From Alloprevotella sp. (GTDB lineage Bacteria; Bacteroidota; Bacteroidia; Bacteroidales; Bacteroidaceae), in assembly GCA_017476545.1 (NCBI GenBank), contig JAFUZP010000039.1, forward strand, positions 1-56,141: a DNA stretch of 56,141 nucleotides. Direction: 5' to 3'. Each line of letters starts with the position of its first letter. Within the stretch, counting starts at the first letter, position 1. The notes beneath the pieces were generated by a model. That model made no database searches and was not told where the DNA came from. It worked only from the letters and a program-made list of their open reading frames with translations. The position numbers were made by a program, and so were the translations under genes. Below, in pieces: positions 1 to 56,141 of this stretch.

Positions 1-1
1 A

Positions 2-130
2 CGTCAAATAATCAAGTCAAATGAGTGGATAAACGAACACTTTCGCGAGCCAACGATGCCCTTTGGGGCACTGAAACCAACTGAACTGATTCAGAAGGTA
101 CGGCTTCCACTCACAAATATTAATTTTTAG
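2..130 (+). CDS. C-terminal end of an unidentified protein (partial)
   Basis: An open frame runs in from the left edge and ends at TAG 128-130, giving 42 residues that include NEWINEHFREP and end in LPLTNINF. The stretch is clearly richer in A and T than the genes to its right and its amino-acid mix looks protein-like rather than like a GC-rich shadow frame. No family is recognised and no start is visible. It could be chance; the frame is short. The 88 bases that follow hold only a short AT run (about 140-152) before the repeat array. Confidence 0.35.
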   Translation, partial: RQIIKSNEWINEHFREPTMPFGALKPTELIQKVRLPLTNINF

Positions 131-192
131 AACTCACCTTAATATATATATGGAGAGAGCCCCCCTCCTCAACTGCGCCACCGCGCGGGAAC

Positions 193-510
193 CGACCACC
201 TCAGCACCTCACCACTCATGACCACAGCAGGTGACCACCCATGACCACAGCAGGTCGCACCTCATGACCACAGCAGGTCACCACTCATGACCACAGCAGG
301 TCACCACACATGACCACAGCAGGTCACCACACATGACCACAGCAGGTCACCACACATGACCACAGCAGGTCGCCACACATGACCACAGCAGGTCACCACA
401 CATGACCACAGCAGGTCACCACACATGACCACAGCAGGTCACCACTCACGACCACAGCAGGTCACCACACATGACCACAGCAGGTGACTGCACATGACCT
501 GCCGTGGTGG
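193..510. repeat. 23-bp tandem array with TGACC/GGTCA inverted-repeat core
   Basis: Twelve units start at 219, 242, 265, 288, 311, 334, 357, 380, 403, 426, 449 and 472, an exact 23-bp period. Each has the 16-nt core TGACCACAGCAGGTCA, in which TGACC and GGTCA are inverted repeats around a 6-nt centre, followed by a 7-nt spacer close to CCACACA. A degenerate unit precedes it near 193. The unit at 495 (TGACCTGCCGTGGTgg) reads as the reverse complement of the core, so the array ends in an inverted copy. The period is not a multiple of three and nothing suggests coding. The array lies beyond the 3' end of galK. Confidence 0.9.
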
Positions 511-627
511 ATGGGGGCGGCACTGCGGACTGAGACGCGGGCACAACAAGACGAGCCCCCCGACGCTCACGCGCCAGGAGGCTCCCATTCACAAAATTAT
601 GACTCTAAGTTATTACGTGCCGGAGAG

Positions 628-1788
628 TTAGAGCAGTCGGCGCGCGCCATCGCCGATGACAACGTCGATGACAACGGGCTTCTTGCCGTACTTGGCTTCA
701 AACTTCTCAACAACGACTTTCTTGAAGTTGGGCACGAGTTCGTCGGCTACAAGGTTGATGGTGCAACCGCCGAAGCCGCCGCCCATAATGCGGCTGCCCG
801 TGACGCCTTCTTCCTTGGCGATGTCATTCAGGAAGTCAAGCTCCTCGCAACTTACCTCGTACTCCTTGGAAAGACCATGATGCGTTTCGTACATCATCTG
901 ACCAACGGTTTCGTAGTCGTCCTTCTCGAGGGCGTCGCAGACAGCAAGAACGCGGACTACTTCACCGATGACGTAGCGTGCGCGCTTGTATTCGTCGGCG
1001 GTAATCTGGTCCTTCACTTCTTCCAGCATGTCGTAGTTGGCATCGCGGAGCGACTTCACTTCGGGGTGCTTCTGTGCGATGACCTCAGCCACATGTTCGC
1101 ATTGGAGACGACGCTCGTTGTAGGGAGAGCCCTTAAGTTCGTGCTTCACGCAGCTGTTCACGAGAATGAGCTGGTAGCCTTTCGGGTGCCAGGGGAAGTA
1201 TGCGATTTCGCCGCTGCGGCAGTCCATGCGCATGAGGTGTCCGGCCTTGCCGAGGCAGGAGATGGCTTGATCCATGATACCACAGTTCACGCCGATGTAC
1301 TTGTGCTCGGTACGCTGGCCTACACGGGCGAGTTCCATGCGCTCAATCTTGTTGTCGCCGAAGAGGTCGTTCAGGGCGAAAGCGTATGTGCTTTCGAGGG
1401 CTGCAGAACTGGACATGCCTGCGCCGAGGGGAACATCGCCAGCAAAGGCTGTGTTGAAGCCCTGTACGGGTACGCCGAGTGCCATCATCTCGCGGCATAC
1501 GCCAAAGATGTAGCGTGCCCAGGTGGCGCTGGGACCGTTCTCGTCGTCAAGGGAGAACTGTACGCGGTCCTTCAGGTCGATGCTGTAGGCATCGACGGTG
1601 CGCGTGCCGTTGGGCTTGATTTCGGCTATCATGCCTTGCTCTACTGCGCCGGGGAATACGAATCCGTTGTTATAGTCGGTGTGCTCACCAATGAGGTTGA
1701 TGCGGCCGGGACTTGCGTAAACGTTGCCCGTAGTGCCGTCGAAGTGCTTTACGAAGCGGCTTCTTACGTCTTCAATTGTAAGTTTCAT
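628..1788 (-). CDS. galK: Galactokinase
   Basis: Phosphorylates alpha-D-galactose with ATP, the first committed step of the Leloir pathway in the cytoplasm. The 386-residue length is normal for the GHMP kinase family. Visible motifs are the galactokinase signature GRINLIGEHTDY (residues 28-39), the ATP-binding loop PLGAGMSSSAALES (120-133), the catalytic Asp in GIMDQ (Asp173) and the C-terminal GGGFGGCTINLV (about 336-347). It is the last gene of the galM-transporter-galK operon, 24 nt after the transporter stop. No T-rich terminator is visible after its stop. The best-supported start is the ATG at 1788, which gives the usual N-terminus. Identification is secure. Confidence 0.97.
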   Translation of the reverse strand: MKLTIEDVRSRFVKHFDGTTGNVYASPGRINLIGEHTDYNNGFVFPGAVEQGMIAEIKPNGTRTVDAYSIDLKDRVQFSLDDENGPSATWARYIFGVCREMMALGVPVQGFNTAFAGDVPLGAGMSSSAALESTYAFALNDLFGDNKIERMELARVGQRTEHKYIGVNCGIMDQAISCLGKAGHLMRMDCRSGEIAYFPWHPKGYQLILVNSCVKHELKGSPYNERRLQCEHVAEVIAQKHPEVKSLRDANYDMLEEVKDQITADEYKRARYVIGEVVRVLAVCDALEKDDYETVGQMMYETHHGLSKEYEVSCEELDFLNDIAKEEGVTGSRIMGGGFGGCTINLVADELVPNFKKVVVEKFEAKYGKKPVVIDVVIGDGARRLL

Positions 1789-1812
1789 AATATAAATAAT
1801 CTTTTAATGTGT

Positions 1813-3099
1813 TTATTCTTCACGCTTGGTCACACGGCTACCTACAAGTGCGTAGAAGAGGATGTATGCTGCGCAGAATACGACTACCCAGAAGCTGGTG
1901 ATGTAGTCCGTAAGGTCGGCAACCCAACCCTGGATGGCCATCATCACGGCGCAACCGAATACCATCGTCATGAAGATGCCGGAGGCTACGGCTGTGTACT
2001 TGCCGAGACCTTCAACGGCCATGTTGAAGATGGCACCCCACATGACGCTGGTGCAGAGGCCGACGAGAAGGAATGCGAAGATGCCGAGAGGAATTTCCTG
2101 CCATACGATTTCGAGCTTGCCCCAGTCAACACCGGGGAAGCTTACGAGGACATCCGTGGGTGCAAACATACCGAAGATGACGAGGCAGAGGGTTGCGATG
2201 CTGACGGTGGTGACCATGGCGCGGCTGCTGACTTTGCTGCCGATGGCGGCACCAGCGAATCTGCCGATGAGCATCATGAACCAATAGACGGCTACAATCA
2301 TGCCGACGGTTGCAGCGGGAATGTGAAGGGGATTGGCGGGATCGTTGAGGTACTGCTGCACGGCGTTCGGCGTTCCGACCTCAATACCCATGTAGAGGAA
2401 GATGGCAAGTGCACCGAGGGCGAAGTGACGATACTTCATGGCACCCTTTACGAGGCTGACGTCCACAGGAGCTTGTTCGGGCTCTTCAATCTTCGTGAAG
2501 AGGATGACGACGAATGCAACTGCAAAGATGGCGAGGGCTATCATCAGTGCGGGGGTAGCGTCGGCAATCTTTGCCTTCGTGGCGTCGGCGATGAGGGCTC
2601 CCATCAAGATGTAGCAAGCAACGGCTGCAGAGCTGTTGAACACGCCGCCAATCTGGATGAGCTGGTTGCCCTTGTTGCCGCCACCGCCGAGGAGGTTCAG
2701 CATGGGGTTTACAACGCAGTTCAGGATACACATGGTCAGTCCGCTGATGAAAGCACCAAGGAGGTAAACGCCGAATACGACGCCGATGTTGCTTCCGTCG
2801 CCAGCGTCGATGAGTCCGCTGCACCACTGGATGAGGATGCCTACGATGCCGACAACGAGACCGATGAGAGCAGTCTTCTTGTAACCGAATTTGGCGATGA
2901 GCATACCGGCGGGAATACCCATTACGAGGTAGGCGATGAAGTTGCCATAGTTACCGATCTGTGCAAGCACATTACTGATTTCACCCTGGTTTTTAATGAT
3001 GGTTGCCATCGGTGTGCATAGGTTCGTCACGAAGGCAATCATGGCGAAGAGCGCAATCATTACGATGATGGCTCCCCATTGTTTAGCTTGTTTTGCCAT
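1813..3099 (-). CDS. gluP: Sugar MFS transporter (glucose/galactose, FucP/GluP type)
   Basis: Polytopic inner-membrane protein of 428 residues with about 12 hydrophobic segments, beginning with a short basic N-terminus (MAKQAKQWG) and ending in a charged tail. The long-loop FIE/EEP region after segment six and the overall pattern match the FucP-like branch of the major facilitator superfamily, probably sugar/H+ or Na+ symport. It lies between galM and galK, an order known from Bacteroides, which points to galactose or glucose as substrate. The substrate is inferred from the operon, not from residues. The gene symbol is used by analogy with Brucella gluP. Confidence 0.85.
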   Translation of the reverse strand: MAKQAKQWGAIIVMIALFAMIAFVTNLCTPMATIIKNQGEISNVLAQIGNYGNFIAYLVMGIPAGMLIAKFGYKKTALIGLVVGIVGILIQWCSGLIDAGDGSNIGVVFGVYLLGAFISGLTMCILNCVVNPMLNLLGGGGNKGNQLIQIGGVFNSSAAVACYILMGALIADATKAKIADATPALMIALAIFAVAFVVILFTKIEEPEQAPVDVSLVKGAMKYRHFALGALAIFLYMGIEVGTPNAVQQYLNDPANPLHIPAATVGMIVAVYWFMMLIGRFAGAAIGSKVSSRAMVTTVSIATLCLVIFGMFAPTDVLVSFPGVDWGKLEIVWQEIPLGIFAFLLVGLCTSVMWGAIFNMAVEGLGKYTAVASGIFMTMVFGCAVMMAIQGWVADLTDYITSFWVVVFCAAYILFYALVGSRVTKREE

Positions 3100-3129
3100 A
3101 AATTGTTTATTTAAAGTTATTATTGTTTC

Positions 3130-4212
3130 TTATGCTTCTACTCCGAACTTGTAGATTGTTTTCTGTGTATAGACTTCGCCGGGCTTCAGAACCACGCTGG
3201 GGAAGTAGGGGTGGTTGGGGCTGTCGGGGAAGTGCTGTGCCTCAAAGCAGAGCGCGCTGCGACGTCCGAAGGTGGCGCCATGCTGGCCCTTGTAGCCGTC
3301 TGCCCAGTTGTCGCTGTAGAACTGTACGCCGGGTTCCGTCGTGTAAACTTCCATCGTACGGCCGCTCTTGGGTTCAACGATTTTGGCTGCGAAGGAGAGT
3401 TCGCCGACTTCCTTCTTGTTCAAAACGTAGCAATGGTCGTAGCCTGCACCGTTCTTGATTTGTTCGCAGTCGGCGTCGATGTCCTGCCCCACGGGTTTCG
3501 GTGTGCGGAAGTCGAAGGGTGTGCCTTCCACCTTGCGGATTTCTCCCGTCGGGATGCTCGTCTCGTCGATAGGCAAGTAGAAGTCAGCGTTAATTTGGCA
3601 GATGACGTCCATTGCGCTTGGCGTCGGGTTTGCGATACCGGCAAGGCTGAAGAAGCCGTGGCTCGTCATGTTGACGATAGTCCGCTTGTTCGTCGTTCCG
3701 CTGTAGTCAATGACAAGTTCGTCATCGTCCGTCAAAGTGTATTTCACCGTCATTGTGAGTTCGCCGGGGAAACCTTCCTGATAGTATGCGGAGACGTAAC
3801 GAAGCACAACCGTTTGCTCGTTCACCTGCTCTGCGTCCCACACGCGGGCGTGGAAACCCGTGGGACCGCCGTGCAGATGGTTTGGTCCGTTGTTTACGGC
3901 CAACGTATATTCTTTGCCGTTGAGCGTAAACTTGCCGCGGGCGATGCGGTTGCCGTAGCGTCCTACAAGCGTGGAGAGGAAAGGTTCGGGACTGGCGATA
4001 CAGTCGTCAATACAGTCGTGTCCCTGGATGACATTGGCGTAGTTGCCGTTGCGGTCGGGTACCATAATGGCGACGATGGAGCCGCCGTAGTTCGTCACAG
4101 CTACTTCCATGCCGCCATTGTTGCGAAGGAAGAAGAGATCAACCTCTTTGCCTTGTACTTCTTTCTGAAAGTCCTCCCGGCGAAGGCCGCAGAGGGGTGT
4201 TTTGAGTTCCAT
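3130..4212 (-). CDS. galM: Aldose 1-epimerase (mutarotase)
   Basis: Interconverts beta- and alpha-galactose to feed galactokinase. The 360-residue protein has the family landmarks: NHLHGGPTGF (111-120), the catalytic-acid His in NMTSHGFF (His185, where many relatives have NLTNHSYF) and the catalytic-base Glu in TTEPGVQFY (Glu293). There is no signal peptide, so it should act in the cytoplasm, unlike some secreted Bacteroides mutarotases. It is the first gene of the operon, 30 nt before the transporter. A candidate promoter lies at 4309-4339, leaving a leader of about 90 nt. Identification is secure. Confidence 0.95.
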   Translation of the reverse strand: MELKTPLCGLRREDFQKEVQGKEVDLFFLRNNGGMEVAVTNYGGSIVAIMVPDRNGNYANVIQGHDCIDDCIASPEPFLSTLVGRYGNRIARGKFTLNGKEYTLAVNNGPNHLHGGPTGFHARVWDAEQVNEQTVVLRYVSAYYQEGFPGELTMTVKYTLTDDDELVIDYSGTTNKRTIVNMTSHGFFSLAGIANPTPSAMDVICQINADFYLPIDETSIPTGEIRKVEGTPFDFRTPKPVGQDIDADCEQIKNGAGYDHCYVLNKKEVGELSFAAKIVEPKSGRTMEVYTTEPGVQFYSDNWADGYKGQHGATFGRRSALCFEAQHFPDSPNHPYFPSVVLKPGEVYTQKTIYKFGVEA

Positions 4213-4308
4213 GATATTTACTTTTTAATTAGTAAAAAACGCTTTTCGTGCGGCCATTAGACGTTGCGGATGCACCAGCATCTTCGCGCTGTCCGCCGCA
4301 ATCTCTTG

Positions 4309-4339
4309 CAAATATGGCAAGAACTTTTGGATTACCCAA
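4309..4339 (-). promoter_or_regulatory. Candidate promoter of the galactose operon
   Basis: Reading on the minus strand there is TTG (4337-4339), 20 nt, then CATATTTG (4309-4316), one base off the Bacteroides -7 box TAnnTTTG. Spacing is ideal and it sits about 100 nt upstream of galM. It is a motif match only. Confidence 0.45.
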
Positions 4340-4370
4340 GCCTTCTGCGAATATTTTTCCGAAAAAACAC

Positions 4371-4401
4371 TTGCCCGTATAGCCCGTAGTTTTTACCTTT
4401 G
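4371..4401 (+). promoter_or_regulatory. Promoter of ssrA
   Basis: TTG at 4371-4373, 20 nt, then a perfect TACCTTTG at 4394-4401, the Bacteroides sigma-ABfr pattern. The mature tmRNA begins 35 nt downstream, so a short 5' piece would be trimmed. Confidence 0.8.
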
Positions 4402-4435
4402 CGCCGCTCAACCGCCTTTTCGCCTACATGTAACC

Positions 4436-4838
4436 GGGGCAGACCGGATTTGACAGCGGGCCGAGATGGTATGTAAGCACGCAGTGCGCCTGGAAGTGGG
4501 CACTTAAAACACGGCTTCCGAAAAATTTAACTGGCAACAACAGCTATGCTCTCGCTGCCTGAACGAAGAATAGTAGTTCATTTGGCTTAATCGCAGCGCA
4601 AGGCGCAGCGACGTGACGTCACCCCGAAACTCTTTTTCCGAAGTTCGCGGATACGGTGGCGCAGGTAAATCGGAAATAGGTTGCGCCGGCCTCGTGGTGC
4701 CAGCCGAAGTTCTTTCGAGGATAAGGCAGCGGTCGGTAGTCCCGGCCTCGCCGCTGCCCGACAACCGAAGCGGGACTAAGCGTGTAGAAAGCGTATGGTC
4801 TTCCCGTTTGGACGAGGGTTCGATTCCCTCCTGCTCCA
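4436..4838 (+). ncRNA. ssrA: Transfer-messenger RNA (tmRNA)
   Basis: Rescues stalled ribosomes and tags the nascent chain for proteolysis. The 5' end GGGGCAG pairs with CTGCTCC near the 3' end to form the tRNA-like acceptor stem, and the TPsiC arm is seen as GAGGGTTCGATTCCCTC just before it. The tag frame is GGC AAC AAC AGC TAT GCT CTC GCT GCC TGA (4533-4562), giving GNNSYALAA after the Ala carried by tmRNA itself. CCA is not encoded: the sequence after discriminator A4838 is CGC. The remaining ~270 nt form the pseudoknot region. Length is about 403 nt, normal for Bacteroidota. The exact resume codon is inferred. Confidence 0.95.
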
Positions 4839-4856
4839 CGCTGGGGTGGATGCATG

Positions 4857-4900
4857 GCGGTGGGGGGGGCGCCCGGGCGTTCCGGGGCCCCACCGCTTTT
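4857..4900 (+). terminator. Intrinsic terminator of ssrA
   Basis: GCGGTGGGG (4857-4865) pairs with CCCCACCGC (4888-4896) and is followed by TTTT at 4897-4900. It starts 19 nt after the tmRNA end. Confidence 0.85.
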
Positions 4901-5087
4901 CCGTAACGTAACGGGAGAATAAGTTACAAACGGGGGCACCGCGCCACGCCATCCCGGGCCGTTCGGCCGGAACGGACGAAGCAGCCGCTTACATGCCGCC
5001 CGCCCCGAAAAAGTTACCCTGCAAAAGCCAAGTAATGCAATAAATGCGGAAAAAATCAGTTATATTTAGACACACCTACCACTGGTT

Positions 5088-8000
5088 TTGAAAAAATACG
5101 CCGCCTACATAGTCGTCCTACTGCTCGCACTGACCGCGTGCTCCACCAAGGAGAACACGGCCCGGAGCCGCTTTTGGCACTCGTTCAATGCGAGGTATAA
5201 CACCTACTTCAACGGCCACGAAGCCTACAAAGAAGGGATGCAGAGCAAAGAGAAGGGCAATGCCGATGATTTCACGGAGCGTCTCCCTTTCTTCCTCGTT
5301 GGCAATGAGAAGTCCGCCACCCTAGGCAAAAGCCAGTTCGAGACGGCCATCACGAAATGCGAAAAGGCCATCCAGCTCCACTCCATCAAGAAAAAGCCCA
5401 AAATAGATCCCGGCAAGCGCCGCACGGAGAAGGGTAAGCAATACCTGGCGCGGAAGGAATACAACCCATTCCTCAAGAACGCGTGGCTTCTCATGGGACA
5501 GGCGCAGTTCCAGAAGGGGGACTTTGCCGAAGCTGCCGCCACGTTCTCGTACATCACCCGCCTCTACCAAGCCGAACCACCTGTCGCTGCCGAGGCCCGT
5601 GCATGGCTGGCACGCTGCTATGCCGCCCAAGAGTGGTATTACGATGCCGAGGACGTCCTCTCCAAGCTTGGGCGCGACAGTCTCAACGCCCGCTTGCGCA
5701 ACGAACGCGACGCCACATTGGCCGACCTCCTGCTGCGGCAGGAACGTCTTGACGACGCCCTGCCCTACCTCCAACGTGCCGCGAAGAAAGCGGGAAGCAA
5801 ACTCCGCCGCGCACGCCTCTACTTCCTCCTGGGACAGGTGGAGCAGACTCTCGGACATGACCGCGCCTCCTACAAAGCCCTTTCCAAGTGTCTGCGCCAA
5901 AACCCTCCCTACCAACTGGCTTTCAACGCACGCATCCTACAGACTGAAGTGCTCAGTGAGGGCGGACAGTCTCGGCAGATGTTGGCGCGTCTGCGGCGCA
6001 TGGCACGCTCGGACAAGAACAAAAATTATCTCGACCAAGTGTATTACGCAATGGGCAACATCCACTTGTCCGCCGCCGACACGGCATCCGCCATCGCCGC
6101 CTACGAACGGGGGCGCGCCAAGGCCACGCGCAACGGAGTAGAAAAGGGTGTACTGCTGCTCCGCCTCGGTCAAGTATATTGGGACCAGCAACGCTTCGAG
6201 AAAGCGCAGGGCTGCTACAGCGAAGCGCTCAGCATGATTGACAAGTCGCGGAAGGATTATCCCGAAGTGATGCGCCGCTCCAAAATTTTGGACAAGCTCG
6301 TACCCTACACCTCTGCTGTATACCTTCAGGACAGCCTACAGCTACTCTCCGTCATGAGCGAGACCGACCGCAATGCCGCCATCGACCGCGTCATTGAAGC
6401 GTTGAAGATAAAAGAAAAAGAGGAAGCGCGCGCGCGAAAAGACTCCGCCGCACGCACCCGGGCCGAAGAAAACGGCATAATGCCGGCAGGAGACGGGCAG
6501 GAAGTCCCCTTGAGCCGCGCGCCGCAGAAAGGCGAACAGGCCTGGTACTTCTACAACCCCATGCTCGTCATGCAGGGAAAGCAGGACTTCGCAAAGCAGT
6601 GGGGTAACCGCAAAAACGAGGACAACTGGCGCCGGGCCAATAAGACGGTGGTCATGATGGAAACCGCCGAGAGTTACGACTACGAGGCCGAGGATTCTAT
6701 CCGCGCCATGCAGGACAGCATTGACGCCATCGCCCAAGAAGCGGACAGCGTACCCAGCCCCGAGAACGACCCGCACCAACGGGAATACTACCTGAAGCAG
6801 ATACCTTTCACGCCCGAGGCGAAGGAGGCTTCCAACCTCATCATCATGGACGGCCTCTACAATGCAGGCATCATCGAAAAGGACGAACTGGAAGACTTCC
6901 CGCTCGCGGCGGGTACACTCGGCCGCATCGTACGGCAATACCCGACATTCGATAAATTGCAGGACACTTACTACCAGTTGTTCCTGCTTTACTCCCGCTG
7001 GGGGAAACAGGCGGAGGCCAACCGCTACCGCAACCTCATGGCGCAGCAATTCCCCGACAGCAGCACAACGAAGCTCATCCTCGACCCCGACTACCTCCTT
7101 AACGCCCGCCATGGAAGCGCTATTGAGGATTCGCTCTACGCAAGTGCTTACAACGCTTACCTAAGCCATGACCGCCACAGCGTAGAGGCCGCCTACAAGT
7201 ACTCGTCGGACAAATTCCCGAGCGGAAAGAACCGGCCCAAGTTCATCTTCCTACACGCCCTAAGCCGCATCGGAACGGCCTCTAACAAAGAGCTTGCCGA
7301 CGAACTGCGCGACCTGGTCCAGCAGTACCCGCAAAGTGATGTCAGCGAGCTGGCCGGCCTCATCGTGAACGGCCTCGCCGCAGGGCGGCAGCTGGGCGAT
7401 GGCGGACTGGCACCAAATTCGCTCTGGGCGCGGCGCACCGAACAGGATTCCGTGCAAGCCGACGGTACGCCTCCTGCACTTTCGGCGGAACGCGAGGGCA
7501 AGTTCGTATTCCTCGCTGCCTACGAACGCGACTCGGTGGACGACAACCGACTCCTTTACGACCTGGCACACCACAATTTCACAGGCTTCTACGTCCGCAA
7601 CTTCGATATAGAGAAAATTCAGTCCGCCAGCGGTCTGACACAGTTCCGCATACATGGGTTCAAGAGCTACGATGAAGTACATGCCTATGCGCAGGAACTC
7701 TTCCATGAGAAGGCCGTGGCCGAGCAGCTGCGCCATGCCCGCATATTCCTCATCTCGGAACCTAACCTCGCCCTCATCGGTCGGCAGTTCAGCTTTGACG
7801 ACTACCAGACGTTCTTCGACTCCGCTTTCGCACCGCTTCCCCTCCGTCCCGACCTGCAGTTAGACACGGAGGCCGAACCCGCCCCGCAGAAGTACGACGA
7901 GCAAATCGGCGAAATATATCCGCGCGAAGTGAAGGAAACATCCACGCCACCCGCCTCCGAGGGCAAGACACCCGCGCCCGACGCGGAAGCCACCCCCGAG

Positions 8001-8336
8001 CCTGAGCGTGAAACACCCCGACAGCAGGAAGTCCCCGAAGCACCGCAGGAAACGGAGCAACCCGTACCGGCCACGCCCGCCCCACCAACTCCTGCGCCCG
8101 CCGAAGAAGAGGAAGAAGATACCTACCCTATGGATGAGCCTGAGGAGGACGAGGGCAGTTATCCCATGGACGAGGAGGAAGATTCCCCTACTCCGCCCAC
8201 ACGCCCCAACCCGCTCCTGCCCGTGCCACCGCAGCCGCAGGAGGAAGAGGAGGAGGTACCCGCCACACCCGCACCCAACCAACCCCGCCCCGCACCGGAG
8301 GAAGACGAGGACGACGGCGAATGGTTTCCCGCATAA
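5088..8336 (+). CDS. SprE/PorW-like TPR lipoprotein
   Basis: A 1082-residue predicted outer-membrane or periplasmic lipoprotein. The N-terminus has a basic start, a hydrophobic core and lipobox LTAC (Cys18). The body (about 60-700) carries tetratricopeptide-like helical repeats, for example AWLLMGQAQFQKGDFAEAAATF and LRLGQVYWDQQRFEKAQGCY. The last 180 residues are rich in Pro, Glu and Asp with the repeated element YPMDEPEED/YPMDEEED and are probably disordered. The layout resembles SprE/PorW, linked to gliding and type IX secretion in Bacteroidota but also present in species without gliding. The start appears to be TTG at 5088, because an in-frame TAG at 5067 excludes a longer form and no ATG precedes the signal peptide. 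The exact role here is inferred. Confidence 0.8.
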   Translation: MKKYAAYIVVLLLALTACSTKENTARSRFWHSFNARYNTYFNGHEAYKEGMQSKEKGNADDFTERLPFFLVGNEKSATLGKSQFETAITKCEKAIQLHSIKKKPKIDPGKRRTEKGKQYLARKEYNPFLKNAWLLMGQAQFQKGDFAEAAATFSYITRLYQAEPPVAAEARAWLARCYAAQEWYYDAEDVLSKLGRDSLNARLRNERDATLADLLLRQERLDDALPYLQRAAKKAGSKLRRARLYFLLGQVEQTLGHDRASYKALSKCLRQNPPYQLAFNARILQTEVLSEGGQSRQMLARLRRMARSDKNKNYLDQVYYAMGNIHLSAADTASAIAAYERGRAKATRNGVEKGVLLLRLGQVYWDQQRFEKAQGCYSEALSMIDKSRKDYPEVMRRSKILDKLVPYTSAVYLQDSLQLLSVMSETDRNAAIDRVIEALKIKEKEEARARKDSAARTRAEENGIMPAGDGQEVPLSRAPQKGEQAWYFYNPMLVMQGKQDFAKQWGNRKNEDNWRRANKTVVMMETAESYDYEAEDSIRAMQDSIDAIAQEADSVPSPENDPHQREYYLKQIPFTPEAKEASNLIIMDGLYNAGIIEKDELEDFPLAAGTLGRIVRQYPTFDKLQDTYYQLFLLYSRWGKQAEANRYRNLMAQQFPDSSTTKLILDPDYLLNARHGSAIEDSLYASAYNAYLSHDRHSVEAAYKYSSDKFPSGKNRPKFIFLHALSRIGTASNKELADELRDLVQQYPQSDVSELAGLIVNGLAAGRQLGDGGLAPNSLWARRTEQDSVQADGTPPALSAEREGKFVFLAAYERDSVDDNRLLYDLAHHNFTGFYVRNFDIEKIQSASGLTQFRIHGFKSYDEVHAYAQELFHEKAVAEQLRHARIFLISEPNLALIGRQFSFDDYQTFFDSAFAPLPLRPDLQLDTEAEPAPQKYDEQIGEIYPREVKETSTPPASEGKTPAPDAEATPEPERETPRQQEVPEAPQETEQPVPATPAPPTPAPAEEEEEDTYPMDEPEEDEGSYPMDEEEDSPTPPTRPNPLLPVPPQPQEEEEEVPATPAPNQPRPAPEEDEDDGEWFPA

Positions 8337-8367
8337 GGAAGGGGGGATTCTCTGCACAAAACATACG

Positions 8368-8400
8368 CGGCGCGCATTGCACATCCTGCAATGCGCGCCG
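8368..8400. terminator. Long perfect hairpin after the SprE-like gene
   Basis: CGGCGCGCATTGCA (8368-8381) pairs perfectly with TGCAATGCGCGCCG (8387-8400) around a 5-nt loop. There is no T tract on either strand. Its place just after a stop codon and before the next promoter suggests transcript termination or 3'-end protection. Confidence 0.6.
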
Positions 8401-8483
8401 TGCGCTTATCAACAAATGGCGGCAGGAGGGGGGATACTACCATATCACTAAGGCTGGCACGCAAAAAAGCGGAGCTGCACCGT

Positions 8484-8514
8484 TTTGTACTGCCCGCAGT
8501 TTGCATTATCTTTG
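8484..8514 (+). promoter_or_regulatory. Promoter of the MATE gene; transcript nearly leaderless
   Basis: A textbook Bacteroides promoter: TTTG (8484-8487), 19 nt, TATCTTTG (8507-8514). The likely start codon ATG 8521 follows the -7 box by only 6 nt, so the mRNA should begin at or next to the start codon. This also excludes a start at 8485, which lies inside the -33 box. Confidence 0.85.
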
Positions 8515-8520
8515 CGCACC

Positions 8521-9960
8521 ATGGCAAAAAGCACCAAGACATCCGAGCGGCTCCTTTCCCTCCTTCGCGACGGTCGCCCGCTATCGCGCCGCCAGCAGAT
8601 GGCACTGGTCTTCCAGCTGTCGCTGCCGGCAATGCTTGCGCAGATAGCCACTATCGTGATGTTCTTCATTGATGCAGCCATGGTAGGCCACCTCGGCGCG
8701 ACGGAGGCCGCAAGCGTAGGACTAGTCGAAACGACCTTCTGGCTCTTCGGAGGCCTTACCGGCGCACTGGCAACGGGCTTCTACGTGCAGGTGGCGCACC
8801 GCATCGGTGCAAAGGACGATGAGGGTGCGCGCGCCGTACTGCGCGAGGGGTTCACAACGGCTCTACTCTTCAGCAGTATCGTGGGGCTGTTCGGGGTAAT
8901 CATCAGCGGTCCGCTGCCACACTGGCTCGGCGGTGACGCGGACGTGGCAGGAGGTGCGACAACCTATTTCCTGCTCTTCTCCCTCTTCGCCCCTTTCATG
9001 CAGCTCAACCAACTCAGCGCGGGGATGCTACGCTGCGCCGGCGACATCAAAACACCCAGCGTGATGGAAGCCTTGCTGTGTATATTTGACGTGGTGTTGA
9101 ACTTCCTGCTCATATTCCCGACCAAAACCTACGACATACTGGGGCTGCCCGTCACCGTTCCCGGCGCGGGGCTCGGTGTGGCGGGAGCGGCGCTGGGGAC
9201 GGGCTTAGCCTTTGCCATCGTGGCAAGCACGCTGACGCTCATCGTCTTCCACCGCCACGGCCCGCTTCGCATCCTGGGCGAGCGGTGGGAAGGCTGGTGG
9301 GCTTTCCGCCCGAGGAGGGCTACGCTCGTGCAGGCCTGGGGCATCGGGATGCCCATCGGCGTACAGCATACGCTGATGAGCTGCGCCCAGGTTTTCGTCA
9401 CGATGATTGTCGCACCGCTCGGTGCCTTTGCCATCGCGGCCAACTCCTTCGCGGTTACGGCGGAAAGCATCTGCTATATGCCAGGCTACGGTATCTCCGA
9501 CGCGGCCACGACCCTCGTCGGACAGAGCGTAGGTGCACGCCGCTGGAACATGGCTCGGCAGCTGGCGGGCGTGAGCGTAGGAATGGCAATGACCATCATG
9601 GCCTTGATGGGCGTGGTACTCTACTTCGGTGCGGAATTAGTTATGGACATCATGACGCCACAGGCGGAGATCATCGCCCTCGGTGCCTCTGCCCTGCGCA
9701 TTGAGGCCTTTGCCGAACCCATGTTCGCCGCCAGCATCGTCTGCTACGGCGCGTTCGTCGGGGCGGGCTCAACGAAAGTGCCGGCCTTGATGAACCTTGC
9801 GTCCATGTGGGGCGTGCGCATTACCCTCGCCCTGCTACTTGTAGGCTCCATGGGACTTGACGGCGTGTGGACTGCCATGGCCATAGAACTCACTTTCCGG
9901 GGCACCATTTTCCTGCTACGCCTGCGCTCCCGCAGTTGGCTGCCCGGAGGCGCGGCCTGA
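8521..9960 (+). CDS. MATE family efflux transporter
   Basis: A 479-residue inner-membrane exporter with about 12 hydrophobic segments in two homologous halves. The first half has QIATIVMFFIDAAMVGHLGATEAASVGL, where MVGHLG is the usual MATE signature; the second half has MPIGVQHTLMSCAQVFVTMIVAPLG. Members extrude cationic drugs, dyes or metabolites using Na+ or H+. The ATG at 8521 is chosen because a perfect promoter ends at 8514; a longer frame from 8485 would begin inside it. The substrate is not predictable. It is a single gene, with DUF3737 downstream on the same strand after 38 nt. Confidence 0.93.
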   Translation: MAKSTKTSERLLSLLRDGRPLSRRQQMALVFQLSLPAMLAQIATIVMFFIDAAMVGHLGATEAASVGLVETTFWLFGGLTGALATGFYVQVAHRIGAKDDEGARAVLREGFTTALLFSSIVGLFGVIISGPLPHWLGGDADVAGGATTYFLLFSLFAPFMQLNQLSAGMLRCAGDIKTPSVMEALLCIFDVVLNFLLIFPTKTYDILGLPVTVPGAGLGVAGAALGTGLAFAIVASTLTLIVFHRHGPLRILGERWEGWWAFRPRRATLVQAWGIGMPIGVQHTLMSCAQVFVTMIVAPLGAFAIAANSFAVTAESICYMPGYGISDAATTLVGQSVGARRWNMARQLAGVSVGMAMTIMALMGVVLYFGAELVMDIMTPQAEIIALGASALRIEAFAEPMFAASIVCYGAFVGAGSTKVPALMNLASMWGVRITLALLLVGSMGLDGVWTAMAIELTFRGTIFLLRLRSRSWLPGGAA

Positions 9961-9998
9961 TGACACATACTTACGACACACATTAATATATAATATAT

Positions 9999-10874
9999 AT
10001 GGAATTAATCAAAGATAAAACATTCGGCGGGGAGCGTCCCCTCTTCGGCATAGAGCACACCCGCCTTGAAGGCATCACCATCACCGATGGCGAAAGCGGC
10101 ATCAAGTGCTGCCGCGACATAGAGGCCGACGGCTGCAAGTTCTACGGAAAGTACCCGTGGTGGCACGTGGACGGCAGCCGCATCCGCAATTGCTACTTTG
10201 CCCCCGGCTCCCGCTCCGCCATTTGGTACTCCAACGGAATGCTCATGGAGGACTGCGTGATAGACGGCCCTAAGTTCTTCCGCGAGATGCGGGGACTGGA
10301 ACTGAACCGCGTCACCATCAACGATGCTGATGAAACCTTCTGGAAAGTCAGCGGCCTAAAGCTACGTGACGTTACCCTCCACGGCGGTACCTACCCCTTC
10401 ATGTTCTGCGAGGATGTGGACGCCGACGGCCTCCGGAGCGACGCCAACTACGTTTTCCAGTACGTCCGCCGCGCCGTAGTCCGCAACGCCCACATCACCA
10501 CCAAGGACAGCTTCTGGGAGACCGAGGACGTCACCGTTTATGACAGCCAACTGGACGGTGAGTACCTCGGATGGCACTCCAAGAACCTGCGCCTCGTACG
10601 CTGCCACATCAGCGGCGAACAGCCCCTCTGTTACTGCCGGGGGCTCGTCCTTGAGGATTGTACCTTCGACCCCGCCTGTGACCGCATTTTTGAAGACTCT
10701 GACGTGCAGGCCACCATCCTAGGGCACGTCACAGAAATAAAGAACCCCCGCACCGGAACCATACGCTGTGGCAGCCTGGGCCGCCTCACCTACGACCGCT
10801 TCGCCAAAGCCCCCGGCGACTGCAAGATAACCACCGACGACGGGCAGCCTTCCCCCACACGGCAGGAGGCATAA
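9999..10874 (+). CDS. DUF3737 family protein, predicted right-handed beta-helix
   Basis: A 291-residue cytoplasmic protein beginning MELIKDKTFGGERPLFG, the usual opening of the DUF3737 family. Short repeats such as GIKCCRDIEADGCKFYG, SRIRNCYFAPG, GLELNRVTINDAD and NLRLVRCHISGEQPL have the regular beta-strand and turn spacing of pectate-lyase-like beta-helices. There is no signal peptide. The biochemical function of the family is not known to me. The start follows an AT-only stretch (about 9984-9999). It may be cotranscribed with the MATE gene 38 nt upstream. A long hairpin follows the stop. Confidence 0.85.
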   Translation: MELIKDKTFGGERPLFGIEHTRLEGITITDGESGIKCCRDIEADGCKFYGKYPWWHVDGSRIRNCYFAPGSRSAIWYSNGMLMEDCVIDGPKFFREMRGLELNRVTINDADETFWKVSGLKLRDVTLHGGTYPFMFCEDVDADGLRSDANYVFQYVRRAVVRNAHITTKDSFWETEDVTVYDSQLDGEYLGWHSKNLRLVRCHISGEQPLCYCRGLVLEDCTFDPACDRIFEDSDVQATILGHVTEIKNPRTGTIRCGSLGRLTYDRFAKAPGDCKITTDDGQPSPTRQEA

Positions 10875-10905
10875 CCCCCTGCCCGAAAGCGGCAACGGAT
10901 AGTAG

Positions 10906-10946
10906 GCAACGGGCTTCGTTCCACATAACGGGACGGAGCCCGTTGC
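10906..10946. terminator. Long imperfect hairpin after the DUF3737 gene
   Basis: GCAACGGGCTTCGTTCC (10906-10922) pairs with GGGACGGAGCCCGTTGC (10930-10946) with two non-Watson-Crick positions. No T tract follows; the function as terminator is inferred from position. Confidence 0.5.
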
Positions 10947-11118
10947 ATAAGAGAGTACATCCGGCATCACGAAAGATGTCACGCCACAGGATAAGATGGT
11001 AGAACTCCCGCGCCGCAGGAAGAAATGAGGCGGAAAGCTGTGCCGGACAGAAGTTTTTTCCTACTTTTGTGCCGCACGGAGCGGTGAGCCACTCCGCCGC
11101 AACGACTACGGAAGCCCC

Positions 11119-11931
11119 ATGAACGAAAACTCCCCACGCCACGAAGCGCCCCTGACGAGCGTCCACAACCCGCGCGTCAAACGCGTCATCGCCTTGCAGC
11201 AGAAGTCAGCCGAACGCCGCGCGGCGGGTCTCTTCGTTGTAGAGGGGCGTCGCGAATTGGCACACTGCCTTGCAGCGGGTTTCAAGGCGGAAGAAATTTT
11301 CATATGCCCGGACATCGCGGGCGACGCGGAAGTCCCGGCGGGTACGCCCGTATCCCCCGCTGTTTATGCACGCATGGCCTACCGGGACAGCACGGAGGGA
11401 GTATTGGCCCTTGTGCGCGAGCGGCGACTCACGTTGGCAGACTTGCGGCTCGGTGAGTCGCCGCTGCTCATGGTGCTGGAGGGGGTAGAGAAGCCGGGCA
11501 ACCTGGGTGCCGTGCTACGCTCCGCTGACGCGGCGCGGGCGGATGCCGTCATCGTGTGCGACCCACTCACGGATCTCTACAACCCGAACCTCATCCGCGC
11601 CTCCGTCGGGGCGGCCTTCACCGTCCCCACCGTAGCCTGCTCCTCGCAGGAATGCATCGATTTCCTGAAGGAGCGCGGCATACGTATCCTTACAGCGCAA
11701 CTGCAAGACTCTCGCCCCTACTACGATACGGACATGCGCTGCCCCACAGCCCTCGTCATGGGCACGGAAAGCACGGGACTGACGCAGCAGTGGCGCGAGG
11801 CCGCCGATGCCCATATCCGCATACCGATGCTGGGGCGGCTGGACTCGCTCAATGTGTCCGTCAGCGCGGCCGTCCTCCTATTCGAGGCGGTGAGGCAGCG
11901 CGGAGCGCGAACTCCGGCAGAACGAAACTAA
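11119..11931 (+). CDS. TrmH/SpoU family RNA 2'-O-methyltransferase
   Basis: A 270-residue cytoplasmic SAM-dependent methyltransferase that should methylate a ribose in rRNA or tRNA. The N-terminal substrate-binding domain (about 10-100) starts with SVHNPRVKRVIALQQKSAERRAAGLFVVEG. The C-terminal trefoil-knot SPOUT domain has the three motifs: EGVEKPGNLGAVLRSADAA (motif 1), LVMGTESTGL (motif 2) and IPMLGRLDSLNVSVSAAVLL (motif 3). A -7 box TACTTTTG lies at 11062-11069, about 50 nt before the ATG. It is closely followed by malY (18 nt), suggesting cotranscription. The target nucleotide cannot be read from the sequence. Confidence 0.92.
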   Translation: MNENSPRHEAPLTSVHNPRVKRVIALQQKSAERRAAGLFVVEGRRELAHCLAAGFKAEEIFICPDIAGDAEVPAGTPVSPAVYARMAYRDSTEGVLALVRERRLTLADLRLGESPLLMVLEGVEKPGNLGAVLRSADAARADAVIVCDPLTDLYNPNLIRASVGAAFTVPTVACSSQECIDFLKERGIRILTAQLQDSRPYYDTDMRCPTALVMGTESTGLTQQWREAADAHIRIPMLGRLDSLNVSVSAAVLLFEAVRQRGARTPAERN

Positions 11932-11949
11932 TACCTATTACATATTGTC

Positions 11950-13131
11950 ATGGAAACTCCAAATTTCAACGAACTTATCGACCGACGCGGGTCGCACTGC
12001 TGCAAGTGGGACTCCTGCACCGACCCTGACGTAATCCCCCTTTGGATTGCCGACATGGACTACCGTGCCGCCGAGCCCATCCGCCGCGCCCTGCAACGCA
12101 GGATGGACCACGGCGTGTTCGGCTACTCCTGCGTACCCGACGAGTTCTACGAGGCCGCCATCGAGTGGTTCCGCAAGTACCACGGCTGGACCATCAGCCG
12201 CGAATGGATGCTCTACACGACGGGCGTAGTGCCCGCCATCAGCGCCACCATCAAGGCGTTGGCCGCACCGGGCGAAAAAGTACTCGTGCAGACCCCCGTC
12301 TATAACTGCTTCTTCTCTTCCATCCGCAACCAGGGATGCCAGGTGGAGATGAGTCCCCTGGCCTACCTGACCAATACAGAGGCGGACGGCGGACAGCCCA
12401 CCTACGCCGTGGACTGGGAAGACTTCGAGCGTCGCTGCGCCGACCCTGCGGTGAAACTCTTCCTGCTCTGTAACCCCCACAACCCCGCCGGGCGCGTATG
12501 GACACGCGGGGAACTGGAACGCATGGCAGAGGTATGCCTGCGCCACGGCGTGACCATCCTCGCCGACGAGATACATTGCGAAATGGTCTATCCCGGTCAC
12601 GACTACACGCCCATAGCTTCCATCTCCGAAGCGTGCCGCAAAGCCTGTGTTACCTTCCTGAGCCCGAGCAAGTCCTTCAACATTGCGGGCTTGCAGGTAG
12701 CCGACATAATATGCGACAACGCCGAGTGGCGGCAGCGTATCGACCGCGCCATCAACCAGCACGAGACGTGTGACCTGAACCCCTTCGCCGTGGAAGCGCA
12801 GATAGCCGCCTACACGGAAGGCCGCCCTTGGATAGAGCAGATGAACGCCCACCACTGGGAGAACTACCAGCTACTGCTGCGCTTCTTCCGGGAGCGCTTG
12901 CCCAAGCTGCCCGTCACGCGGCTGGAAGGCACCTACTTGCCTTGGGTGAACATCACGAGTACGGGCGAAACCGCCGACGAGCTGTGCGAACGCCTCCTGC
13001 ACGACGCGAAAGTGCGCCTCAACCCCGGCACGATGTACGGCCCCGAAGGGAAAGACTTCATCCGCATCAACATCGCCTGCCCGCAAGCCCGCCTGCAAGA
13101 GGCACTGGAGCGCATCGCACCGCACCTGTAA
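11950..13131 (+). CDS. MalY/PatB-type PLP-dependent C-S lyase or aminotransferase
   Basis: A 393-residue fold-type I PLP enzyme. The PLP-binding lysine is Lys241 in SPSKSFNIAG; NPHNPAGRVW (175-184) and ADEIHCEMVYPGHDYTP (205-221) are the family's cofactor-pocket motifs, and the N-terminal LWIADMDY matches the MalY/PatB branch. These enzymes split cystathionine or cysteine S-conjugates to pyruvate, ammonia and a thiol, and some also transaminate. The ATG at 11950 gives the normal N-terminus. A four-unit palindromic array begins 38 nt after the stop. The substrate is uncertain. Confidence 0.9.
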   Translation: METPNFNELIDRRGSHCCKWDSCTDPDVIPLWIADMDYRAAEPIRRALQRRMDHGVFGYSCVPDEFYEAAIEWFRKYHGWTISREWMLYTTGVVPAISATIKALAAPGEKVLVQTPVYNCFFSSIRNQGCQVEMSPLAYLTNTEADGGQPTYAVDWEDFERRCADPAVKLFLLCNPHNPAGRVWTRGELERMAEVCLRHGVTILADEIHCEMVYPGHDYTPIASISEACRKACVTFLSPSKSFNIAGLQVADIICDNAEWRQRIDRAINQHETCDLNPFAVEAQIAAYTEGRPWIEQMNAHHWENYQLLLRFFRERLPKLPVTRLEGTYLPWVNITSTGETADELCERLLHDAKVRLNPGTMYGPEGKDFIRINIACPQARLQEALERIAPHL

Positions 13132-13169
13132 CAAAAGGAAGCGGCGGCGCACAGGACGTGCGGCGGAAA

Positions 13170-13249
13170 TACCCCATGGGGTAAGGAAACTTAACCCTAC
13201 GGGTACGAAGCACTAACCCTGCGGTTACGATGAAGTAACCATAGGGCTA
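13170..13249. repeat. Four-unit palindromic array, 22-bp period
   Basis: Cores start at 13170 (TACCCCATGGGGTA, perfect palindrome), 13192 (TAACCCTACGGGTA), 13214 (TAACCCTGCGGTTA) and 13236 (TAACCATAGGGCTA), each exactly 22 bp apart. A possible fifth, degenerate core (TGTCCCCGGGGGGA) sits at 13258. The array lies between malY and the aldo/keto reductase promoter. The rest of this 391-base gap holds that promoter and nothing else recognisable. Confidence 0.85.
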
Positions 13250-13444
13250 TAAAAACTGTCCCCGGGGGGAAGGGAAAGCGACACCGCTCCGTTTGCCCCC
13301 GCTCCCGGACGCACCGCAGCGGAAGCAGCAACCGAACGGGCGGAATGCCTGCCTGTGCAAAAGGGAGGAACTGGAAGAAAGGCGGAGGGAACAATCCCTC
13401 CGCCTGCGTTTCCGCACTTTTGGCAACTTTTACCGCAAAATGGA

Positions 13445-13477
13445 TTTGCGCGCAACGGCGTTTTCACGCTACCTTTG
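13445..13477 (+). promoter_or_regulatory. Promoter of the aldo/keto reductase operon
   Basis: TTTG (13445-13448), 21 nt, TACCTTTG (13470-13477). The ATG at 13523 would have a leader of about 40 nt. Confidence 0.7.
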
Positions 13478-13522
13478 CCCTGAATTTCACGACACAAAGC
13501 AAACCTATAAAACTTCTTCAAT

Positions 13523-14362
13523 ATGCAAACCATCAGACTTTCCAACGGCATTGAAATGCCACAACTGGGCTATGGCGTCTATCAAGTGACACCCGAGGAG
13601 TGCGAACGCTGCGTCGGCGACGCACTCGCCGTGGGTTACCGAATGATCGACACGGCTCAGGCTTACCGTAACGAGGAGGGCGTGGGAAACGCTGTACGCA
13701 AAAGCGGGCTGCGACGCGAGGACGTATTCCTCGTAAGCAAAGTGTGGATCAGCAACTACGGCTACGAGAAGGCCAAGGCCAGCATCAACGAGAGCCTGCG
13801 CCTCCTACAGACGGACTACATTGACCTGATGCTCCTGCACCAGCCCTTCTGCGACCGCTACGGCGCCTACCGCGCGCTGGAAGAGGCATACAAGGCAGGT
13901 AAGTTGCGCGCCATCGGCGTGAGCAACTTCTACCCCGACCATTTCATTGACTTAGCGGCCAACACGGATGTCGTACCGATGGTGAATCAGGTGGAGACGC
14001 ACGTTTTCCAACAACAGACGGAGAGCCGCAAATACATGGACGAACTTGGCATAGCGCACATGTCGTGGGGACCGCTGGCGGAAGGCCGCAACGGCTTCTT
14101 CACGAACGAGACGCTAATTTCCATCGGACAGAAGTACGGCAAAACGGGGCCGCAGGTGGCTCTGCGCTACCTGCTCGAGCGCGGTGTCATCATCATACCC
14201 AAATCGGCGCGCAAGGAACGCATGGAGCAGAACTTCGCCCTCTTCGACTTCGAACTGAGTGCGGAGGACCGCGAAACCATCCTGCACCTGGACACGGGTC
14301 GCAGCCTCTTCTTCGACCACCACGATGCGGAGGTGACGAAAATGTTCATGGGCTGGCGGTAA
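13523..14362 (+). CDS. Aldo/keto reductase
   Basis: A 279-residue NADPH-dependent carbonyl reductase with a TIM-barrel fold. The catalytic tetrad is visible: Asp43 and Tyr48 (MIDTAQAYRNE), Lys73 (VSKVW) and His106 (LLHQPF). The cofactor-phosphate motif IIPKSARKERMEQNF is also present near residue 230. It is similar to the YtbE/DkgA-like AKR5 group. It heads an operon with an SDR (4 nt) and a flavodoxin (18 nt after that), a combination often seen in Bacteroidales stress or redox gene clusters. The physiological substrate is unknown. Confidence 0.93.
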   Translation: MQTIRLSNGIEMPQLGYGVYQVTPEECERCVGDALAVGYRMIDTAQAYRNEEGVGNAVRKSGLRREDVFLVSKVWISNYGYEKAKASINESLRLLQTDYIDLMLLHQPFCDRYGAYRALEEAYKAGKLRAIGVSNFYPDHFIDLAANTDVVPMVNQVETHVFQQQTESRKYMDELGIAHMSWGPLAEGRNGFFTNETLISIGQKYGKTGPQVALRYLLERGVIIIPKSARKERMEQNFALFDFELSAEDRETILHLDTGRSLFFDHHDAEVTKMFMGWR

Positions 14363-14366
14363 ACTG

Positions 14367-15227
14367 ATGCACGAGGCAGCACGGATCATGAACAGGCAAG
14401 AAACCATCGTACTTATCGGTGCGGGAAGCATCGGACAGGCCATCGCCCGCCGCGTGGCGGCAGGCCGCCACCTGGTACTGGCCGACTACAACGAAGCGAA
14501 CGCCCGGCTAGCCGCCAAGACGCTGGAGGAGGCAGGCTTTGACTGCTCCGTTACACGATGCGACCTCGGCAGCAGGACTGACATCTGCGCCCTCGTGGAA
14601 CACGCCACGGCACGCGGCCCGGTGAAGGGAGTCATCAACGCCGCCGGCGTATCGCCCTCGCAAGCCCCCGTAACGGAAATCCTGCGCGTGGACCTCTACG
14701 GCACAAGCGTCCTGTTGGAGGAGTTCGGCAAGGTCATCGCCGAAGGGGGAAGCGGCATCATCATCGCCTCGCAAAGCGGACACCGCCTACCTGCACTGCC
14801 GGAAGAGCAGAACAGTGCACTTGCCACCACACCTTGCGAGGGACTACTCGCCCTGCCGTTCCTCCGGGAGATTACAGACACGCTCAAAGCTTACCAGTAC
14901 TCGAAACGCTGCAACGTACTCCGTGTCATGATGGAGGCCACGCGCTGGGGGCGGCGCGGCGCGACGCTGAACAGCATCTCGCCCGGCATCATCATCACCC
15001 CGCTGGCCAACGACGAACTCCACGGACCGCGCAAGGACGGCTACCTGCGCATGATTGAAGGTATGCCCGCGCGACGCGCCGGAACCCCCGACGAAGTGGG
15101 CGACTTGGCAGCGTTCCTGATGTCATCGCGCGGCAGGTTCATCAGCGGCACCGACCTGCTCATAGACGGCGGATGTACGGCCAGCTATTGGTACGGCGAC
15201 CTGCAATACCTGAAAACCACACACTGA
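14367..15227 (+). CDS. Short-chain dehydrogenase/reductase (SDR)
   Basis: A 286-residue Rossmann-fold oxidoreductase. The glycine-rich NAD(P) motif GAGSIGQAIARR begins at residue 18, NAAG at 91-94, the catalytic Ser is in IIASQSG (about 135-137) and the Tyr/Lys pair is YQYSK (Tyr176, Lys180). SPGIIITPL after the active site is typical of the family. A second in-frame ATG at 14388 (MNRQETIV) would start closer to the Rossmann strand and is equally plausible; the first ATG is 4 nt after the aldo/keto reductase stop. The substrate is unknown. Confidence 0.9.
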   Translation: MHEAARIMNRQETIVLIGAGSIGQAIARRVAAGRHLVLADYNEANARLAAKTLEEAGFDCSVTRCDLGSRTDICALVEHATARGPVKGVINAAGVSPSQAPVTEILRVDLYGTSVLLEEFGKVIAEGGSGIIIASQSGHRLPALPEEQNSALATTPCEGLLALPFLREITDTLKAYQYSKRCNVLRVMMEATRWGRRGATLNSISPGIIITPLANDELHGPRKDGYLRMIEGMPARRAGTPDEVGDLAAFLMSSRGRFISGTDLLIDGGCTASYWYGDLQYLKTTH

Positions 15228-15245
15228 AGACAAAACTACGCGACA

Positions 15246-15848
15246 ATGAAAACCAAAGCACTGCTGGCAGCAGCCCTACTCTGTACGGCCTGCACGGCAC
15301 AGACACAGCAAACCAACAACACCACAGCTACTATGGAAAAGAACGGAAAGGCCCTCATCGTATTCTTCTCCCATGCCGGAGAGAACTATGCCGTGGGCAA
15401 CATCGAGGTAGGCAACACGAAGATTGTGGCCGACTACATCTCCGAACAGACGGGGGCAGAGCAGTTTGAGATTGTCTGCGAGAAGGACTACGACATGCCC
15501 TACATGAAACTCATCGAAGTGGCCAAGGAAGAGGCCAACAACGGAGAACTGCCTGCCTACAAGGGCGACGTGGACTGTGCGCCCTACGACACCATCTTCA
15601 TCGGCGGTCCCATCTGGTGGGGCACATACCCGCAGGTGATGTTCACCTTCTTCAGGGACCACGACCTCGCGGGCAAGACCATCGTGCCCTTCACGACGCA
15701 CGAAGGCAGCGGCCTGGCCAGCACGGTCAGCGACCTCCGCAAGGCTTATCCGCAGGCCAACGTCCTCTCAGGCTTCGCCATCTACGGCCACGAGGTCCGC
15801 ACCGGCAAGGCCAAGGTGGAGAAATGGCTCAAGGGATTGGGGTATTAA
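15246..15848 (+). CDS. Exported flavodoxin-like protein
   Basis: A 200-residue protein with an N-terminal hydrophobic segment ending LLCTAC (Cys16), suggesting a lipoprotein or cleaved signal, then a Thr/Gln-rich linker to about residue 34. The flavodoxin domain begins KALIVFFSHAGENYAVG, where the FMN-phosphate loop FSHAGENYA is of the flavodoxin_4 type; PIWWGTYP near residue 120 is the second FMN-contact loop and FTTHEGSGLAS follows. An FMN protein outside the cytoplasm could carry electrons in the periplasm. It is last in the AKR-SDR-flavodoxin operon and is followed by a strong terminator. Confidence 0.88.
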   Translation: MKTKALLAAALLCTACTAQTQQTNNTTATMEKNGKALIVFFSHAGENYAVGNIEVGNTKIVADYISEQTGAEQFEIVCEKDYDMPYMKLIEVAKEEANNGELPAYKGDVDCAPYDTIFIGGPIWWGTYPQVMFTFFRDHDLAGKTIVPFTTHEGSGLASTVSDLRKAYPQANVLSGFAIYGHEVRTGKAKVEKWLKGLGY

Positions 15849-15871
15849 GTAAACAGAGCTACTCCCGCCTC

Positions 15872-15910
15872 CGCCCTTCTCCCCCATAACGGGGAGGAGG
15901 GCGTTTTTTT
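15872..15910 (+). terminator. Intrinsic terminator of the AKR-SDR-flavodoxin operon
   Basis: CGCCCTTCTCCCC pairs with GGGGAGGAGGGCG (one mismatch) and is followed by TTTTTTT (15904-15910), 24 nt after the flavodoxin stop. Confidence 0.9.
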
Positions 15911-16052
15911 ATATGGGCTGTCGGCGATATTCGCCTGGTGCCGTGCCGCGCAGGCGTTGGAAGAATTTGGTGAAGGAGGCCTGGTCGGCAAAGTGGAGGC
16001 GGTCCGCTATCTGGGCCATGCTGAGGTCGGAGGTGCGCAGCAGGAAGGCGGC
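15909..16052 (-). pseudogene. 3' remnant of an AraC-family regulator
   Basis: The last 47 residues match the second helix-turn-helix and C-terminus of AraC regulators: AAFLLRTSDLSMAQIADRL, then HFADQASFTKFFQRLRGTAPGEYRR. The sensor domain and first helix-turn-helix are missing. At about 16052 the homology stops and a glutathione peroxidase end begins on the other strand. The short remaining frame cannot encode a working regulator. The two genes were probably divergent neighbours whose 5' halves and shared control region were lost. Confidence 0.75.
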
Positions 16053-16172
16053 TTCCTGTGGAACTTCACCAAGTTCCTCATCTCCCGCGACGGCACACAG
16101 GTGAAGCGCTATACGCCCACCACGGACCCCGAGAAGATGGTCGCCGACATCGAACAGATGCTGGGATACTGA
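16053..16172 (+). pseudogene. 3' remnant of a glutathione peroxidase gene
   Basis: The last 39 residues, FLWNFTKFLISRDGTQVKRY then TPTTDPEKMVADIEQMLGY, match the C-terminus of glutathione peroxidases, including the conserved WNFTKFL with its catalytic-site Trp and Asn. The N-terminal two thirds, with the catalytic Cys, are absent. The remnant abuts the AraC remnant with no bases between. A longer open frame from 15957 exists but its first part is only antisense to the araC end. Confidence 0.75.
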
Positions 16173-16223
16173 CGCACGAAACATCCCGTCCACAAGGCAG
16201 ACGACGAGTCTTTCCCCTCAAGA

Positions 16224-16256
16224 AGGTTGGGCATTCCGTAACGGAATGCCCAACCT
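16224..16256. terminator. Perfect 15-bp hairpin after the gpx remnant
   Basis: AGGTTGGGCATTCCG (16224-16238) pairs perfectly with CGGAATGCCCAACCT (16242-16256) around a 3-nt loop. No T tract. It may have been the terminator of the former gpx gene or of the converging gene at 16342. Confidence 0.55.
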
Positions 16257-16341
16257 CTCCTATACTATGGCGGCTGGGATGCATCCGTTCGAACGCTACC
16301 TTTGGGCGAAGAGCCGTGCGAGATGGGAGGATACGAAACTG

Positions 16342-16854
16342 TCATGAGTCATAACTAAGATGTATCCTATATCCTTTCCCCAAATAGCAGAGGTTGAAAT
16401 CCGTCCAAGAGGTATAGGAGCAACCAGTGGCGTCATACACAACATCAAAGTCGCAGCCGGGAAGTATGGTGCCATAAAGCAAAACTTCTCTCAAAGTCAC
16501 GCCATCGCCCAAGTCATCGTATAGTGACACTTCCCTCCATAGACCATCAGGCCCAGCTGCCGATCCACTTCCAAAGTCAGACCATTTATCAATGATTAAT
16601 TGAGGGTCATTGCAGAACCGGCGAGTGCCCACTAATGTTGAAGTAGAAGAATTATATTGTGGGCGTAGATATATAAACGTGTCATACCACCTTGTTCCTG
16701 GTATCACTTCACAGATTGCTTGCCTGCTCGCGGCAAGCAGTTGGGTTTCAAGTTTGAGCACCTGCATCCGGGGCGGCACGTAGGCCTTCGTTCCCTTCTC
16801 CGCAGACTGCTTCGCGCGAAGTGCCCGCTCCTGTTCTCTGTTTTGTTGTTGCAT
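16342..16854 (-). CDS. Unassigned protein, Y-x-x-P / LLA-x-S family, member 1
   Basis: 170 residues. The N-terminal 45 residues hold a polar start (MQQQNREQERALRAKQ) and the motif KAYVPPRMQVLKLETQLLAASR (residues 23-44 in shortened form: Y25, P27-28, V32, L39-L40-A41-A42-S43). Two other proteins in this window (18206-18853 and 44129-44734) share this motif. After it the sequence is variable, with five Cys and many aromatic residues, no clear membrane segment and no known domain. It might be a leader-like element followed by a variable body, but no processing enzyme is encoded nearby. A promoter at 17190-17220 gives a leader of about 330 nt with an internal terminator. Confidence 0.6.
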   Translation of the reverse strand: MQQQNREQERALRAKQSAEKGTKAYVPPRMQVLKLETQLLAASRQAICEVIPGTRWYDTFIYLRPQYNSSTSTLVGTRRFCNDPQLIIDKWSDFGSGSAAGPDGLWREVSLYDDLGDGVTLREVLLYGTILPGCDFDVVYDATGCSYTSWTDFNLCYLGKGYRIHLSYDS

Positions 16855-16907
16855 AATCGTATAGGTTTTAGTTTGACATAATGTTTGCTGTCGTCACGTA
16901 CCTATAC

Positions 16908-16942
16908 AAAAAAGCGTGGAACCTAATTGCTGCCCGTTCCAC
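16908..16942 (-). terminator. Intrinsic terminator inside the leader of the gene at 16342
   Basis: On the minus strand GTGGAAC (16942-16936) and GTTCCAC (16922-16916) form a 7-bp stem with a 13-nt loop, followed after GC by TTTTTT (16913-16908). It lies 54 nt before the start codon and downstream of the promoter, so the gene needs read-through or antitermination. Confidence 0.75.
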
Positions 16943-17189
16943 ATTCTGAGGCTCTCGCATTGCCCGGTACGATAAAACGAGCAACGCAGAGGCCCACGTA
17001 GTCAGCCGCGCACGACACCCTACAGCGGAGAAGCTACTGGGGGCGTGTACGGATATGCCACAGGGACATCTACTGCTGCCTAGTTCCGATCGTACTGGAA
17101 ATTTGCGAGATTTCAGAATGTCGTGAACAAGCGCTGAGTAAACGCCTTTATGTATAGTGTGCGGCCGCCGCCAAGGCGGGAGCACGGAG

Positions 17190-17220
17190 CAAAGGTAGGG
17201 AAAAGGGCTGGGACGGGCAA
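17190..17220 (-). promoter_or_regulatory. Promoter of the gene at 16342
   Basis: On the minus strand TTG (17218-17220), 20 nt, perfect TACCTTTG (17190-17197). It predicts a leader of about 330 nt, similar in length to the leaders of the two paralogs. The leader holds an open frame of about 105 codons (17185 to 16868, GTG start) whose last 30 codons, from an internal ATG, run across the terminator stem; I cannot tell whether it is translated. Confidence 0.7.
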
Positions 17221-17253
17221 GGGCAGGACGCAGAAATTCCCCTGTCTGCGGTA

Positions 17254-17284
17254 TTGCAGGTGCGGGCGGAAGGGCGTACCTTCG
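17254..17284 (+). promoter_or_regulatory. Promoter of the ZIP transporter
   Basis: TTG (17254-17256), 20 nt, TACCTTCG (17277-17284), a TTCG variant of the -7 box. It diverges from the promoter at 17190-17220. Confidence 0.65.
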
Positions 17285-17310
17285 CGGCGTAAACTAGATC
17301 CTCCTCCGCT

Positions 17311-18090
17311 ATGACTGCAATACTCTTGGTACTTTTCATTCCCCTGCTGGGCACGATGCTCGGCTCGGCCTTTGTTTTCTTCATGAAAGGCGACATGTCG
17401 CCACGCGTGCAGAAGTCGCTGCTCGGCTTCGCCTCCGGCGTGATGGTGGCAGCCTCCGTGTGGTCGCTCCTCATCCCGGCGATGGAGATGGAGGAAGGTC
17501 GCGGGGCGTGGTCGGTGCTGCCCGCTGCCATCGGTTTCCTGCTTGGCATGGGTTTCCTGCTCTTGATTGACGAGGTCACGCCCCACCTGCATCTCGGCAC
17601 GGACAAGCCCGAGGGTCCGCGTTCCCGCCTCTCGCGCACCGCCATGCTCGCCCTGGCCGTCACCATCCACAACCTGCCCGAGGGCATGGCTGTCGGCGTG
17701 GTCTTCGCGGGTGCCGGGGACGGCGTGGCAGGCCTGTCGCTGGCCAGTGCGGTGGCTGTGTCGCTCGGCATCGCTATCCAGAACGTCCCTGAAGGTGCCA
17801 TCATCTCCATGCCCATGCGCGCGGCGGGCAATTCGCGCTGGCGTTCCTTCCTTCTGGGCAGCCTGAGCGGTGCGGTGGAGCCCGTGGGCGGCCTTGCCAT
17901 CGTGCTACTGGCCTCGCTGATGACGCCCGCGCTGCCCTACATGCTGGCCTTCGCCGCCGGTGCCATGTTCTACGTCGTTGTGGAGGAACTCATCCCCGAG
18001 GCTTCGCAGGGCGATCACACGAACCTCGGCACGGTGGGCTTCGCGGCGGGTTTCGTGTTGATGATGGTGCTCGACGTCGCTACTGCCTGA
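17311..18090 (+). CDS. ZIP family divalent metal transporter
   Basis: A 259-residue inner-membrane protein with about eight hydrophobic segments. Segments four and five carry the paired metal-site motifs HNLPEGMAVG and QNVPEGAIIS, the hallmark of ZIP proteins such as ZupT, which import zinc, iron or manganese. A short acidic/His loop (DEVTPHLHLG) precedes segment four. The ATG at 17311 is 26 nt beyond a clear -7 box. It converges with the gene at 18206. The metal is not predictable. Confidence 0.92.
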   Translation: MTAILLVLFIPLLGTMLGSAFVFFMKGDMSPRVQKSLLGFASGVMVAASVWSLLIPAMEMEEGRGAWSVLPAAIGFLLGMGFLLLIDEVTPHLHLGTDKPEGPRSRLSRTAMLALAVTIHNLPEGMAVGVVFAGAGDGVAGLSLASAVAVSLGIAIQNVPEGAIISMPMRAAGNSRWRSFLLGSLSGAVEPVGGLAIVLLASLMTPALPYMLAFAAGAMFYVVVEELIPEASQGDHTNLGTVGFAAGFVLMMVLDVATA

Positions 18091-18124
18091 CGTACCCATA
18101 CGCCCTTGCAAACCGCTGGAAGCA

Positions 18125-18169
18125 GCTATGTTGCAGGAACGCCGCGTTCCAGTCCGGAGCTGACATAGC
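18125..18169. terminator. Nested hairpin between convergent genes
   Basis: Outer arms GCTATGT (18125-18131) and ACATAGC (18163-18169) enclose a second stem GGAACG/CGTTCC (18136-18141 and 18145-18150). It lies in the 115-base gap between the convergent ZIP gene and the gene at 18206. No T tract; a shared terminator is inferred. Confidence 0.45.
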
Positions 18170-18205
18170 ACTCAACTCACGGTACAGTCCTATGCCCCCA
18201 CCCCC

Positions 18206-18853
18206 TCATCCCCACAACTTGAAGAGAAACCGCTGGCCCCGGTAGGTTCCGATAACGTCGTCGTCGCAGTTCTCGCCGGAGAACTGCGCGTTGAGCAAGA
18301 AGTCATCTATGGGCCAGTCTGCACCTTCAATAGTGACCGAAGGGTTCGCGATAAACCATTCTGGGGATAAGGAACGTCTATCTAAAATACCAGCAGCTCC
18401 GGCCGCGAAAAGCTTGTAGCACATGCTTTCAGTGAAACTGTTCCACCTGCTGGAGGGATACTTATCCTCAATAAATCTGGTCCAGGCATCAAGCATGTTA
18501 CCGCCCCCGCCGAGGTAATCACAGGGATTAAAAGAGCCGAGTTCGACTTCGTCGGAATAGTGATAGCAGCACCCAGCTTCACAGGGCTCGGAGATTATCC
18601 TGCCATCGACTTCAACAGGGTCGATAATATCGAATATATTGGCGTATAAATACGGATCCAAAGTCTGCCAGAGCACCGTGACCGTCACGGGCGGCACCCC
18701 ACCGCTCACCGCCAGCAGCCCGCAGCCAAGCGGGAAGACCTGCGTCGTGGGCTTCACGTACTTCTTCGCTCCCTGCGGCGCGGACTCCGCGCACGTCTCC
18801 GCTGCCGGCACGTCGGCGGGCAGCGCATTGTTCTTGTTCATTCTTTCGTCCAT
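18206..18853 (-). CDS. Unassigned protein, Y-x-x-P / LLA-x-SG family, member 2
   Basis: 215 residues. After a polar, Ala-rich N-terminus comes KKYVKPTTQVFPLGCGLLAVSGG (residues 31-52: Y32, P35, V39, L46-L47-A48, S50-G51-G52), shared with the proteins at 16342 and 44129. The body is Cys- and aromatic-rich. Its C-terminal GADWPIDDFLLNAQFSGEN and IGTYRGQRFLF align with GANWDVDDFLNNADIQ and YGTYMGQPF of the protein at 44129, so these two are full-length homologs. No signal peptide or known domain is seen. The start at 18853 is favoured because ATTAAA and TAAG precede the ATG at the same distance in the paralog. Expression must pass the hairpin at 18986-19028. Confidence 0.65.
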   Translation of the reverse strand: MDERMNKNNALPADVPAAETCAESAPQGAKKYVKPTTQVFPLGCGLLAVSGGVPPVTVTVLWQTLDPYLYANIFDIIDPVEVDGRIISEPCEAGCCYHYSDEVELGSFNPCDYLGGGGNMLDAWTRFIEDKYPSSRWNSFTESMCYKLFAAGAAGILDRRSLSPEWFIANPSVTIEGADWPIDDFLLNAQFSGENCDDDVIGTYRGQRFLFKLWG

Positions 18854-18982
18854 TTCTTAATACTTTAATTTATTTATAATAGCATTTGTTTATTACCGCC
18901 CACACCATTCCCAAGCCTCCCCCTCTCGGGGGGACGGGAGGGGGGCTGGAGGGGCTTCGGGGCATGGGGCTTGTATGCACAC

Positions 18983-19028
18983 AAAAGCGGCGCACCGCAA
19001 CCCACCGAAGGGAGCGCGATGCGCCGCT
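18983..19028 (-). terminator. Terminator-like hairpin between small ORF and gene 18206
   Basis: On the minus strand AGCGGCGCA (19028-19020) pairs with TGCGCCGCT (18994-18986), followed by TTTTGTG. It begins 24 nt beyond the stop of the 41-codon ORF, as in the copy at 44867-44909. Confidence 0.7.
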
Positions 19029-19052
19029 CAATGCGTACTCGTACGTCTATAA

Positions 19053-19178
19053 CTACTTGATAACCAAAGCGTGAGGGGGGGTAATTCGGACACTTCCCGC
19101 CCCGTAAATACGGGAAGAGCCGGCCTCCGCAACGGCGGAGGCGGCTATACCGTTATTATATATATACGCGTAAGGCAT
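19053..19178 (-). CDS. Conserved 41-codon small ORF (leader peptide candidate), copy 1
   Basis: ATG 19178 to TAG 19053 encodes 41 residues beginning MPYAYIYNNG, with SRIYGAGSVRITPP near the end and a final ALVIK. A second copy at 44934-45059 has the same length without indels, the same stop codon, 105 of 126 identical bases and 29 of 41 identical residues. It starts about 17 nt after the predicted transcription start and ends 24 nt before a terminator-like hairpin. It may be a regulatory leader peptide or a small protein in its own right. There is no signal peptide. A longer frame up to 19259 is excluded because it would overlap the promoter. Confidence 0.6.
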   Translation of the reverse strand: MPYAYIYNNGIAASAVAEAGSSRIYGAGSVRITPPHALVIK

Positions 19179-19201
19179 AATCAAGTATCTGATTTCCGCC
19201 G

Positions 19202-19232
19202 CAAAGATAGGGAAAGTTATCCAACAGGCCAA
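19202..19232 (-). promoter_or_regulatory. Promoter of the small-ORF cassette, copy 1
   Basis: On the minus strand TTG (19230-19232), 20 nt, perfect TATCTTTG (19202-19209). The same geometry is found at copy 2 (45083-45113). A four-unit palindromic array starts 35 bp further upstream. Confidence 0.8.
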
Positions 19233-19267
19233 GACTGGAGAAGGGAAATACCGCCCCAAGGATTTCC

Positions 19268-19347
19268 TGGCCCTATAGTCAGGAAGAACTAACCCTATAG
19301 TTAGGAAAAAGTAACCATAGGGTTAGGAACGGCTATCCCATGGGGTA
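19268..19347. repeat. Four-unit palindromic array, 22-bp period
   Basis: Cores at 19268 (TGGCCCTATAGTCA), 19290 (TAACCCTATAGTTA), 19312 (TAACCATAGGGTTA) and 19334 (TATCCCATGGGGTA), exactly 22 bp apart. It lies between the divergent promoters of the small-ORF cassette (left) and the alcohol dehydrogenase (right). Confidence 0.85.
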
Positions 19348-19511
19348 AGGAACGCGCCGCCCGCCGGACGCTTACGGAGCAGCCCCGAAGCCTCCCGCTA
19401 TGGTATATGCATGCGGCGGGAAGTGATGAGTTAGCGGGCGGGCGGGATGGTGATATTCGGAAATTGTTGCTTATATTTGCATCACAACATCCACACATAA
19501 CAGTAACAGAC

Positions 19512-20684
19512 ATGTTAGGAAATTTCAAGTACAGCAACCCGACGAAGCTCTACTTCGGCGAGGATTCCCTCTCGTCCCTACGTGAGGAACTGGGAAACTA
19601 CGGCCCCACCGTGCTGCTTACGTACGGCGGCGGGTCAATCAAGCGCAACGGCATCTACGAACAGGTAACGGCAATACTCGGCGAGGCTGGCAAGCACGTC
19701 GTGGAACTGTCCGGCGTAATGCCCAACCCTACGGCGGAGAAGCTGCGCGAGGGTGCGGAGCTTGCCCGCACCTGCGGTGCCGACCTCATCCTCGCCGTGG
19801 GCGGCGGCTCCACCATCGACTACGCCAAGGGCGTGAGCGTGGCCGCTCACTACGGGGGCAATGCCTGGGAGACGTTCTACAAGCATCAGCAGGATCCTGC
19901 CCCCGATGCGCGCATCCTGCCCATCGGCGCAGTGCTGACAATGGTCGGCACCGGCTCGGAGATGAACGGCGGGAGCGTCATCACGAACCATGCCGAGGGG
20001 CTGAAGATAGGTAAAGTATTTGACGAACGCGTGATGCCTCGCTTCGCCATTCTCAACCCCCGCTTCACGATGACTCTGCCCCGCTACCAGATGGTGGCAG
20101 GCATCTTCGACATCATGTCCCACCTGCTGGAGCAGTACTTCTCCGGCGAGGACGACAACACGTCGGACTACCTGAACGAAGGCCTGCAACGCTCGCTCAT
20201 CGCAGCCAGCCGCAAGGCCGTAACGAACCCTGATGACTACGAGGCGCGCTCGAACATCATGTGGACCGCCACCTGGGCACTGAATACACTGCTGAAGTGC
20301 GCCAAGCTGCAGGACTGGATGGTGCATATGATAGGGCAGGCCATCGGCGCACACACGGACGCCACGCACGGCATGACGCTCGCCGCCGTGTCCATCCCCT
20401 ACTACCACCACATCTGCCGCTACGGACTGCCGAAGTTCGCCCGCTGGGCGCAGGCCGTGTGGGGCGTGCGCCCCGAGGGAAAGACGGAAGAGCGCATCGC
20501 CTTCGACGGCATAGATGCTCTCGAAGGGTGGATGAGGGAGATTGGCGTAGTGCTCAGCAGCTCGGAACTGGGTGTGACGGAGGAAAATATCGAGGCCATA
20601 GCCGACAGCACGCTGCTCCTCCCCACCGGCTACCACCACCTGACGCGCGAGGAAGTCATCGACATCCTGCGCGACAGCCTATGA
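19512..20684 (+). CDS. Iron-containing alcohol dehydrogenase (YqhD/BDH type)
   Basis: A 390-residue group III alcohol dehydrogenase that reduces aldehydes with NADPH. GGGST (97-101) binds the cofactor phosphate. The metal ligands are visible with family spacing: Asp200 and His204 (FDIMSHLLEQYF), His272 (VHMIGQ) and His286 (DATHGMTLA). The ATG at 19512 is chosen by homology to the usual N-terminus (MLGNFKYSNPTKLYFG); a -7 box TATATTTG lies at 19472-19479, which excludes an earlier start at 19407. A flavin reductase follows after 31 nt, probably in one operon. A role in aldehyde detoxification or alcohol formation is inferred. Confidence 0.94.
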   Translation: MLGNFKYSNPTKLYFGEDSLSSLREELGNYGPTVLLTYGGGSIKRNGIYEQVTAILGEAGKHVVELSGVMPNPTAEKLREGAELARTCGADLILAVGGGSTIDYAKGVSVAAHYGGNAWETFYKHQQDPAPDARILPIGAVLTMVGTGSEMNGGSVITNHAEGLKIGKVFDERVMPRFAILNPRFTMTLPRYQMVAGIFDIMSHLLEQYFSGEDDNTSDYLNEGLQRSLIAASRKAVTNPDDYEARSNIMWTATWALNTLLKCAKLQDWMVHMIGQAIGAHTDATHGMTLAAVSIPYYHHICRYGLPKFARWAQAVWGVRPEGKTEERIAFDGIDALEGWMREIGVVLSSSELGVTEENIEAIADSTLLLPTGYHHLTREEVIDILRDSL

Positions 20685-20715
20685 AGGATAAAGCTTAACT
20701 AAAGGACATAACACC

Positions 20716-21339
20716 ATGAACGTATTACTGCTCAACGGCAGCCCCCATGCGCGGGGCTGCACCTACACGGCGCTGAGCGTCGTAGCCGACACACTGCGGG
20801 AGGAAGGCATAGAGACCGACATCGTGCACGTAGGCCACAAGGCCATACGCGGCTGCATCTCCTGTTACAAATGCAACGAGCTGGGACGCTGCGTCTTCGG
20901 CGATGATGCCGTGAACGAACTCGCTCCCCGCTTCGAAGCCGCCGACGGCCTCATCGTCGGGTCACCCGTCTATTATGCGGGACCTGCCGGAACGCTCGTG
21001 TCACTGCTCGACCGTCTCTTCTTCAGCACCCCCTTCGAGAAGCGGTTCAAGGTGGGAGCCGCCGTGGCCTCCGCGCGCCGCGCCGGCACAACCCCCACCC
21101 TCGACCAACTCAACAAGTACTTCAGCCTGGCCGAAATGCCCATCGTTTCTTCCCGCTACTGGAACGAGGTGCACGGCAACACGCCCGAAGAAGTGATGCA
21201 GGACGAGGAAGGCCTGCAAATCATGCGCGTACTGGGCCGTAACACCGCTTTCCTCATCCGCGCCATCCGCGCCGAGCGCGAACGCGGCGGGCTGCCACGC
21301 GCAGAGGAGCGGCGCATCGCTACGAACTTCATCCGCTAA
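20716..21339 (+). CDS. NADPH-dependent FMN reductase-like flavoprotein
   Basis: A 207-residue flavodoxin-fold protein. LLNGSPHARGCTYTAL (5-20) is the FMN-phosphate loop and GSPVYYAGPAGTLVSLLDRLFF (about 77-98) the second flavin-contact region. A Cys-rich stretch, CISCYKCNELGRCVFGDD (residues 50-67), matches the iron-sulfur-flavoprotein-like subgroup and may bind a metal or cluster. Cotranscribed with the alcohol dehydrogenase 31 nt upstream; an AraC regulator follows. Electron acceptor unknown. Confidence 0.88.
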   Translation: MNVLLLNGSPHARGCTYTALSVVADTLREEGIETDIVHVGHKAIRGCISCYKCNELGRCVFGDDAVNELAPRFEAADGLIVGSPVYYAGPAGTLVSLLDRLFFSTPFEKRFKVGAAVASARRAGTTPTLDQLNKYFSLAEMPIVSSRYWNEVHGNTPEEVMQDEEGLQIMRVLGRNTAFLIRAIRAERERGGLPRAEERRIATNFIR

Positions 21340-21408
21340 GCCCGAAAGGCGCATGCCCCTACGGCGATAACAGAATACGGCGGAATACGTAAATGCGGGC
21401 GGCGGGAT

Positions 21409-21439
21409 TTGGTCGTCCCGCCGCCTTTTCGTAACTTCG
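21409..21439 (+). promoter_or_regulatory. Promoter of the AraC regulator
   Basis: TTG (21409-21411, part of TTTG), 20 nt, TAACTTCG (21432-21439), again a TTCG form of the -7 box. ATG at 21467. Confidence 0.6.
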
Positions 21440-21466
21440 TGGCAGCACAAATCTTACAGACGGCAC

Positions 21467-22282
21467 ATGGAACTCCGTAACGACGAATTAGGCATCATCA
21501 TCGCAGACCGCCTTACACCCTTCGAAGCAGGCGCGGCGGGCGACTACGTGGTGCACGCCCTCTGCACAAGCGGCGAGGCACAGCTTCTCCACAACGAGCG
21601 CGAGCACAGCTTCCGCAAGGGTGACTGCCTCATCTGCCGCACCACACATCTGCTCACCGCACCCAGCGCAACGCCCGACTTCGCCGTGCGCGTCATAGCC
21701 CTCACTCCGCAGTTTACCGAACAGTGCACACCGCAGAGCAACTACGGCACACGGGGCGCGCTCTTCCTGTTCCACGCGCCCGTCATGCGCCTCACACCCG
21801 ACGAGTACGCCCAGTGCGCCGCCGACTTCGATGCCGTGGAAATGCGCCTGCGCAATACTGCGTCGCGCTTCTACCGCGACCTGCTCACCAATACCGTGGA
21901 GACACTCTTCCTTGACTTCTTTGACTTCCACACCCGCCTCTACCCCGAGGGCGCGGAAGTGCAGCTCCCCGCATCCCGCATCGTCACGGGATTCTTCCAG
22001 CTCCTTGCGGGCGGAGCCTACCGACAGCACAGGGACATCGCCTGGTACGCCGGACAGCTCTGCGTATCCTCCAAGCACCTCTCCGACACCTGCAGGCGCG
22101 TCTCCGGGCACTCCGCGAACCACTGGATTAACCGCTTCACCACTATAGAACTACGCCGCCTCCTGCGTGACAAGAGCCTCACACTCACCAACATTGCCGA
22201 CCGCCTCGGCTTCACCTCGCCCGCCTACTTCAGCCGCTACGTCATGCGCAACCTCGGTGCCCCCCCACGCGCCCTCCGCTGA
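21467..22282 (+). CDS. AraC family transcriptional regulator
   Basis: A 271-residue regulator. The N-terminal half (about 1-160) is a cupin-like sensor region with ALCTSGEAQLLHNEREHSFRKGDCLIC. The C-terminal half carries two helix-turn-helix motifs: YAGQLCVSSKHLSDTCRRVSG and LTNIADRLGFTSPAYFSRYVMRNLGAPPRALR. It lies directly downstream of the alcohol dehydrogenase and flavin reductase pair, which makes that operon a likely target, though this is inference from position. It has its own promoter. Confidence 0.92.
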   Translation: MELRNDELGIIIADRLTPFEAGAAGDYVVHALCTSGEAQLLHNEREHSFRKGDCLICRTTHLLTAPSATPDFAVRVIALTPQFTEQCTPQSNYGTRGALFLFHAPVMRLTPDEYAQCAADFDAVEMRLRNTASRFYRDLLTNTVETLFLDFFDFHTRLYPEGAEVQLPASRIVTGFFQLLAGGAYRQHRDIAWYAGQLCVSSKHLSDTCRRVSGHSANHWINRFTTIELRRLLRDKSLTLTNIADRLGFTSPAYFSRYVMRNLGAPPRALR

Positions 22283-22416
22283 AACCGCCCCGAGCGGCAA
22301 AACAGAAAAGCCCACCGACCGCACCGGACGGGCGCGGAGAAGATAATTGCGCCGCCACCCTCGTCCGTTCCGCCGGGAATACGTATCTTCGCACAACAAA
22401 CAGCAAGACATACCCT

Positions 22417-23526
22417 ATGGGACTCATCGATTTTGACAAACTCCCCGTGAACAACCTCGTCGGCGCGGACTGGAAGACGTACCGCGCCATCATGGGCGGA
22501 CGCCAGGTGGACAAGGGCTACCGCACGAAGTACGCGCTGACAACGGCCGTGTGCCGTCTGCTCTCCGCCCTCGCCCCAGTGCAGGAACGCCGCTACCGCC
22601 GCCTGCTGGCGGACAAGCCGCTGGAGCACGACCCCGTCTTCATCCTCGGGCACTGGCGCTCGGGCACGACTTTCGTCCACAACGTCCTCTCCTGCGACAA
22701 GCATTTCGGCTACAACACGACGTACCAGACCGTCTTCCCCCACCTGATGATGTTCGGGCAGGGCTTCTTCAAGCGCACCATGTCGTGGCTCATGCCATCA
22801 CGCCGCCCCACGGACAACATGGAACTCGCCGTGGACCTGCCGCAGGAAGAGGAGTTCGCCATGACCAACTCCATGCCCTTCACGTACTACAACATGTGGT
22901 ACCTGCCACGCCACTGGATGGAATACGCGGACAAGTACCTCCTCCTGAACGATGTGCCCGAGGAAGTGCTGCACCGGTTCGAGGAAGAGCTCAGAAAAGT
23001 CATCAAGATAGCCCTCTGGAACACGGGCGGGACGCAGTTCCTATCCAAGAACCCGCCCCACACGGGCCGCGTGCGCGAACTCGTCAGGATGTTCCCCGAC
23101 GCGAAGTTCATCTACCTTATGCGCAACCCATACACCGTATTCGAGAGTACACGTTCCTTCTTCTACAACACCATCCAGCCCTTACAGGTGCAGCACATCA
23201 CGCCAGCCGAACTCGTGGGCAACATCCTGGAAGTCTATGCCAAGCTCTACGACAAGTACCAGGCCGACAAGGGCTGCATCCCGCCCGGCAACCTCATCGA
23301 AGTGAGGTTCGAGGACTTCGAACAGGATGCCCTGGGCATGACGGAGCGCATCTACAGCGAGTTGAGCATCCCCGGTCTTGAGGCCGCGCGCCCTGCCATA
23401 GAGCAGTACCTCGCCGCCAAGCGCGGATACAGGAAGAACCGTTACGCCTACAAACCCGAAACCGTCGGCCTCGTCAATGCCCACTGGGGCCGCGCCATCG
23501 CCGACTGGGGCTACGAGCGTCTCTAA
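22417..23526 (+). CDS. Sulfotransferase family protein
   Basis: A 369-residue PAPS-dependent sulfotransferase-like protein. The 5'-phosphosulfate loop is FILGHWRSGTTFVHN (75-89); the later VREL...FPDAKFIYLMRNPYTVFEST is the 3'-phosphate-binding region, with Arg and Ser in the expected places. No signal peptide is evident. Bacterial relatives modify sugars, lipids or small molecules; the acceptor is unknown. A -7 box of the TTCG form (TATCTTCG, 22384-22391) precedes the ATG by 25 nt. The following 100 bases hold an AT patch (about 23569-23582) and the terminator at 23627. Confidence 0.87.
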   Translation: MGLIDFDKLPVNNLVGADWKTYRAIMGGRQVDKGYRTKYALTTAVCRLLSALAPVQERRYRRLLADKPLEHDPVFILGHWRSGTTFVHNVLSCDKHFGYNTTYQTVFPHLMMFGQGFFKRTMSWLMPSRRPTDNMELAVDLPQEEEFAMTNSMPFTYYNMWYLPRHWMEYADKYLLLNDVPEEVLHRFEEELRKVIKIALWNTGGTQFLSKNPPHTGRVRELVRMFPDAKFIYLMRNPYTVFESTRSFFYNTIQPLQVQHITPAELVGNILEVYAKLYDKYQADKGCIPPGNLIEVRFEDFEQDALGMTERIYSELSIPGLEAARPAIEQYLAAKRGYRKNRYAYKPETVGLVNAHWGRAIADWGYERL

Positions 23527-23626
23527 GGGCGCGCACCGCGTCTCCCGCACACACCGCGTGCTCCCTTATATATAATATATATGTATCCCCCAGCGCGCCG
23601 GGACTCACCGCCGCGAAGCAAGCGAA

Positions 23627-23658
23627 AGCCCCCGCACCGGCATTCCGGTGCGGGGGCT
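23627..23658 (-). terminator. Terminator of the small membrane protein gene
   Basis: AGCCCCCGCACCGG (23627-23640) pairs perfectly with CCGGTGCGGGGGCT (23645-23658). On the minus strand it is followed by TTTCGCTT, so it best fits the gene at 23687; it may also stop the sulfotransferase transcript. Confidence 0.75.
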
Positions 23659-23686
23659 GACTGTTGTCTGCCCGGAGGGGTGCCGC

Positions 23687-23977
23687 CTACTCCTCGACGA
23701 GCGTCACCTGACCTTCCTCCACCTTGATGATACCCTCGCGGCGCGCGCGGCTGATGAGGACGAGGGCCACCTTCTCGTTCACGTGGAAGCGCTGTTTCAG
23801 CTCCTTGATGAGACGGTTCTGCGACAGGGGGGATTTCCCCGCCTCTTGGAAGATGCGCTGGATAGTTGCCCGCAGTTTCTCGCTGTCAGCAGCAAGGTTA
23901 CGGTGGTGACTATGCTTGTAGAGGTACAAGCCGAAGCCTGCTACGAAGACGCAGATAAGGATGAGTAACGGTTTCAT
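23687..23977 (-). CDS. Small single-pass membrane protein with a C-terminal helical domain
   Basis: 96 residues. Residues 3-20 (PLLILICVFVAGFGLYLY) form a membrane anchor. The rest (about 30-90) is predicted helical and resembles a winged-helix or coiled region: LRATIQRIFQEAGKSPLSQN, then LIKELKQRFHVNEKVALVLISRARREGIIKVEEGQVTLVEE, ending with a two-strand wing. A promoter-like TATCTTTG lies on the minus strand at 24027-24034, about 50 nt before the ATG. It stands alone between convergent and divergent neighbours. No family is recognised with certainty. Confidence 0.7.
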   Translation of the reverse strand: MKPLLILICVFVAGFGLYLYKHSHHRNLAADSEKLRATIQRIFQEAGKSPLSQNRLIKELKQRFHVNEKVALVLISRARREGIIKVEEGQVTLVEE

Positions 23978-24194
23978 GGCTGTTATGTTTTAAAGTTTGT
24001 ATCGACTTTTTCAGTCCTTCTGCAAGCAAAGATATAACTTTTCCCGACAATATGCGCATTCTTATCGGAAAAAAAAGTACTTTTGCGTGCAATGAGGGAC
24101 GCGCGCAGCCCCTGAACCGCTTGGCGGACACCGCCGGGAGAGGCGGAACGGAGGCGGCACGGACGCGGCCCGCAAACCACTAAACCAACAAGCC

Positions 24195-25757
24195 ATGAGC
24201 GAGAAGAAAAACAAGCAAGCCCCCGAAGTGAGCGACGACGAACTGCTCGGGTCGTCGAAATTCGACCGCCGGCGCCGCCTCATCGGTGCCATCTGCGCGC
24301 CCCTCTGCGCCCTCATCGTGTTCGCCATCCCCATTGATGGGCTCACGGACCAGGCCCACAAGCTGTTGGCCATCATGACGCTCGTCGCCCTCTGGTGGAT
24401 CACGGAGCCTATCCCCATCCCCGTCACCTCCCTTGTCGGCCCTACGCTCTGCGTAATCTTCGGTGTGGTGGGCATGAAGGAGGCTTTCGCGGCCTTCGGC
24501 AACCCGATGATTTTCCTTTTCATGGGCGGATTCATCATCGCCAAAGCCATGATGGTGAACGGGCTGGACAAGCGCATCGCCTACGGCATCATCTCCATGA
24601 AATGGGTGGGCGACAACCCGAAACGCATATTCCTGGCAATCGGCCTGGCCTGTATGGTCTGCTCCGGCTGGATCAGCAATACGGCAACCGCAGCCATGAT
24701 GTTCCCCATCGCGCTCGGCCTGTTGGAAGCCATCCGCGAGATGATGGCGGCCAACGGGAAGACCATTGACTTGAGCACGTACAAGTACTCGACGGGACTT
24801 ATGCTTATGACGGCGTACTCCTGCTCCATCGGCGGGGTGCTCACACCTATCGGGACACCGCCGAACATCATGATGATAGGCTTCCTGCATGAAAAGAGCG
24901 CGGACTACAGCATATCCTTCTTCGAGTGGATGGTGTGGGGGTTCGTGGCCATGGTCATCTACTTCATCATCGCCTACATCGTGCTCTGGAAGATGTTCCC
25001 CGCCGACGTGAGCCGCATTGAGGGCGCGCAGGAGTTCATCAAGGGCAAGGTGCGCGAACTGGGAGCGTGGACGCAGGCACAGCGCAACACGCTCTTCGCC
25101 TTCCTCGTGGCCGTTGTGCTGTGGGTAGCGCCGGGCGTGCTGAGCGTCATCTTCGGCAGCGACAGCGAGATTCTGAAGAACTACAACAAGGTGCTGCCCG
25201 AGGCGGCTGTGGCCATGATAGGCGGCCTGCTGATGTTCTTCATGCCGGCCGACAAGAGCTTCGGGCACGTCACGCTGCAGTGGAAGGAGGCCGTGAAGGG
25301 CATCGAGTGGGGCACGCTGCTGCTCTTCGGCGGCGGTTTGGCCATGGGCGGCATGATGTACAGCACGGGGCTGTCCGAGTGGATAGGTCAGCAGATAACG
25401 GCTGCGATGGGCGGACACCCGTCCGAGTGGCTCTTCGTGGGCGTCTTCTGCATCGCCGCGCTACTGATGTCCGAACTGACGTCGCACACGGCAGCCGTAG
25501 GTATGATAGGCCCGCTCGCCATCGGCGCGGCACTCACATCGGGCTTCAGCCCCATCCCCGTGGCGGTTGGTGTCGCACTCAGTTCGAGCCTCGGCTTCAT
25601 GATGCCCGTCAGCACGCCGCCGAACGCCATCGTCTATGCCAGCGGCTACATCCCCATCACGAAGATGATAAAGTCCGGTGCCATCATCGACGCCATCGGC
25701 ATAGCTCTTGTCACCATCCCCATCGTACTTTACCTCGTAGGGCTCGTCGTGGGATAA
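24195..25757 (+). CDS. DASS family sodium:dicarboxylate symporter
   Basis: A 520-residue inner-membrane carrier of the divalent anion:Na+ symporter (SLC13) family. The Na+/substrate motif SNTATAAMMFP is seen near residue 159, and its inverted-repeat partner is LTSHTAAVGMIGP near residue 433, where the usual Asn is His. GVLTPIGTPPN and PVSTPPNAIVY are the Pro-Pro-Asn turns of the two halves. An acidic/basic N-terminal tail of about 30 residues precedes the first membrane helix. Substrates in the family are succinate, fumarate, malate or sulfate; the succinate pathway genes in this window favour dicarboxylates. A -7 box TACTTTTG lies at 24078-24085. Confidence 0.92.
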   Translation: MSEKKNKQAPEVSDDELLGSSKFDRRRRLIGAICAPLCALIVFAIPIDGLTDQAHKLLAIMTLVALWWITEPIPIPVTSLVGPTLCVIFGVVGMKEAFAAFGNPMIFLFMGGFIIAKAMMVNGLDKRIAYGIISMKWVGDNPKRIFLAIGLACMVCSGWISNTATAAMMFPIALGLLEAIREMMAANGKTIDLSTYKYSTGLMLMTAYSCSIGGVLTPIGTPPNIMMIGFLHEKSADYSISFFEWMVWGFVAMVIYFIIAYIVLWKMFPADVSRIEGAQEFIKGKVRELGAWTQAQRNTLFAFLVAVVLWVAPGVLSVIFGSDSEILKNYNKVLPEAAVAMIGGLLMFFMPADKSFGHVTLQWKEAVKGIEWGTLLLFGGGLAMGGMMYSTGLSEWIGQQITAAMGGHPSEWLFVGVFCIAALLMSELTSHTAAVGMIGPLAIGAALTSGFSPIPVAVGVALSSSLGFMMPVSTPPNAIVYASGYIPITKMIKSGAIIDAIGIALVTIPIVLYLVGLVVG

Positions 25758-25824
25758 GGCACAACCCGCAGAACTACAGACGGGTGCGGCGACAGGAAAG
25801 GCTGTCCGCCGCAACCGTTTTCCA

Positions 25825-25904
25825 TACCCCTAGGGTTAATCAGCCGTAACCATAGGGTTAGTTCCGCGTAACCCTGCGGTTAGTTTTCCGTAACCCTAGG
25901 GCTA
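25825..25904. repeat. Four-unit palindromic array, 22-bp period
   Basis: Cores at 25825 (TACCCCTAGGGTTA), 25847 (TAACCATAGGGTTA), 25869 (TAACCCTGCGGTTA) and 25891 (TAACCCTAGGGCTA), exactly 22 bp apart, between the DASS gene and ogt. Confidence 0.85.
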
Positions 25905-25964
25905 GGCAACCGCCCCCTCCGCCCCGCTCCCGCTTCCGCCGCTTTATAGTATCTTTGCCACCGT

Positions 25965-26492
25965 ATGGACAAAAACTTCATCCGAATCCGCCACTACAGC
26001 GCGCCCTGCGGCGGACTTCTCCTCGGAGCCTGCGGGGGAAGTTTGTGCCTGTGCGACTGGACGGACGCGCCCCACCACACCGCCATCCTGCGCCGTGCAA
26101 CCCGCGAACTGCGGGCCGTGCTGAAAGAAGAGAGCGCGGCGGACACACCGCACGCCACGCTGGACATGGCCGCACATCAGCTGGACGAATACTTCCAGGG
26201 CGCGCGCAGCACATTCAGCGTACCGCTGCGCGCGGTGGGAACGCCCTTCCAACAGGCCGTATGGCGGTCGATGACCCGCGTTCCCTACGGCCGCACGCTC
26301 CCCTACTCCGCCTTGGCGCGCGCCATAGGCAGCCCCAACGCCGTACGCGCCGTAGCCGCAGCGGTAGGTGCCAACGGGCTGAGCATCTTCCTGCCCTGCC
26401 ACCGTATCATCGGAGCCGGCGGTGCGCTGACGGGCTACGCCGGGGGCCTCACCGCGAAACGCTTCCTACTGGAGTTGGAGACCGAGCGATAA
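25965..26492 (+). CDS. ogt: Methylated-DNA-[protein]-cysteine S-methyltransferase
   Basis: A 175-residue suicide repair protein that removes O6-alkyl groups from guanine. The acceptor Cys is in LPCHRIIG (PCHR, about residue 145), and the recognition helix region is FQQAVWRSMTRVPYGRTLPYSALARAIGSPNAVRAVAAAVGAN. The N-terminal domain is short and lacks the Ada zinc site. A -7 box TATCTTTG (25950-25957) ends only 7 nt before the ATG, so the transcript is probably leaderless or nearly so; no -33 match is seen. The 3' gap before frdB is shared with the frd terminator. Confidence 0.94.
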   Translation: MDKNFIRIRHYSAPCGGLLLGACGGSLCLCDWTDAPHHTAILRRATRELRAVLKEESAADTPHATLDMAAHQLDEYFQGARSTFSVPLRAVGTPFQQAVWRSMTRVPYGRTLPYSALARAIGSPNAVRAVAAAVGANGLSIFLPCHRIIGAGGALTGYAGGLTAKRFLLELETER

Positions 26493-26555
26493 GCATTGAT
26501 TCTTAACGGCTTCGTACCCATCCGCCCTGCACTACGCGTACTGACCCCAATACAT

Positions 26556-26593
26556 AAAAAAAACGCGCACAGCGTACGGTGACGCTGTGCGCG
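26556..26593 (-). terminator. Terminator of the frdCAB operon
   Basis: On the minus strand a perfect 12-bp stem CGCGCACAGCGT/ACGCTGTGCGCG (26593-26564) with a 6-nt loop, followed by TTTTTTTT (26563-26556). It starts 18 nt after the frdB stop. Confidence 0.93.
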
Positions 26594-26611
26594 GAATGGG
26601 TTCCGACGGAC

Positions 26612-27370
26612 TCAATCCGCCAACTTCGCCTTGAGGAACTCGCGGTTGAGCCGGGCGATGTTTGCGATGCTCTCGCTCTTCGGGCAAACGGCCTCGCAGG
26701 CACGGGTGTTCGTGCAGTTACCGAAGCCCAGTTCGTCCATCTTGGCCACCATTGCCTTGGCACGCTTTGCAGCCTCTACGCGACCCTGCGGCAGCAGTGC
26801 GAACTGGCTGACCTTGGAGCTCACGAAGAGCATTGCGGAGCCATTCTTGCAGGCTGCGACACAGGCACCGCAGCCGATGCACGTTGCGCAGTCCATAGCC
26901 TCGTCGGCATCATCCTTCGGGATGAGGATGGCATTGGCGTCCTGCGCCTGTCCGGTACGGATGGTAGTGTAACCTCCGGCGGCCTGAATCTTGTCAAAGG
27001 CCGAGCGGTCAACCATGCAGTCCTTGATTACGGGAAAGGCCGCCGAGCGCCAAGGCTCCACGGTGATGGTATCGCCGTCGTTGAAGCGGCGCATGTAGAG
27101 CTGGCAGGTGGTGGCACCGCGCTCCGTCTTGCCGTGCGGCGTACCGTTGATGTAGAGCGAGCACATACCGCATATGCCCTCACGGCAGTCGTGGTCGAAC
27201 ACGAAGGGCTCCTTACCGTCGTTTATGAGCTCTTCATTGAGGATGTCGAGCATCTCAAGGAAGCTGGTATCGTCAGGTATGTCGTGCATCCGACGCTCTT
27301 CAAAGTGGCCCGCGTCCTTTGGACCGTTCTGCTTCCAGTATCTGATGGTGAATGAAATATTTTTAGCCAT
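26612..27370 (-). CDS. frdB: Fumarate reductase / succinate dehydrogenase iron-sulfur subunit
   Basis: 252 residues, the electron-transfer subunit that links the membrane quinol site to the flavoprotein. The [2Fe-2S] ligands are in [12 protein letters not shown] (about 62-73) with a later Cys, the [4Fe-4S] in [11 protein letters not shown] and the third cluster in [16 protein letters not shown]. An expected N-terminal ferredoxin fold and C-terminal helical domain are both present. Last gene of the C-A-B operon, 78 nt after frdA, with a strong terminator behind it. In anaerobic Bacteroidales the enzyme mainly reduces fumarate. Confidence 0.96.
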
Positions 27371-27406
27371 GGTTTGTTATCTTTGATGCCTAATGGTTCG
27401 GCCTCC

Positions 27407-27433
27407 GCAGGGCCCAAGCAAACTTGGCCCTGC
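27407..27433 (-). other. Hairpin between frdA and frdB
   Basis: GCAGGGCC and GGCCCTGC (plus AAG/CTT inside, one bulged C) form a stem in the 78-base gap between the two genes. There is no T tract. It could shape mRNA stability or translation of frdB. Confidence 0.4.
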
Positions 27434-27448
27434 CTCCGGCCCGCGCAA

Positions 27449-29395
27449 TTAGTTCTTGTAGTTACGGGTTTGTACCTTTATGATCTCGTAGCTGAGGGGC
27501 TCCTTGGAGAGCGTCGGCTTGGCATCGTCCGTGCCTTGGTACTCCCAGCAGCCGACGTAGAAGAAGTTCTCATCATCGCGCTTGGCCTCGCCCTCTTCGG
27601 TCTGATGCTCCTCGCGGAAGTGTCCGCCGCAGCTCTCCTCGCGGTGGAGGGCATCGTTGGCAACAAGCTGCCCCATCAGCAGGAAGTCTTCAAGGCGGAG
27701 AGCCTTCTCAAGCTCTACGTTCACGCCTTCCTGCGTGCCGGGCACGCGGAGATTAGCGTAGAACTCCTTGCGCAGTTCGCCGATGAGTTTGATGCCTTCC
27801 TCGAGACCCGCCTTCGTGCGGCCCATGCCCACGTGCTCCCACATGATGTGTCCGAGTTCCTTATGGATGCTGTCCACGCTGCGGTTGCCGCCGATGGCGA
27901 AGAGTCGGTCGATACGTGCCTGCACGTTCTTCTCGGCCTCTTCAAACTCAGGCAGGTCTGTGGGCAACTTAGGCCAGATAGCCTGGTCGGCAAGGTAGTT
28001 CTGGATGGTGTAAGGCAGCACGAAGTAACCGTCGGCCAAGCCCTGCATCAGGGCGGAAGCACCGAGGCGGTTTGCGCCGTGGTCGGAGAAGTTACACTCA
28101 CCGATGGCGAAGAGCCCGTTAATGGTAGTCATCAGCTCATAGTCCACCCAGATGCCGCCCATCGTATAGTGCACGGCGGGGAAAATCTGCATCGGGGTCT
28201 CGTAGGGGCTCTCGTCGGTTATTTCTTCGTACATGTCGAACAGGTTGCCGTAACGGGCCTCTATTTCATCCCGACCGAAGTCCTTAATGGCTTGTGAGAA
28301 GTCGAGGAAGACGGCTAAGCCGGTATTGTTGACACCGTAACCCTTGTCGCAACGCTCCTTGGCCGCACGGCTGGCAACGTCGCGCGGCACGAGGTTGCCG
28401 AAGGCGGGGTAGCGACGCTCCAGATAGTAGTCGCGGTCCTCTTCGGGGATGTCCTTACCTTGTATCTCGCCACGCTGCAGTTTCTTCGCGTCCTCGAGCT
28501 TCTTCGGCACCCATATGCGACCGTCATTGCGCAGCGACTCGGACATCAGCGTGAGCTTGGACTGCTTGTCGCCGTGCACAGGTATGCAGGTGGGGTGTAT
28601 CTGAACGTAGCTGGGGTTTGCGAAGACTGCGCCCTTGCGGTACGTTGCTATTGCAGCTGAGCAGTTGCAGCCCATGGCGTTGGTGGAGAGGAAGTAGGTG
28701 TTGCCGTATCCGCCCGTAGCGATGACGACGGCGTTTGCGCTGAAGCGCTCGAGCTTGCCCGTGACGAGGTTGCGGGCTATGATACCACGGGCGCGGCCTT
28801 CAACGATGACCACGTCGAGCATTTCGTAGCGGGTATAGAGTTCTACGGTGCCCTTGTTCACCTGGCACATCAGGGAACTGTAGGCACCGAGCAGCAGTTG
28901 CTGACCCGTCTGCCCCTTGGCGTAGAAAGTACGGCTCACCTGCGCGCCGCCGAAGGAGCGGTTAGCCAGCATACCGCCGTACTCGCGGGCAAAGGGCACG
29001 CCCTGAGCCACGCATTGGTCGATGATATTCGCACTCACCTCGGCAAGGCGATAGACGTTAGCCTCGCGTGCGCGGTAGTCACCGCCCTTCACGGTGTCGT
29101 AGAACAGGCGATATACCGAGTCACCGTCGTTCTGGTAGTTCTTAGCGGCGTTGATGCCGCCCTGCGCGGCGATGGAGTGGGCGCGGCGGGGTGAGTCCTG
29201 TATGCAAAAGTTAAGGACATGGAATCCCATCTCGCCGAGACTGGCAGCTGCACTAGCACCTGCCAATCCCGTACCTACGACAATGACGTCGAGCTTACGC
29301 TTGTTTTTCGGATTAACCAGCTTCTGGTGCGCTTTATAATTGGTCCACTTTTCAGCAATAGGGCCTTCAGGAATTCGGGAATTAAGTGTTGCCAT
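27449..29395 (-). CDS. frdA: Fumarate reductase / succinate dehydrogenase flavoprotein subunit
   Basis: 648 residues, the catalytic subunit reducing fumarate to succinate at the cytoplasmic face of the inner membrane. The FAD dinucleotide motif is [19 protein letters not shown] (about 40-58), the covalent-FAD His is in [18 protein letters not shown], and the substrate site includes [10 protein letters not shown] and the C-terminal ANRLGASAL ([14 protein letters not shown]) motif. The N-terminal [22 protein letters not shown] is typical of the Bacteroides type. It follows frdC by 21 nt. Confidence 0.97.
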
Positions 29396-29416
29396 AATTC
29401 AAGTTCGGTTTAAGGT

Positions 29417-30112
29417 TTAACAAGTCGCGGAACAGCAACTGCCGCAGAATGCGAAGTAGAGCGCTACGACTACGAAGCAGAGCATTACTAGCGTCACATA
29501 AATGTTTCCGATGCAGCGCCAACGGTTGAACCACGTCTTCCCGCTCCAGCCCATCGTCTGCATTGCGCTCCAGAAACCGTGCGTCAAGTGGAACCAAATG
29601 GCCGCGAACCAAACGAGGTAAAGCACCGTGTAAACAGGGCAGGAGAAGGTGTACTGCATCATACCGTAACCATCCGTTGCAGACAACCCGGTGGCAAACG
29701 CCATGCCACCGTTCGCAAATTCCGCGAACATCATGTTGAACCAGAAATTATACAGGTGGAGCACCAAACCCAACACGATAATGATGCCCAACACAAACAT
29801 GTTCTGGCTTGCCCATTCCACCCGGTCAGGCTTCGCGCTCACGGCGTAGCGGTTCGCGCCACGGGCCTTCCGGTTCTGCAAGGTGAGGATGACAGCAAAA
29901 ACAAAGTGGATGGCTATGAGCACCGCAAGCGCCACCGTACCAGCCACTGCATACCAGTTACTTCCCAGAAACTCGCATATCATGTTGTAGCCATCCCGGG
30001 AGAAAAGCGCCACTACATTCATGCAAGCATGAAAAGTCAGGAACAGGATAAGCGCGAGACCCGACACGGACATCACCACTTTCCTGCCTACAGAGGAATT
30101 AATTAACCACAT
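29417..30112 (-). CDS. frdC: Fumarate reductase / succinate dehydrogenase cytochrome b subunit
   Basis: 231 residues, the single membrane anchor with about five hydrophobic segments. It binds heme b and quinone and passes electrons to FrdB. Candidate heme-ligand His residues lie in the segments TFHACMN, IAIHFVFA, VLHLYNFW and WFHLTHGFW, consistent with a diheme type B enzyme like Wolinella or Bacillus. It is first in the operon, directly behind a strong promoter (30175-30205) and a leader of about 55 nt. Confidence 0.95.
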   Translation of the reverse strand: MWLINSSVGRKVVMSVSGLALILFLTFHACMNVVALFSRDGYNMICEFLGSNWYAVAGTVALAVLIAIHFVFAVILTLQNRKARGANRYAVSAKPDRVEWASQNMFVLGIIIVLGLVLHLYNFWFNMMFAEFANGGMAFATGLSATDGYGMMQYTFSCPVYTVLYLVWFAAIWFHLTHGFWSAMQTMGWSGKTWFNRWRCIGNIYVTLVMLCFVVVALYFAFCGSCCSATC

Positions 30113-30174
30113 AAAACTTAGTAGAATTTAAATTGTTATAAATAAGTTTCGCTGTAACGTCCAAAGACGCAGTG

Positions 30175-30205
30175 CAAAAATACGCTAAATCTCACAAGCG
30201 ACCAA
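30175..30205 (-). promoter_or_regulatory. Promoter of frdCAB
   Basis: On the minus strand TTG (30203-30205), 20 nt, TATTTTTG (30175-30182), a perfect Bacteroides promoter. Confidence 0.85.
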
Positions 30206-30550
30206 GTAAAAGTGGGGAAAATATCAACATGCGGGGTGGCGGTGCGACCGCACACGCCCACACCGCCCCCCCTCCGCCGCAACCCACTGAGTAGCCGAGC
30301 ACGCCCGATGAGCCACCCCCGTCTTACACGATAGTACAATCTGGGAACGAAAAATTTGCGGTTCCATCGGGGAAACAAACCGCTTTTATGGCAAAAAAAC
30401 ACGGTTCCGACACTGAATAGCAACCCTATGATGAGGCAAGAAAAAAGTGCGGTTTCATCGGTTTTTTCCGCCTTCCGCCGCAGGATAACATAGGGTGGTA
30501 GATTGCCGAATCACGAAAGAAACGGAGGCAGACCATGCCCCACGCTAAAT

Positions 30551-30629
30551 TAACCGCAGGGACAGGAAAAACTAACCATAGGGTTACGATGAACTAACCG
30601 CAGGGTTACGGACGATAACCCTAGGGTTA
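30551..30629. repeat. Four-unit palindromic array, 21-22-bp period
   Basis: Cores at 30551 (TAACCGCAGGGACA), 30573 (TAACCATAGGGTTA), 30595 (TAACCGCAGGGTTA) and 30616 (TAACCCTAGGGTTA, perfect palindrome); spacings 22, 22 and 21 bp. It lies in the 827-base gap between mdh and frdC. To its right (30206-30550) are two loosely similar stretches, GCGGTTCCATCGGGGAAA near 30358 and GCGGTTTCATCGG near 30449. To its left side of mdh (30630-30939) I see no gene I can support. Confidence 0.85.
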
Positions 30630-30939
30630 AGAACAAGTTTTCGCAGAAGAGAAACGAAAAAGGGGCTGCGCAACGGGGACGGACCGCCGAGCCACGTTCA
30701 TTCCGTACAGCGTACCGCAGCATATAGTCCCCGTAAGCACACACGAAGCGGCGTGCCCGGTCCCCGTAGAGGAAGGGTACGCCGCTCTCAAACCATACGC
30801 CCGAGCGCAGTAGCAACGGCCTCTGTCGGAATAGCGGGAACGGAACCATTCCTTCCGCCAGCCACCCGGACAGCCGGACCTACTTACGCGCGCGCATACA
30901 TATTTATCTAATAGCTGGCGGAAGCCACCGCCTGCACGC

Positions 30940-31929
30940 TTACAGGTTCGGGTTCACCTTGCTCCACTCGCTGACGGGCGGAACGATACCGAGCGTAACG
31001 AGTTCGTCGCGCATCTGACAGAGGTGCTCGTAGCTGCGGTCCAGCGAGGCGAGCTCCTCGGGAGTTCCCTCGGGCTGGCGGTATGTGCAACCGTTCACGT
31101 CCAGTGTGGTGTCCATAGCCATCATGACATTCTGGTACTTCCCGTCCTTGACATACGTTCCGGCGGGGAAGCGGAAAGGCGCACCGCCCATGACGCTGCG
31201 GATCATCTCTACGCTGAGCTGCGAGGGACTCTGGAAAGAACTGCGCCCGCGCAGCTTGATGATAGCCGCACCGCCCTGCGTGACGTCTTTCTTCATCTGC
31301 TCCCATTCCTCTGCCGGGAACTCAGGCGTTCCCACGATATCGGTCAGGGCGCGGCCGGCCACCTTCACGCGGCTTCCGAACACGGCCATCTGCTCGCCAT
31401 GGCCGCCATAAGTGGCGCAACCCGTAATGTCATCCTGCATCACGCCGAACTTTTTGGCGAGCGCACTCTGCAGGCGCGTGGTATCAAGCCCGGCGAGGGT
31501 CGTCACCTGCGAAGGCTTCAGGCCGCTCCAAAGGAGCGTAACGAGGCCGGTGAGGTCGGCTGGGTTGAAAATGATGACGACATGCTTCACGTCCGGGCAG
31601 TACTGCTTGATGTTCTTACCCAGCTCCTCAGCGATTTTACAGTTGCCGGCGAGCAGGTCCTCACGCGTCATACCTTCCTTGCGGGGTGCGCCGCCGCTGG
31701 AAATGATGTACTTTGCGCCAGCGAAAGCCTCGGCCACGTTAGTCGTAGCCGTAATGTTCACGTTGCCGAAACCGCTCTGCCGCATTTCCTCAGCCACGCC
31801 CTCGGGCGAAAATACATCGTAGAGACAGATGTTTGTCGTCAGCCCCATTGTCAGGGCAGTCTGCACCATGTTGCTACCAATCATGCCGGCAGCGCCGACG
31901 ATGACAAGCTTGTCATTTGTTAATGCCAT
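30940..31929 (-). CDS. mdh: Malate dehydrogenase
   Basis: A 329-residue NAD-dependent lactate/malate dehydrogenase-fold enzyme, reducing oxaloacetate to malate in the route to fumarate and succinate. The NAD motif is KLVIVGAAGMIGSNMV (7-22), substrate Arg is in GGAPRKEGMTREDLL (about 80-94), and the catalytic His region is TGCATYGGHGEQMAVFGS. The usual second substrate Arg (LDTTRLQSAL) is also present. A -7-like TAAATTTG is on the minus strand at 32004-32011. It fits functionally with frdCAB to its left and pckA at 51.3 kb. Confidence 0.93.
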   Translation of the reverse strand: MALTNDKLVIVGAAGMIGSNMVQTALTMGLTTNICLYDVFSPEGVAEEMRQSGFGNVNITATTNVAEAFAGAKYIISSGGAPRKEGMTREDLLAGNCKIAEELGKNIKQYCPDVKHVVIIFNPADLTGLVTLLWSGLKPSQVTTLAGLDTTRLQSALAKKFGVMQDDITGCATYGGHGEQMAVFGSRVKVAGRALTDIVGTPEFPAEEWEQMKKDVTQGGAAIIKLRGRSSFQSPSQLSVEMIRSVMGGAPFRFPAGTYVKDGKYQNVMMAMDTTLDVNGCTYRQPEGTPEELASLDRSYEHLCQMRDELVTLGIVPPVSEWSKVNPNL

Positions 31930-32074
31930 AATGGTCTGTTACTTTTATATCAGTTAAAAATAAATTATGCCCATTTATGCGGACACACCGCCCGCAGTGG
32001 GAGCAAATTTAGGGATTTTATTCGGGAATAGAAAACTTTTGCGTAAATTCGCCGCTGCTACAAGGCAAACCTTT

Positions 32075-33883
32075 ATGACGGAACACCACATCATCAGCCA
32101 GCGCGTACAGGCCCTGCGCGACTGGATGGAGGAAAACGACTACGCGGCCTACATCGTCCCGACCGCAGACCCGCACCTAAGCGAGTACCTGCCGGAACAT
32201 TGGAAATGCCGCGAATGGCTCACGGGATTCACGGGTTCGGCAGGTACGGCTGTAGTCACCATGCACAGTGCGGCGCAATGGACGGACTCGCGATACTGGC
32301 TACAAGCGGAAACAGAGCTGGAAAACACGCCTTTCACGCTCATGAAGGACGGTGCGGAAGGCTGTCCGGGCATCGTGGACTGGCTAAAAAGCCAACTACC
32401 CGAAGGAGGCGACGTAGCGTTCTACGGCCCTACGCTGCCCAGGACGGACGCGCTGATCTACTCGAGGCTGCTGCCGGACATTTTCCGCCTCGCACAGGAC
32501 GATGAAGACCCCTTTGACACGCTCTGGGAAGACCGCCCGCCGATGCCGTCAGCCCCCGTCACGGTGCAGCCGCTGGAATATGCCGGGACCGACGTGCCTG
32601 AGAAAATGGAACGCATCTGGCACGCGGTGCAGTCGGAAGGCAGCTATGTCGAGCACATCCTGCTGAGCGACTTGTCCGAAATCGCATGGACACTCAACCT
32701 GCGTGGGGCGGACATAGCGTACAACCCCGTCTTCACCGCCTACCTGCTGCTCCACACGGACTGCACGGCCACGCTATTCACCGACCTGCGGAAGGTGGAA
32801 GGTGTAAGCGACTACCTCAGGGAACGCTCCATCGCCGTGCGGCCGTACGAAGATATCCTTGGGGTACTGAAAAATCTGACGGACACGGATGCCCCCATCG
32901 GCGTGGGGCTCAGCACCAACTGCGGCATATATTCCATATTCCCCAACATCGCCGAAGAAAAATTCATCAACATAACATCGCCTGTCTCCCGCCTCCAGAA
33001 GTTGAAAGTGCCGGAAGAGCAGGATGGTTTCCGCCGCGCGATGGAACGCGACGGCGTGGCCATGGTACGCTTTCTCCGACGCTTAGACGAGGGGACGGCT
33101 GGGGGTACGGAGATGGAAGTGGCGCAGACGCTGGAAGCCCTCCGGGCGGAAGGCCGGAACTATTGCGGCCTCTCGTTCGGCACAATCTCCGCCTACGGGC
33201 CCCACGGTGCCATCGTACACTACGAACCCACGCCCGCTACGGACGCGAGACTGGAGCCTCGCGGCTTCCTCCTCCTGGACAGCGGCGCGCAATACCTTGA
33301 CGGAACGACCGACATCACGCGCACCATTCCCCTCGGCCCGCTGACCGAGGAGGAAAAGACCGTCTATACGCTCGTGCTGAAAGGGCACATCGGGCTCGCC
33401 AGCCTGCACTTCCCCAACAAGATAACCGGGCTCGCCCTCGACCTTGCCGCCCGCCGCGCCCTATGGCAGGCAGGCTACGACTTCGGGCACGGGACGGGGC
33501 ATGGCATCGGTAGCCACCTCTGCGTCCACGAAGGGCCGGCACAAATCCGCAAGGACCTGCGCCCGAGCACGTTGGAACGCTTCGTCCCGGACATGGTCAT
33601 CACGGATGAGCCGGGCGTTTACCTCGCCGGGAAATTCGGTGTGCGCATAGAGAACGTCTTGCTCTGCACGCGGGCAGAAGAAACGCCCCACGGCCGCTTC
33701 TGCCGTTTCGAGACACTGACGCTCTGCCCCATCGACACCCGCCCGGTCCTAACCGCCCTGCTGACACATGAGGAGGTCGGCTGGCTCAACGCTTACCATG
33801 CGGAAGTGCGCCGCCGCCTGCTGCCCCTGCTCACCGATGAGGCCGACAAGCGTTGGCTCAACGCCGCCACTGAAAGTATCTGA
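32075..33883 (+). CDS. pepP: Aminopeptidase P family metallopeptidase (M24)
   Basis: A 602-residue cytoplasmic Xaa-Pro aminopeptidase that removes an N-terminal residue before proline. Two creatinase-like N-terminal domains (about 1-300, with QWTDSRYWLQAETEL) precede the pita-bread catalytic domain. Metal ligands are visible: Asp pair in LLLDSGAQYLDGTTDITRT, His in GHGTGHGIGSHLCVHEGP and Glu in TDEPGVYLAGKFGVRIEN. The length matches the large eukaryotic-like PepP group common in Bacteroidota. The ATG at 32075 is chosen over an earlier one at 31967 because a -7 box (TAAATTCG, 32044-32051) lies between them. Confidence 0.92.
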   Translation: MTEHHIISQRVQALRDWMEENDYAAYIVPTADPHLSEYLPEHWKCREWLTGFTGSAGTAVVTMHSAAQWTDSRYWLQAETELENTPFTLMKDGAEGCPGIVDWLKSQLPEGGDVAFYGPTLPRTDALIYSRLLPDIFRLAQDDEDPFDTLWEDRPPMPSAPVTVQPLEYAGTDVPEKMERIWHAVQSEGSYVEHILLSDLSEIAWTLNLRGADIAYNPVFTAYLLLHTDCTATLFTDLRKVEGVSDYLRERSIAVRPYEDILGVLKNLTDTDAPIGVGLSTNCGIYSIFPNIAEEKFINITSPVSRLQKLKVPEEQDGFRRAMERDGVAMVRFLRRLDEGTAGGTEMEVAQTLEALRAEGRNYCGLSFGTISAYGPHGAIVHYEPTPATDARLEPRGFLLLDSGAQYLDGTTDITRTIPLGPLTEEEKTVYTLVLKGHIGLASLHFPNKITGLALDLAARRALWQAGYDFGHGTGHGIGSHLCVHEGPAQIRKDLRPSTLERFVPDMVITDEPGVYLAGKFGVRIENVLLCTRAEETPHGRFCRFETLTLCPIDTRPVLTALLTHEEVGWLNAYHAEVRRRLLPLLTDEADKRWLNAATESI

Positions 33884-33903
33884 CACTAAACACACTATAT
33901 CCT

Positions 33904-35862
33904 ATGAAACGGTTATTTATTCTCGCTACCGCACTCTTTGCTCTCTGCACGGAGGCGGACGCACAGTCACTAGAGCGCACGGCTGCAGCTCCCGCCCGCA
34001 CCGCAAGCGCCAAGAACACCGTCAAGCTCAAGGACGGCCAAGTATGGTGGGGCTACACCGGCACTTCCGGGGCAGAAGCCACCCGCACGGGAGTCGCTGA
34101 GACGTGCGACTTCGCCATCCGGCTGCCCCGCGACAGCTACGGCCTCAACGGGAAGACCATCGTCGGTATGCGCTTCTATGTACCCAACTCCACAACCGCA
34201 CTGAAGGATTTCTCCGTATGGATGAGCGCAACGCGTCCGGCAAACGTCAGCCGGGCTACCATCGCTTACAAGCCCGTCCCCGTTGAGGAACTCACACCGG
34301 GGGCTATCAACGAGATACTCTTCGATGAGCCCTACGTCATCAATGCGGACGTTTACGTCGGCTATTCCTTCACGAGCACCGAAGCCAGCGTCGCCTGCAT
34401 CGGAGCCAAGGACCCGGCAAACTCAGATGATGCCTGCTGGATGCGCCTGTCCACCTATACGAACAACAGCTGGAGCACGATGTTCGCCTCCACCCTGTCC
34501 TTAGCCATCAATGTCCTTTTTGATGAGACGTGGGATGCCGGGGCTAAGGTGCGCCGCATCGGCTATATGAACGCCATGGCGGGTGAGGAAGAAGACGTTA
34601 CCATGACCATCGAGAACTGCTCCCCCAAAGGTGTCACGAGCATCAGTTATACGCTGACGGACGAGGACGGCAACGTCAGTCCCGAGCGACAGGCCACACT
34701 GCCCACCGCCCTGCGCTACATGGGCGAATCCACCATCAGCGTTCCCATTCCCGCAGGCGAGGCTGAGGGCTTCCATAAGCCCGTGCTGACCATCACCAAG
34801 GTAAACGGTACGGCCAATGCCGTCCCGGAAACGGAGGCCCAAGTCGCCGTGGACCAGCTCGTCCTGACAGAGAAAGCGGCCGTCAAGCGCGTTGTCGAGG
34901 AGGAGTTCACCGGCATGTGGTGCGGCTGGTGCCCCCGGGGAATGGTCGGTATGGAACTGGCTGAGAAAAAGTATGGCGACAAATTCATCGGCATAGCCGT
35001 ACACGCAGGAAGCGGTACCGACCCGCTGAAAGGCTCGAACAGCGGCGGTTACAGCGCTTTCGTCAATGAGCACATCACCGGTTACCCGTCCTGCATGCTC
35101 AACCGGAACGGCGTTGTTTACGACCCCTACTACGGCCTCTACAACGAAAAGTTCGGTCTGCAATACTTCATTGATGAGGAACTGGCCCGTCCGGCGGAGG
35201 CCGATGTGGAGGCCACCGCCGAATGGACGGACGACACCCATAAGCGCGTTAAGGTTCAGGCTACGACCCAGTTTTACTTGGACGACCCTAGCGCGTCCTA
35301 TGCCCTGGCCTATGTCCTCGTGTCCGACAGCCTGACGAATGACCTCTACAGCCAGGCGAATTACTTCTCCGGCGATACTTTCTACAGTTACGATGAAAAT
35401 CTGCTGCCACTCGTCAATGCGGAAGACCCCATCAAGGGGTTATACTACAACCACGTTGCCATCGCCAGCAACGGTGTGCAGAACGGGTTTGCCGGAAGTA
35501 TCAAGACACCTATCCGCAAAGGCGTGCCGCAGACGCATAACATACGCCTCGCGCTACCCTCCTCCAAGATATTTATGTCCTCACCCAGCAACCTCCACGT
35601 TGTAGCCATGCTCATAAACTGCACCCGTGGGTGCATCGTGAACGCGGTCAAGGCGAACATTTCCGAGCCTGCCCCGCCCGAGGAGAAAGACCCCTACGAC
35701 CTGAACAACGACAAGAGTGTGGACGTGAGCGATGTGACCATGCTTGTGAGCAAGGTACTCGAGGGCAACACCTCCAGCGAGTTCGATCTAAATAACGATA
35801 AGGCCGTGGACGTGAGCGACGTCACTGTACTCGTGGCAAAAGTCCTCAGCAGCGGCAACTAA
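33904..35862 (+). CDS. Secreted thioredoxin-fold protein with two dockerin-like repeats
   Basis: 652 residues. A signal peptide (1-21, ending EADAQ) is followed by a beta-rich N-terminal region (about 35-320) and a thioredoxin-like domain whose active-site pair is Cys340 and Cys343 in GMWCGWCPRG. The end (about 598-652) has two dockerin-type calcium loops: DLNNDKSVDVSDVTMLVSKVL and, 27 residues later, DLNNDKAVDVSDVTVLVAKVL. The closest type I can name is the Omp28-related outer-membrane proteins. Dockerin-like tails in Bacteroidales are common at the end of exported proteins and their partner is mostly unknown. The next gene is a paralog of residues 1-600. Confidence 0.75.
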   Translation: MKRLFILATALFALCTEADAQSLERTAAAPARTASAKNTVKLKDGQVWWGYTGTSGAEATRTGVAETCDFAIRLPRDSYGLNGKTIVGMRFYVPNSTTALKDFSVWMSATRPANVSRATIAYKPVPVEELTPGAINEILFDEPYVINADVYVGYSFTSTEASVACIGAKDPANSDDACWMRLSTYTNNSWSTMFASTLSLAINVLFDETWDAGAKVRRIGYMNAMAGEEEDVTMTIENCSPKGVTSISYTLTDEDGNVSPERQATLPTALRYMGESTISVPIPAGEAEGFHKPVLTITKVNGTANAVPETEAQVAVDQLVLTEKAAVKRVVEEEFTGMWCGWCPRGMVGMELAEKKYGDKFIGIAVHAGSGTDPLKGSNSGGYSAFVNEHITGYPSCMLNRNGVVYDPYYGLYNEKFGLQYFIDEELARPAEADVEATAEWTDDTHKRVKVQATTQFYLDDPSASYALAYVLVSDSLTNDLYSQANYFSGDTFYSYDENLLPLVNAEDPIKGLYYNHVAIASNGVQNGFAGSIKTPIRKGVPQTHNIRLALPSSKIFMSSPSNLHVVAMLINCTRGCIVNAVKANISEPAPPEEKDPYDLNNDKSVDVSDVTMLVSKVLEGNTSSEFDLNNDKAVDVSDVTVLVAKVLSSGN

Positions 35863-35891
35863 CCGGAACACCGCCAAAACATGTATTACCC

Positions 35892-37754
35892 ATGAGACCG
35901 CACAAATTCCTTCTATCTTTCATGGCAGCCCTCCTCGCCTCAGCCGGGCTCTACGCCCAGGAAAGGCTGTCCCCCCGCCCCGACGGGGAACAGGTATGGT
36001 GGGGCTACTACACCACCGACATGAGCGTGAATGCCATCGGAACGGGCTGGAGCGTCACCTACGACGTGGCCGCGTTCATTCCGGGCGGCGAATACTTTGC
36101 CAAAGATGCCACGATAAGCGGCCTCCGCTTCTCGCTCCCGAACACCCCCAACCTGACCGATGTAAAAGTTTGGGTAGCCACCTCTCTGCCCAGTGCGGTG
36201 GACAGAGCCGACGTACTCGTGCAGCAGATAGCAGCCAACGCCATCAAGCGGGGCGCGACCAACGAGGTACTGTTCGACGAGCCCTACACCGTGACGGCGC
36301 GGGGCGCATATATTGGCTATTCCCTCACCATTTCCAGCGTCAGCAACGATAACGACCTGCGTCCTATCGCCTATTCCGCCGATGTCCATCCCGCCGGTTC
36401 CCTCTACCTACGCACGAGTGAGGGGCTGACGGAGTGGGAGGACTACAGCGCGGAGTTCGGGGCGCTGGCCATCCAGGCCCTCTTCGGAGGAAGGCTCGCC
36501 CTGAACGCCGTCGGTACCGTAGGGAGTGAGAAAGTTTCCGCCACGCTCGGGGCGGAGACAACCGTGCCTGTAACACTCACCAACTACAGCCCCGGAGGGG
36601 TTCGTTCCATCAGTTACAGCGTCAGCGGCGCGGGGACAGCGGATGCGGAACGGGAGTTCGCGCTGTCTGAGCCGTTCATGGCACTGGGCGACTTCACCCT
36701 CAAACTCCCCGTAGCCGTAGGCGACGTGGGCGGCGAGGTGAGGAAACAGCTCACCGTCACAAAGGTGAACGGCGAACCGAACACGGTCAGGGACGCACAA
36801 GTCGGCATAGAGCTCACCGTCCTTACCGAAACGCTGCCGAAGAAAGTCCTCGTAGAAGAATTTTCCGGGACGTGGTGTCTGTGGTGTCCCATGGGAGCGC
36901 GCGGAATCGAGCTGGCCCAGAAGAAATTCGGCGACCGCATGATAGCCGTAGAAGTCCACGACCAAGACGTTATGTGGGACAGCTCGCTCGGCTACGACCC
37001 GCTCATCGCACAACTCATCGGCGTTCCGGCCTGCTTCATCAACCGGGGACCGGAGACCGACCCCTACTACGGCAGTGCCGGAAGCGACGTGTTCGGTCTG
37101 GATGCCGACATTGAGGAAGAACTCTCCCGCACGGCGGAAGCGGCCATCAGCCTGGAAGCGGAATGGGAAACAGCGGCCAAGAATGCCCTTCGCGCCACCG
37201 CGCACGTCACCTTCCAGACTGACTCCGACGTGGACTACGCCTTAGGCTACATCGTCACGGCGGACCAACTCACGGGGACGGGGAAGGAGTGGGTGCAGAG
37301 CAACGGTCTGTCGGGGGACTCCTCCCTGGACGGCGATGAGAACCTGCAGGATCTCGTCAATGGCCCGAAGAATCTCACCAACTACGTCTTCCGTAACGTA
37401 GCCGTAGCCGCCGAGGGCGTACAGAGCGGCGTTAAGGGCAGCGTCGCCTCCCCCGTCAAGGCCGGAGTCACACAGACGCACAGCCAGCGCATAGACCTGA
37501 GTGAGAACAAACTTATCCAAGATAAAAATGCCCTCAGCCTCGTTTGCTTCCTCATCAATACGGAGACAGGGCGCATTGTGAACGCCGAACGCGTGCATAT
37601 CGGCGACGGAACGGACGGTATCAGCACCATAAGTGCCGCTCCTGGCACCGCCACCGCTTACGACCTCCAAGGGCGCCGCCTGCGCAAGCCCGCACATGGC
37701 GTGAACATTCTGCGCTATAACGACGGTACTACCCGCAAAGCCATCAATCCATGA
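35892..37754 (+). CDS. Secreted thioredoxin-fold protein, paralog with sorting-type C-terminus
   Basis: 620 residues with signal peptide (1-22, ending GLYAQ). It parallels the previous protein along its length: EQVWWGYYTTD versus GQVWWGYTGT, NEVLFDEPY versus NEILFDEPY, and an active-site pair Cys329/Cys332 in GTWCLWCPMGA. Instead of dockerin repeats it ends with AYDLQGRRLRKPAHGVNILRY, a C-terminal motif frequent in exported Prevotella proteins and probably a sorting or anchoring signal. The stop overlaps the next start by four bases (ATGA), so it is cotranscribed with the DUF4091 gene. Confidence 0.75.
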   Translation: MRPHKFLLSFMAALLASAGLYAQERLSPRPDGEQVWWGYYTTDMSVNAIGTGWSVTYDVAAFIPGGEYFAKDATISGLRFSLPNTPNLTDVKVWVATSLPSAVDRADVLVQQIAANAIKRGATNEVLFDEPYTVTARGAYIGYSLTISSVSNDNDLRPIAYSADVHPAGSLYLRTSEGLTEWEDYSAEFGALAIQALFGGRLALNAVGTVGSEKVSATLGAETTVPVTLTNYSPGGVRSISYSVSGAGTADAEREFALSEPFMALGDFTLKLPVAVGDVGGEVRKQLTVTKVNGEPNTVRDAQVGIELTVLTETLPKKVLVEEFSGTWCLWCPMGARGIELAQKKFGDRMIAVEVHDQDVMWDSSLGYDPLIAQLIGVPACFINRGPETDPYYGSAGSDVFGLDADIEEELSRTAEAAISLEAEWETAAKNALRATAHVTFQTDSDVDYALGYIVTADQLTGTGKEWVQSNGLSGDSSLDGDENLQDLVNGPKNLTNYVFRNVAVAAEGVQSGVKGSVASPVKAGVTQTHSQRIDLSENKLIQDKNALSLVCFLINTETGRIVNAERVHIGDGTDGISTISAAPGTATAYDLQGRRLRKPAHGVNILRYNDGTTRKAINP

Positions 37755-40240
37755 GACTATACCGAAAATCCGCCCTCGCAGCGTTAGCGTTCTTCGCTGC
37801 GGCAGGCGCATTTGCACAGGACAAGGACGCGAACTACAGGGAGGCGGATGACGGTGTCCGCCCCGATGCGGCGGCATGGAGTACGCTTGAGCAGAAGCTC
37901 TACGCCAGCTGGGCCTCGCGCGACGTGCACTACGTGAAGACCGCCGTACCGCAGCTGAAGCTGAAGACCGACACCGTGGTTTACGCCTGGCGGGGCGAGC
38001 GTGCCTCCGCCGCAGCCGTGCTCTTCTCGCCCACCGCAACGCGGGAAATTGCCCTGCGCCTCTCGGACTGGCACAAGGAGGGCTGCACCATCCCCGCCAT
38101 ACAGGGCTGGGCACGCTTCCAGCGGTATGTACTGACGGACGCGTTCAAGTCCTGCGGCAGCCATCCAACCGACCTCAAGCCCTACCTTGTCCCCGATGTC
38201 ATTGACACGGACACGCCGCTCGCCATTGAGGCACAGACTACGCGCCCCATCTGGGTGACGCTCGAAGTGCCGCGCGAGGCCGAGGCCGGCGAGTACGCCC
38301 TTACGCTCGACATCCTCGATGCCGACACTGAGCAGGTGCTGGAGCAACTCAACCTGCGCGTCCGCGTACAGGACAATACCCTGCCCCGCCCCGAAGAACA
38401 GGCTTTCCACCTCGACTTCTGGCAGCAGCCCTACTCGGTTAGCCGCTACTACGGCGTGGAGCGCTGGAGCGACGAGCACTTCCAGTTGCTCCGCCCCTAT
38501 ATGGAACTCCTTGCCCGCGCGGGGCAGAGTGTCGTCTCGGCCATCCTTTTCTACGAGCCCTGGGGCGACCAAAGCCACGACAAGTTCTCGCCTATGGTGC
38601 AGACCACGAAGCGTGCCGACGGCACATGGGCGTATGACTACACCGTATTTGACCGTTGGGTGGAATTTATGGCCTCTTGCGGCATTTCAAAGCAGATTGA
38701 CTGCTTCTCCATGGTTCCGTGGGACATGACTTTCCGCTACTACGATGAAGCTGCGGGGCGCGATGTGGACCTGAAGACCACCACTTCCGCCGCCGACTAC
38801 AAGGCTCTCTGGACATCATTCCTCCAGTCCTTCGCCGCCCACCTGCGGGAAAAGGGCTGGTTCGATAAGACGCTCATCGCCATGGACGAGCGTGGTTTGA
38901 ACAACATGCTCGATGCCTACGCCGTAGCGCAGGAGGCCGTACCCGGTCTCAGGATGGCACTGGCCGGCAACTACCACGCCGAACTCACGGACAAGCTGGC
39001 GGACTACTGCATAGCCTTCGGGCAGCAATTTTCGCAGGCCGAGCTGAAAGCGCGCCGCGCGAAGGGTTGGTATTCCACAGTCTATACCTGCTGCACGGAG
39101 AAGCAGCCCAACATCTTTACGAACAGTCTTCCGGCGGAAGCCGCCTACCTCCCCCTCTTCGCCATCGCCAACGACTTCGACGGCTACCTGCACTGGTCGT
39201 GGCTGAACTGGACCGACAACCCGCTCACGGACAGCCGCTACCGCCTCTTCTCCCCCGGCGACACCTATGTCGTCTATCCCGGACCGCGCAGCAGCGTCCG
39301 CTGGGAGCGTTTCATTGAAGGCGTGCAACAGGCGGAGAAAGTGCGCCTGCTGCGGGCGGAATATACGGAAGGCGAGAATGCGGAAGCCCTGCAGAAACTC
39401 AATGAGGCCGTGGAAGTGTTCCGCTCCGGTGTCATTGACTATTACCACCCCGCCGCACGCAGCGTCAGCTATCTGGAGAGCGTGCTCAACGGCGCGCCGG
39501 AGCCGCCCGCCGAGAAGCCGGAAGACTACTGCGAAGTGGTGCTCGCGGAAGACAAGCGCGACGTGGCCATCGAAAAACGCTGGCTCACAAAGGCCAGCAC
39601 CACCGGTTGCAACGTCAATCTGGACTACAGTGCCGACGGACCGAGCGTAGCCGGATACGTCCTCACCCCGGCGGGCATCACCGTGGAGCCGGGGCAGTCC
39701 TTCCGCCTGCGCACCACGACAGCGCAGAACGACGATGACCTGCGCTACTGCCGCGCGCTGCTCGTGGCCGACTGGAACTGCGACAGCATTTTCGACACCA
39801 CGGGGACAGAAGTCATCGCCCGTGTGGGCAACGCCAATACCGCCAACGAAAACTTGCTCACCCGCACATTTGTCGTGCGGGTTCCGCAGAACGCCACGCC
39901 CGGCGACACCCGCCTTCGTCTCTGCTACGCAGATGCCTGGACGAACGAACCCATGCCCTGTGGCGAACTTTACAAGGGGTTCGCCATTGACATCCCTATG
40001 GTCATCAGCGAACCCGACACGCCCGTGCGCGCCATCGCGGCAGCAGGCACAAAATGGGACAGTGGCGTGCTCCGCCTGGACCAGCCCGCGCGCCTTTATG
40101 TCTATAACACGGCGGGAGCGTTGCTGGACTACACGGCACTGACGCAGGCTTACTCCACACACGGCTACCTGCGAGGCACATACATCCTCCTCGCCGCATG
40201 GCCCGACGGACGCAGGCAGCAGATGAAGTTCGTGCGATAA
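37751..40240 (+). CDS. Secreted DUF4091 (GH123-related) protein with GEVED-like domain
   Basis: 829 residues with signal peptide (1-22, ending GAFAQ). Residues about 130-560 match the DUF4091 region related to glycoside hydrolase family 123; the Asp-Glu pair in LIAMDERGLNN (Asp379, Glu380) is the expected catalytic site for substrate-assisted hydrolysis of N-acetylhexosaminides. A GEVED-like beta domain follows (about 600-755; RALLVADWNCDSIFDTTG). The end, ARLYVYNTAGALLDY...YILLAAWPDG, resembles a type IX sorting domain. Activity on N-acetylgalactosamine glycans is inferred. It ends at a terminator (40296-40331) and forms an operon with the two thioredoxin-fold proteins. Confidence 0.8.
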   Translation: MRLYRKSALAALAFFAAAGAFAQDKDANYREADDGVRPDAAAWSTLEQKLYASWASRDVHYVKTAVPQLKLKTDTVVYAWRGERASAAAVLFSPTATREIALRLSDWHKEGCTIPAIQGWARFQRYVLTDAFKSCGSHPTDLKPYLVPDVIDTDTPLAIEAQTTRPIWVTLEVPREAEAGEYALTLDILDADTEQVLEQLNLRVRVQDNTLPRPEEQAFHLDFWQQPYSVSRYYGVERWSDEHFQLLRPYMELLARAGQSVVSAILFYEPWGDQSHDKFSPMVQTTKRADGTWAYDYTVFDRWVEFMASCGISKQIDCFSMVPWDMTFRYYDEAAGRDVDLKTTTSAADYKALWTSFLQSFAAHLREKGWFDKTLIAMDERGLNNMLDAYAVAQEAVPGLRMALAGNYHAELTDKLADYCIAFGQQFSQAELKARRAKGWYSTVYTCCTEKQPNIFTNSLPAEAAYLPLFAIANDFDGYLHWSWLNWTDNPLTDSRYRLFSPGDTYVVYPGPRSSVRWERFIEGVQQAEKVRLLRAEYTEGENAEALQKLNEAVEVFRSGVIDYYHPAARSVSYLESVLNGAPEPPAEKPEDYCEVVLAEDKRDVAIEKRWLTKASTTGCNVNLDYSADGPSVAGYVLTPAGITVEPGQSFRLRTTTAQNDDDLRYCRALLVADWNCDSIFDTTGTEVIARVGNANTANENLLTRTFVVRVPQNATPGDTRLRLCYADAWTNEPMPCGELYKGFAIDIPMVISEPDTPVRAIAAAGTKWDSGVLRLDQPARLYVYNTAGALLDYTALTQAYSTHGYLRGTYILLAAWPDGRRQQMKFVR

Positions 40241-40295
40241 ACAACCACAGACCGGCCTTCCTCACGCTTGGACGGAAGCGCCTGGAACAGAACGG

Positions 40296-40331
40296 CAGGC
40301 CCTCGGAGTACGCTCCGCAGGGTCTGTTTTT
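40296..40331 (+). terminator. Terminator after the DUF4091 gene
   Basis: CAGGCCCTCGGAG pairs with CTCCGCAGGGTCTG (minor mismatches) and is followed by TTTTT (40327-40331), 56 nt after the stop. The palindromic array starts 2 nt later. Confidence 0.75.
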
Positions 40332-40333
40332 CA

Positions 40334-40413
40334 TAACCATAGGGTTAGTCCGCCGTAACCCTGCGGTTAGTTTTCCGTAACCCTGTGGTTAGCGCGCGCT
40401 ATCCCTATGGGTA
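40334..40413. repeat. Four-unit palindromic array, 22-bp period
   Basis: Cores at 40334 (TAACCATAGGGTTA), 40356 (TAACCCTGCGGTTA), 40378 (TAACCCTGTGGTTA) and 40400 (TATCCCTATGGGTA), exactly 22 bp apart. The rest of this 396-base gap holds the terminator on its left and the gltX -7 box on its right. Confidence 0.85.
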
Positions 40414-40636
40414 AGAAAAACTGACGGCTGGAGCAGGAGGAAGTCCCGCCGCTCCGCCACTGTCCGGACGGGAAAAATTTTGGGGAAACACCGTGGAATC
40501 CGATGACAGCAGGGTGTATGCCGCGCACCGTGCGCGCTTTTCGGGGTGTGGAACGCAGGGGTGCCGGAACTTTTCCGTACCTTTGCACCAACTTAACCGC
40601 AGGCTTCCTGCATACCCACTCACGAAAAAGAAATCT

Positions 40637-42151
40637 ATGGCAGAAAGAAAAGTAAGAGTGCGCTTTGCACCCAGTCCCACAGGCCCCCTCCACATAGGCG
40701 GCGTGCGCACCGCCCTCTACAACTACCTCTTCGCCCGCCAGCACGGCGGCGAAATGGTGTTCCGAATCGAGGACACCGACTCCACACGCTTCGTACCCGG
40801 AGCGGAGGAATACATCATTGAAAGCTTCCGCTGGCTGGGCATCGACTTCGACGAAGGCGTGAGCTTCGGCGGGCAGCACGGTCCCTACCGTCAGAGCGAA
40901 CGCCGCGAGATTTACAAAAAGTACGTGGACCAACTGCTGGCGGAAGGTAAGGCATACATCGCCTTCGACACCCCCGAGGAACTGGCCGCAAAGCGGGAGG
41001 AAATACAAAACTTCCAGTACGACGCCCAGACGCGCACCATGATGCGCAACTCCCTGACACTCCCCAAGGAGGAAGTGGAACGCCTCATTGCCGAAGGCCA
41101 CCAGTACGTGGTGCGCTTCAGGATTGAACCGGGCGAGGACGTCCACGTGCAGGACATCATCCGCGGCGACGTGAAGATAAACTCCTCTATCCTCGACGAC
41201 AAAGTGCTCTATAAGAGTGCCGACCAGCTGCCCACGTACCATCTGGCAAACATCGTGGACGACCACCTGATGGAAATCTCCCACGTCATTCGCGGCGAGG
41301 AGTGGCTGCCGAGTGCCCCGCTCCACGTCCTGCTCTACCGCGCTTTCGACTGGGGGGACACGATGCCGCAGTTTGCCCACCTCCCGCTCCTCCTGAAGCC
41401 CGACGGCAAGGGGAAACTCTCCAAGCGCGACGGCGACCGCCTCGGCTTCCCCGTGTTCCCGCTGGAGTGGCACGACCCCAAGACGGGCGACGTATCCCGG
41501 GGCTACCGCGAGGACGGCTATCTGCCCCAGGCCGTCGTGAACTTCCTCGCCCTGCTGGGATGGAATCCCGGTACGGACCAGGAACTGCTCACGATGCAGG
41601 AACTCATCAATCAGTTCGACCTCACGAAATGCTCCAAGAGCGGCGCAAAGTTTGACTACGTGAAGGGCACTTGGTTCAACCACGAGTACATACTCCAGAC
41701 CGACGACGCACTCCTCGCCCCGCAGTTTGACACCATCCTACGCGAGAACGGCATTGAAGTTCCCATGGAACGCGTGCAGGAAGTGGTGCGCATGATGAAA
41801 GGCCGCGTGAACTTCACCAAAGAGCTCTGGCCCTTGTGCCGCTTCTTCTTTGTGGCTCCCACGGAGTACGACGAAAAGACCGTCAAGAAACGCTGGAAGG
41901 AATATAGCCCCCAGCAGATGCAGGAGCTTATCGGCATCCTCGAAGCCCTGCCCGACTTCTCACAAGAGGCGCAGGAGCAGGCCGTGAACCGCTGGATTGA
42001 AGAGAAGGAATACAAGTTGGGCGACGTCATGAACGCCTGGCGCCTGACGCTCGTCGGCGAAGGCAAGGGTCCCCACATGTACGAAATCTCCGGCTTCCTG
42101 GGCCGCGAAGAAACAATAAAGAGGATGCGCGCCGCACTGGAGCGGCTGTAA
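40637..42151 (+). CDS. gltX: Glutamyl-tRNA synthetase
   Basis: 504 residues, class I aminoacyl-tRNA synthetase charging tRNA-Glu. The HIGH-type motif is [13 protein letters not shown] (about 8-20) and the KMSKS-type motif is [10 protein letters not shown]. The C-terminal helical anticodon domain is complete. As in other Bacteroidales the region after KLSKR carries an extra stretch ([17 protein letters not shown]). The ATG at 40637 gives the normal N-terminus [13 protein letters not shown]; a -7 box TACCTTTG at 40578-40585 rules out an earlier start at 40493. Confidence 0.97.
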
Positions 42152-42286
42152 TCCCGGTCGGCCGGAAGGCGGGAAGCGGCGGGCTGCGCGCCCCATTTTT
42201 CCGCGCCGCACTTCGCCAGTCGGCCATTTCTTCGTACTTTCGCGTCCGGCAGCAGAGAACCAACGCTACAACACTATAATAATACT

Positions 42287-43747
42287 ATGGCATCCAAAGA
42301 AAAGAAATCCGCCCCCATGAACCTGAAGAACGTGCTAGCGTTCCTGTTCACCATCCTGGCAACGGTCATCGTGTGGAACCTCCCCACGAGCGCGTTCGGC
42401 ATTGACGGGCTCACCGTCGTCCAGCAGCGCATCATCGCCATCTTCGTCTTCGCCACCCTCTCGTGGCTGACGGAGGCCATCCCCGCCTGGGCCACGTCGC
42501 TGGTCATCATCATGACCATGTGCCTCACGGTATCAAACAACAGCCTCGCCTTCTTCAAGGGCGACGAGGCCGACGCCGCCTTCGGCACGCTGCTAAAGTC
42601 CAAGGCCATCATGGCATCCTTCGCCGACCCCGTCATCATGCTCTTCCTCGGCGGCTTCACGCTCGCCATCGCCGCTTCGAAGTTCGGGCTCGACGTCATG
42701 CTGGCGCGCAACCTGATAAAGCCTTTCGGCAAGAAGTCCGAAAACGTGCTCCTCGGCTTCCTCCTCATCACGGGCTTCTTCTCCATGTTCGTCAGCAACA
42801 CGGCCACCGCCGCCATGATGCTCACGTTCCTCACCCCCGTCTTCGCCGCCCTGCCTGCCAACGGCAAGGGGCGCATCGCACTGACCATGTCCATCCCCGT
42901 CGCCGCCAACCTCGGCGGCATGGGCACACCCATCGGCACGCCGCCCAACGCCATCGCCCTGCAGCAGCTCACGGAGATGGGCATGGGCATAGACTTCGGC
43001 AAGTGGATGATGTTCATGCTCCCGCTTGTCCTGCTGCTACTCTTCATTTCCTGGCGCGTCATCCTCTGGTTCTACCCCTTCACGCAGAAGACCATCGAGC
43101 TCCAGATAGACGGCCACGTCCACCAAGGCTGGAAGATGTGGGTCGTATGCGGCACTTTCATCCTCACCATACTTCTCTGGGTGCTCCCCGACAAGCTCAC
43201 CGGTATCGACTCCAACACCGTTGCCCTCGTCCCCATGGGCCTTTTCGCCCTGACCGGCGTCATCACCCGCAAGGACCTGGCCGACATCGACTGGAGCGTC
43301 ATCTGGATGGTAGCCGGCGGCTTCGCCCTCGGCCTCGGGCTGAACAGTTCCGGCCTGGCCGACCGGGCCATCGAGAGCATCCCCTTCGGCAGCTGGTCCC
43401 CCGTCGCCATCCTCATCATCTCCGGGCTCATCTGCTACTTCCTCTCCAACTTCATCAGCAACACCGCCACCGCCGCCCTGCTCGTCCCCATCCTCGCCAC
43501 CGTCTGCAAGGGCATGGGCGGCGCCCTGGCCGGCATCGGCGGCACCGCCACCGTCCTCGTCGGCATAGCCATCGCCGCCAGCTCCGCCATGTGCCTGCCC
43601 ATCTCCACCCCGCCCAACGCCATCGCCTTCTCCACAGGCCTCGTCCGGCAGAACGAGATGCTCAAGGTAGGCCTCACCATGGGCCTGGTCACCATGCTCC
43701 TCGGCTACGCCATGCTCTACGCCATCGGACGCCTCGGCCTCATCTAA
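42287..43747 (+). CDS. DASS family sodium:dicarboxylate symporter (second)
   Basis: 486-residue inner-membrane carrier of the SLC13 family. Both Na+/substrate SNT motifs are intact (FVSNTATAAMML and FISNTATAALLV), unlike the carrier at 24195 where the second is SHT. The Pro-Pro-Asn turns are TPIGTPPNAIALQQL and LPISTPPNAIAF. Codon third positions are strongly biased to C, more than in neighbouring genes. A -7-like TACTTTCG lies at 42235-42242, 45 nt before the ATG. A C4-dicarboxylate substrate is inferred; sulfate cannot be excluded. Confidence 0.93.
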   Translation: MASKEKKSAPMNLKNVLAFLFTILATVIVWNLPTSAFGIDGLTVVQQRIIAIFVFATLSWLTEAIPAWATSLVIIMTMCLTVSNNSLAFFKGDEADAAFGTLLKSKAIMASFADPVIMLFLGGFTLAIAASKFGLDVMLARNLIKPFGKKSENVLLGFLLITGFFSMFVSNTATAAMMLTFLTPVFAALPANGKGRIALTMSIPVAANLGGMGTPIGTPPNAIALQQLTEMGMGIDFGKWMMFMLPLVLLLLFISWRVILWFYPFTQKTIELQIDGHVHQGWKMWVVCGTFILTILLWVLPDKLTGIDSNTVALVPMGLFALTGVITRKDLADIDWSVIWMVAGGFALGLGLNSSGLADRAIESIPFGSWSPVAILIISGLICYFLSNFISNTATAALLVPILATVCKGMGGALAGIGGTATVLVGIAIAASSAMCLPISTPPNAIAFSTGLVRQNEMLKVGLTMGLVTMLLGYAMLYAIGRLGLI

Positions 43748-43760
43748 GCCGCACGGCACG

Positions 43761-43807
43761 ACCCCGGCAGCGAGAGAGAGACCCCTCCCCGCCGCCGGGG
43801 TTTCCTT
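43761..43807 (+). terminator. Terminator of the second DASS gene
   Basis: ACCCCGGC (43761-43768) pairs with GCCGGGGT (43794-43801) and is followed by TTCCTT. The loop is long (25 nt), so confidence is moderate. Confidence 0.55.
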
Positions 43808-43885
43808 GTGCCCCGTCCCGACCAAGTTCCCTCCGCAGGAAAGAAAAAACCACAGCGGCGTGGAAAAAATTCCACGGCGGTATGG

Positions 43886-43915
43886 AAAAAAGTCCACGCC
43901 GCCGTGGACTTTTTA
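43886..43915. terminator. Bidirectional terminator
   Basis: GTCCACG (43892-43898) and CGTGGAC (43903-43909) form a 7-bp stem with T runs on both strands: TTTTTATT at 43910-43917 on the plus strand and TTTTTT at 43891-43886 on the minus strand. Related GTGGA/TCCAC pieces nearby (43859-43875) add a second stem. It ends the minus-strand unit at 43942-45113. Confidence 0.85.
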
Positions 43916-43941
43916 TTAATAAGGAAGAACGCTGGGCCCGG

Positions 43942-44073
43942 TCAGTATTCCCAAACGATCTGCTCCGAGAGCTCGCGCAGCCCGAGCTGCTTGATCGTCT
44001 TCGGCGTCACGTAGTAGCCCAGGTTCTTGTCCTTCGGGCTCTTCTTCGGCTGCTTGTTGTAAATCAGTGCCAT
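43942..44073 (-). CDS. 43-residue HU-like N-terminal fragment
   Basis: ATG 44073 to TGA 43942. The product begins MALIYNKQPKKSPKDKNLGY and continues YVTPKTIKQLGLRELSEQIV. This matches the start of the HU-like DNA-binding proteins of Bacteroidales (short start, a lysine-rich strand, G-Y-Y, a strand, then a helix of the type L-x-E-L-x-E-x-I), but the rest of the usual ~120-150 residues is missing. It follows the gene at 44129 by 55 nt and precedes a strong terminator, so it is probably in the same transcript. It may be a truncated relic or a deliberate small protein. Confidence 0.55.
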   Translation of the reverse strand: MALIYNKQPKKSPKDKNLGYYVTPKTIKQLGLRELSEQIVWEY

Positions 44074-44128
44074 TTTGTCTCAGTTTCTTTAACGACGCGG
44101 CCTTGTCCGCGTCCTTTAGTGGATAATA

Positions 44129-44734
44129 TTAACAGCGCGGGTTAGTCCTAGTTTTGATTACAGCGGAATTGGTCTCAATGGTGCACGTGAAGGGCTGCCC
44201 CATGTACGTGCCGTAATAGTAATAGTAGCCGCTGTCATAGGCGCACTGGATGTCCGCGTTGTTGAGGAAGTCATCCACATCCCAGTTGGCGCCGGTAATC
44301 TCCGCGCGCGGCGCCGGTATCGCGGCAAACTCGTCAAGGATTTCGGGTAAGGACTTATAAGAACCACACATCTCCGTCTCGCAGATACGACCTTCGACCG
44401 TGTTATGAAACTCTGTATAATCATCGACCAACCCCTGAGCCGCGCGGGTCCAGTAACTATTGGGGGGAGTACCGCAGAAGCCGCCAGAAGAACCGAAGAG
44501 CTCCGTAGGAAGGGAGCAGTAATCACTAAAATAATAATCCATAGCGGGGATGAAGAGGCGGACGGAGATGGGCTGCCCGCTCGTCGCCAGCATCCGCTGC
44601 GGGCCCAGAGGGATGACCTGCATCGTAGGCGGCACGTACTTCTTCTTAACCGCAGCGGGAGCCGCAGCCTCCGCAGCAATTGGATTCCCTTCAGCGGCGC
44701 ACGGCGCGCCACTCACTTTCACTTTCTCGTTCAT
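44129..44734 (-). CDS. Unassigned protein, Y-x-x-P / LLA-x-SG family, member 3
   Basis: 201 residues. A polar, Ala-rich N-terminus leads to KKYVPPTMQVIPLGPQRMLATSG (residues 31-53 in shortened form: Y33, P35-36, V40, M48-L49-A50, S52-G53), the motif shared with the proteins at 16342 and 18206. The body is rich in Cys, Tyr and Asp; GANWDVDDFLNNADIQ and YGTYMGQPFTC align with the end of the protein at 18206. No signal peptide, membrane segment or known domain. It lies downstream of the small ORF at 44934-45059 and its hairpin, under the promoter at 45083-45113. Function unknown. Confidence 0.65.
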   Translation of the reverse strand: MNEKVKVSGAPCAAEGNPIAAEAAAPAAVKKKYVPPTMQVIPLGPQRMLATSGQPISVRLFIPAMDYYFSDYCSLPTELFGSSGGFCGTPPNSYWTRAAQGLVDDYTEFHNTVEGRICETEMCGSYKSLPEILDEFAAIPAPRAEITGANWDVDDFLNNADIQCAYDSGYYYYYGTYMGQPFTCTIETNSAVIKTRTNPRC

Positions 44735-44818
44735 TGCTTAGTTGTTTTAATGGATTTATGATTCGTTAATTAATCGTCCGCAAGCCAGTCCCGGCACTTC
44801 CCGGCCGCACATCCGGTC

Positions 44819-44839
44819 TGTTGCGATTCAATCGCAACA
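44819..44839 (-). other. Perfect 9-bp hairpin in the leader of gene 44129
   Basis: TGTTGCGAT (44819-44827) pairs with ATCGCAACA (44831-44839) around a 3-nt loop. It lies between the terminator-like hairpin and the start codon and has no counterpart at copy 1. Confidence 0.5.
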
Positions 44840-44863
44840 AACTCAACGCGCCTCCCGCGCACA

Positions 44864-44909
44864 CAAAGCGGCGCACCGCTCCCCCTCGACAGGGGCGCAG
44901 TGCGCCGCT
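44864..44909 (-). terminator. Terminator-like hairpin between small ORF and gene 44129
   Basis: On the minus strand AGCGGCGCA (44909-44901) pairs with TGCGCCGCT (44875-44867), with an inner CCCCT/AGGGG stem, and is followed by TTTGTG. It begins 24 nt beyond the small-ORF stop, as at copy 1. Confidence 0.7.
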
Positions 44910-44933
44910 CAACGCTTGCGTATGTATATGTAA

Positions 44934-45059
44934 CTACTTGATTTCCAGCGCGTATGGGGGGGTAATTCGGGCACTTCCCGCCCAGTAAATACGGGCAAAG
45001 TCAGCATCCGCTACTGCGCAGGCCGGCATACCTATATTATATATATACGCGTAAGGCAT
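44934..45059 (-). CDS. Conserved 41-codon small ORF (leader peptide candidate), copy 2
   Basis: ATG 45059 to TAG 44934 encodes 41 residues beginning MPYAYIYNIG, with ARIYWAGSARITPP near the end and a final ALEIK. Compared with copy 1 (19053-19178) there are 21 base differences and no indels; 6 of the 18 changed codons are synonymous and several others are conservative (E/D, V/A, I/M). The stem that the GC-rich middle could form in copy 1 (CCTCCGC/GCGGAGG) is not kept here, which favours peptide over RNA-structure conservation. Starts about 17 nt after the predicted transcription start. Confidence 0.6.
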   Translation of the reverse strand: MPYAYIYNIGMPACAVADADFARIYWAGSARITPPYALEIK

Positions 45060-45082
45060 CTTCAAGTCACTGGTTACGCCTG

Positions 45083-45113
45083 CAAAAGTAAACAATAGTT
45101 GCCAATAGGGCAA
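45083..45113 (-). promoter_or_regulatory. Promoter of the small-ORF cassette, copy 2
   Basis: On the minus strand TTG (45111-45113), 20 nt, perfect TACTTTTG (45083-45090). The palindromic array starts 36 bp upstream, nearly the same distance as at copy 1. Confidence 0.8.
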
Positions 45114-45149
45114 GCGGTGGGGACGGAAAAGTATCAGCAGGGAAAATCC

Positions 45150-45229
45150 TGACCGCAGGGTTAGGAAGAACTAACCCTATGGTTACGGCGGCGTGACCAT
45201 AGGGTTAAGAACGGATACCCCAAGGGGTA
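45150..45229. repeat. Four-unit palindromic array, 22-bp period
   Basis: Cores at 45150 (TGACCGCAGGGTTA), 45172 (TAACCCTATGGTTA), 45194 (TGACCATAGGGTTA) and 45216 (TACCCCAAGGGGTA), exactly 22 bp apart, between the buk stop and the promoter at 45083-45113. Confidence 0.85.
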
Positions 45230-45274
45230 CGGCGGACTAGTACAAGAAGTAAGAGGCGCGCCGCTCCCCCTACC

Positions 45275-46339
45275 CTAAGCGTACACCTTGGCCTCGCGCT
45301 TCCCCTTGAGCACGTCGAGGGCGTTGAGGGCGAGCGCCTGCATCTCGTCTTCGCCGGGATAGCAGTACACGGGGGCGAGGAAGCCGATGCGGCGGCGCAG
45401 GCGGCCGATGACGTACTCCGAGCGCGCCATGCCGCCCGTGAGCAGGATGGCGTCCACCTTCCCGCAGAGCACCGCGCCCTCCGCCGCGATGTGCTTCGCC
45501 GTGTGGTACACCATGGCGTCCACCAGCAGGCGCGCATGGTCGTCGCCCTCGCCGATGCGCCGCTCTATCTCGCGCATATCGTTCGTACCGAGGTGGGCGA
45601 TGAGGCCGGCCTGCCCCGCCACACGCTTCAGGAGCTGGTCCTCCGTGAACTTCCCGCTGAAGCAGAGGCGGATGAGGTCGGCGGCGGGCAGGCTGCCTGC
45701 CCGCTCCGGGGAGAAGGGTCCCTCGCCGTCGAGGGCGTTGTTCGCGTCGATGGCGCGGCCGTGCTCGTGGGCGGCGACGGAGATGCCGCCGCCGAGGTGG
45801 CAGATGACGAGGTTCAGGTCCTCATACTTCCGCCCTATCTCGTGGGCGAAGCGCCGCGCGATGGCGCGCTGGTTCAGGGCGTGCCAGATGCAGATGCGGG
45901 GCATGAGGGGCGAGCCGCTGATGCGCGCCTCGTCGCAGAGCTCGTCCACGACGCCGGGGTCGGCGATGAAGCTGCGGCAGCCGGGTATCTCCTTCGCCAG
46001 CTCGTAGGCGATGATGCAGCCCAGGTCGCAGGCGTGCTGGTGCAGGGCGCGCTTGGTGTCCTCCAGCATCTGCCGGTTGATCTCGTACACGCCGCCGGCC
46101 ACTGGCTTGGCCAGGCCGCCGCGCCCGATGATGGCATCGAAGCGGAAGGGGATGTCCATCTGCCGGAGCTCGTCCTCCACGAGCTGCTTGCGGAAGCCGT
46201 ACTGGTCCGTTATCTGCGGGAAGCGCTCGAGCTCCTCCATGGAGTGCTGTATGCTGCGCAGGAGCACGGGCTTCTCGTCTTCATAGACGGCTATCTTCGT
46301 TGAAGTGGAGCCGGGGTTGATGGCTAGTATCAGTTTCAT
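45275..46339 (-). CDS. buk: Butyrate kinase
   Basis: 354 residues, ASKHA-fold kinase turning butyryl phosphate and ADP into butyrate and ATP. The N-terminal phosphate loop is ILAINPGSTSTKIAVYED (4-21), followed by the family motif GRGGLAKPVAGGVYEIN (about 92-108); CHLGGGISVAAHEHGRAIDANNALDGEGPFSPERAG and LTGGMARS are the further nucleotide and substrate loops. It follows ptb by 106 nt and ends the five-gene pgpH-ompH-murI-ptb-buk unit. Branched-chain acyl phosphates are an alternative substrate. Confidence 0.95.
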   Translation of the reverse strand: MKLILAINPGSTSTKIAVYEDEKPVLLRSIQHSMEELERFPQITDQYGFRKQLVEDELRQMDIPFRFDAIIGRGGLAKPVAGGVYEINRQMLEDTKRALHQHACDLGCIIAYELAKEIPGCRSFIADPGVVDELCDEARISGSPLMPRICIWHALNQRAIARRFAHEIGRKYEDLNLVICHLGGGISVAAHEHGRAIDANNALDGEGPFSPERAGSLPAADLIRLCFSGKFTEDQLLKRVAGQAGLIAHLGTNDMREIERRIGEGDDHARLLVDAMVYHTAKHIAAEGAVLCGKVDAILLTGGMARSEYVIGRLRRRIGFLAPVYCYPGEDEMQALALNALDVLKGKREAKVYA

Positions 46340-46445
46340 AGGTCAGTTAAGGTCGGTGCGGCGGGACGGACTGCAAGCGGCAGCGGCTCCCGGCCAGCGG
46401 TTACACATCTTATGGAGCACGGCGGTCTCCGCCGCACGGGGTTCC

Positions 46446-47354
46446 TCAGTCGGCCAGGCAGGCCAGCGCGAGGCTGTAGAACTTGGAAGCGGACGTGTCG
46501 GCACGGCTTGGCAGGACGACCGGCACAAGGGGACCCTGCAAGGCGCAGGCCGTCTCCGCGCCGCAGAAGAGCGTCACGGTCTTATAGAACACGTTGCCGG
46601 CCTCAATGTCCGGGAAGACGAGCACGTCGGCCTCGCCGCCGAGGGGCGAGTCGATGCCCTTCGTGTGCAGGCTATCGGCACAGCAGGAAGTCTTCACGTC
46701 CAGCGGGCCGTCCACGAGGCACGCCCCGAACTCGCCTGCGGCGGCACGGGCAATGATGTCCGCGTAGCCCTCGGTATGGGGGAAGTGGCGGGCGTTCACC
46801 TTCTCCGAGCAATGGACGAGCGAAATGCGCGGACAAGCGATGCCGAAGTTGCGGCAGAGGCGGGCGGCATAGCCTACCTGCGCCGCGCGCTGCTCCTGCG
46901 TAGGATAAGGAATAACGGCCGGATCGGTGAAGAACAGCAGCTTCGGATAAGCAGGCAGCTCCGTGGCCGCGATGTGCGTAAGCACCCTCCCCTTCGGCAG
47001 GATGCCCGTCTCCTTATCCAGCACGGCACGGAGCAGGATGTCCGTCCCTATGAGTCCTTTCATCAGGATGTCGGCCTTCCCCTCACGCACCAGGGCTACA
47101 GCCGCCCGTGCGGCCTCATCCGGCGTTGCGGCCTCCACATAGGTGACGCGCCGGGCATAAGGAGCCCATGCGCCAACCGCACGGATGTCTTCACAGCCCC
47201 CCACGAAGATGACGTCCAGGAAGCCCTCCTGCAAGCCACGGAGCACAGCCTCCTGCGTGGAACGGTCTGTCCCACAGACCACAGCGGCGCGCTTACGCAC
47301 TCCCGCCACGGCAAGGTGGGCGGTCAATTCTTTGAAGTTCTTGATGCTTTCCAT
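46446..47354 (-). CDS. ptb: Phosphate butyryltransferase
   Basis: 302 residues of the phosphotransacetylase/phosphotransbutyrylase family, exchanging CoA for phosphate on butyryl-CoA. Recognisable segments are ADILMKGLIGTDILLRAVLDKETGILPKGRVLTHIA and the later VLVFPDIEAGNVFYKTVTLFCGAE, both typical of Ptb. It precedes butyrate kinase and follows murI by 42 nt on the same strand. With Buk it gives ATP from an acyl-CoA. The acyl-CoA supply genes are not in this window. Confidence 0.93.
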   Translation of the reverse strand: MESIKNFKELTAHLAVAGVRKRAAVVCGTDRSTQEAVLRGLQEGFLDVIFVGGCEDIRAVGAWAPYARRVTYVEAATPDEAARAAVALVREGKADILMKGLIGTDILLRAVLDKETGILPKGRVLTHIAATELPAYPKLLFFTDPAVIPYPTQEQRAAQVGYAARLCRNFGIACPRISLVHCSEKVNARHFPHTEGYADIIARAAAGEFGACLVDGPLDVKTSCCADSLHTKGIDSPLGGEADVLVFPDIEAGNVFYKTVTLFCGAETACALQGPLVPVVLPSRADTSASKFYSLALACLAD

Positions 47355-47396
47355 AGGTATTTATCTTTATGAAGCAAACGCTTTTCGTCCGCCCCT

Positions 47397-48224
47397 CTAC
47401 TGCCTCTCGGGCAGGTCAATCCGCTCCGCCACCACATCGGGCAGGCGCATGAAGAGGGTCGCGGCCTTACTGAATTTCTCGGGGCTCTCCGTCGTGAGGT
47501 AGCGGCAGGACGCGCCGCGCGCCAACTTGCCCTCCAGTTCGGGATGGCGGCGGAGGTAGTCGGCCAGACTGGCAGCGACGTACTCCCCCTGCTCCACAAT
47601 GCGGATACCCTCCGGGGCGAAGGCGCGGATTTTCTTGATGAGCAACGGATAGTGCGTACAGCCCAAGATGAGCGTGTCTATCGCAGGGTCGAGCTGCATC
47701 ACCTCGTCAATGCGTTTCTTCACGAAGTAGTCGGCACCGGGAGTGTCGTGTTCGCCGTATTCCACAAGGGGCACCCACATCGGACAGCTAAGAGCCGTGA
47801 GCTGCAGTTCGGGGTCAATGTTGCGCAACTCCATGGTATAGCTCCCGCTGTTCACTGTCCCCGGCGTGCCGAGCAGGCCGACGTGCTTTGAGCTGGTCAC
47901 TGCCGGAACTGCCTCCACCGTAGGGCGGATGACGCCAAGCACACGGCGGTCGGCTCCGAAGCGGGGCAGGTCGTTCATCTGGATAGTGCGCAGGGCTTTG
48001 GCCGATGCCGTATTACAAGCCAAGATGACCAGCTGGCAGTCGCGCCGCAGCAGTGCCTCAACGGCCTCAAGCGTATAGCGGTAAATCACTTCGTAGCTGT
48101 GCGGACCATAGGGCGCGCGTGCGTTGTCGCCAAGGTAGAGGTAGTCGTACTGCGGTAATGCCTCGCGGATTTTCTTCAGGATGGTCAGGCCGCCATAGCC
48201 GGAGTCGAATATTCCAATCTTCAT
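47397..48224 (-). CDS. murI: Glutamate racemase
   Basis: 275 residues, supplying D-glutamate for peptidoglycan. The catalytic Cys pair is visible: VILACNTASAKAL (first) and LILGCTHYPLL (second), with the substrate loop IFDSGYGGLTIL (4-15) at the N-terminus. The ATG at 48224 is chosen because the product then starts MKIGIFDSGYGG as in the family; the longer frame to 48341 would overlap the ompH 3' end. It is 31 nt downstream of ompH, an arrangement known in other Bacteroidales. Confidence 0.96.
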   Translation of the reverse strand: MKIGIFDSGYGGLTILKKIREALPQYDYLYLGDNARAPYGPHSYEVIYRYTLEAVEALLRRDCQLVILACNTASAKALRTIQMNDLPRFGADRRVLGVIRPTVEAVPAVTSSKHVGLLGTPGTVNSGSYTMELRNIDPELQLTALSCPMWVPLVEYGEHDTPGADYFVKKRIDEVMQLDPAIDTLILGCTHYPLLIKKIRAFAPEGIRIVEQGEYVAASLADYLRRHPELEGKLARGASCRYLTTESPEKFSKAATLFMRLPDVVAERIDLPERQ

Positions 48225-48255
48225 CGTTGTGAGGGGTTGTATCCGTTGGTTAGGG

Positions 48256-48768
48256 TCAGTTGTTGCCGAGCTTAAGGCGGACGTAAGGCGTAGCGTCCTC
48301 GGCCACTTCGGGATGGAGGAAAGGCAATGCCTGCGCGTCAAGGTTCACGATGTACTCATAGCCGCGCTCCAGACCGACGCTGCGGATGGCCGCATCAAGT
48401 TTGCGATGGAGCGGGGCGTAGAGGTCGGCCTCGGCGCGGCGCAGGAGGCTGTCGGCTTCGGCGCGGTAGGCAAGGCCGCGCTCCATGGCATTCTGAAGGT
48501 CGCGCTGGCGCTTGAGCAAGATGACCTGCGGGAAGTCCTTCTGCCCTTGCAGGAACTCGGCAAACTGCCGCTTGAAACTAGTCTCATTATATTCCGCTTC
48601 GGCCTCGTACTGCTGGCGCAGCTTGCCGAGTTCGTCCTGCACTTGTGCATACTCAGGCATAGCCGCGAGCAGCGAGTCGTAGTGCAGGTAACCCGCCTTC
48701 GTCTGTGCGCCGGCAGTCCCGAAGGTGGCGCAGGCGAGGAGGATGGTGTAGAGGATGTACTTTCTCAT
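48256..48768 (-). CDS. OmpH/Skp family periplasmic chaperone
   Basis: 170 residues with signal peptide (1-21, ending GTAGAQ). The mature part begins KAGYLHYDSLLAAMPEYAQVQDELGKLRQQYEAEAEYNETSFKRQF, the standard Skp/OmpH start with a short strand followed by a long coiled coil (about 35-120), and ends with a second strand region. These proteins hold outer-membrane proteins during transit. The start overlaps the pgpH stop by four bases (ATGA type), showing translational coupling. Confidence 0.9.
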   Translation of the reverse strand: MRKYILYTILLACATFGTAGAQTKAGYLHYDSLLAAMPEYAQVQDELGKLRQQYEAEAEYNETSFKRQFAEFLQGQKDFPQVILLKRQRDLQNAMERGLAYRAEADSLLRRAEADLYAPLHRKLDAAIRSVGLERGYEYIVNLDAQALPFLHPEVAEDATPYVRLKLGNN

Positions 48769-50921
48769 GAGGGTCGGTTTCCGTTAGCGTTTCTTCTGTA
48801 GTCCCTGCCGCCCCGGTGGAAGCGTCCGCCTAACAGGGAGATGCGGTGCTGCTGCGCCGGTTCGGGGTGGCCGGTATTGAGTTCGGGATAGGCGATGCGG
48901 GTGTGGTAAATCGTCTTGAGGCTCTCAATGAGCACCCGCTTCGCATCCTGCATGTCGCGGAACGTGATGGGGCAGTCGCGGAAGCAGCCCGCCGCGCTCT
49001 GCCCGTCCACGATACGCTCCACTAACCCCGTGATGCTTTCCTCCGTGTATTCCTTCAAGCTGCGCGAGGAGGCTTCCACGGCATCGCACATCATCAGGAT
49101 GGCCTGCTCCTTAGTGAAGGGGTTGGGACCCGGGTAGGTAAAGTTGGCCTCATCGGGCTGTTCGCCGGGGTGATTGTTCTGCCACTGCACGAAGAAGTAC
49201 TTCACCTGGCTCCGCCCGTGATGGGTAACGATGAAGTCGCGCAACTCCTTGGGGAGGTGGTACTTCTCCGCAAGTTTGAGCCCCTCCGTCACGTGGTCGA
49301 TGATGATTTTCGCGCTCTGCTCCTCGGGCGACAGGCCGTCCTTCTCGCGCAGTTCGTCGTGCGGGTTCACGCCGCTCTGGTTCTCTGTGAAGAAGGCGGG
49401 GTTGAGCATCTTGCCGATGTCGTGATAGAGGGCTCCCGTGCGGACGAGCTGCGGCTTGGCCCCTATCTTGTCCGCCACTTCGGCGGCGAGGTTGGCCACC
49501 TGCATGGAGTGGTTGAAGGTTCCCTGCGCCACTTTCGACAGCTTACGCATCAGGGGGTTATTGATATTGGAAAGCTCGACGAGCGTCACGCTGCTCGTGA
49601 AACCGAACACACGCTCCACGACGTACATCAGGGCGTAGGCGAAGAGGAGCAGCACGCCGCTCATGACGATGTAGGCGTAGCGCGAGGCGCTGAGTTCGCG
49701 GAGGGCGTAGCCTTGCGACATGTCCAGCGCGAACTGCATCAGCAGGCCTGCCGCCGTCACGATGAGGGCGATGCGGAACAGCTGCGCGCGGTCCGTCAGT
49801 TCCTTCAGCCCATAGACGGCAGCCAGACCCATGAAGACTTCCACGAGGAAGAACTCGAAGGGGGCCTGCAGGCCCAGCGAGGCGAGCAGCAGCATGAGCA
49901 GCAGTGCCATCGTGGCCGTGCGCGAGTCGAAGAAGATGCGCACGAAGAGGGGGAGCATGGCGAAGGGGACGAGGAAGACGCTCTCCGTATGGGCTGCCCG
50001 CACGAGCAGATAAGCCGCCAGCGGGAAGAGGATGATGAGGGAGAAGAAGAGCCCCACGGCGTGTCCGTCGCGCAGGTAATCGCGGCGGAACATGAGCAGG
50101 TAGATGGGGAACAGGGCTAACAGCAGCAGGGCGAGCAGGGCGTTGCCTCCGAGGCGCTGCCAGCGGTCGCCCGCCGCGTCCTTCCGCCCCGCCGCAGCCT
50201 TCGCGTAGGAGTCCAGCCTGAGGCGTTGTGCCGGACTGACTATCTCGCCCCGGTCGATGATGCGTTCGCCCTGTTCGACGACGCCGATGTTGGGGATGAT
50301 GCGGGCAAGTTCGCTGCGAAGCTCCTCCGCACTCTTGGCAGTGTCCGGCACGAGGTTGGGCACGAGGTAGTCGTTCACGCGCAGTCCTGTCAGCTCCTCG
50401 CGCGGCAGCCCTACGGAGTCCGCGTCCATGAGCAGGTCGTATGCGGCGCGCGTGGTCAGGAGGCCGTCGATGGGCACCGCCTGCGCGTCGCGTCCCGAAA
50501 TGACGCGCACGCCGGACGCGCCGCGCTGCCTCAGGTCTTCGAGCACTTCGGGGGCGATGATGCCGCGCCCGTAGAGTTCGGCCATGCGCCCCGCCGCGTA
50601 GTCCACGGCGGCCTGCGTCGTGCCCGGCAGGCGGCCTTGCCCGAAGTCGGCGCGCAGCCGTGCCAGCCCGTCCTCCGCGCCCTCGTCCGCCCGGTTCATG
50701 TAGGGCAGGAAGCCGCGCGCCACGCTGTCGCGCTCCGCCTCCAGCTGTCCGTCGCCCTTGACGATGGGGAACTGGAAGGGGGCTATCAGCGGGGCGTAGC
50801 GCCAGGGCGCGCCCTCGGCATAGTCGTAGGCCACAGCCCCTCCGCGCGACCCCGGCCGCAGCAGGGCCAGCACGGCCGCTCCGGCAAGGAGCAGGGCCAG
50901 CATTGAGAGTATCCGCTTCAT
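48765..50921 (-). CDS. pgpH: 7TM-HD domain c-di-AMP phosphodiesterase (PgpH type)
   Basis: 718 residues. One N-terminal membrane helix (about 5-22) is followed by an extracytoplasmic region (about 30-260), seven membrane segments (about 270-460) and a cytoplasmic HD domain. The HD metal site is seen in TFNHSMQVANLAAEVADKIG, then GALYHDIGKM (the HD pair), and later DFIVTHHGRSQVKYFF. The family breaks down c-di-AMP, controlling turgor and cell-wall status. The ATG at 50921 follows a promoter by 45 nt; a longer frame to 51059 would cross it. First gene of the five-gene operon. Confidence 0.9.
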   Translation of the reverse strand: MKRILSMLALLLAGAAVLALLRPGSRGGAVAYDYAEGAPWRYAPLIAPFQFPIVKGDGQLEAERDSVARGFLPYMNRADEGAEDGLARLRADFGQGRLPGTTQAAVDYAAGRMAELYGRGIIAPEVLEDLRQRGASGVRVISGRDAQAVPIDGLLTTRAAYDLLMDADSVGLPREELTGLRVNDYLVPNLVPDTAKSAEELRSELARIIPNIGVVEQGERIIDRGEIVSPAQRLRLDSYAKAAAGRKDAAGDRWQRLGGNALLALLLLALFPIYLLMFRRDYLRDGHAVGLFFSLIILFPLAAYLLVRAAHTESVFLVPFAMLPLFVRIFFDSRTATMALLLMLLLASLGLQAPFEFFLVEVFMGLAAVYGLKELTDRAQLFRIALIVTAAGLLMQFALDMSQGYALRELSASRYAYIVMSGVLLLFAYALMYVVERVFGFTSSVTLVELSNINNPLMRKLSKVAQGTFNHSMQVANLAAEVADKIGAKPQLVRTGALYHDIGKMLNPAFFTENQSGVNPHDELREKDGLSPEEQSAKIIIDHVTEGLKLAEKYHLPKELRDFIVTHHGRSQVKYFFVQWQNNHPGEQPDEANFTYPGPNPFTKEQAILMMCDAVEASSRSLKEYTEESITGLVERIVDGQSAAGCFRDCPITFRDMQDAKRVLIESLKTIYHTRIAYPELNTGHPEPAQQHRISLLGGRFHRGGRDYRRNANGNRPS

Positions 50922-50965
50922 AATGTATCCGCTGTTCGGGCGCACGGGGTGCGCCGCTGTAGGCG

Positions 50966-50995
50966 CAAATCTACGCACTTTTTTCGGGACGTCAA
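50966..50995 (-). promoter_or_regulatory. Promoter of the pgpH operon
   Basis: On the minus strand TTTG/TTG (50993-50996), 19 nt, TAGATTTG (50966-50973). Confidence 0.75.
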
Positions 50996-51017
50996 AGCCG
51001 GGCGGCACAAATGGCGC

Positions 51018-51211
51018 TGCGCGTAGGCGGAAGTACGGACTACGCGTAGTCGGTAACATGAAGTACGCGTAGTCGGTACTATGAACTACGCGTAGTCTGT
51101 GCTATGGAGTACGCGTAGTGCAGGGTGGTGAGTACGCGTAGTTCACATAGATGAGTACGCGTAGTTCACATAGGTGAGTACGCGTAGTGCAGGGCAGCAA
51201 GTACGCGTAGT
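51018..51211. repeat. 23-bp tandem array with ACTACGCGTAGT palindromic core
   Basis: TACGCGTAGT begins at 51041, 51064, 51087, 51110, 51133, 51156, 51179 and 51202, an exact 23-bp period, with a degenerate copy (TGCGCGTAGG) at 51018. Two copies show the full 12-nt palindrome ACTACGCGTAGT; the rest have AGTACGCGTAGT, retaining the 8-nt palindrome TACGCGTA. The 11-13-nt spacers vary, some repeated (TTCACATAG). It lies between the pgpH promoter and pckA. Confidence 0.9.
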
Positions 51212-51232
51212 TCATGGTAGCGGCACGATGCA

Positions 51233-51269
51233 GTCCGCCCCGCACACTGCGGGAGCGTGCGGGGCGGAC
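51233..51269. terminator. Perfect 13-bp hairpin after pckA
   Basis: GTCCGCCCCGCAC (51233-51245) pairs with GTGCGGGGCGGAC (51257-51269). No T tract on the minus strand. It lies 25 nt beyond the pckA stop, separated by an AT patch (about 51271-51286). Confidence 0.6.
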
Positions 51270-51293
51270 CTATATATAATATATGTGTGCGGC

Positions 51294-52907
51294 TTAGAGC
51301 TGCGGACCGGCGGCTACGAGGGCCTGGCCGGCCTCGTTTGTCGTGTACTTGCCGAAGTTCTTGATGAAGCGGGCGGCGAGGTCCTTGGCCTTCTCCTCCC
51401 ACTGCGCGGCGTCGGCATACGTGTCGCGGGGGTCGAGGATGGCGGGGTCAACGCCGGGCAGCTGTGTGGGCACTTCGAAGTCGAAGTAGGGAATCTTCTT
51501 CGTGGGGGCTGTCTTGATGCTGCCGTCGAGGATGGCGTCGATGATGCCGCGCGTGTCCTTGATGGAGATGCGCTTGCCCGTGCCGTTCCAACCCGTGTTC
51601 ACGAGGTAAGCCTTGGCACCGCTCTTTTCCATCTTCTTCACGAGTTCCTCTGCGTACTTTGTGGGGTGAAGCTCGAGGAATGCCTGACCGAAGCAAGCGG
51701 AGAAGGTGGGCGTGGGCTCGGTGATGCCACGCTCTGTGCCAGCAAGCTTAGCAGTGAAGCCGCTGAGGAAGTAGTACTTCGTCTGCTCGGGAGTCAGGAT
51801 GCTGACGGGAGGCAGCACGCCGAACGCATCGGCGCTGAGGAAGATGACGTTCTGAGCGTCGGGACCTGCGCTGACGGGGCTGACGTTCTTCACGATCTTC
51901 TCGATGTGCTCGATGGGGTAGCTGACGCGCGTATTCTCTGTAACGCTCTTGTCGGCGAAGTCTATCTTGCCGTTCTCGTCCACCGTCACGTTCTCCAGCA
52001 GGGCGTTGCGGCGGATGGCGTTGTAGATGTCGGGCTCGCTCTCCTTGTCGAGGTTGATGACCTTTGCGTAGCAACCGCCTTCGAAGTTGAAGACGCCGTT
52101 GTCGTCCCAACCGTGCTCGTCGTCACCGATGAGCAGGCGCTTCGGGTCGGTGGAGAGGGTCGTCTTACCCGTGCCGCTGAGGCCGAAGAAGATGGCGGTG
52201 TTCTTACCTTCCATGTCCGTGTTGGCGGAGCAGTGCATGGAAGCTATACCGCGGAGGGGCAGGAAGTAGTTCATCATGGAGAACATACCCTTCTTCATCT
52301 CGCCGCCGTACCATGTGTTGATGATTACTTGTTCTTTCGTGGTGGTGTTGAAGGCGACGCAGGTTTCGCTGTTGAGGCCGAGTTCCTTGTAGTTCTCTAC
52401 CTTGGCCTTGCTGGCGTTGTAAACCACGAAGTCGGGCTCGAAGCTGGCGAGTTCCTCCTCCGTGGGACGGATGAACATATTGGTCACGAAGTGAGCCTGC
52501 CAAGCCACTTCCACGATGAAGCGTACGGCAAGGCGCGTGTCCTTGTTGGCACCGCAGAAGGCGTCCACAACGTAGAGCTGCTTGTTGGAAAGTTCTTTCT
52601 TGGCGATGTCCTTCACGGTAGCCCAAACCTCCTCGCTCATGGGGTGGTTGTCGTTCTTGTAGGCGTCCGTCGTCCACCACACGTTGTCCCTGGAGTTCTC
52701 GTCCATGACGATGTACTTATCCTTGGGGCTGCGGCCCGTGTAGATACCCGTCATCACGTTGACGGCACCGAGCTCTGTCTGCTGCCCTACCTCGAAGCCC
52801 TCGAGACCAGCCTTGGTCTCTTCCTCAAATAGGCGTTCGTAACTGGGGTTGTGGGCGATTACCGTAGCACCGGTAATGCCATACTTGGTCAAATCTAATG
52901 TTGCCAT
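51294..52907 (-). CDS. pckA: Phosphoenolpyruvate carboxykinase (ATP)
   Basis: 537 residues. In succinate-forming anaerobes it works in the carboxylating direction, making oxaloacetate and ATP from PEP and CO2. The nucleotide P-loop is [13 protein letters not shown] (about 241-253), metal-binding and kinase-2 regions are [24 protein letters not shown], and the N-terminal [12 protein letters not shown] binds PEP/oxaloacetate. The -7 box TACTTTTG is at 52944-52951 on the minus strand, about 36 nt before the ATG. Monocistronic. Confidence 0.97.
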
Positions 52908-53063
52908 GAGTGATAATGAATTTAGTGTTTCAATTTACGCGTGCAAAAGTACGGAAAATTTGTCGGGCGAAAAACTTTTCATTTGTTTTGTTTCGCCGCG
53001 AAACGTTTCTTAACACCTTTTTATATGGCGCGCGCACGGGAATTTGCCTTTTGGCACTTGCGC

Positions 53064-53095
53064 TTTGCATAATCCAAAGTTTATCATTACTTTTG
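53064..53095 (+). promoter_or_regulatory. Promoter of upp
   Basis: TTTG (53064-53067), 20 nt, TACTTTTG (53088-53095); ATG at 53120. Confidence 0.8.
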
Positions 53096-53119
53096 CCCCG
53101 ACAAGCAGAAAACATCCCT

Positions 53120-53782
53120 ATGGAAGTGATAAACCTCGGAGCGCAAGACTCTGTTATCAACCGCTATATGGCACAGCTGCGCGATACGGACTATCAACGT
53201 AACCGCACGCTCTTCCGACAGAACATAACACGCATAGCCCACGCCATGGCGTATGAGATCAGCCGTACCCTGCAGTACGCGGAGCATACTGTGCGCACAC
53301 CGCTAGGCAAAGCTATCGTCCGCCTACCGCAGGACCGCATCGTCATCGGCACCGTCCTGCGCGCCGGACTGGCTTTCCACCAGGGGTTCCTTGACGTATT
53401 TGACGGGGCGGACTCCGCCTTCGTCGCCGCATATCGCAAGGAAGGCAGCAAGGACGATTTACAGATACACCTCGAGTATATGGCCGCTCCGCCGCTTGAT
53501 GGTTCCACGTTCCTCCTCGTGGACCCTATGCTAGCCACGGGCGGTTCGCTCGAGCTGGCCTACAAGGCTTTTCTCGGTGGCGGACTGCCGCAGAAGCTCC
53601 ACATCTGCACTGTCATCGCATCCGAAGAGGGCATCGGCCGCCTCCACCGCGCATTCCCCTCCGATGAGGTGACGCTCTGGACAGCAGCCATTGACGCCGA
53701 ACTGAACGGGCAGGCCTACATCGTACCCGGCCTCGGCGATGCGGGCGACCTCTGCTTCGGCCCGAAGCTGCCTAGCACATGA
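53120..53782 (+). CDS. upp: Uracil phosphoribosyltransferase
   Basis: 220 residues, salvaging uracil with PRPP to UMP. The PRPP loop is seen as LLVDPMLATGGSLELAYKAF (about 132-151), and the uracil-binding end YIVPGLGDAGDLCFG is at about 198-212. VLRAGLAFHQGFLDVF is the second family motif. The ATG at 53120 is selected because it gives MEVINLGAQDSVINRYMAQLRD and lies just beyond the promoter; the longer frame from 52910 contains the promoter. Followed by frr after 40 nt. Confidence 0.93.
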   Translation: MEVINLGAQDSVINRYMAQLRDTDYQRNRTLFRQNITRIAHAMAYEISRTLQYAEHTVRTPLGKAIVRLPQDRIVIGTVLRAGLAFHQGFLDVFDGADSAFVAAYRKEGSKDDLQIHLEYMAAPPLDGSTFLLVDPMLATGGSLELAYKAFLGGGLPQKLHICTVIASEEGIGRLHRAFPSDEVTLWTAAIDAELNGQAYIVPGLGDAGDLCFGPKLPST

Positions 53783-53822
53783 CAAGAACAAATACAATAA
53801 AAAAATCATAACACCACCGACT

Positions 53823-54383
53823 ATGTTTGACGTAAAGCAATGCCTCGCCGAGTGCGAGGAGAAGATGGACCTGAGCGTGATGCACCTTGAAGACAAGCTG
53901 GCCAGCATCCGCGCCGGCAAGGCCAATGTGCGCATTCTGGACGACATCAGGGTTAATTCCTATGGCACCATGTCCCCCCTGAACGCGGTAGCCTCCGTGA
54001 CGACACCCGACGCGCGCACCATCGCCATCAAACCGTGGGACAAGTCCATGTTCCCCCACATTGAGAAGGCCATCATCAACTCCGAAGTGGGCATCACGCC
54101 CGAGAACAACGGTGAAATCATCCGCCTCACCATCCCGCCCCTCACCGAAGAACGCCGTAAGCTCCTCACCAAGCAGTGTGGCAAGGAGGCCGAGGAAGCC
54201 AAGATGGCCATCCGCAACGCACGTCGCGACGGTATTGACAAACTGAAGAAGGCTGAAAAGGAGGGACTCTCCGAGGACAACCGCAAGGATGCCGAGGCAG
54301 ACCTCCAGAAGATACACGACAAGAAGATTAAGGACATAGAACGCATCCTCGAAGAGAAGAACAAGGAGATAATGACCGTCTGA
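53823..54383 (+). CDS. frr: Ribosome recycling factor
   Basis: 186 residues, splitting post-termination ribosomes with EF-G. Normal family length with the helical-bundle start (LEDKLASIRAGKANVRILDDIRVNSYG), the linker to domain II (IAIKPWDKSMFPHIEKAI) and the C-terminal helices (LTEERRKLLTKQCGKEAEEAKMAIRNARRDGIDKLKK). The ATG at 53823 gives MFDVKQCLAECEEKM; an earlier frame would overlap the upp end. Its stop overlaps the rsgA start by one base (TGATG), so the two are translationally coupled. Confidence 0.96.
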   Translation: MFDVKQCLAECEEKMDLSVMHLEDKLASIRAGKANVRILDDIRVNSYGTMSPLNAVASVTTPDARTIAIKPWDKSMFPHIEKAIINSEVGITPENNGEIIRLTIPPLTEERRKLLTKQCGKEAEEAKMAIRNARRDGIDKLKKAEKEGLSEDNRKDAEADLQKIHDKKIKDIERILEEKNKEIMTV

Positions 54384-55324
54384 TGAAGGGCCTCGTAGTC
54401 CGCAGTACCGGTAGCTGGTACGATGTCCTGACCGATGATGGCCGCCGCCTGACGTGCAAGGTGAAGGGCAACTTCCGCCTGCGCGGCATCCGCTCAACAA
54501 ACCCCGTGGCCGTAGGCGACCGGGTGGAAGTGGGTAATCCTGAGAGCGCCACCGATGAGGCGGCCTTCATAACCGAGGTATTCGACCGCCGCAACCACAT
54601 CGTGCGGAAAGCGTCGAACTTGTCGAAGCAAAGCCACATTCTGGCGGCGAACATTGATCTCGCCCTACTTATCGTCACCGTGGCGCGCCCTGAAACGTCC
54701 ACGACCTTCATAGACCGTTTCTTGGCTTGTGCCGAGGCCTACCGCGTGCCGGCACTCATCGCCTTCAACAAGACGGACGAGCTGACGGAAGCAGAGCGTG
54801 AAGCACAGGACTACCTCGCCACACTCTACGGAGACATCGGTTACGAGACGCTGTCCATATCGGCACTGCGCGGAACGGGGCTCGCCGAACTCCGCGCGCG
54901 GCTGGCGGGAAGGACAACGCTACTGGCTGGCAATTCCGGCGTGGGGAAGAGCACACTGCTCAACGCCCTGATTCCGGAGGCGAACGCCCGCACGGCGGAC
55001 ATATCCGAGGCGCACCAGACGGGTATGCACACCACCACTTACAGCGAACTCTACCCCCTGCCCGAGGGCGGGGGACTGATAGACATCCCCGGCATCAAGG
55101 GCTTCGGGACGTTCGACATAGAGCCTGAGGAAGTGGCGCACTACTTCCGCGACATCTTCCGCATCTCGCGCGACTGCCGCTTCCACAACTGCACCCACAC
55201 GCACGAGCCGGAGTGCGCCGTGGTCCGCGCCCTTGAGGAGCACCGCCTCGCCCCTTCGCGCTACCAGTCCTACCTGTCCATGATGCAGGACAAGGACGGC
55301 GGGAAGTACCGAGCCGCATACTGA
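54383..55324 (+). CDS. rsgA: Small ribosomal subunit biogenesis GTPase
   Basis: 313 residues, a circularly permuted GTPase that aids late 30S maturation. The N-terminal OB-fold (about 1-70) is followed by the permuted GTPase order G4-G1-G3: AFNKTDEL (about 129-136), GNSGVGKSTLLNAL (about 181-194) and DIPGIKGFG (about 234-242). The C-terminal zinc site is CRFHNCTHTHEPEC with its Cys-x5-His-x-Cys spacing. It overlaps frr by one base. Confidence 0.95.
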   Translation: MKGLVVRSTGSWYDVLTDDGRRLTCKVKGNFRLRGIRSTNPVAVGDRVEVGNPESATDEAAFITEVFDRRNHIVRKASNLSKQSHILAANIDLALLIVTVARPETSTTFIDRFLACAEAYRVPALIAFNKTDELTEAEREAQDYLATLYGDIGYETLSISALRGTGLAELRARLAGRTTLLAGNSGVGKSTLLNALIPEANARTADISEAHQTGMHTTTYSELYPLPEGGGLIDIPGIKGFGTFDIEPEEVAHYFRDIFRISRDCRFHNCTHTHEPECAVVRALEEHRLAPSRYQSYLSMMQDKDGGKYRAAY

Positions 55325-55427
55325 GGGGGAGCGGCAGAGGGAAGGGCGCGCTGCGCGGCGGACGGTCCGCACCCGCGCCACCACAGACCGCCCGACACTG
55401 TCATGATAATTAATAAGATATATACGT

Positions 55428-55898
55428 ATGGAACCGTTACTCCTCATCGGCATCATCACTGCCATCGCCCTGCTACTGTTCGCCATTGAAGCTTTCGTCA
55501 CGCCCGGCTTCGGCGTGGCCGGCATCGGCGCGACGGTCTGCGTTGTCATCGCTGACGCGCTCGTTTACCACTACTACGATGCCTTCGCGGCCACCCTCGC
55601 GCTGCTCGTCTCCACCGCCGTCGTCCTGCTGCTCATCTGGTGGCTCAGCCGTTCGCGTACGCTGGACAGGATGGCGCTGAAGGCCAACATAGACTCCACC
55701 GCCGCCACCCGCGCGCAGCTCTCTGTACGCCCCGGCGAGGAGGGACGCGCCTTGACGCGGCTCGCCCTCATCGGCAACGCCGAGATAGGCGGGCGCACCG
55801 TGGAGGTGAAGAGCACGGGCGCGTTCATCGACGAGGGCACCCCCATCGTCGTCACCGACGTGCAGGACGCCCTCATCCTGGTCCGCCCCAAGGACTGA
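55428..55898 (+). CDS. NfeD-like membrane protein
   Basis: 156 residues. Two or three membrane segments in residues 4-75 (LLLIGIITAIALLLFAIEAF, ATVCVVIADALVYHYY, AATLALLVSTAVVLLLIWWL) are followed by a soluble OB-fold domain (about 95-155; GNAEIGGRTVEVKSTGAFIDEGTPIVVTDVQDALILVRP), the NfeD C-terminal signature. These proteins usually pair with a flotillin (FloA), which is not in this window. The short form lacks the protease domain of long NfeD. Confidence 0.85.
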   Translation: MEPLLLIGIITAIALLLFAIEAFVTPGFGVAGIGATVCVVIADALVYHYYDAFAATLALLVSTAVVLLLIWWLSRSRTLDRMALKANIDSTAATRAQLSVRPGEEGRALTRLALIGNAEIGGRTVEVKSTGAFIDEGTPIVVTDVQDALILVRPKD

Positions 55899-55919
55899 AC
55901 GCCCGCAGGAACAAACCGC

Positions 55920-55955
55920 GCCGCGCGCTTGCAGGACATCCCGCAGGCGCGCGGC
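55920..55955. terminator. GC-rich hairpin after nfeD
   Basis: GCCGCGCGC (55920-55928) pairs with GCGCGCGGC (55947-55955). No clear T tract follows. Confidence 0.45.
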
Positions 55956-55986
55956 GCAACTTATCCCCATACAGCGAGGCTCCCGC

Positions 55987-56002
55987 ATCTGTTATAACAG
56001 AT
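55987..56002. repeat. Perfect 16-nt palindrome ATCTGTTATAACAGAT
   Basis: The sequence equals its own reverse complement. It marks the change from GC-rich to AT-rich DNA near the right edge. Confidence 0.8.
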
Positions 56003-56008
56003 TATTGG

Positions 56009-56141
56009 TGTCCGCTAAAACTTTTTATTGCCATAGAAATGGCTTTCAATCGCTGATTATATGCGATATCGAGTTGTCTTTTTCAAAAGTAAGCCCCTAA
56101 TCACTTATTATTCTGCAAATTCCATCGGCTGTCCGCTAAAA
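56009..56141. repeat. 12-nt direct repeat TGTCCGCTAAAA at the window edge; possible insertion-sequence end
   Basis: TGTCCGCTAAAA occurs at 56009-56020 and again at 56130-56141, the last bases of the window. The 109 bases between are AT-rich and without a gene. Repetition at a sequence edge suggests an insertion-sequence terminus or a repeat that broke an assembly. No transposase frame is visible. Confidence 0.4.

Follow-up and report, generated by a model that had tools for sequence, protein, structure and literature searches.

In a single Alloprevotella sp. genome, a 41-codon open reading frame (ORF) and the hairpin behind it recur about 40 times, and together they probably constitute, though with real room for doubt, a translated, cis-acting 5' leader cassette that controls a hypervariable gene family. 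This reading builds on computed observations: the architecture of the cassette, its copy number, the lack of an internal −7 promoter box, and the conservation of both the hairpin and the open frame.

Two copies of the cassette lie in the window, by which we mean the whole 56,141-nt stretch of DNA that was analyzed (contig JAFUZP010000039.1). Their features are as follows.

19202..19232, minus strand: promoter of copy 1, TTG-N20-TAnnTTTG; such an element is present in 31 of 31 gene-linked copies
19053..19178, minus strand: leader ORF of copy 1 (type I), 41 codons
19075..19081, minus strand: C7 run within the copy 1 ORF (codons ACC CCC CCT), from the sequence and the alignment
18986..19028, minus strand: hairpin of copy 1, 18 pairs in the consensus, 24 nt past the stop
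18206..18853, minus strand: family gene downstream of copy 1, 215 aa, N-terminal YVKPTTQVFPLGCGLLAVSG
45083..45113, minus strand: promoter of copy 2
44934..45059, minus strand: leader ORF of copy 2 (type II), 41 codons
44956..44962, minus strand: C7 run within the copy 2 ORF, from the sequence and the alignment
44867..44909, minus strand: hairpin of copy 2
44129..44734, minus strand: family gene downstream of copy 2, 201 aa, N-terminal KKKYVPPTMQVIPLGPQRMLATSG

Recomputation upheld what an earlier note had described for this pair. Both ORFs are 126 nt long and end in TAG, with 105 of 126 bases and 29 of 41 residues identical, and the two copies share the promoter geometry TTG-N20-TAnnTTTG and a hairpin that starts 24 nt past the stop. 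The downstream proteins are also more diverged than the leader ORF, as had been claimed, with 33% identity between the two in the window (alignment A2).

Searching the 41-aa peptide against the genome it comes from (G000; 1.98 Mb in 46 contigs, 80% complete) gave 42 matches at E ≤ 10, 39 of them at E ≤ 1e-4, and the window pair, being 2 of 42 same-genome matches, is beyond chance. One extra core match, on contig C38, was judged not to be a leader. The ORF is kept in 37 of the 42 copies, at 126 nt in 34 of them and at other lengths in 3: L033 has a 42-aa ORF with its ATG 3 nt further upstream and a different promoter region, and L039 (39 aa) and L041 (38 aa) keep the ORF despite diverged middles. 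Among the other copies, L030 has lost its start (2-base deletion), L036 (G000:C46:311-418) has C20 in place of C7 and a shifted frame, L037 and L040 carry stops within the ORF, and L042 is cut by a contig end. The peptides range from a type I extreme (YNNGIAAS...PPHALVIK) to a type II extreme (YNIGMSAS...PPYALGIK), with intermediates between, and R31, T33, P34, and P35 are nearly invariant, giving the consensus motif RITPP.

At 31 of the 42 loci, the leader is followed by a complete gene of one paralogous family (158-234 aa), which starts 230-366 nt past the leader ATG. The family gene is cut by a contig end after L023 and L036 (C4:3-140 and C46:3-122), the contig runs out at L005, L025, L026, and L042, and a truncated family-gene remnant lies downstream of L030. 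L009 heads a PAP2-family protein, behind an apparent remnant of the family's first residues, L010 heads a Clp-protease-family gene, and no family gene was found after L037 and L040. A profile of the family gave 50 matches in the same genome, including contig-end fragments and genes without this leader, and none of the 31 downstream proteins had a Pfam match at E ≤ 0.01. Leader types and gene types go together, with a pairing that is not strict: position 9 of the leader is Ile for all 10 YVPP/YVSP genes, versus 14 Asn, 6 Ile, and 1 Lys for the 21 YVKP genes.

Mean DNA identity over the 465 pairs of the 31 full-gene loci is 0.64 in the promoter region and 0.64 in the 5' UTR, 0.83 in the ORF, 0.79 from the stop to the hairpin, 0.46 in the spacer, 0.65 in the first 165 nt of the gene, and 0.26 in the remaining gene. 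The conserved unit is the ORF plus the hairpin, followed by the N-terminus of the gene.

Elements matching the consensus TTG-N17-24-TAnnTTTG are found upstream of the leader ORF in 31 of 31 gene-linked loci; TAnnTTTG is the −7 element of Bacteroides in the excerpt considered of a published account (PMC7366714). Between the leader stop and the gene, this box occurs in 0 of 31 gene-linked loci, so that the gene is apparently dependent on read-through of the hairpin. From the placement of these elements, transcription of the gene appears to begin at the promoter that precedes the leader. The promoter ahead of the ORF, the absence of an internal box, and the full family gene at 31 loci bear out the description in the earlier note of a leader ahead of a main gene.

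The hairpin could be compared in 37 of the 42 copies (36 distinct; L025, L026, and L042 are cut by contig ends, and L037 and L040 are broken). Over its 18 bp, 97.4% of 648 cells are paired, against 31-59% in slid controls, and both-sided changes occur at three pairs. Shuffles equalled the hairpin in percentage paired in 15 of 500 cases and in covariation score in 101 of 500; because covariation is not above that of shuffles, the case for the hairpin rests mainly on the 18 kept pairs and the slid controls. Its energy over the 37 copies averages −36.6 kcal/mol (range −42.1 to −24.9). Within the whole leader, the arms have a mean pairing probability of 0.97 and a fold lacking the hairpin is on average 29.4 kcal/mol less stable, and as a result no competing antiterminator fold is predicted (nested folds, computed without ribosome or protein). 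The earlier note had reported a T-run after the hairpin and had offered attenuation by termination as an explanation. The T-run holds for the two copies from which it was described, but not as a general feature: the longest run past the stem is two T in 16 of the 37 copies, three in 8, four in 7, five in 5, and six in 1, such that 13 of 37 have at least four. A simple terminator scan, which accepts uninterrupted stems only, listed neither of the window hairpins, each of which has a mismatch in its stem. This is a strong hairpin, not generally a textbook intrinsic terminator. With no general U-tract and no competing fold, attenuation by termination is not established, and classical terminator/antiterminator switching is not supported.

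In the mechanism we propose, transcription would start about 20 nt before the 41-codon ORF, judging by the position of the −7 box, and a ribosome would translate the ORF and stop 24 nt before the very stable 18-bp hairpin. RNA polymerase would have to pass this hairpin to reach a gene without a visible promoter of its own, and the hairpin would thereby control read-through. The conserved front of some 30 to 40 paralogous cassettes consists of the leader, the hairpin, and about 55 codons from the start of the gene; beyond that point, the gene is hypervariable. Most likely, the leader determines or conditions how strongly the family is expressed, through a partial block at the hairpin on which translation of the leader or a trans factor may act. 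Candidate routes are partial termination, ribosome-dependent unfolding, and an RNA-binding factor.

Support for translation comes from a parsimony-based substitution test on 31 distinct intact 126-nt ORFs from the 42 copies, leaving out L025, L026, and L009 (one-base insertion past the ORF); the same test on 32 copies agrees. Among 219 inferred changes in the ORF frame, there are 0 stops against 7.0 ± 2.6 expected (P = 0.001), a comparison that is favorable by construction because the copies were chosen for intact ORFs. The ORF is, in addition, present in all of the 31 copies picked by their downstream gene. A synonymous excess across copies, which the earlier note had put forward as a sign of coding, was found in the ORF frame (87 versus 64.9 ± 6.6 expected, P = 0.001) and also in the offset-2 frame (81 versus 64.6 expected, P = 0.003). 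Non-synonymous changes in the ORF frame number 132 versus 143 expected, the offset-2 frame has 7 stops versus 8.8 expected, and frame +1 has 46 synonymous changes versus 57.3 expected and 11 stops versus 6.5 expected.

The same 41 codons also carry evidence for an untranslated structured RNA leader, in which the internal hairpins and the 18-bp hairpin would bind a protein, sRNA, or ligand and the open frame would be incidental. Compared with shuffles of its codon order, the ORF has the more stable fold (mean z −2.4, with 22 of 31 below −1.65), the 4-fold codons CCT, GCG, GGT, and CGA are invariant in 34 of 34 copies, and the leader's codon adaptation of 0.40 falls at the 1.1th percentile of gene windows, whose median is 0.685; the downstream genes in the window likewise score low (0.35-0.52). 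We consider this alternative doubtful, if worth serious thought, in view of the missing stops, of the ORF kept in L033, L039, and L041, and of the weak covariation that RNAalifold returned for the whole leader (term −0.9, double changes in 4 of 38 pairs, on an alignment from which the 3' arm of the hairpin was cut). In Rfam 15, only tmRNA matched the window at the gathering threshold, and nothing matched 16800-19300 at E ≤ 1. The leader peptide that the earlier note took to be read in frame thus gains from the lack of stops and from the three diverged copies, and loses by the poor choice of codons. Our reading is that the frame is probably read and that the exact peptide sequence would matter little, while the RNA sequence would matter too.

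We think it unlikely that the ORF encodes an independent 41-aa protein with its own hairpin terminator, co-transcribed as a partner of the variable protein. A full-length frame and stop in 34 copies and the invariance of A4, I6, Y7, G10, A15, L38, and I40 over 36 leader sequences would suit such a protein, but amino-acid constraint is mild by the non-synonymous count above, the codons used put the ORF near the 1st percentile among gene windows, the T-run past the stem is just two long in 16 of 37 copies, and 4-fold sites show no added freedom to vary (identity 0.81 versus 0.83 for the whole ORF). Variable sites are distributed 17/22/22 over the three codon positions in 34 intact ORFs. On these grounds, the small protein that the earlier note had offered as its second option is a weak candidate.

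It is very unlikely that the leader is a block of homology without a regulatory role, kept alike by gene conversion or duplication and allowing the variable genes to recombine: the weak correlation between leader ORF similarity and similarity of the leader's own gene within type I (Spearman 0.24, 210 pairs), the hypervariable gene body (0.26), and similar 4-fold identities within type I (leader 0.81, gene N-terminus 0.79) would fit, but the hairpin pairs are kept, and the promoter and 5' UTR (0.64) are far more diverged than the adjoining ORF (0.83) and the interval from stop to hairpin (0.79), which suggests selection rather than block homogenization.

The translated leader could in principle be elaborated by its C7 run (C CCC CCN), as a slippery or phase-variable site at which a −1 shift, whether made by the ribosome or brought about by a one-base difference in run length, would lengthen the ORF across the hairpin; translating ribosomes would then melt the hairpin, and the variable gene would be turned on. 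If true, this would be a frameshift-controlled read-through switch common to the whole variable protein family; we hold it to be highly improbable. No stop interrupts the −1 frame up to the end of the hairpin in 37 of 37 copies, and the +1 frame closes ahead of the hairpin in 36 of 37. From the C run on, the −1 frame has 1 stop versus 5.5 expected (P = 0.03) and a synonymous P of 0.019, values that are uncorrected for 15 region-by-frame tests. Beyond the hairpin, in the G+C-rich spacer, all frames are mostly open. In 31 of 31 cases, the −1 frame stays open until no more than 50 nt remain before the gene ATG, and this was dropped as evidence for a frameshift product because frames 0 and +1 behave nearly alike past the hairpin (30/31 and 26/31), which makes the openness there a matter of composition. 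The run itself varies (C20 in L036, C12 in L039, C8 in L041 and L035, C6 in L033 and L038); 5 of the 31 gene-linked copies do not have exactly C7, and the leader frame is kept in those five.

A third member of the gene family in the window is headed by a leader of another type.

16342..16854, minus strand: third family gene of the window, diverged, with a second-type leader
about 16880..17210, minus strand: second-type leader before the 16342 gene (16880..17160 is the query stretch), also in relatives

This second-type leader is laid out as a promoter, the conserved stretches GCGTTTAC..CTCGCAAATTT..GCGTTGCTCGTT..GGGCAATGCGAGAGCC, a hairpin, and TTTTTT; in an alignment of four copies from the same genome, the six-T run comes after the last conserved stretch and before the gene. 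Seven matched pieces lie at 5 places in this genome, DNA matches occur in 25 of 60 relatives, and the second-type leader often stands before exported-looking proteins, judging by a reading of their N-termini. That one gene family has two unrelated leaders of similar layout favors a regulatory role.

The 41-aa leader peptide was found in 0 of 60 relatives, 36 of them of the same genus, and profile A3 gave only two partial matches elsewhere, both weak (E 0.002 and 0.008), in a sample of 393 genomes of the order that included its own. None was confirmed in viral contigs, GTDB contigs, phages, or plasmids. Six GTDB matches to a 20-base core pattern were judged not to be leaders, with about as many expected by chance (an estimate from collection size), as were a single congener match to a 19-base core and three partial congener DNA matches of 25-33 nt. 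The family profile matched 0 of 40 relatives at E ≤ 1e-3, and its N-terminal part alone gave partial matches in 9 of 45 relatives at E ≤ 0.1. Among the representatives searched, the leader thus appears limited to one species, and the collection scans may omit the same or very near genomes. The earlier note had held that a lack of homologs beyond this genome would weaken its case; no convincing one turned up among the genomes searched, but about 40 copies did within the genome. In the titles and abstract openings of the literature, we recognized no described repeated leader of this kind, which is not proof of absence in print.

Leader-peptide transcription attenuators of the trp/ilv/erm type resemble the cassette in having their own promoter, a short ORF, a hairpin past the stop, and a gene apparently reached by read-through only; here, in contrast, there are no general U-tract and no predicted antiterminator, and the genes controlled would be many paralogs of unnamed function. 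The comparisons that follow refer to excerpts of the reports cited. In Bacteroides thetaiotaomicron, short ORFs resembling attenuation leader peptides occur within long 5' UTRs; they share the TAnnTTTG promoters but are named for individual mRNAs, whereas here one leader occurs some 40 times (PMC7366714). RAPP-like arrest peptides are usually upstream ORFs of secA, secDF, or yidC, with YwcI found upstream of sacT, and likewise combine a short upstream ORF with Arg and Pro-Pro near the C-terminus; the motif here is RITPP, however, not RAPP, RGPP, or RAGP, and the downstream gene is no recognizable sec or yidC gene (PMC10987492). The roc mRNA leader of B. thetaiotaomicron controls the amount of downstream protein independently of the promoter, comparable to the setting of downstream output by a 5' leader proposed here, but it is a 54-nt leader of one gene with no repeated cassette, unlike the many cassettes here (PMC10294740).

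Should the leader prove regulatory, one short translated leader, instead of one operator, would govern some 30 to 40 paralogs that are scattered and hypervariable, and one stimulus could fix how much of the whole repertoire is made. Families of variable surface proteins have shared control regions in a comparable layout. The function of the unnamed protein family would, moreover, become testable through one leader. More generally, a tiny conserved ORF can abound in one genome and be absent from congeners, and so escape comparative annotation.

Several other sequence elements accompany the cassettes. A sigma-70-like match (TTGA..-N18-TATAAT, 10/12) lies inside the conserved leader start of both window copies (19155-19184 and 45036-45065, minus strand) and is probably due to chance if the genome belongs to the Bacteroidota. 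A G+C-rich, hairpin-like stretch (CCTCCAGCCCCCCTCCCGTCCCCCCGAGAGGGGGAGGC; 18890-18960 in the window, minus strand) separates leader from gene in many cassettes of type I and is missing from L003, L008, L015, and L021. Upstream of many leaders (19260-19340 and 45145-45235 in the window, minus strand) lie palindromic repeats close to CCTAACCCTANGGTTASTT, frequently with a spacing of 22 nt. With up to 2 mismatches, they give 88 forward and 65 reverse matches in the same genome, where a site may count on both strands; a single match was seen among 36 relatives, and the repeats also occur away from leaders.
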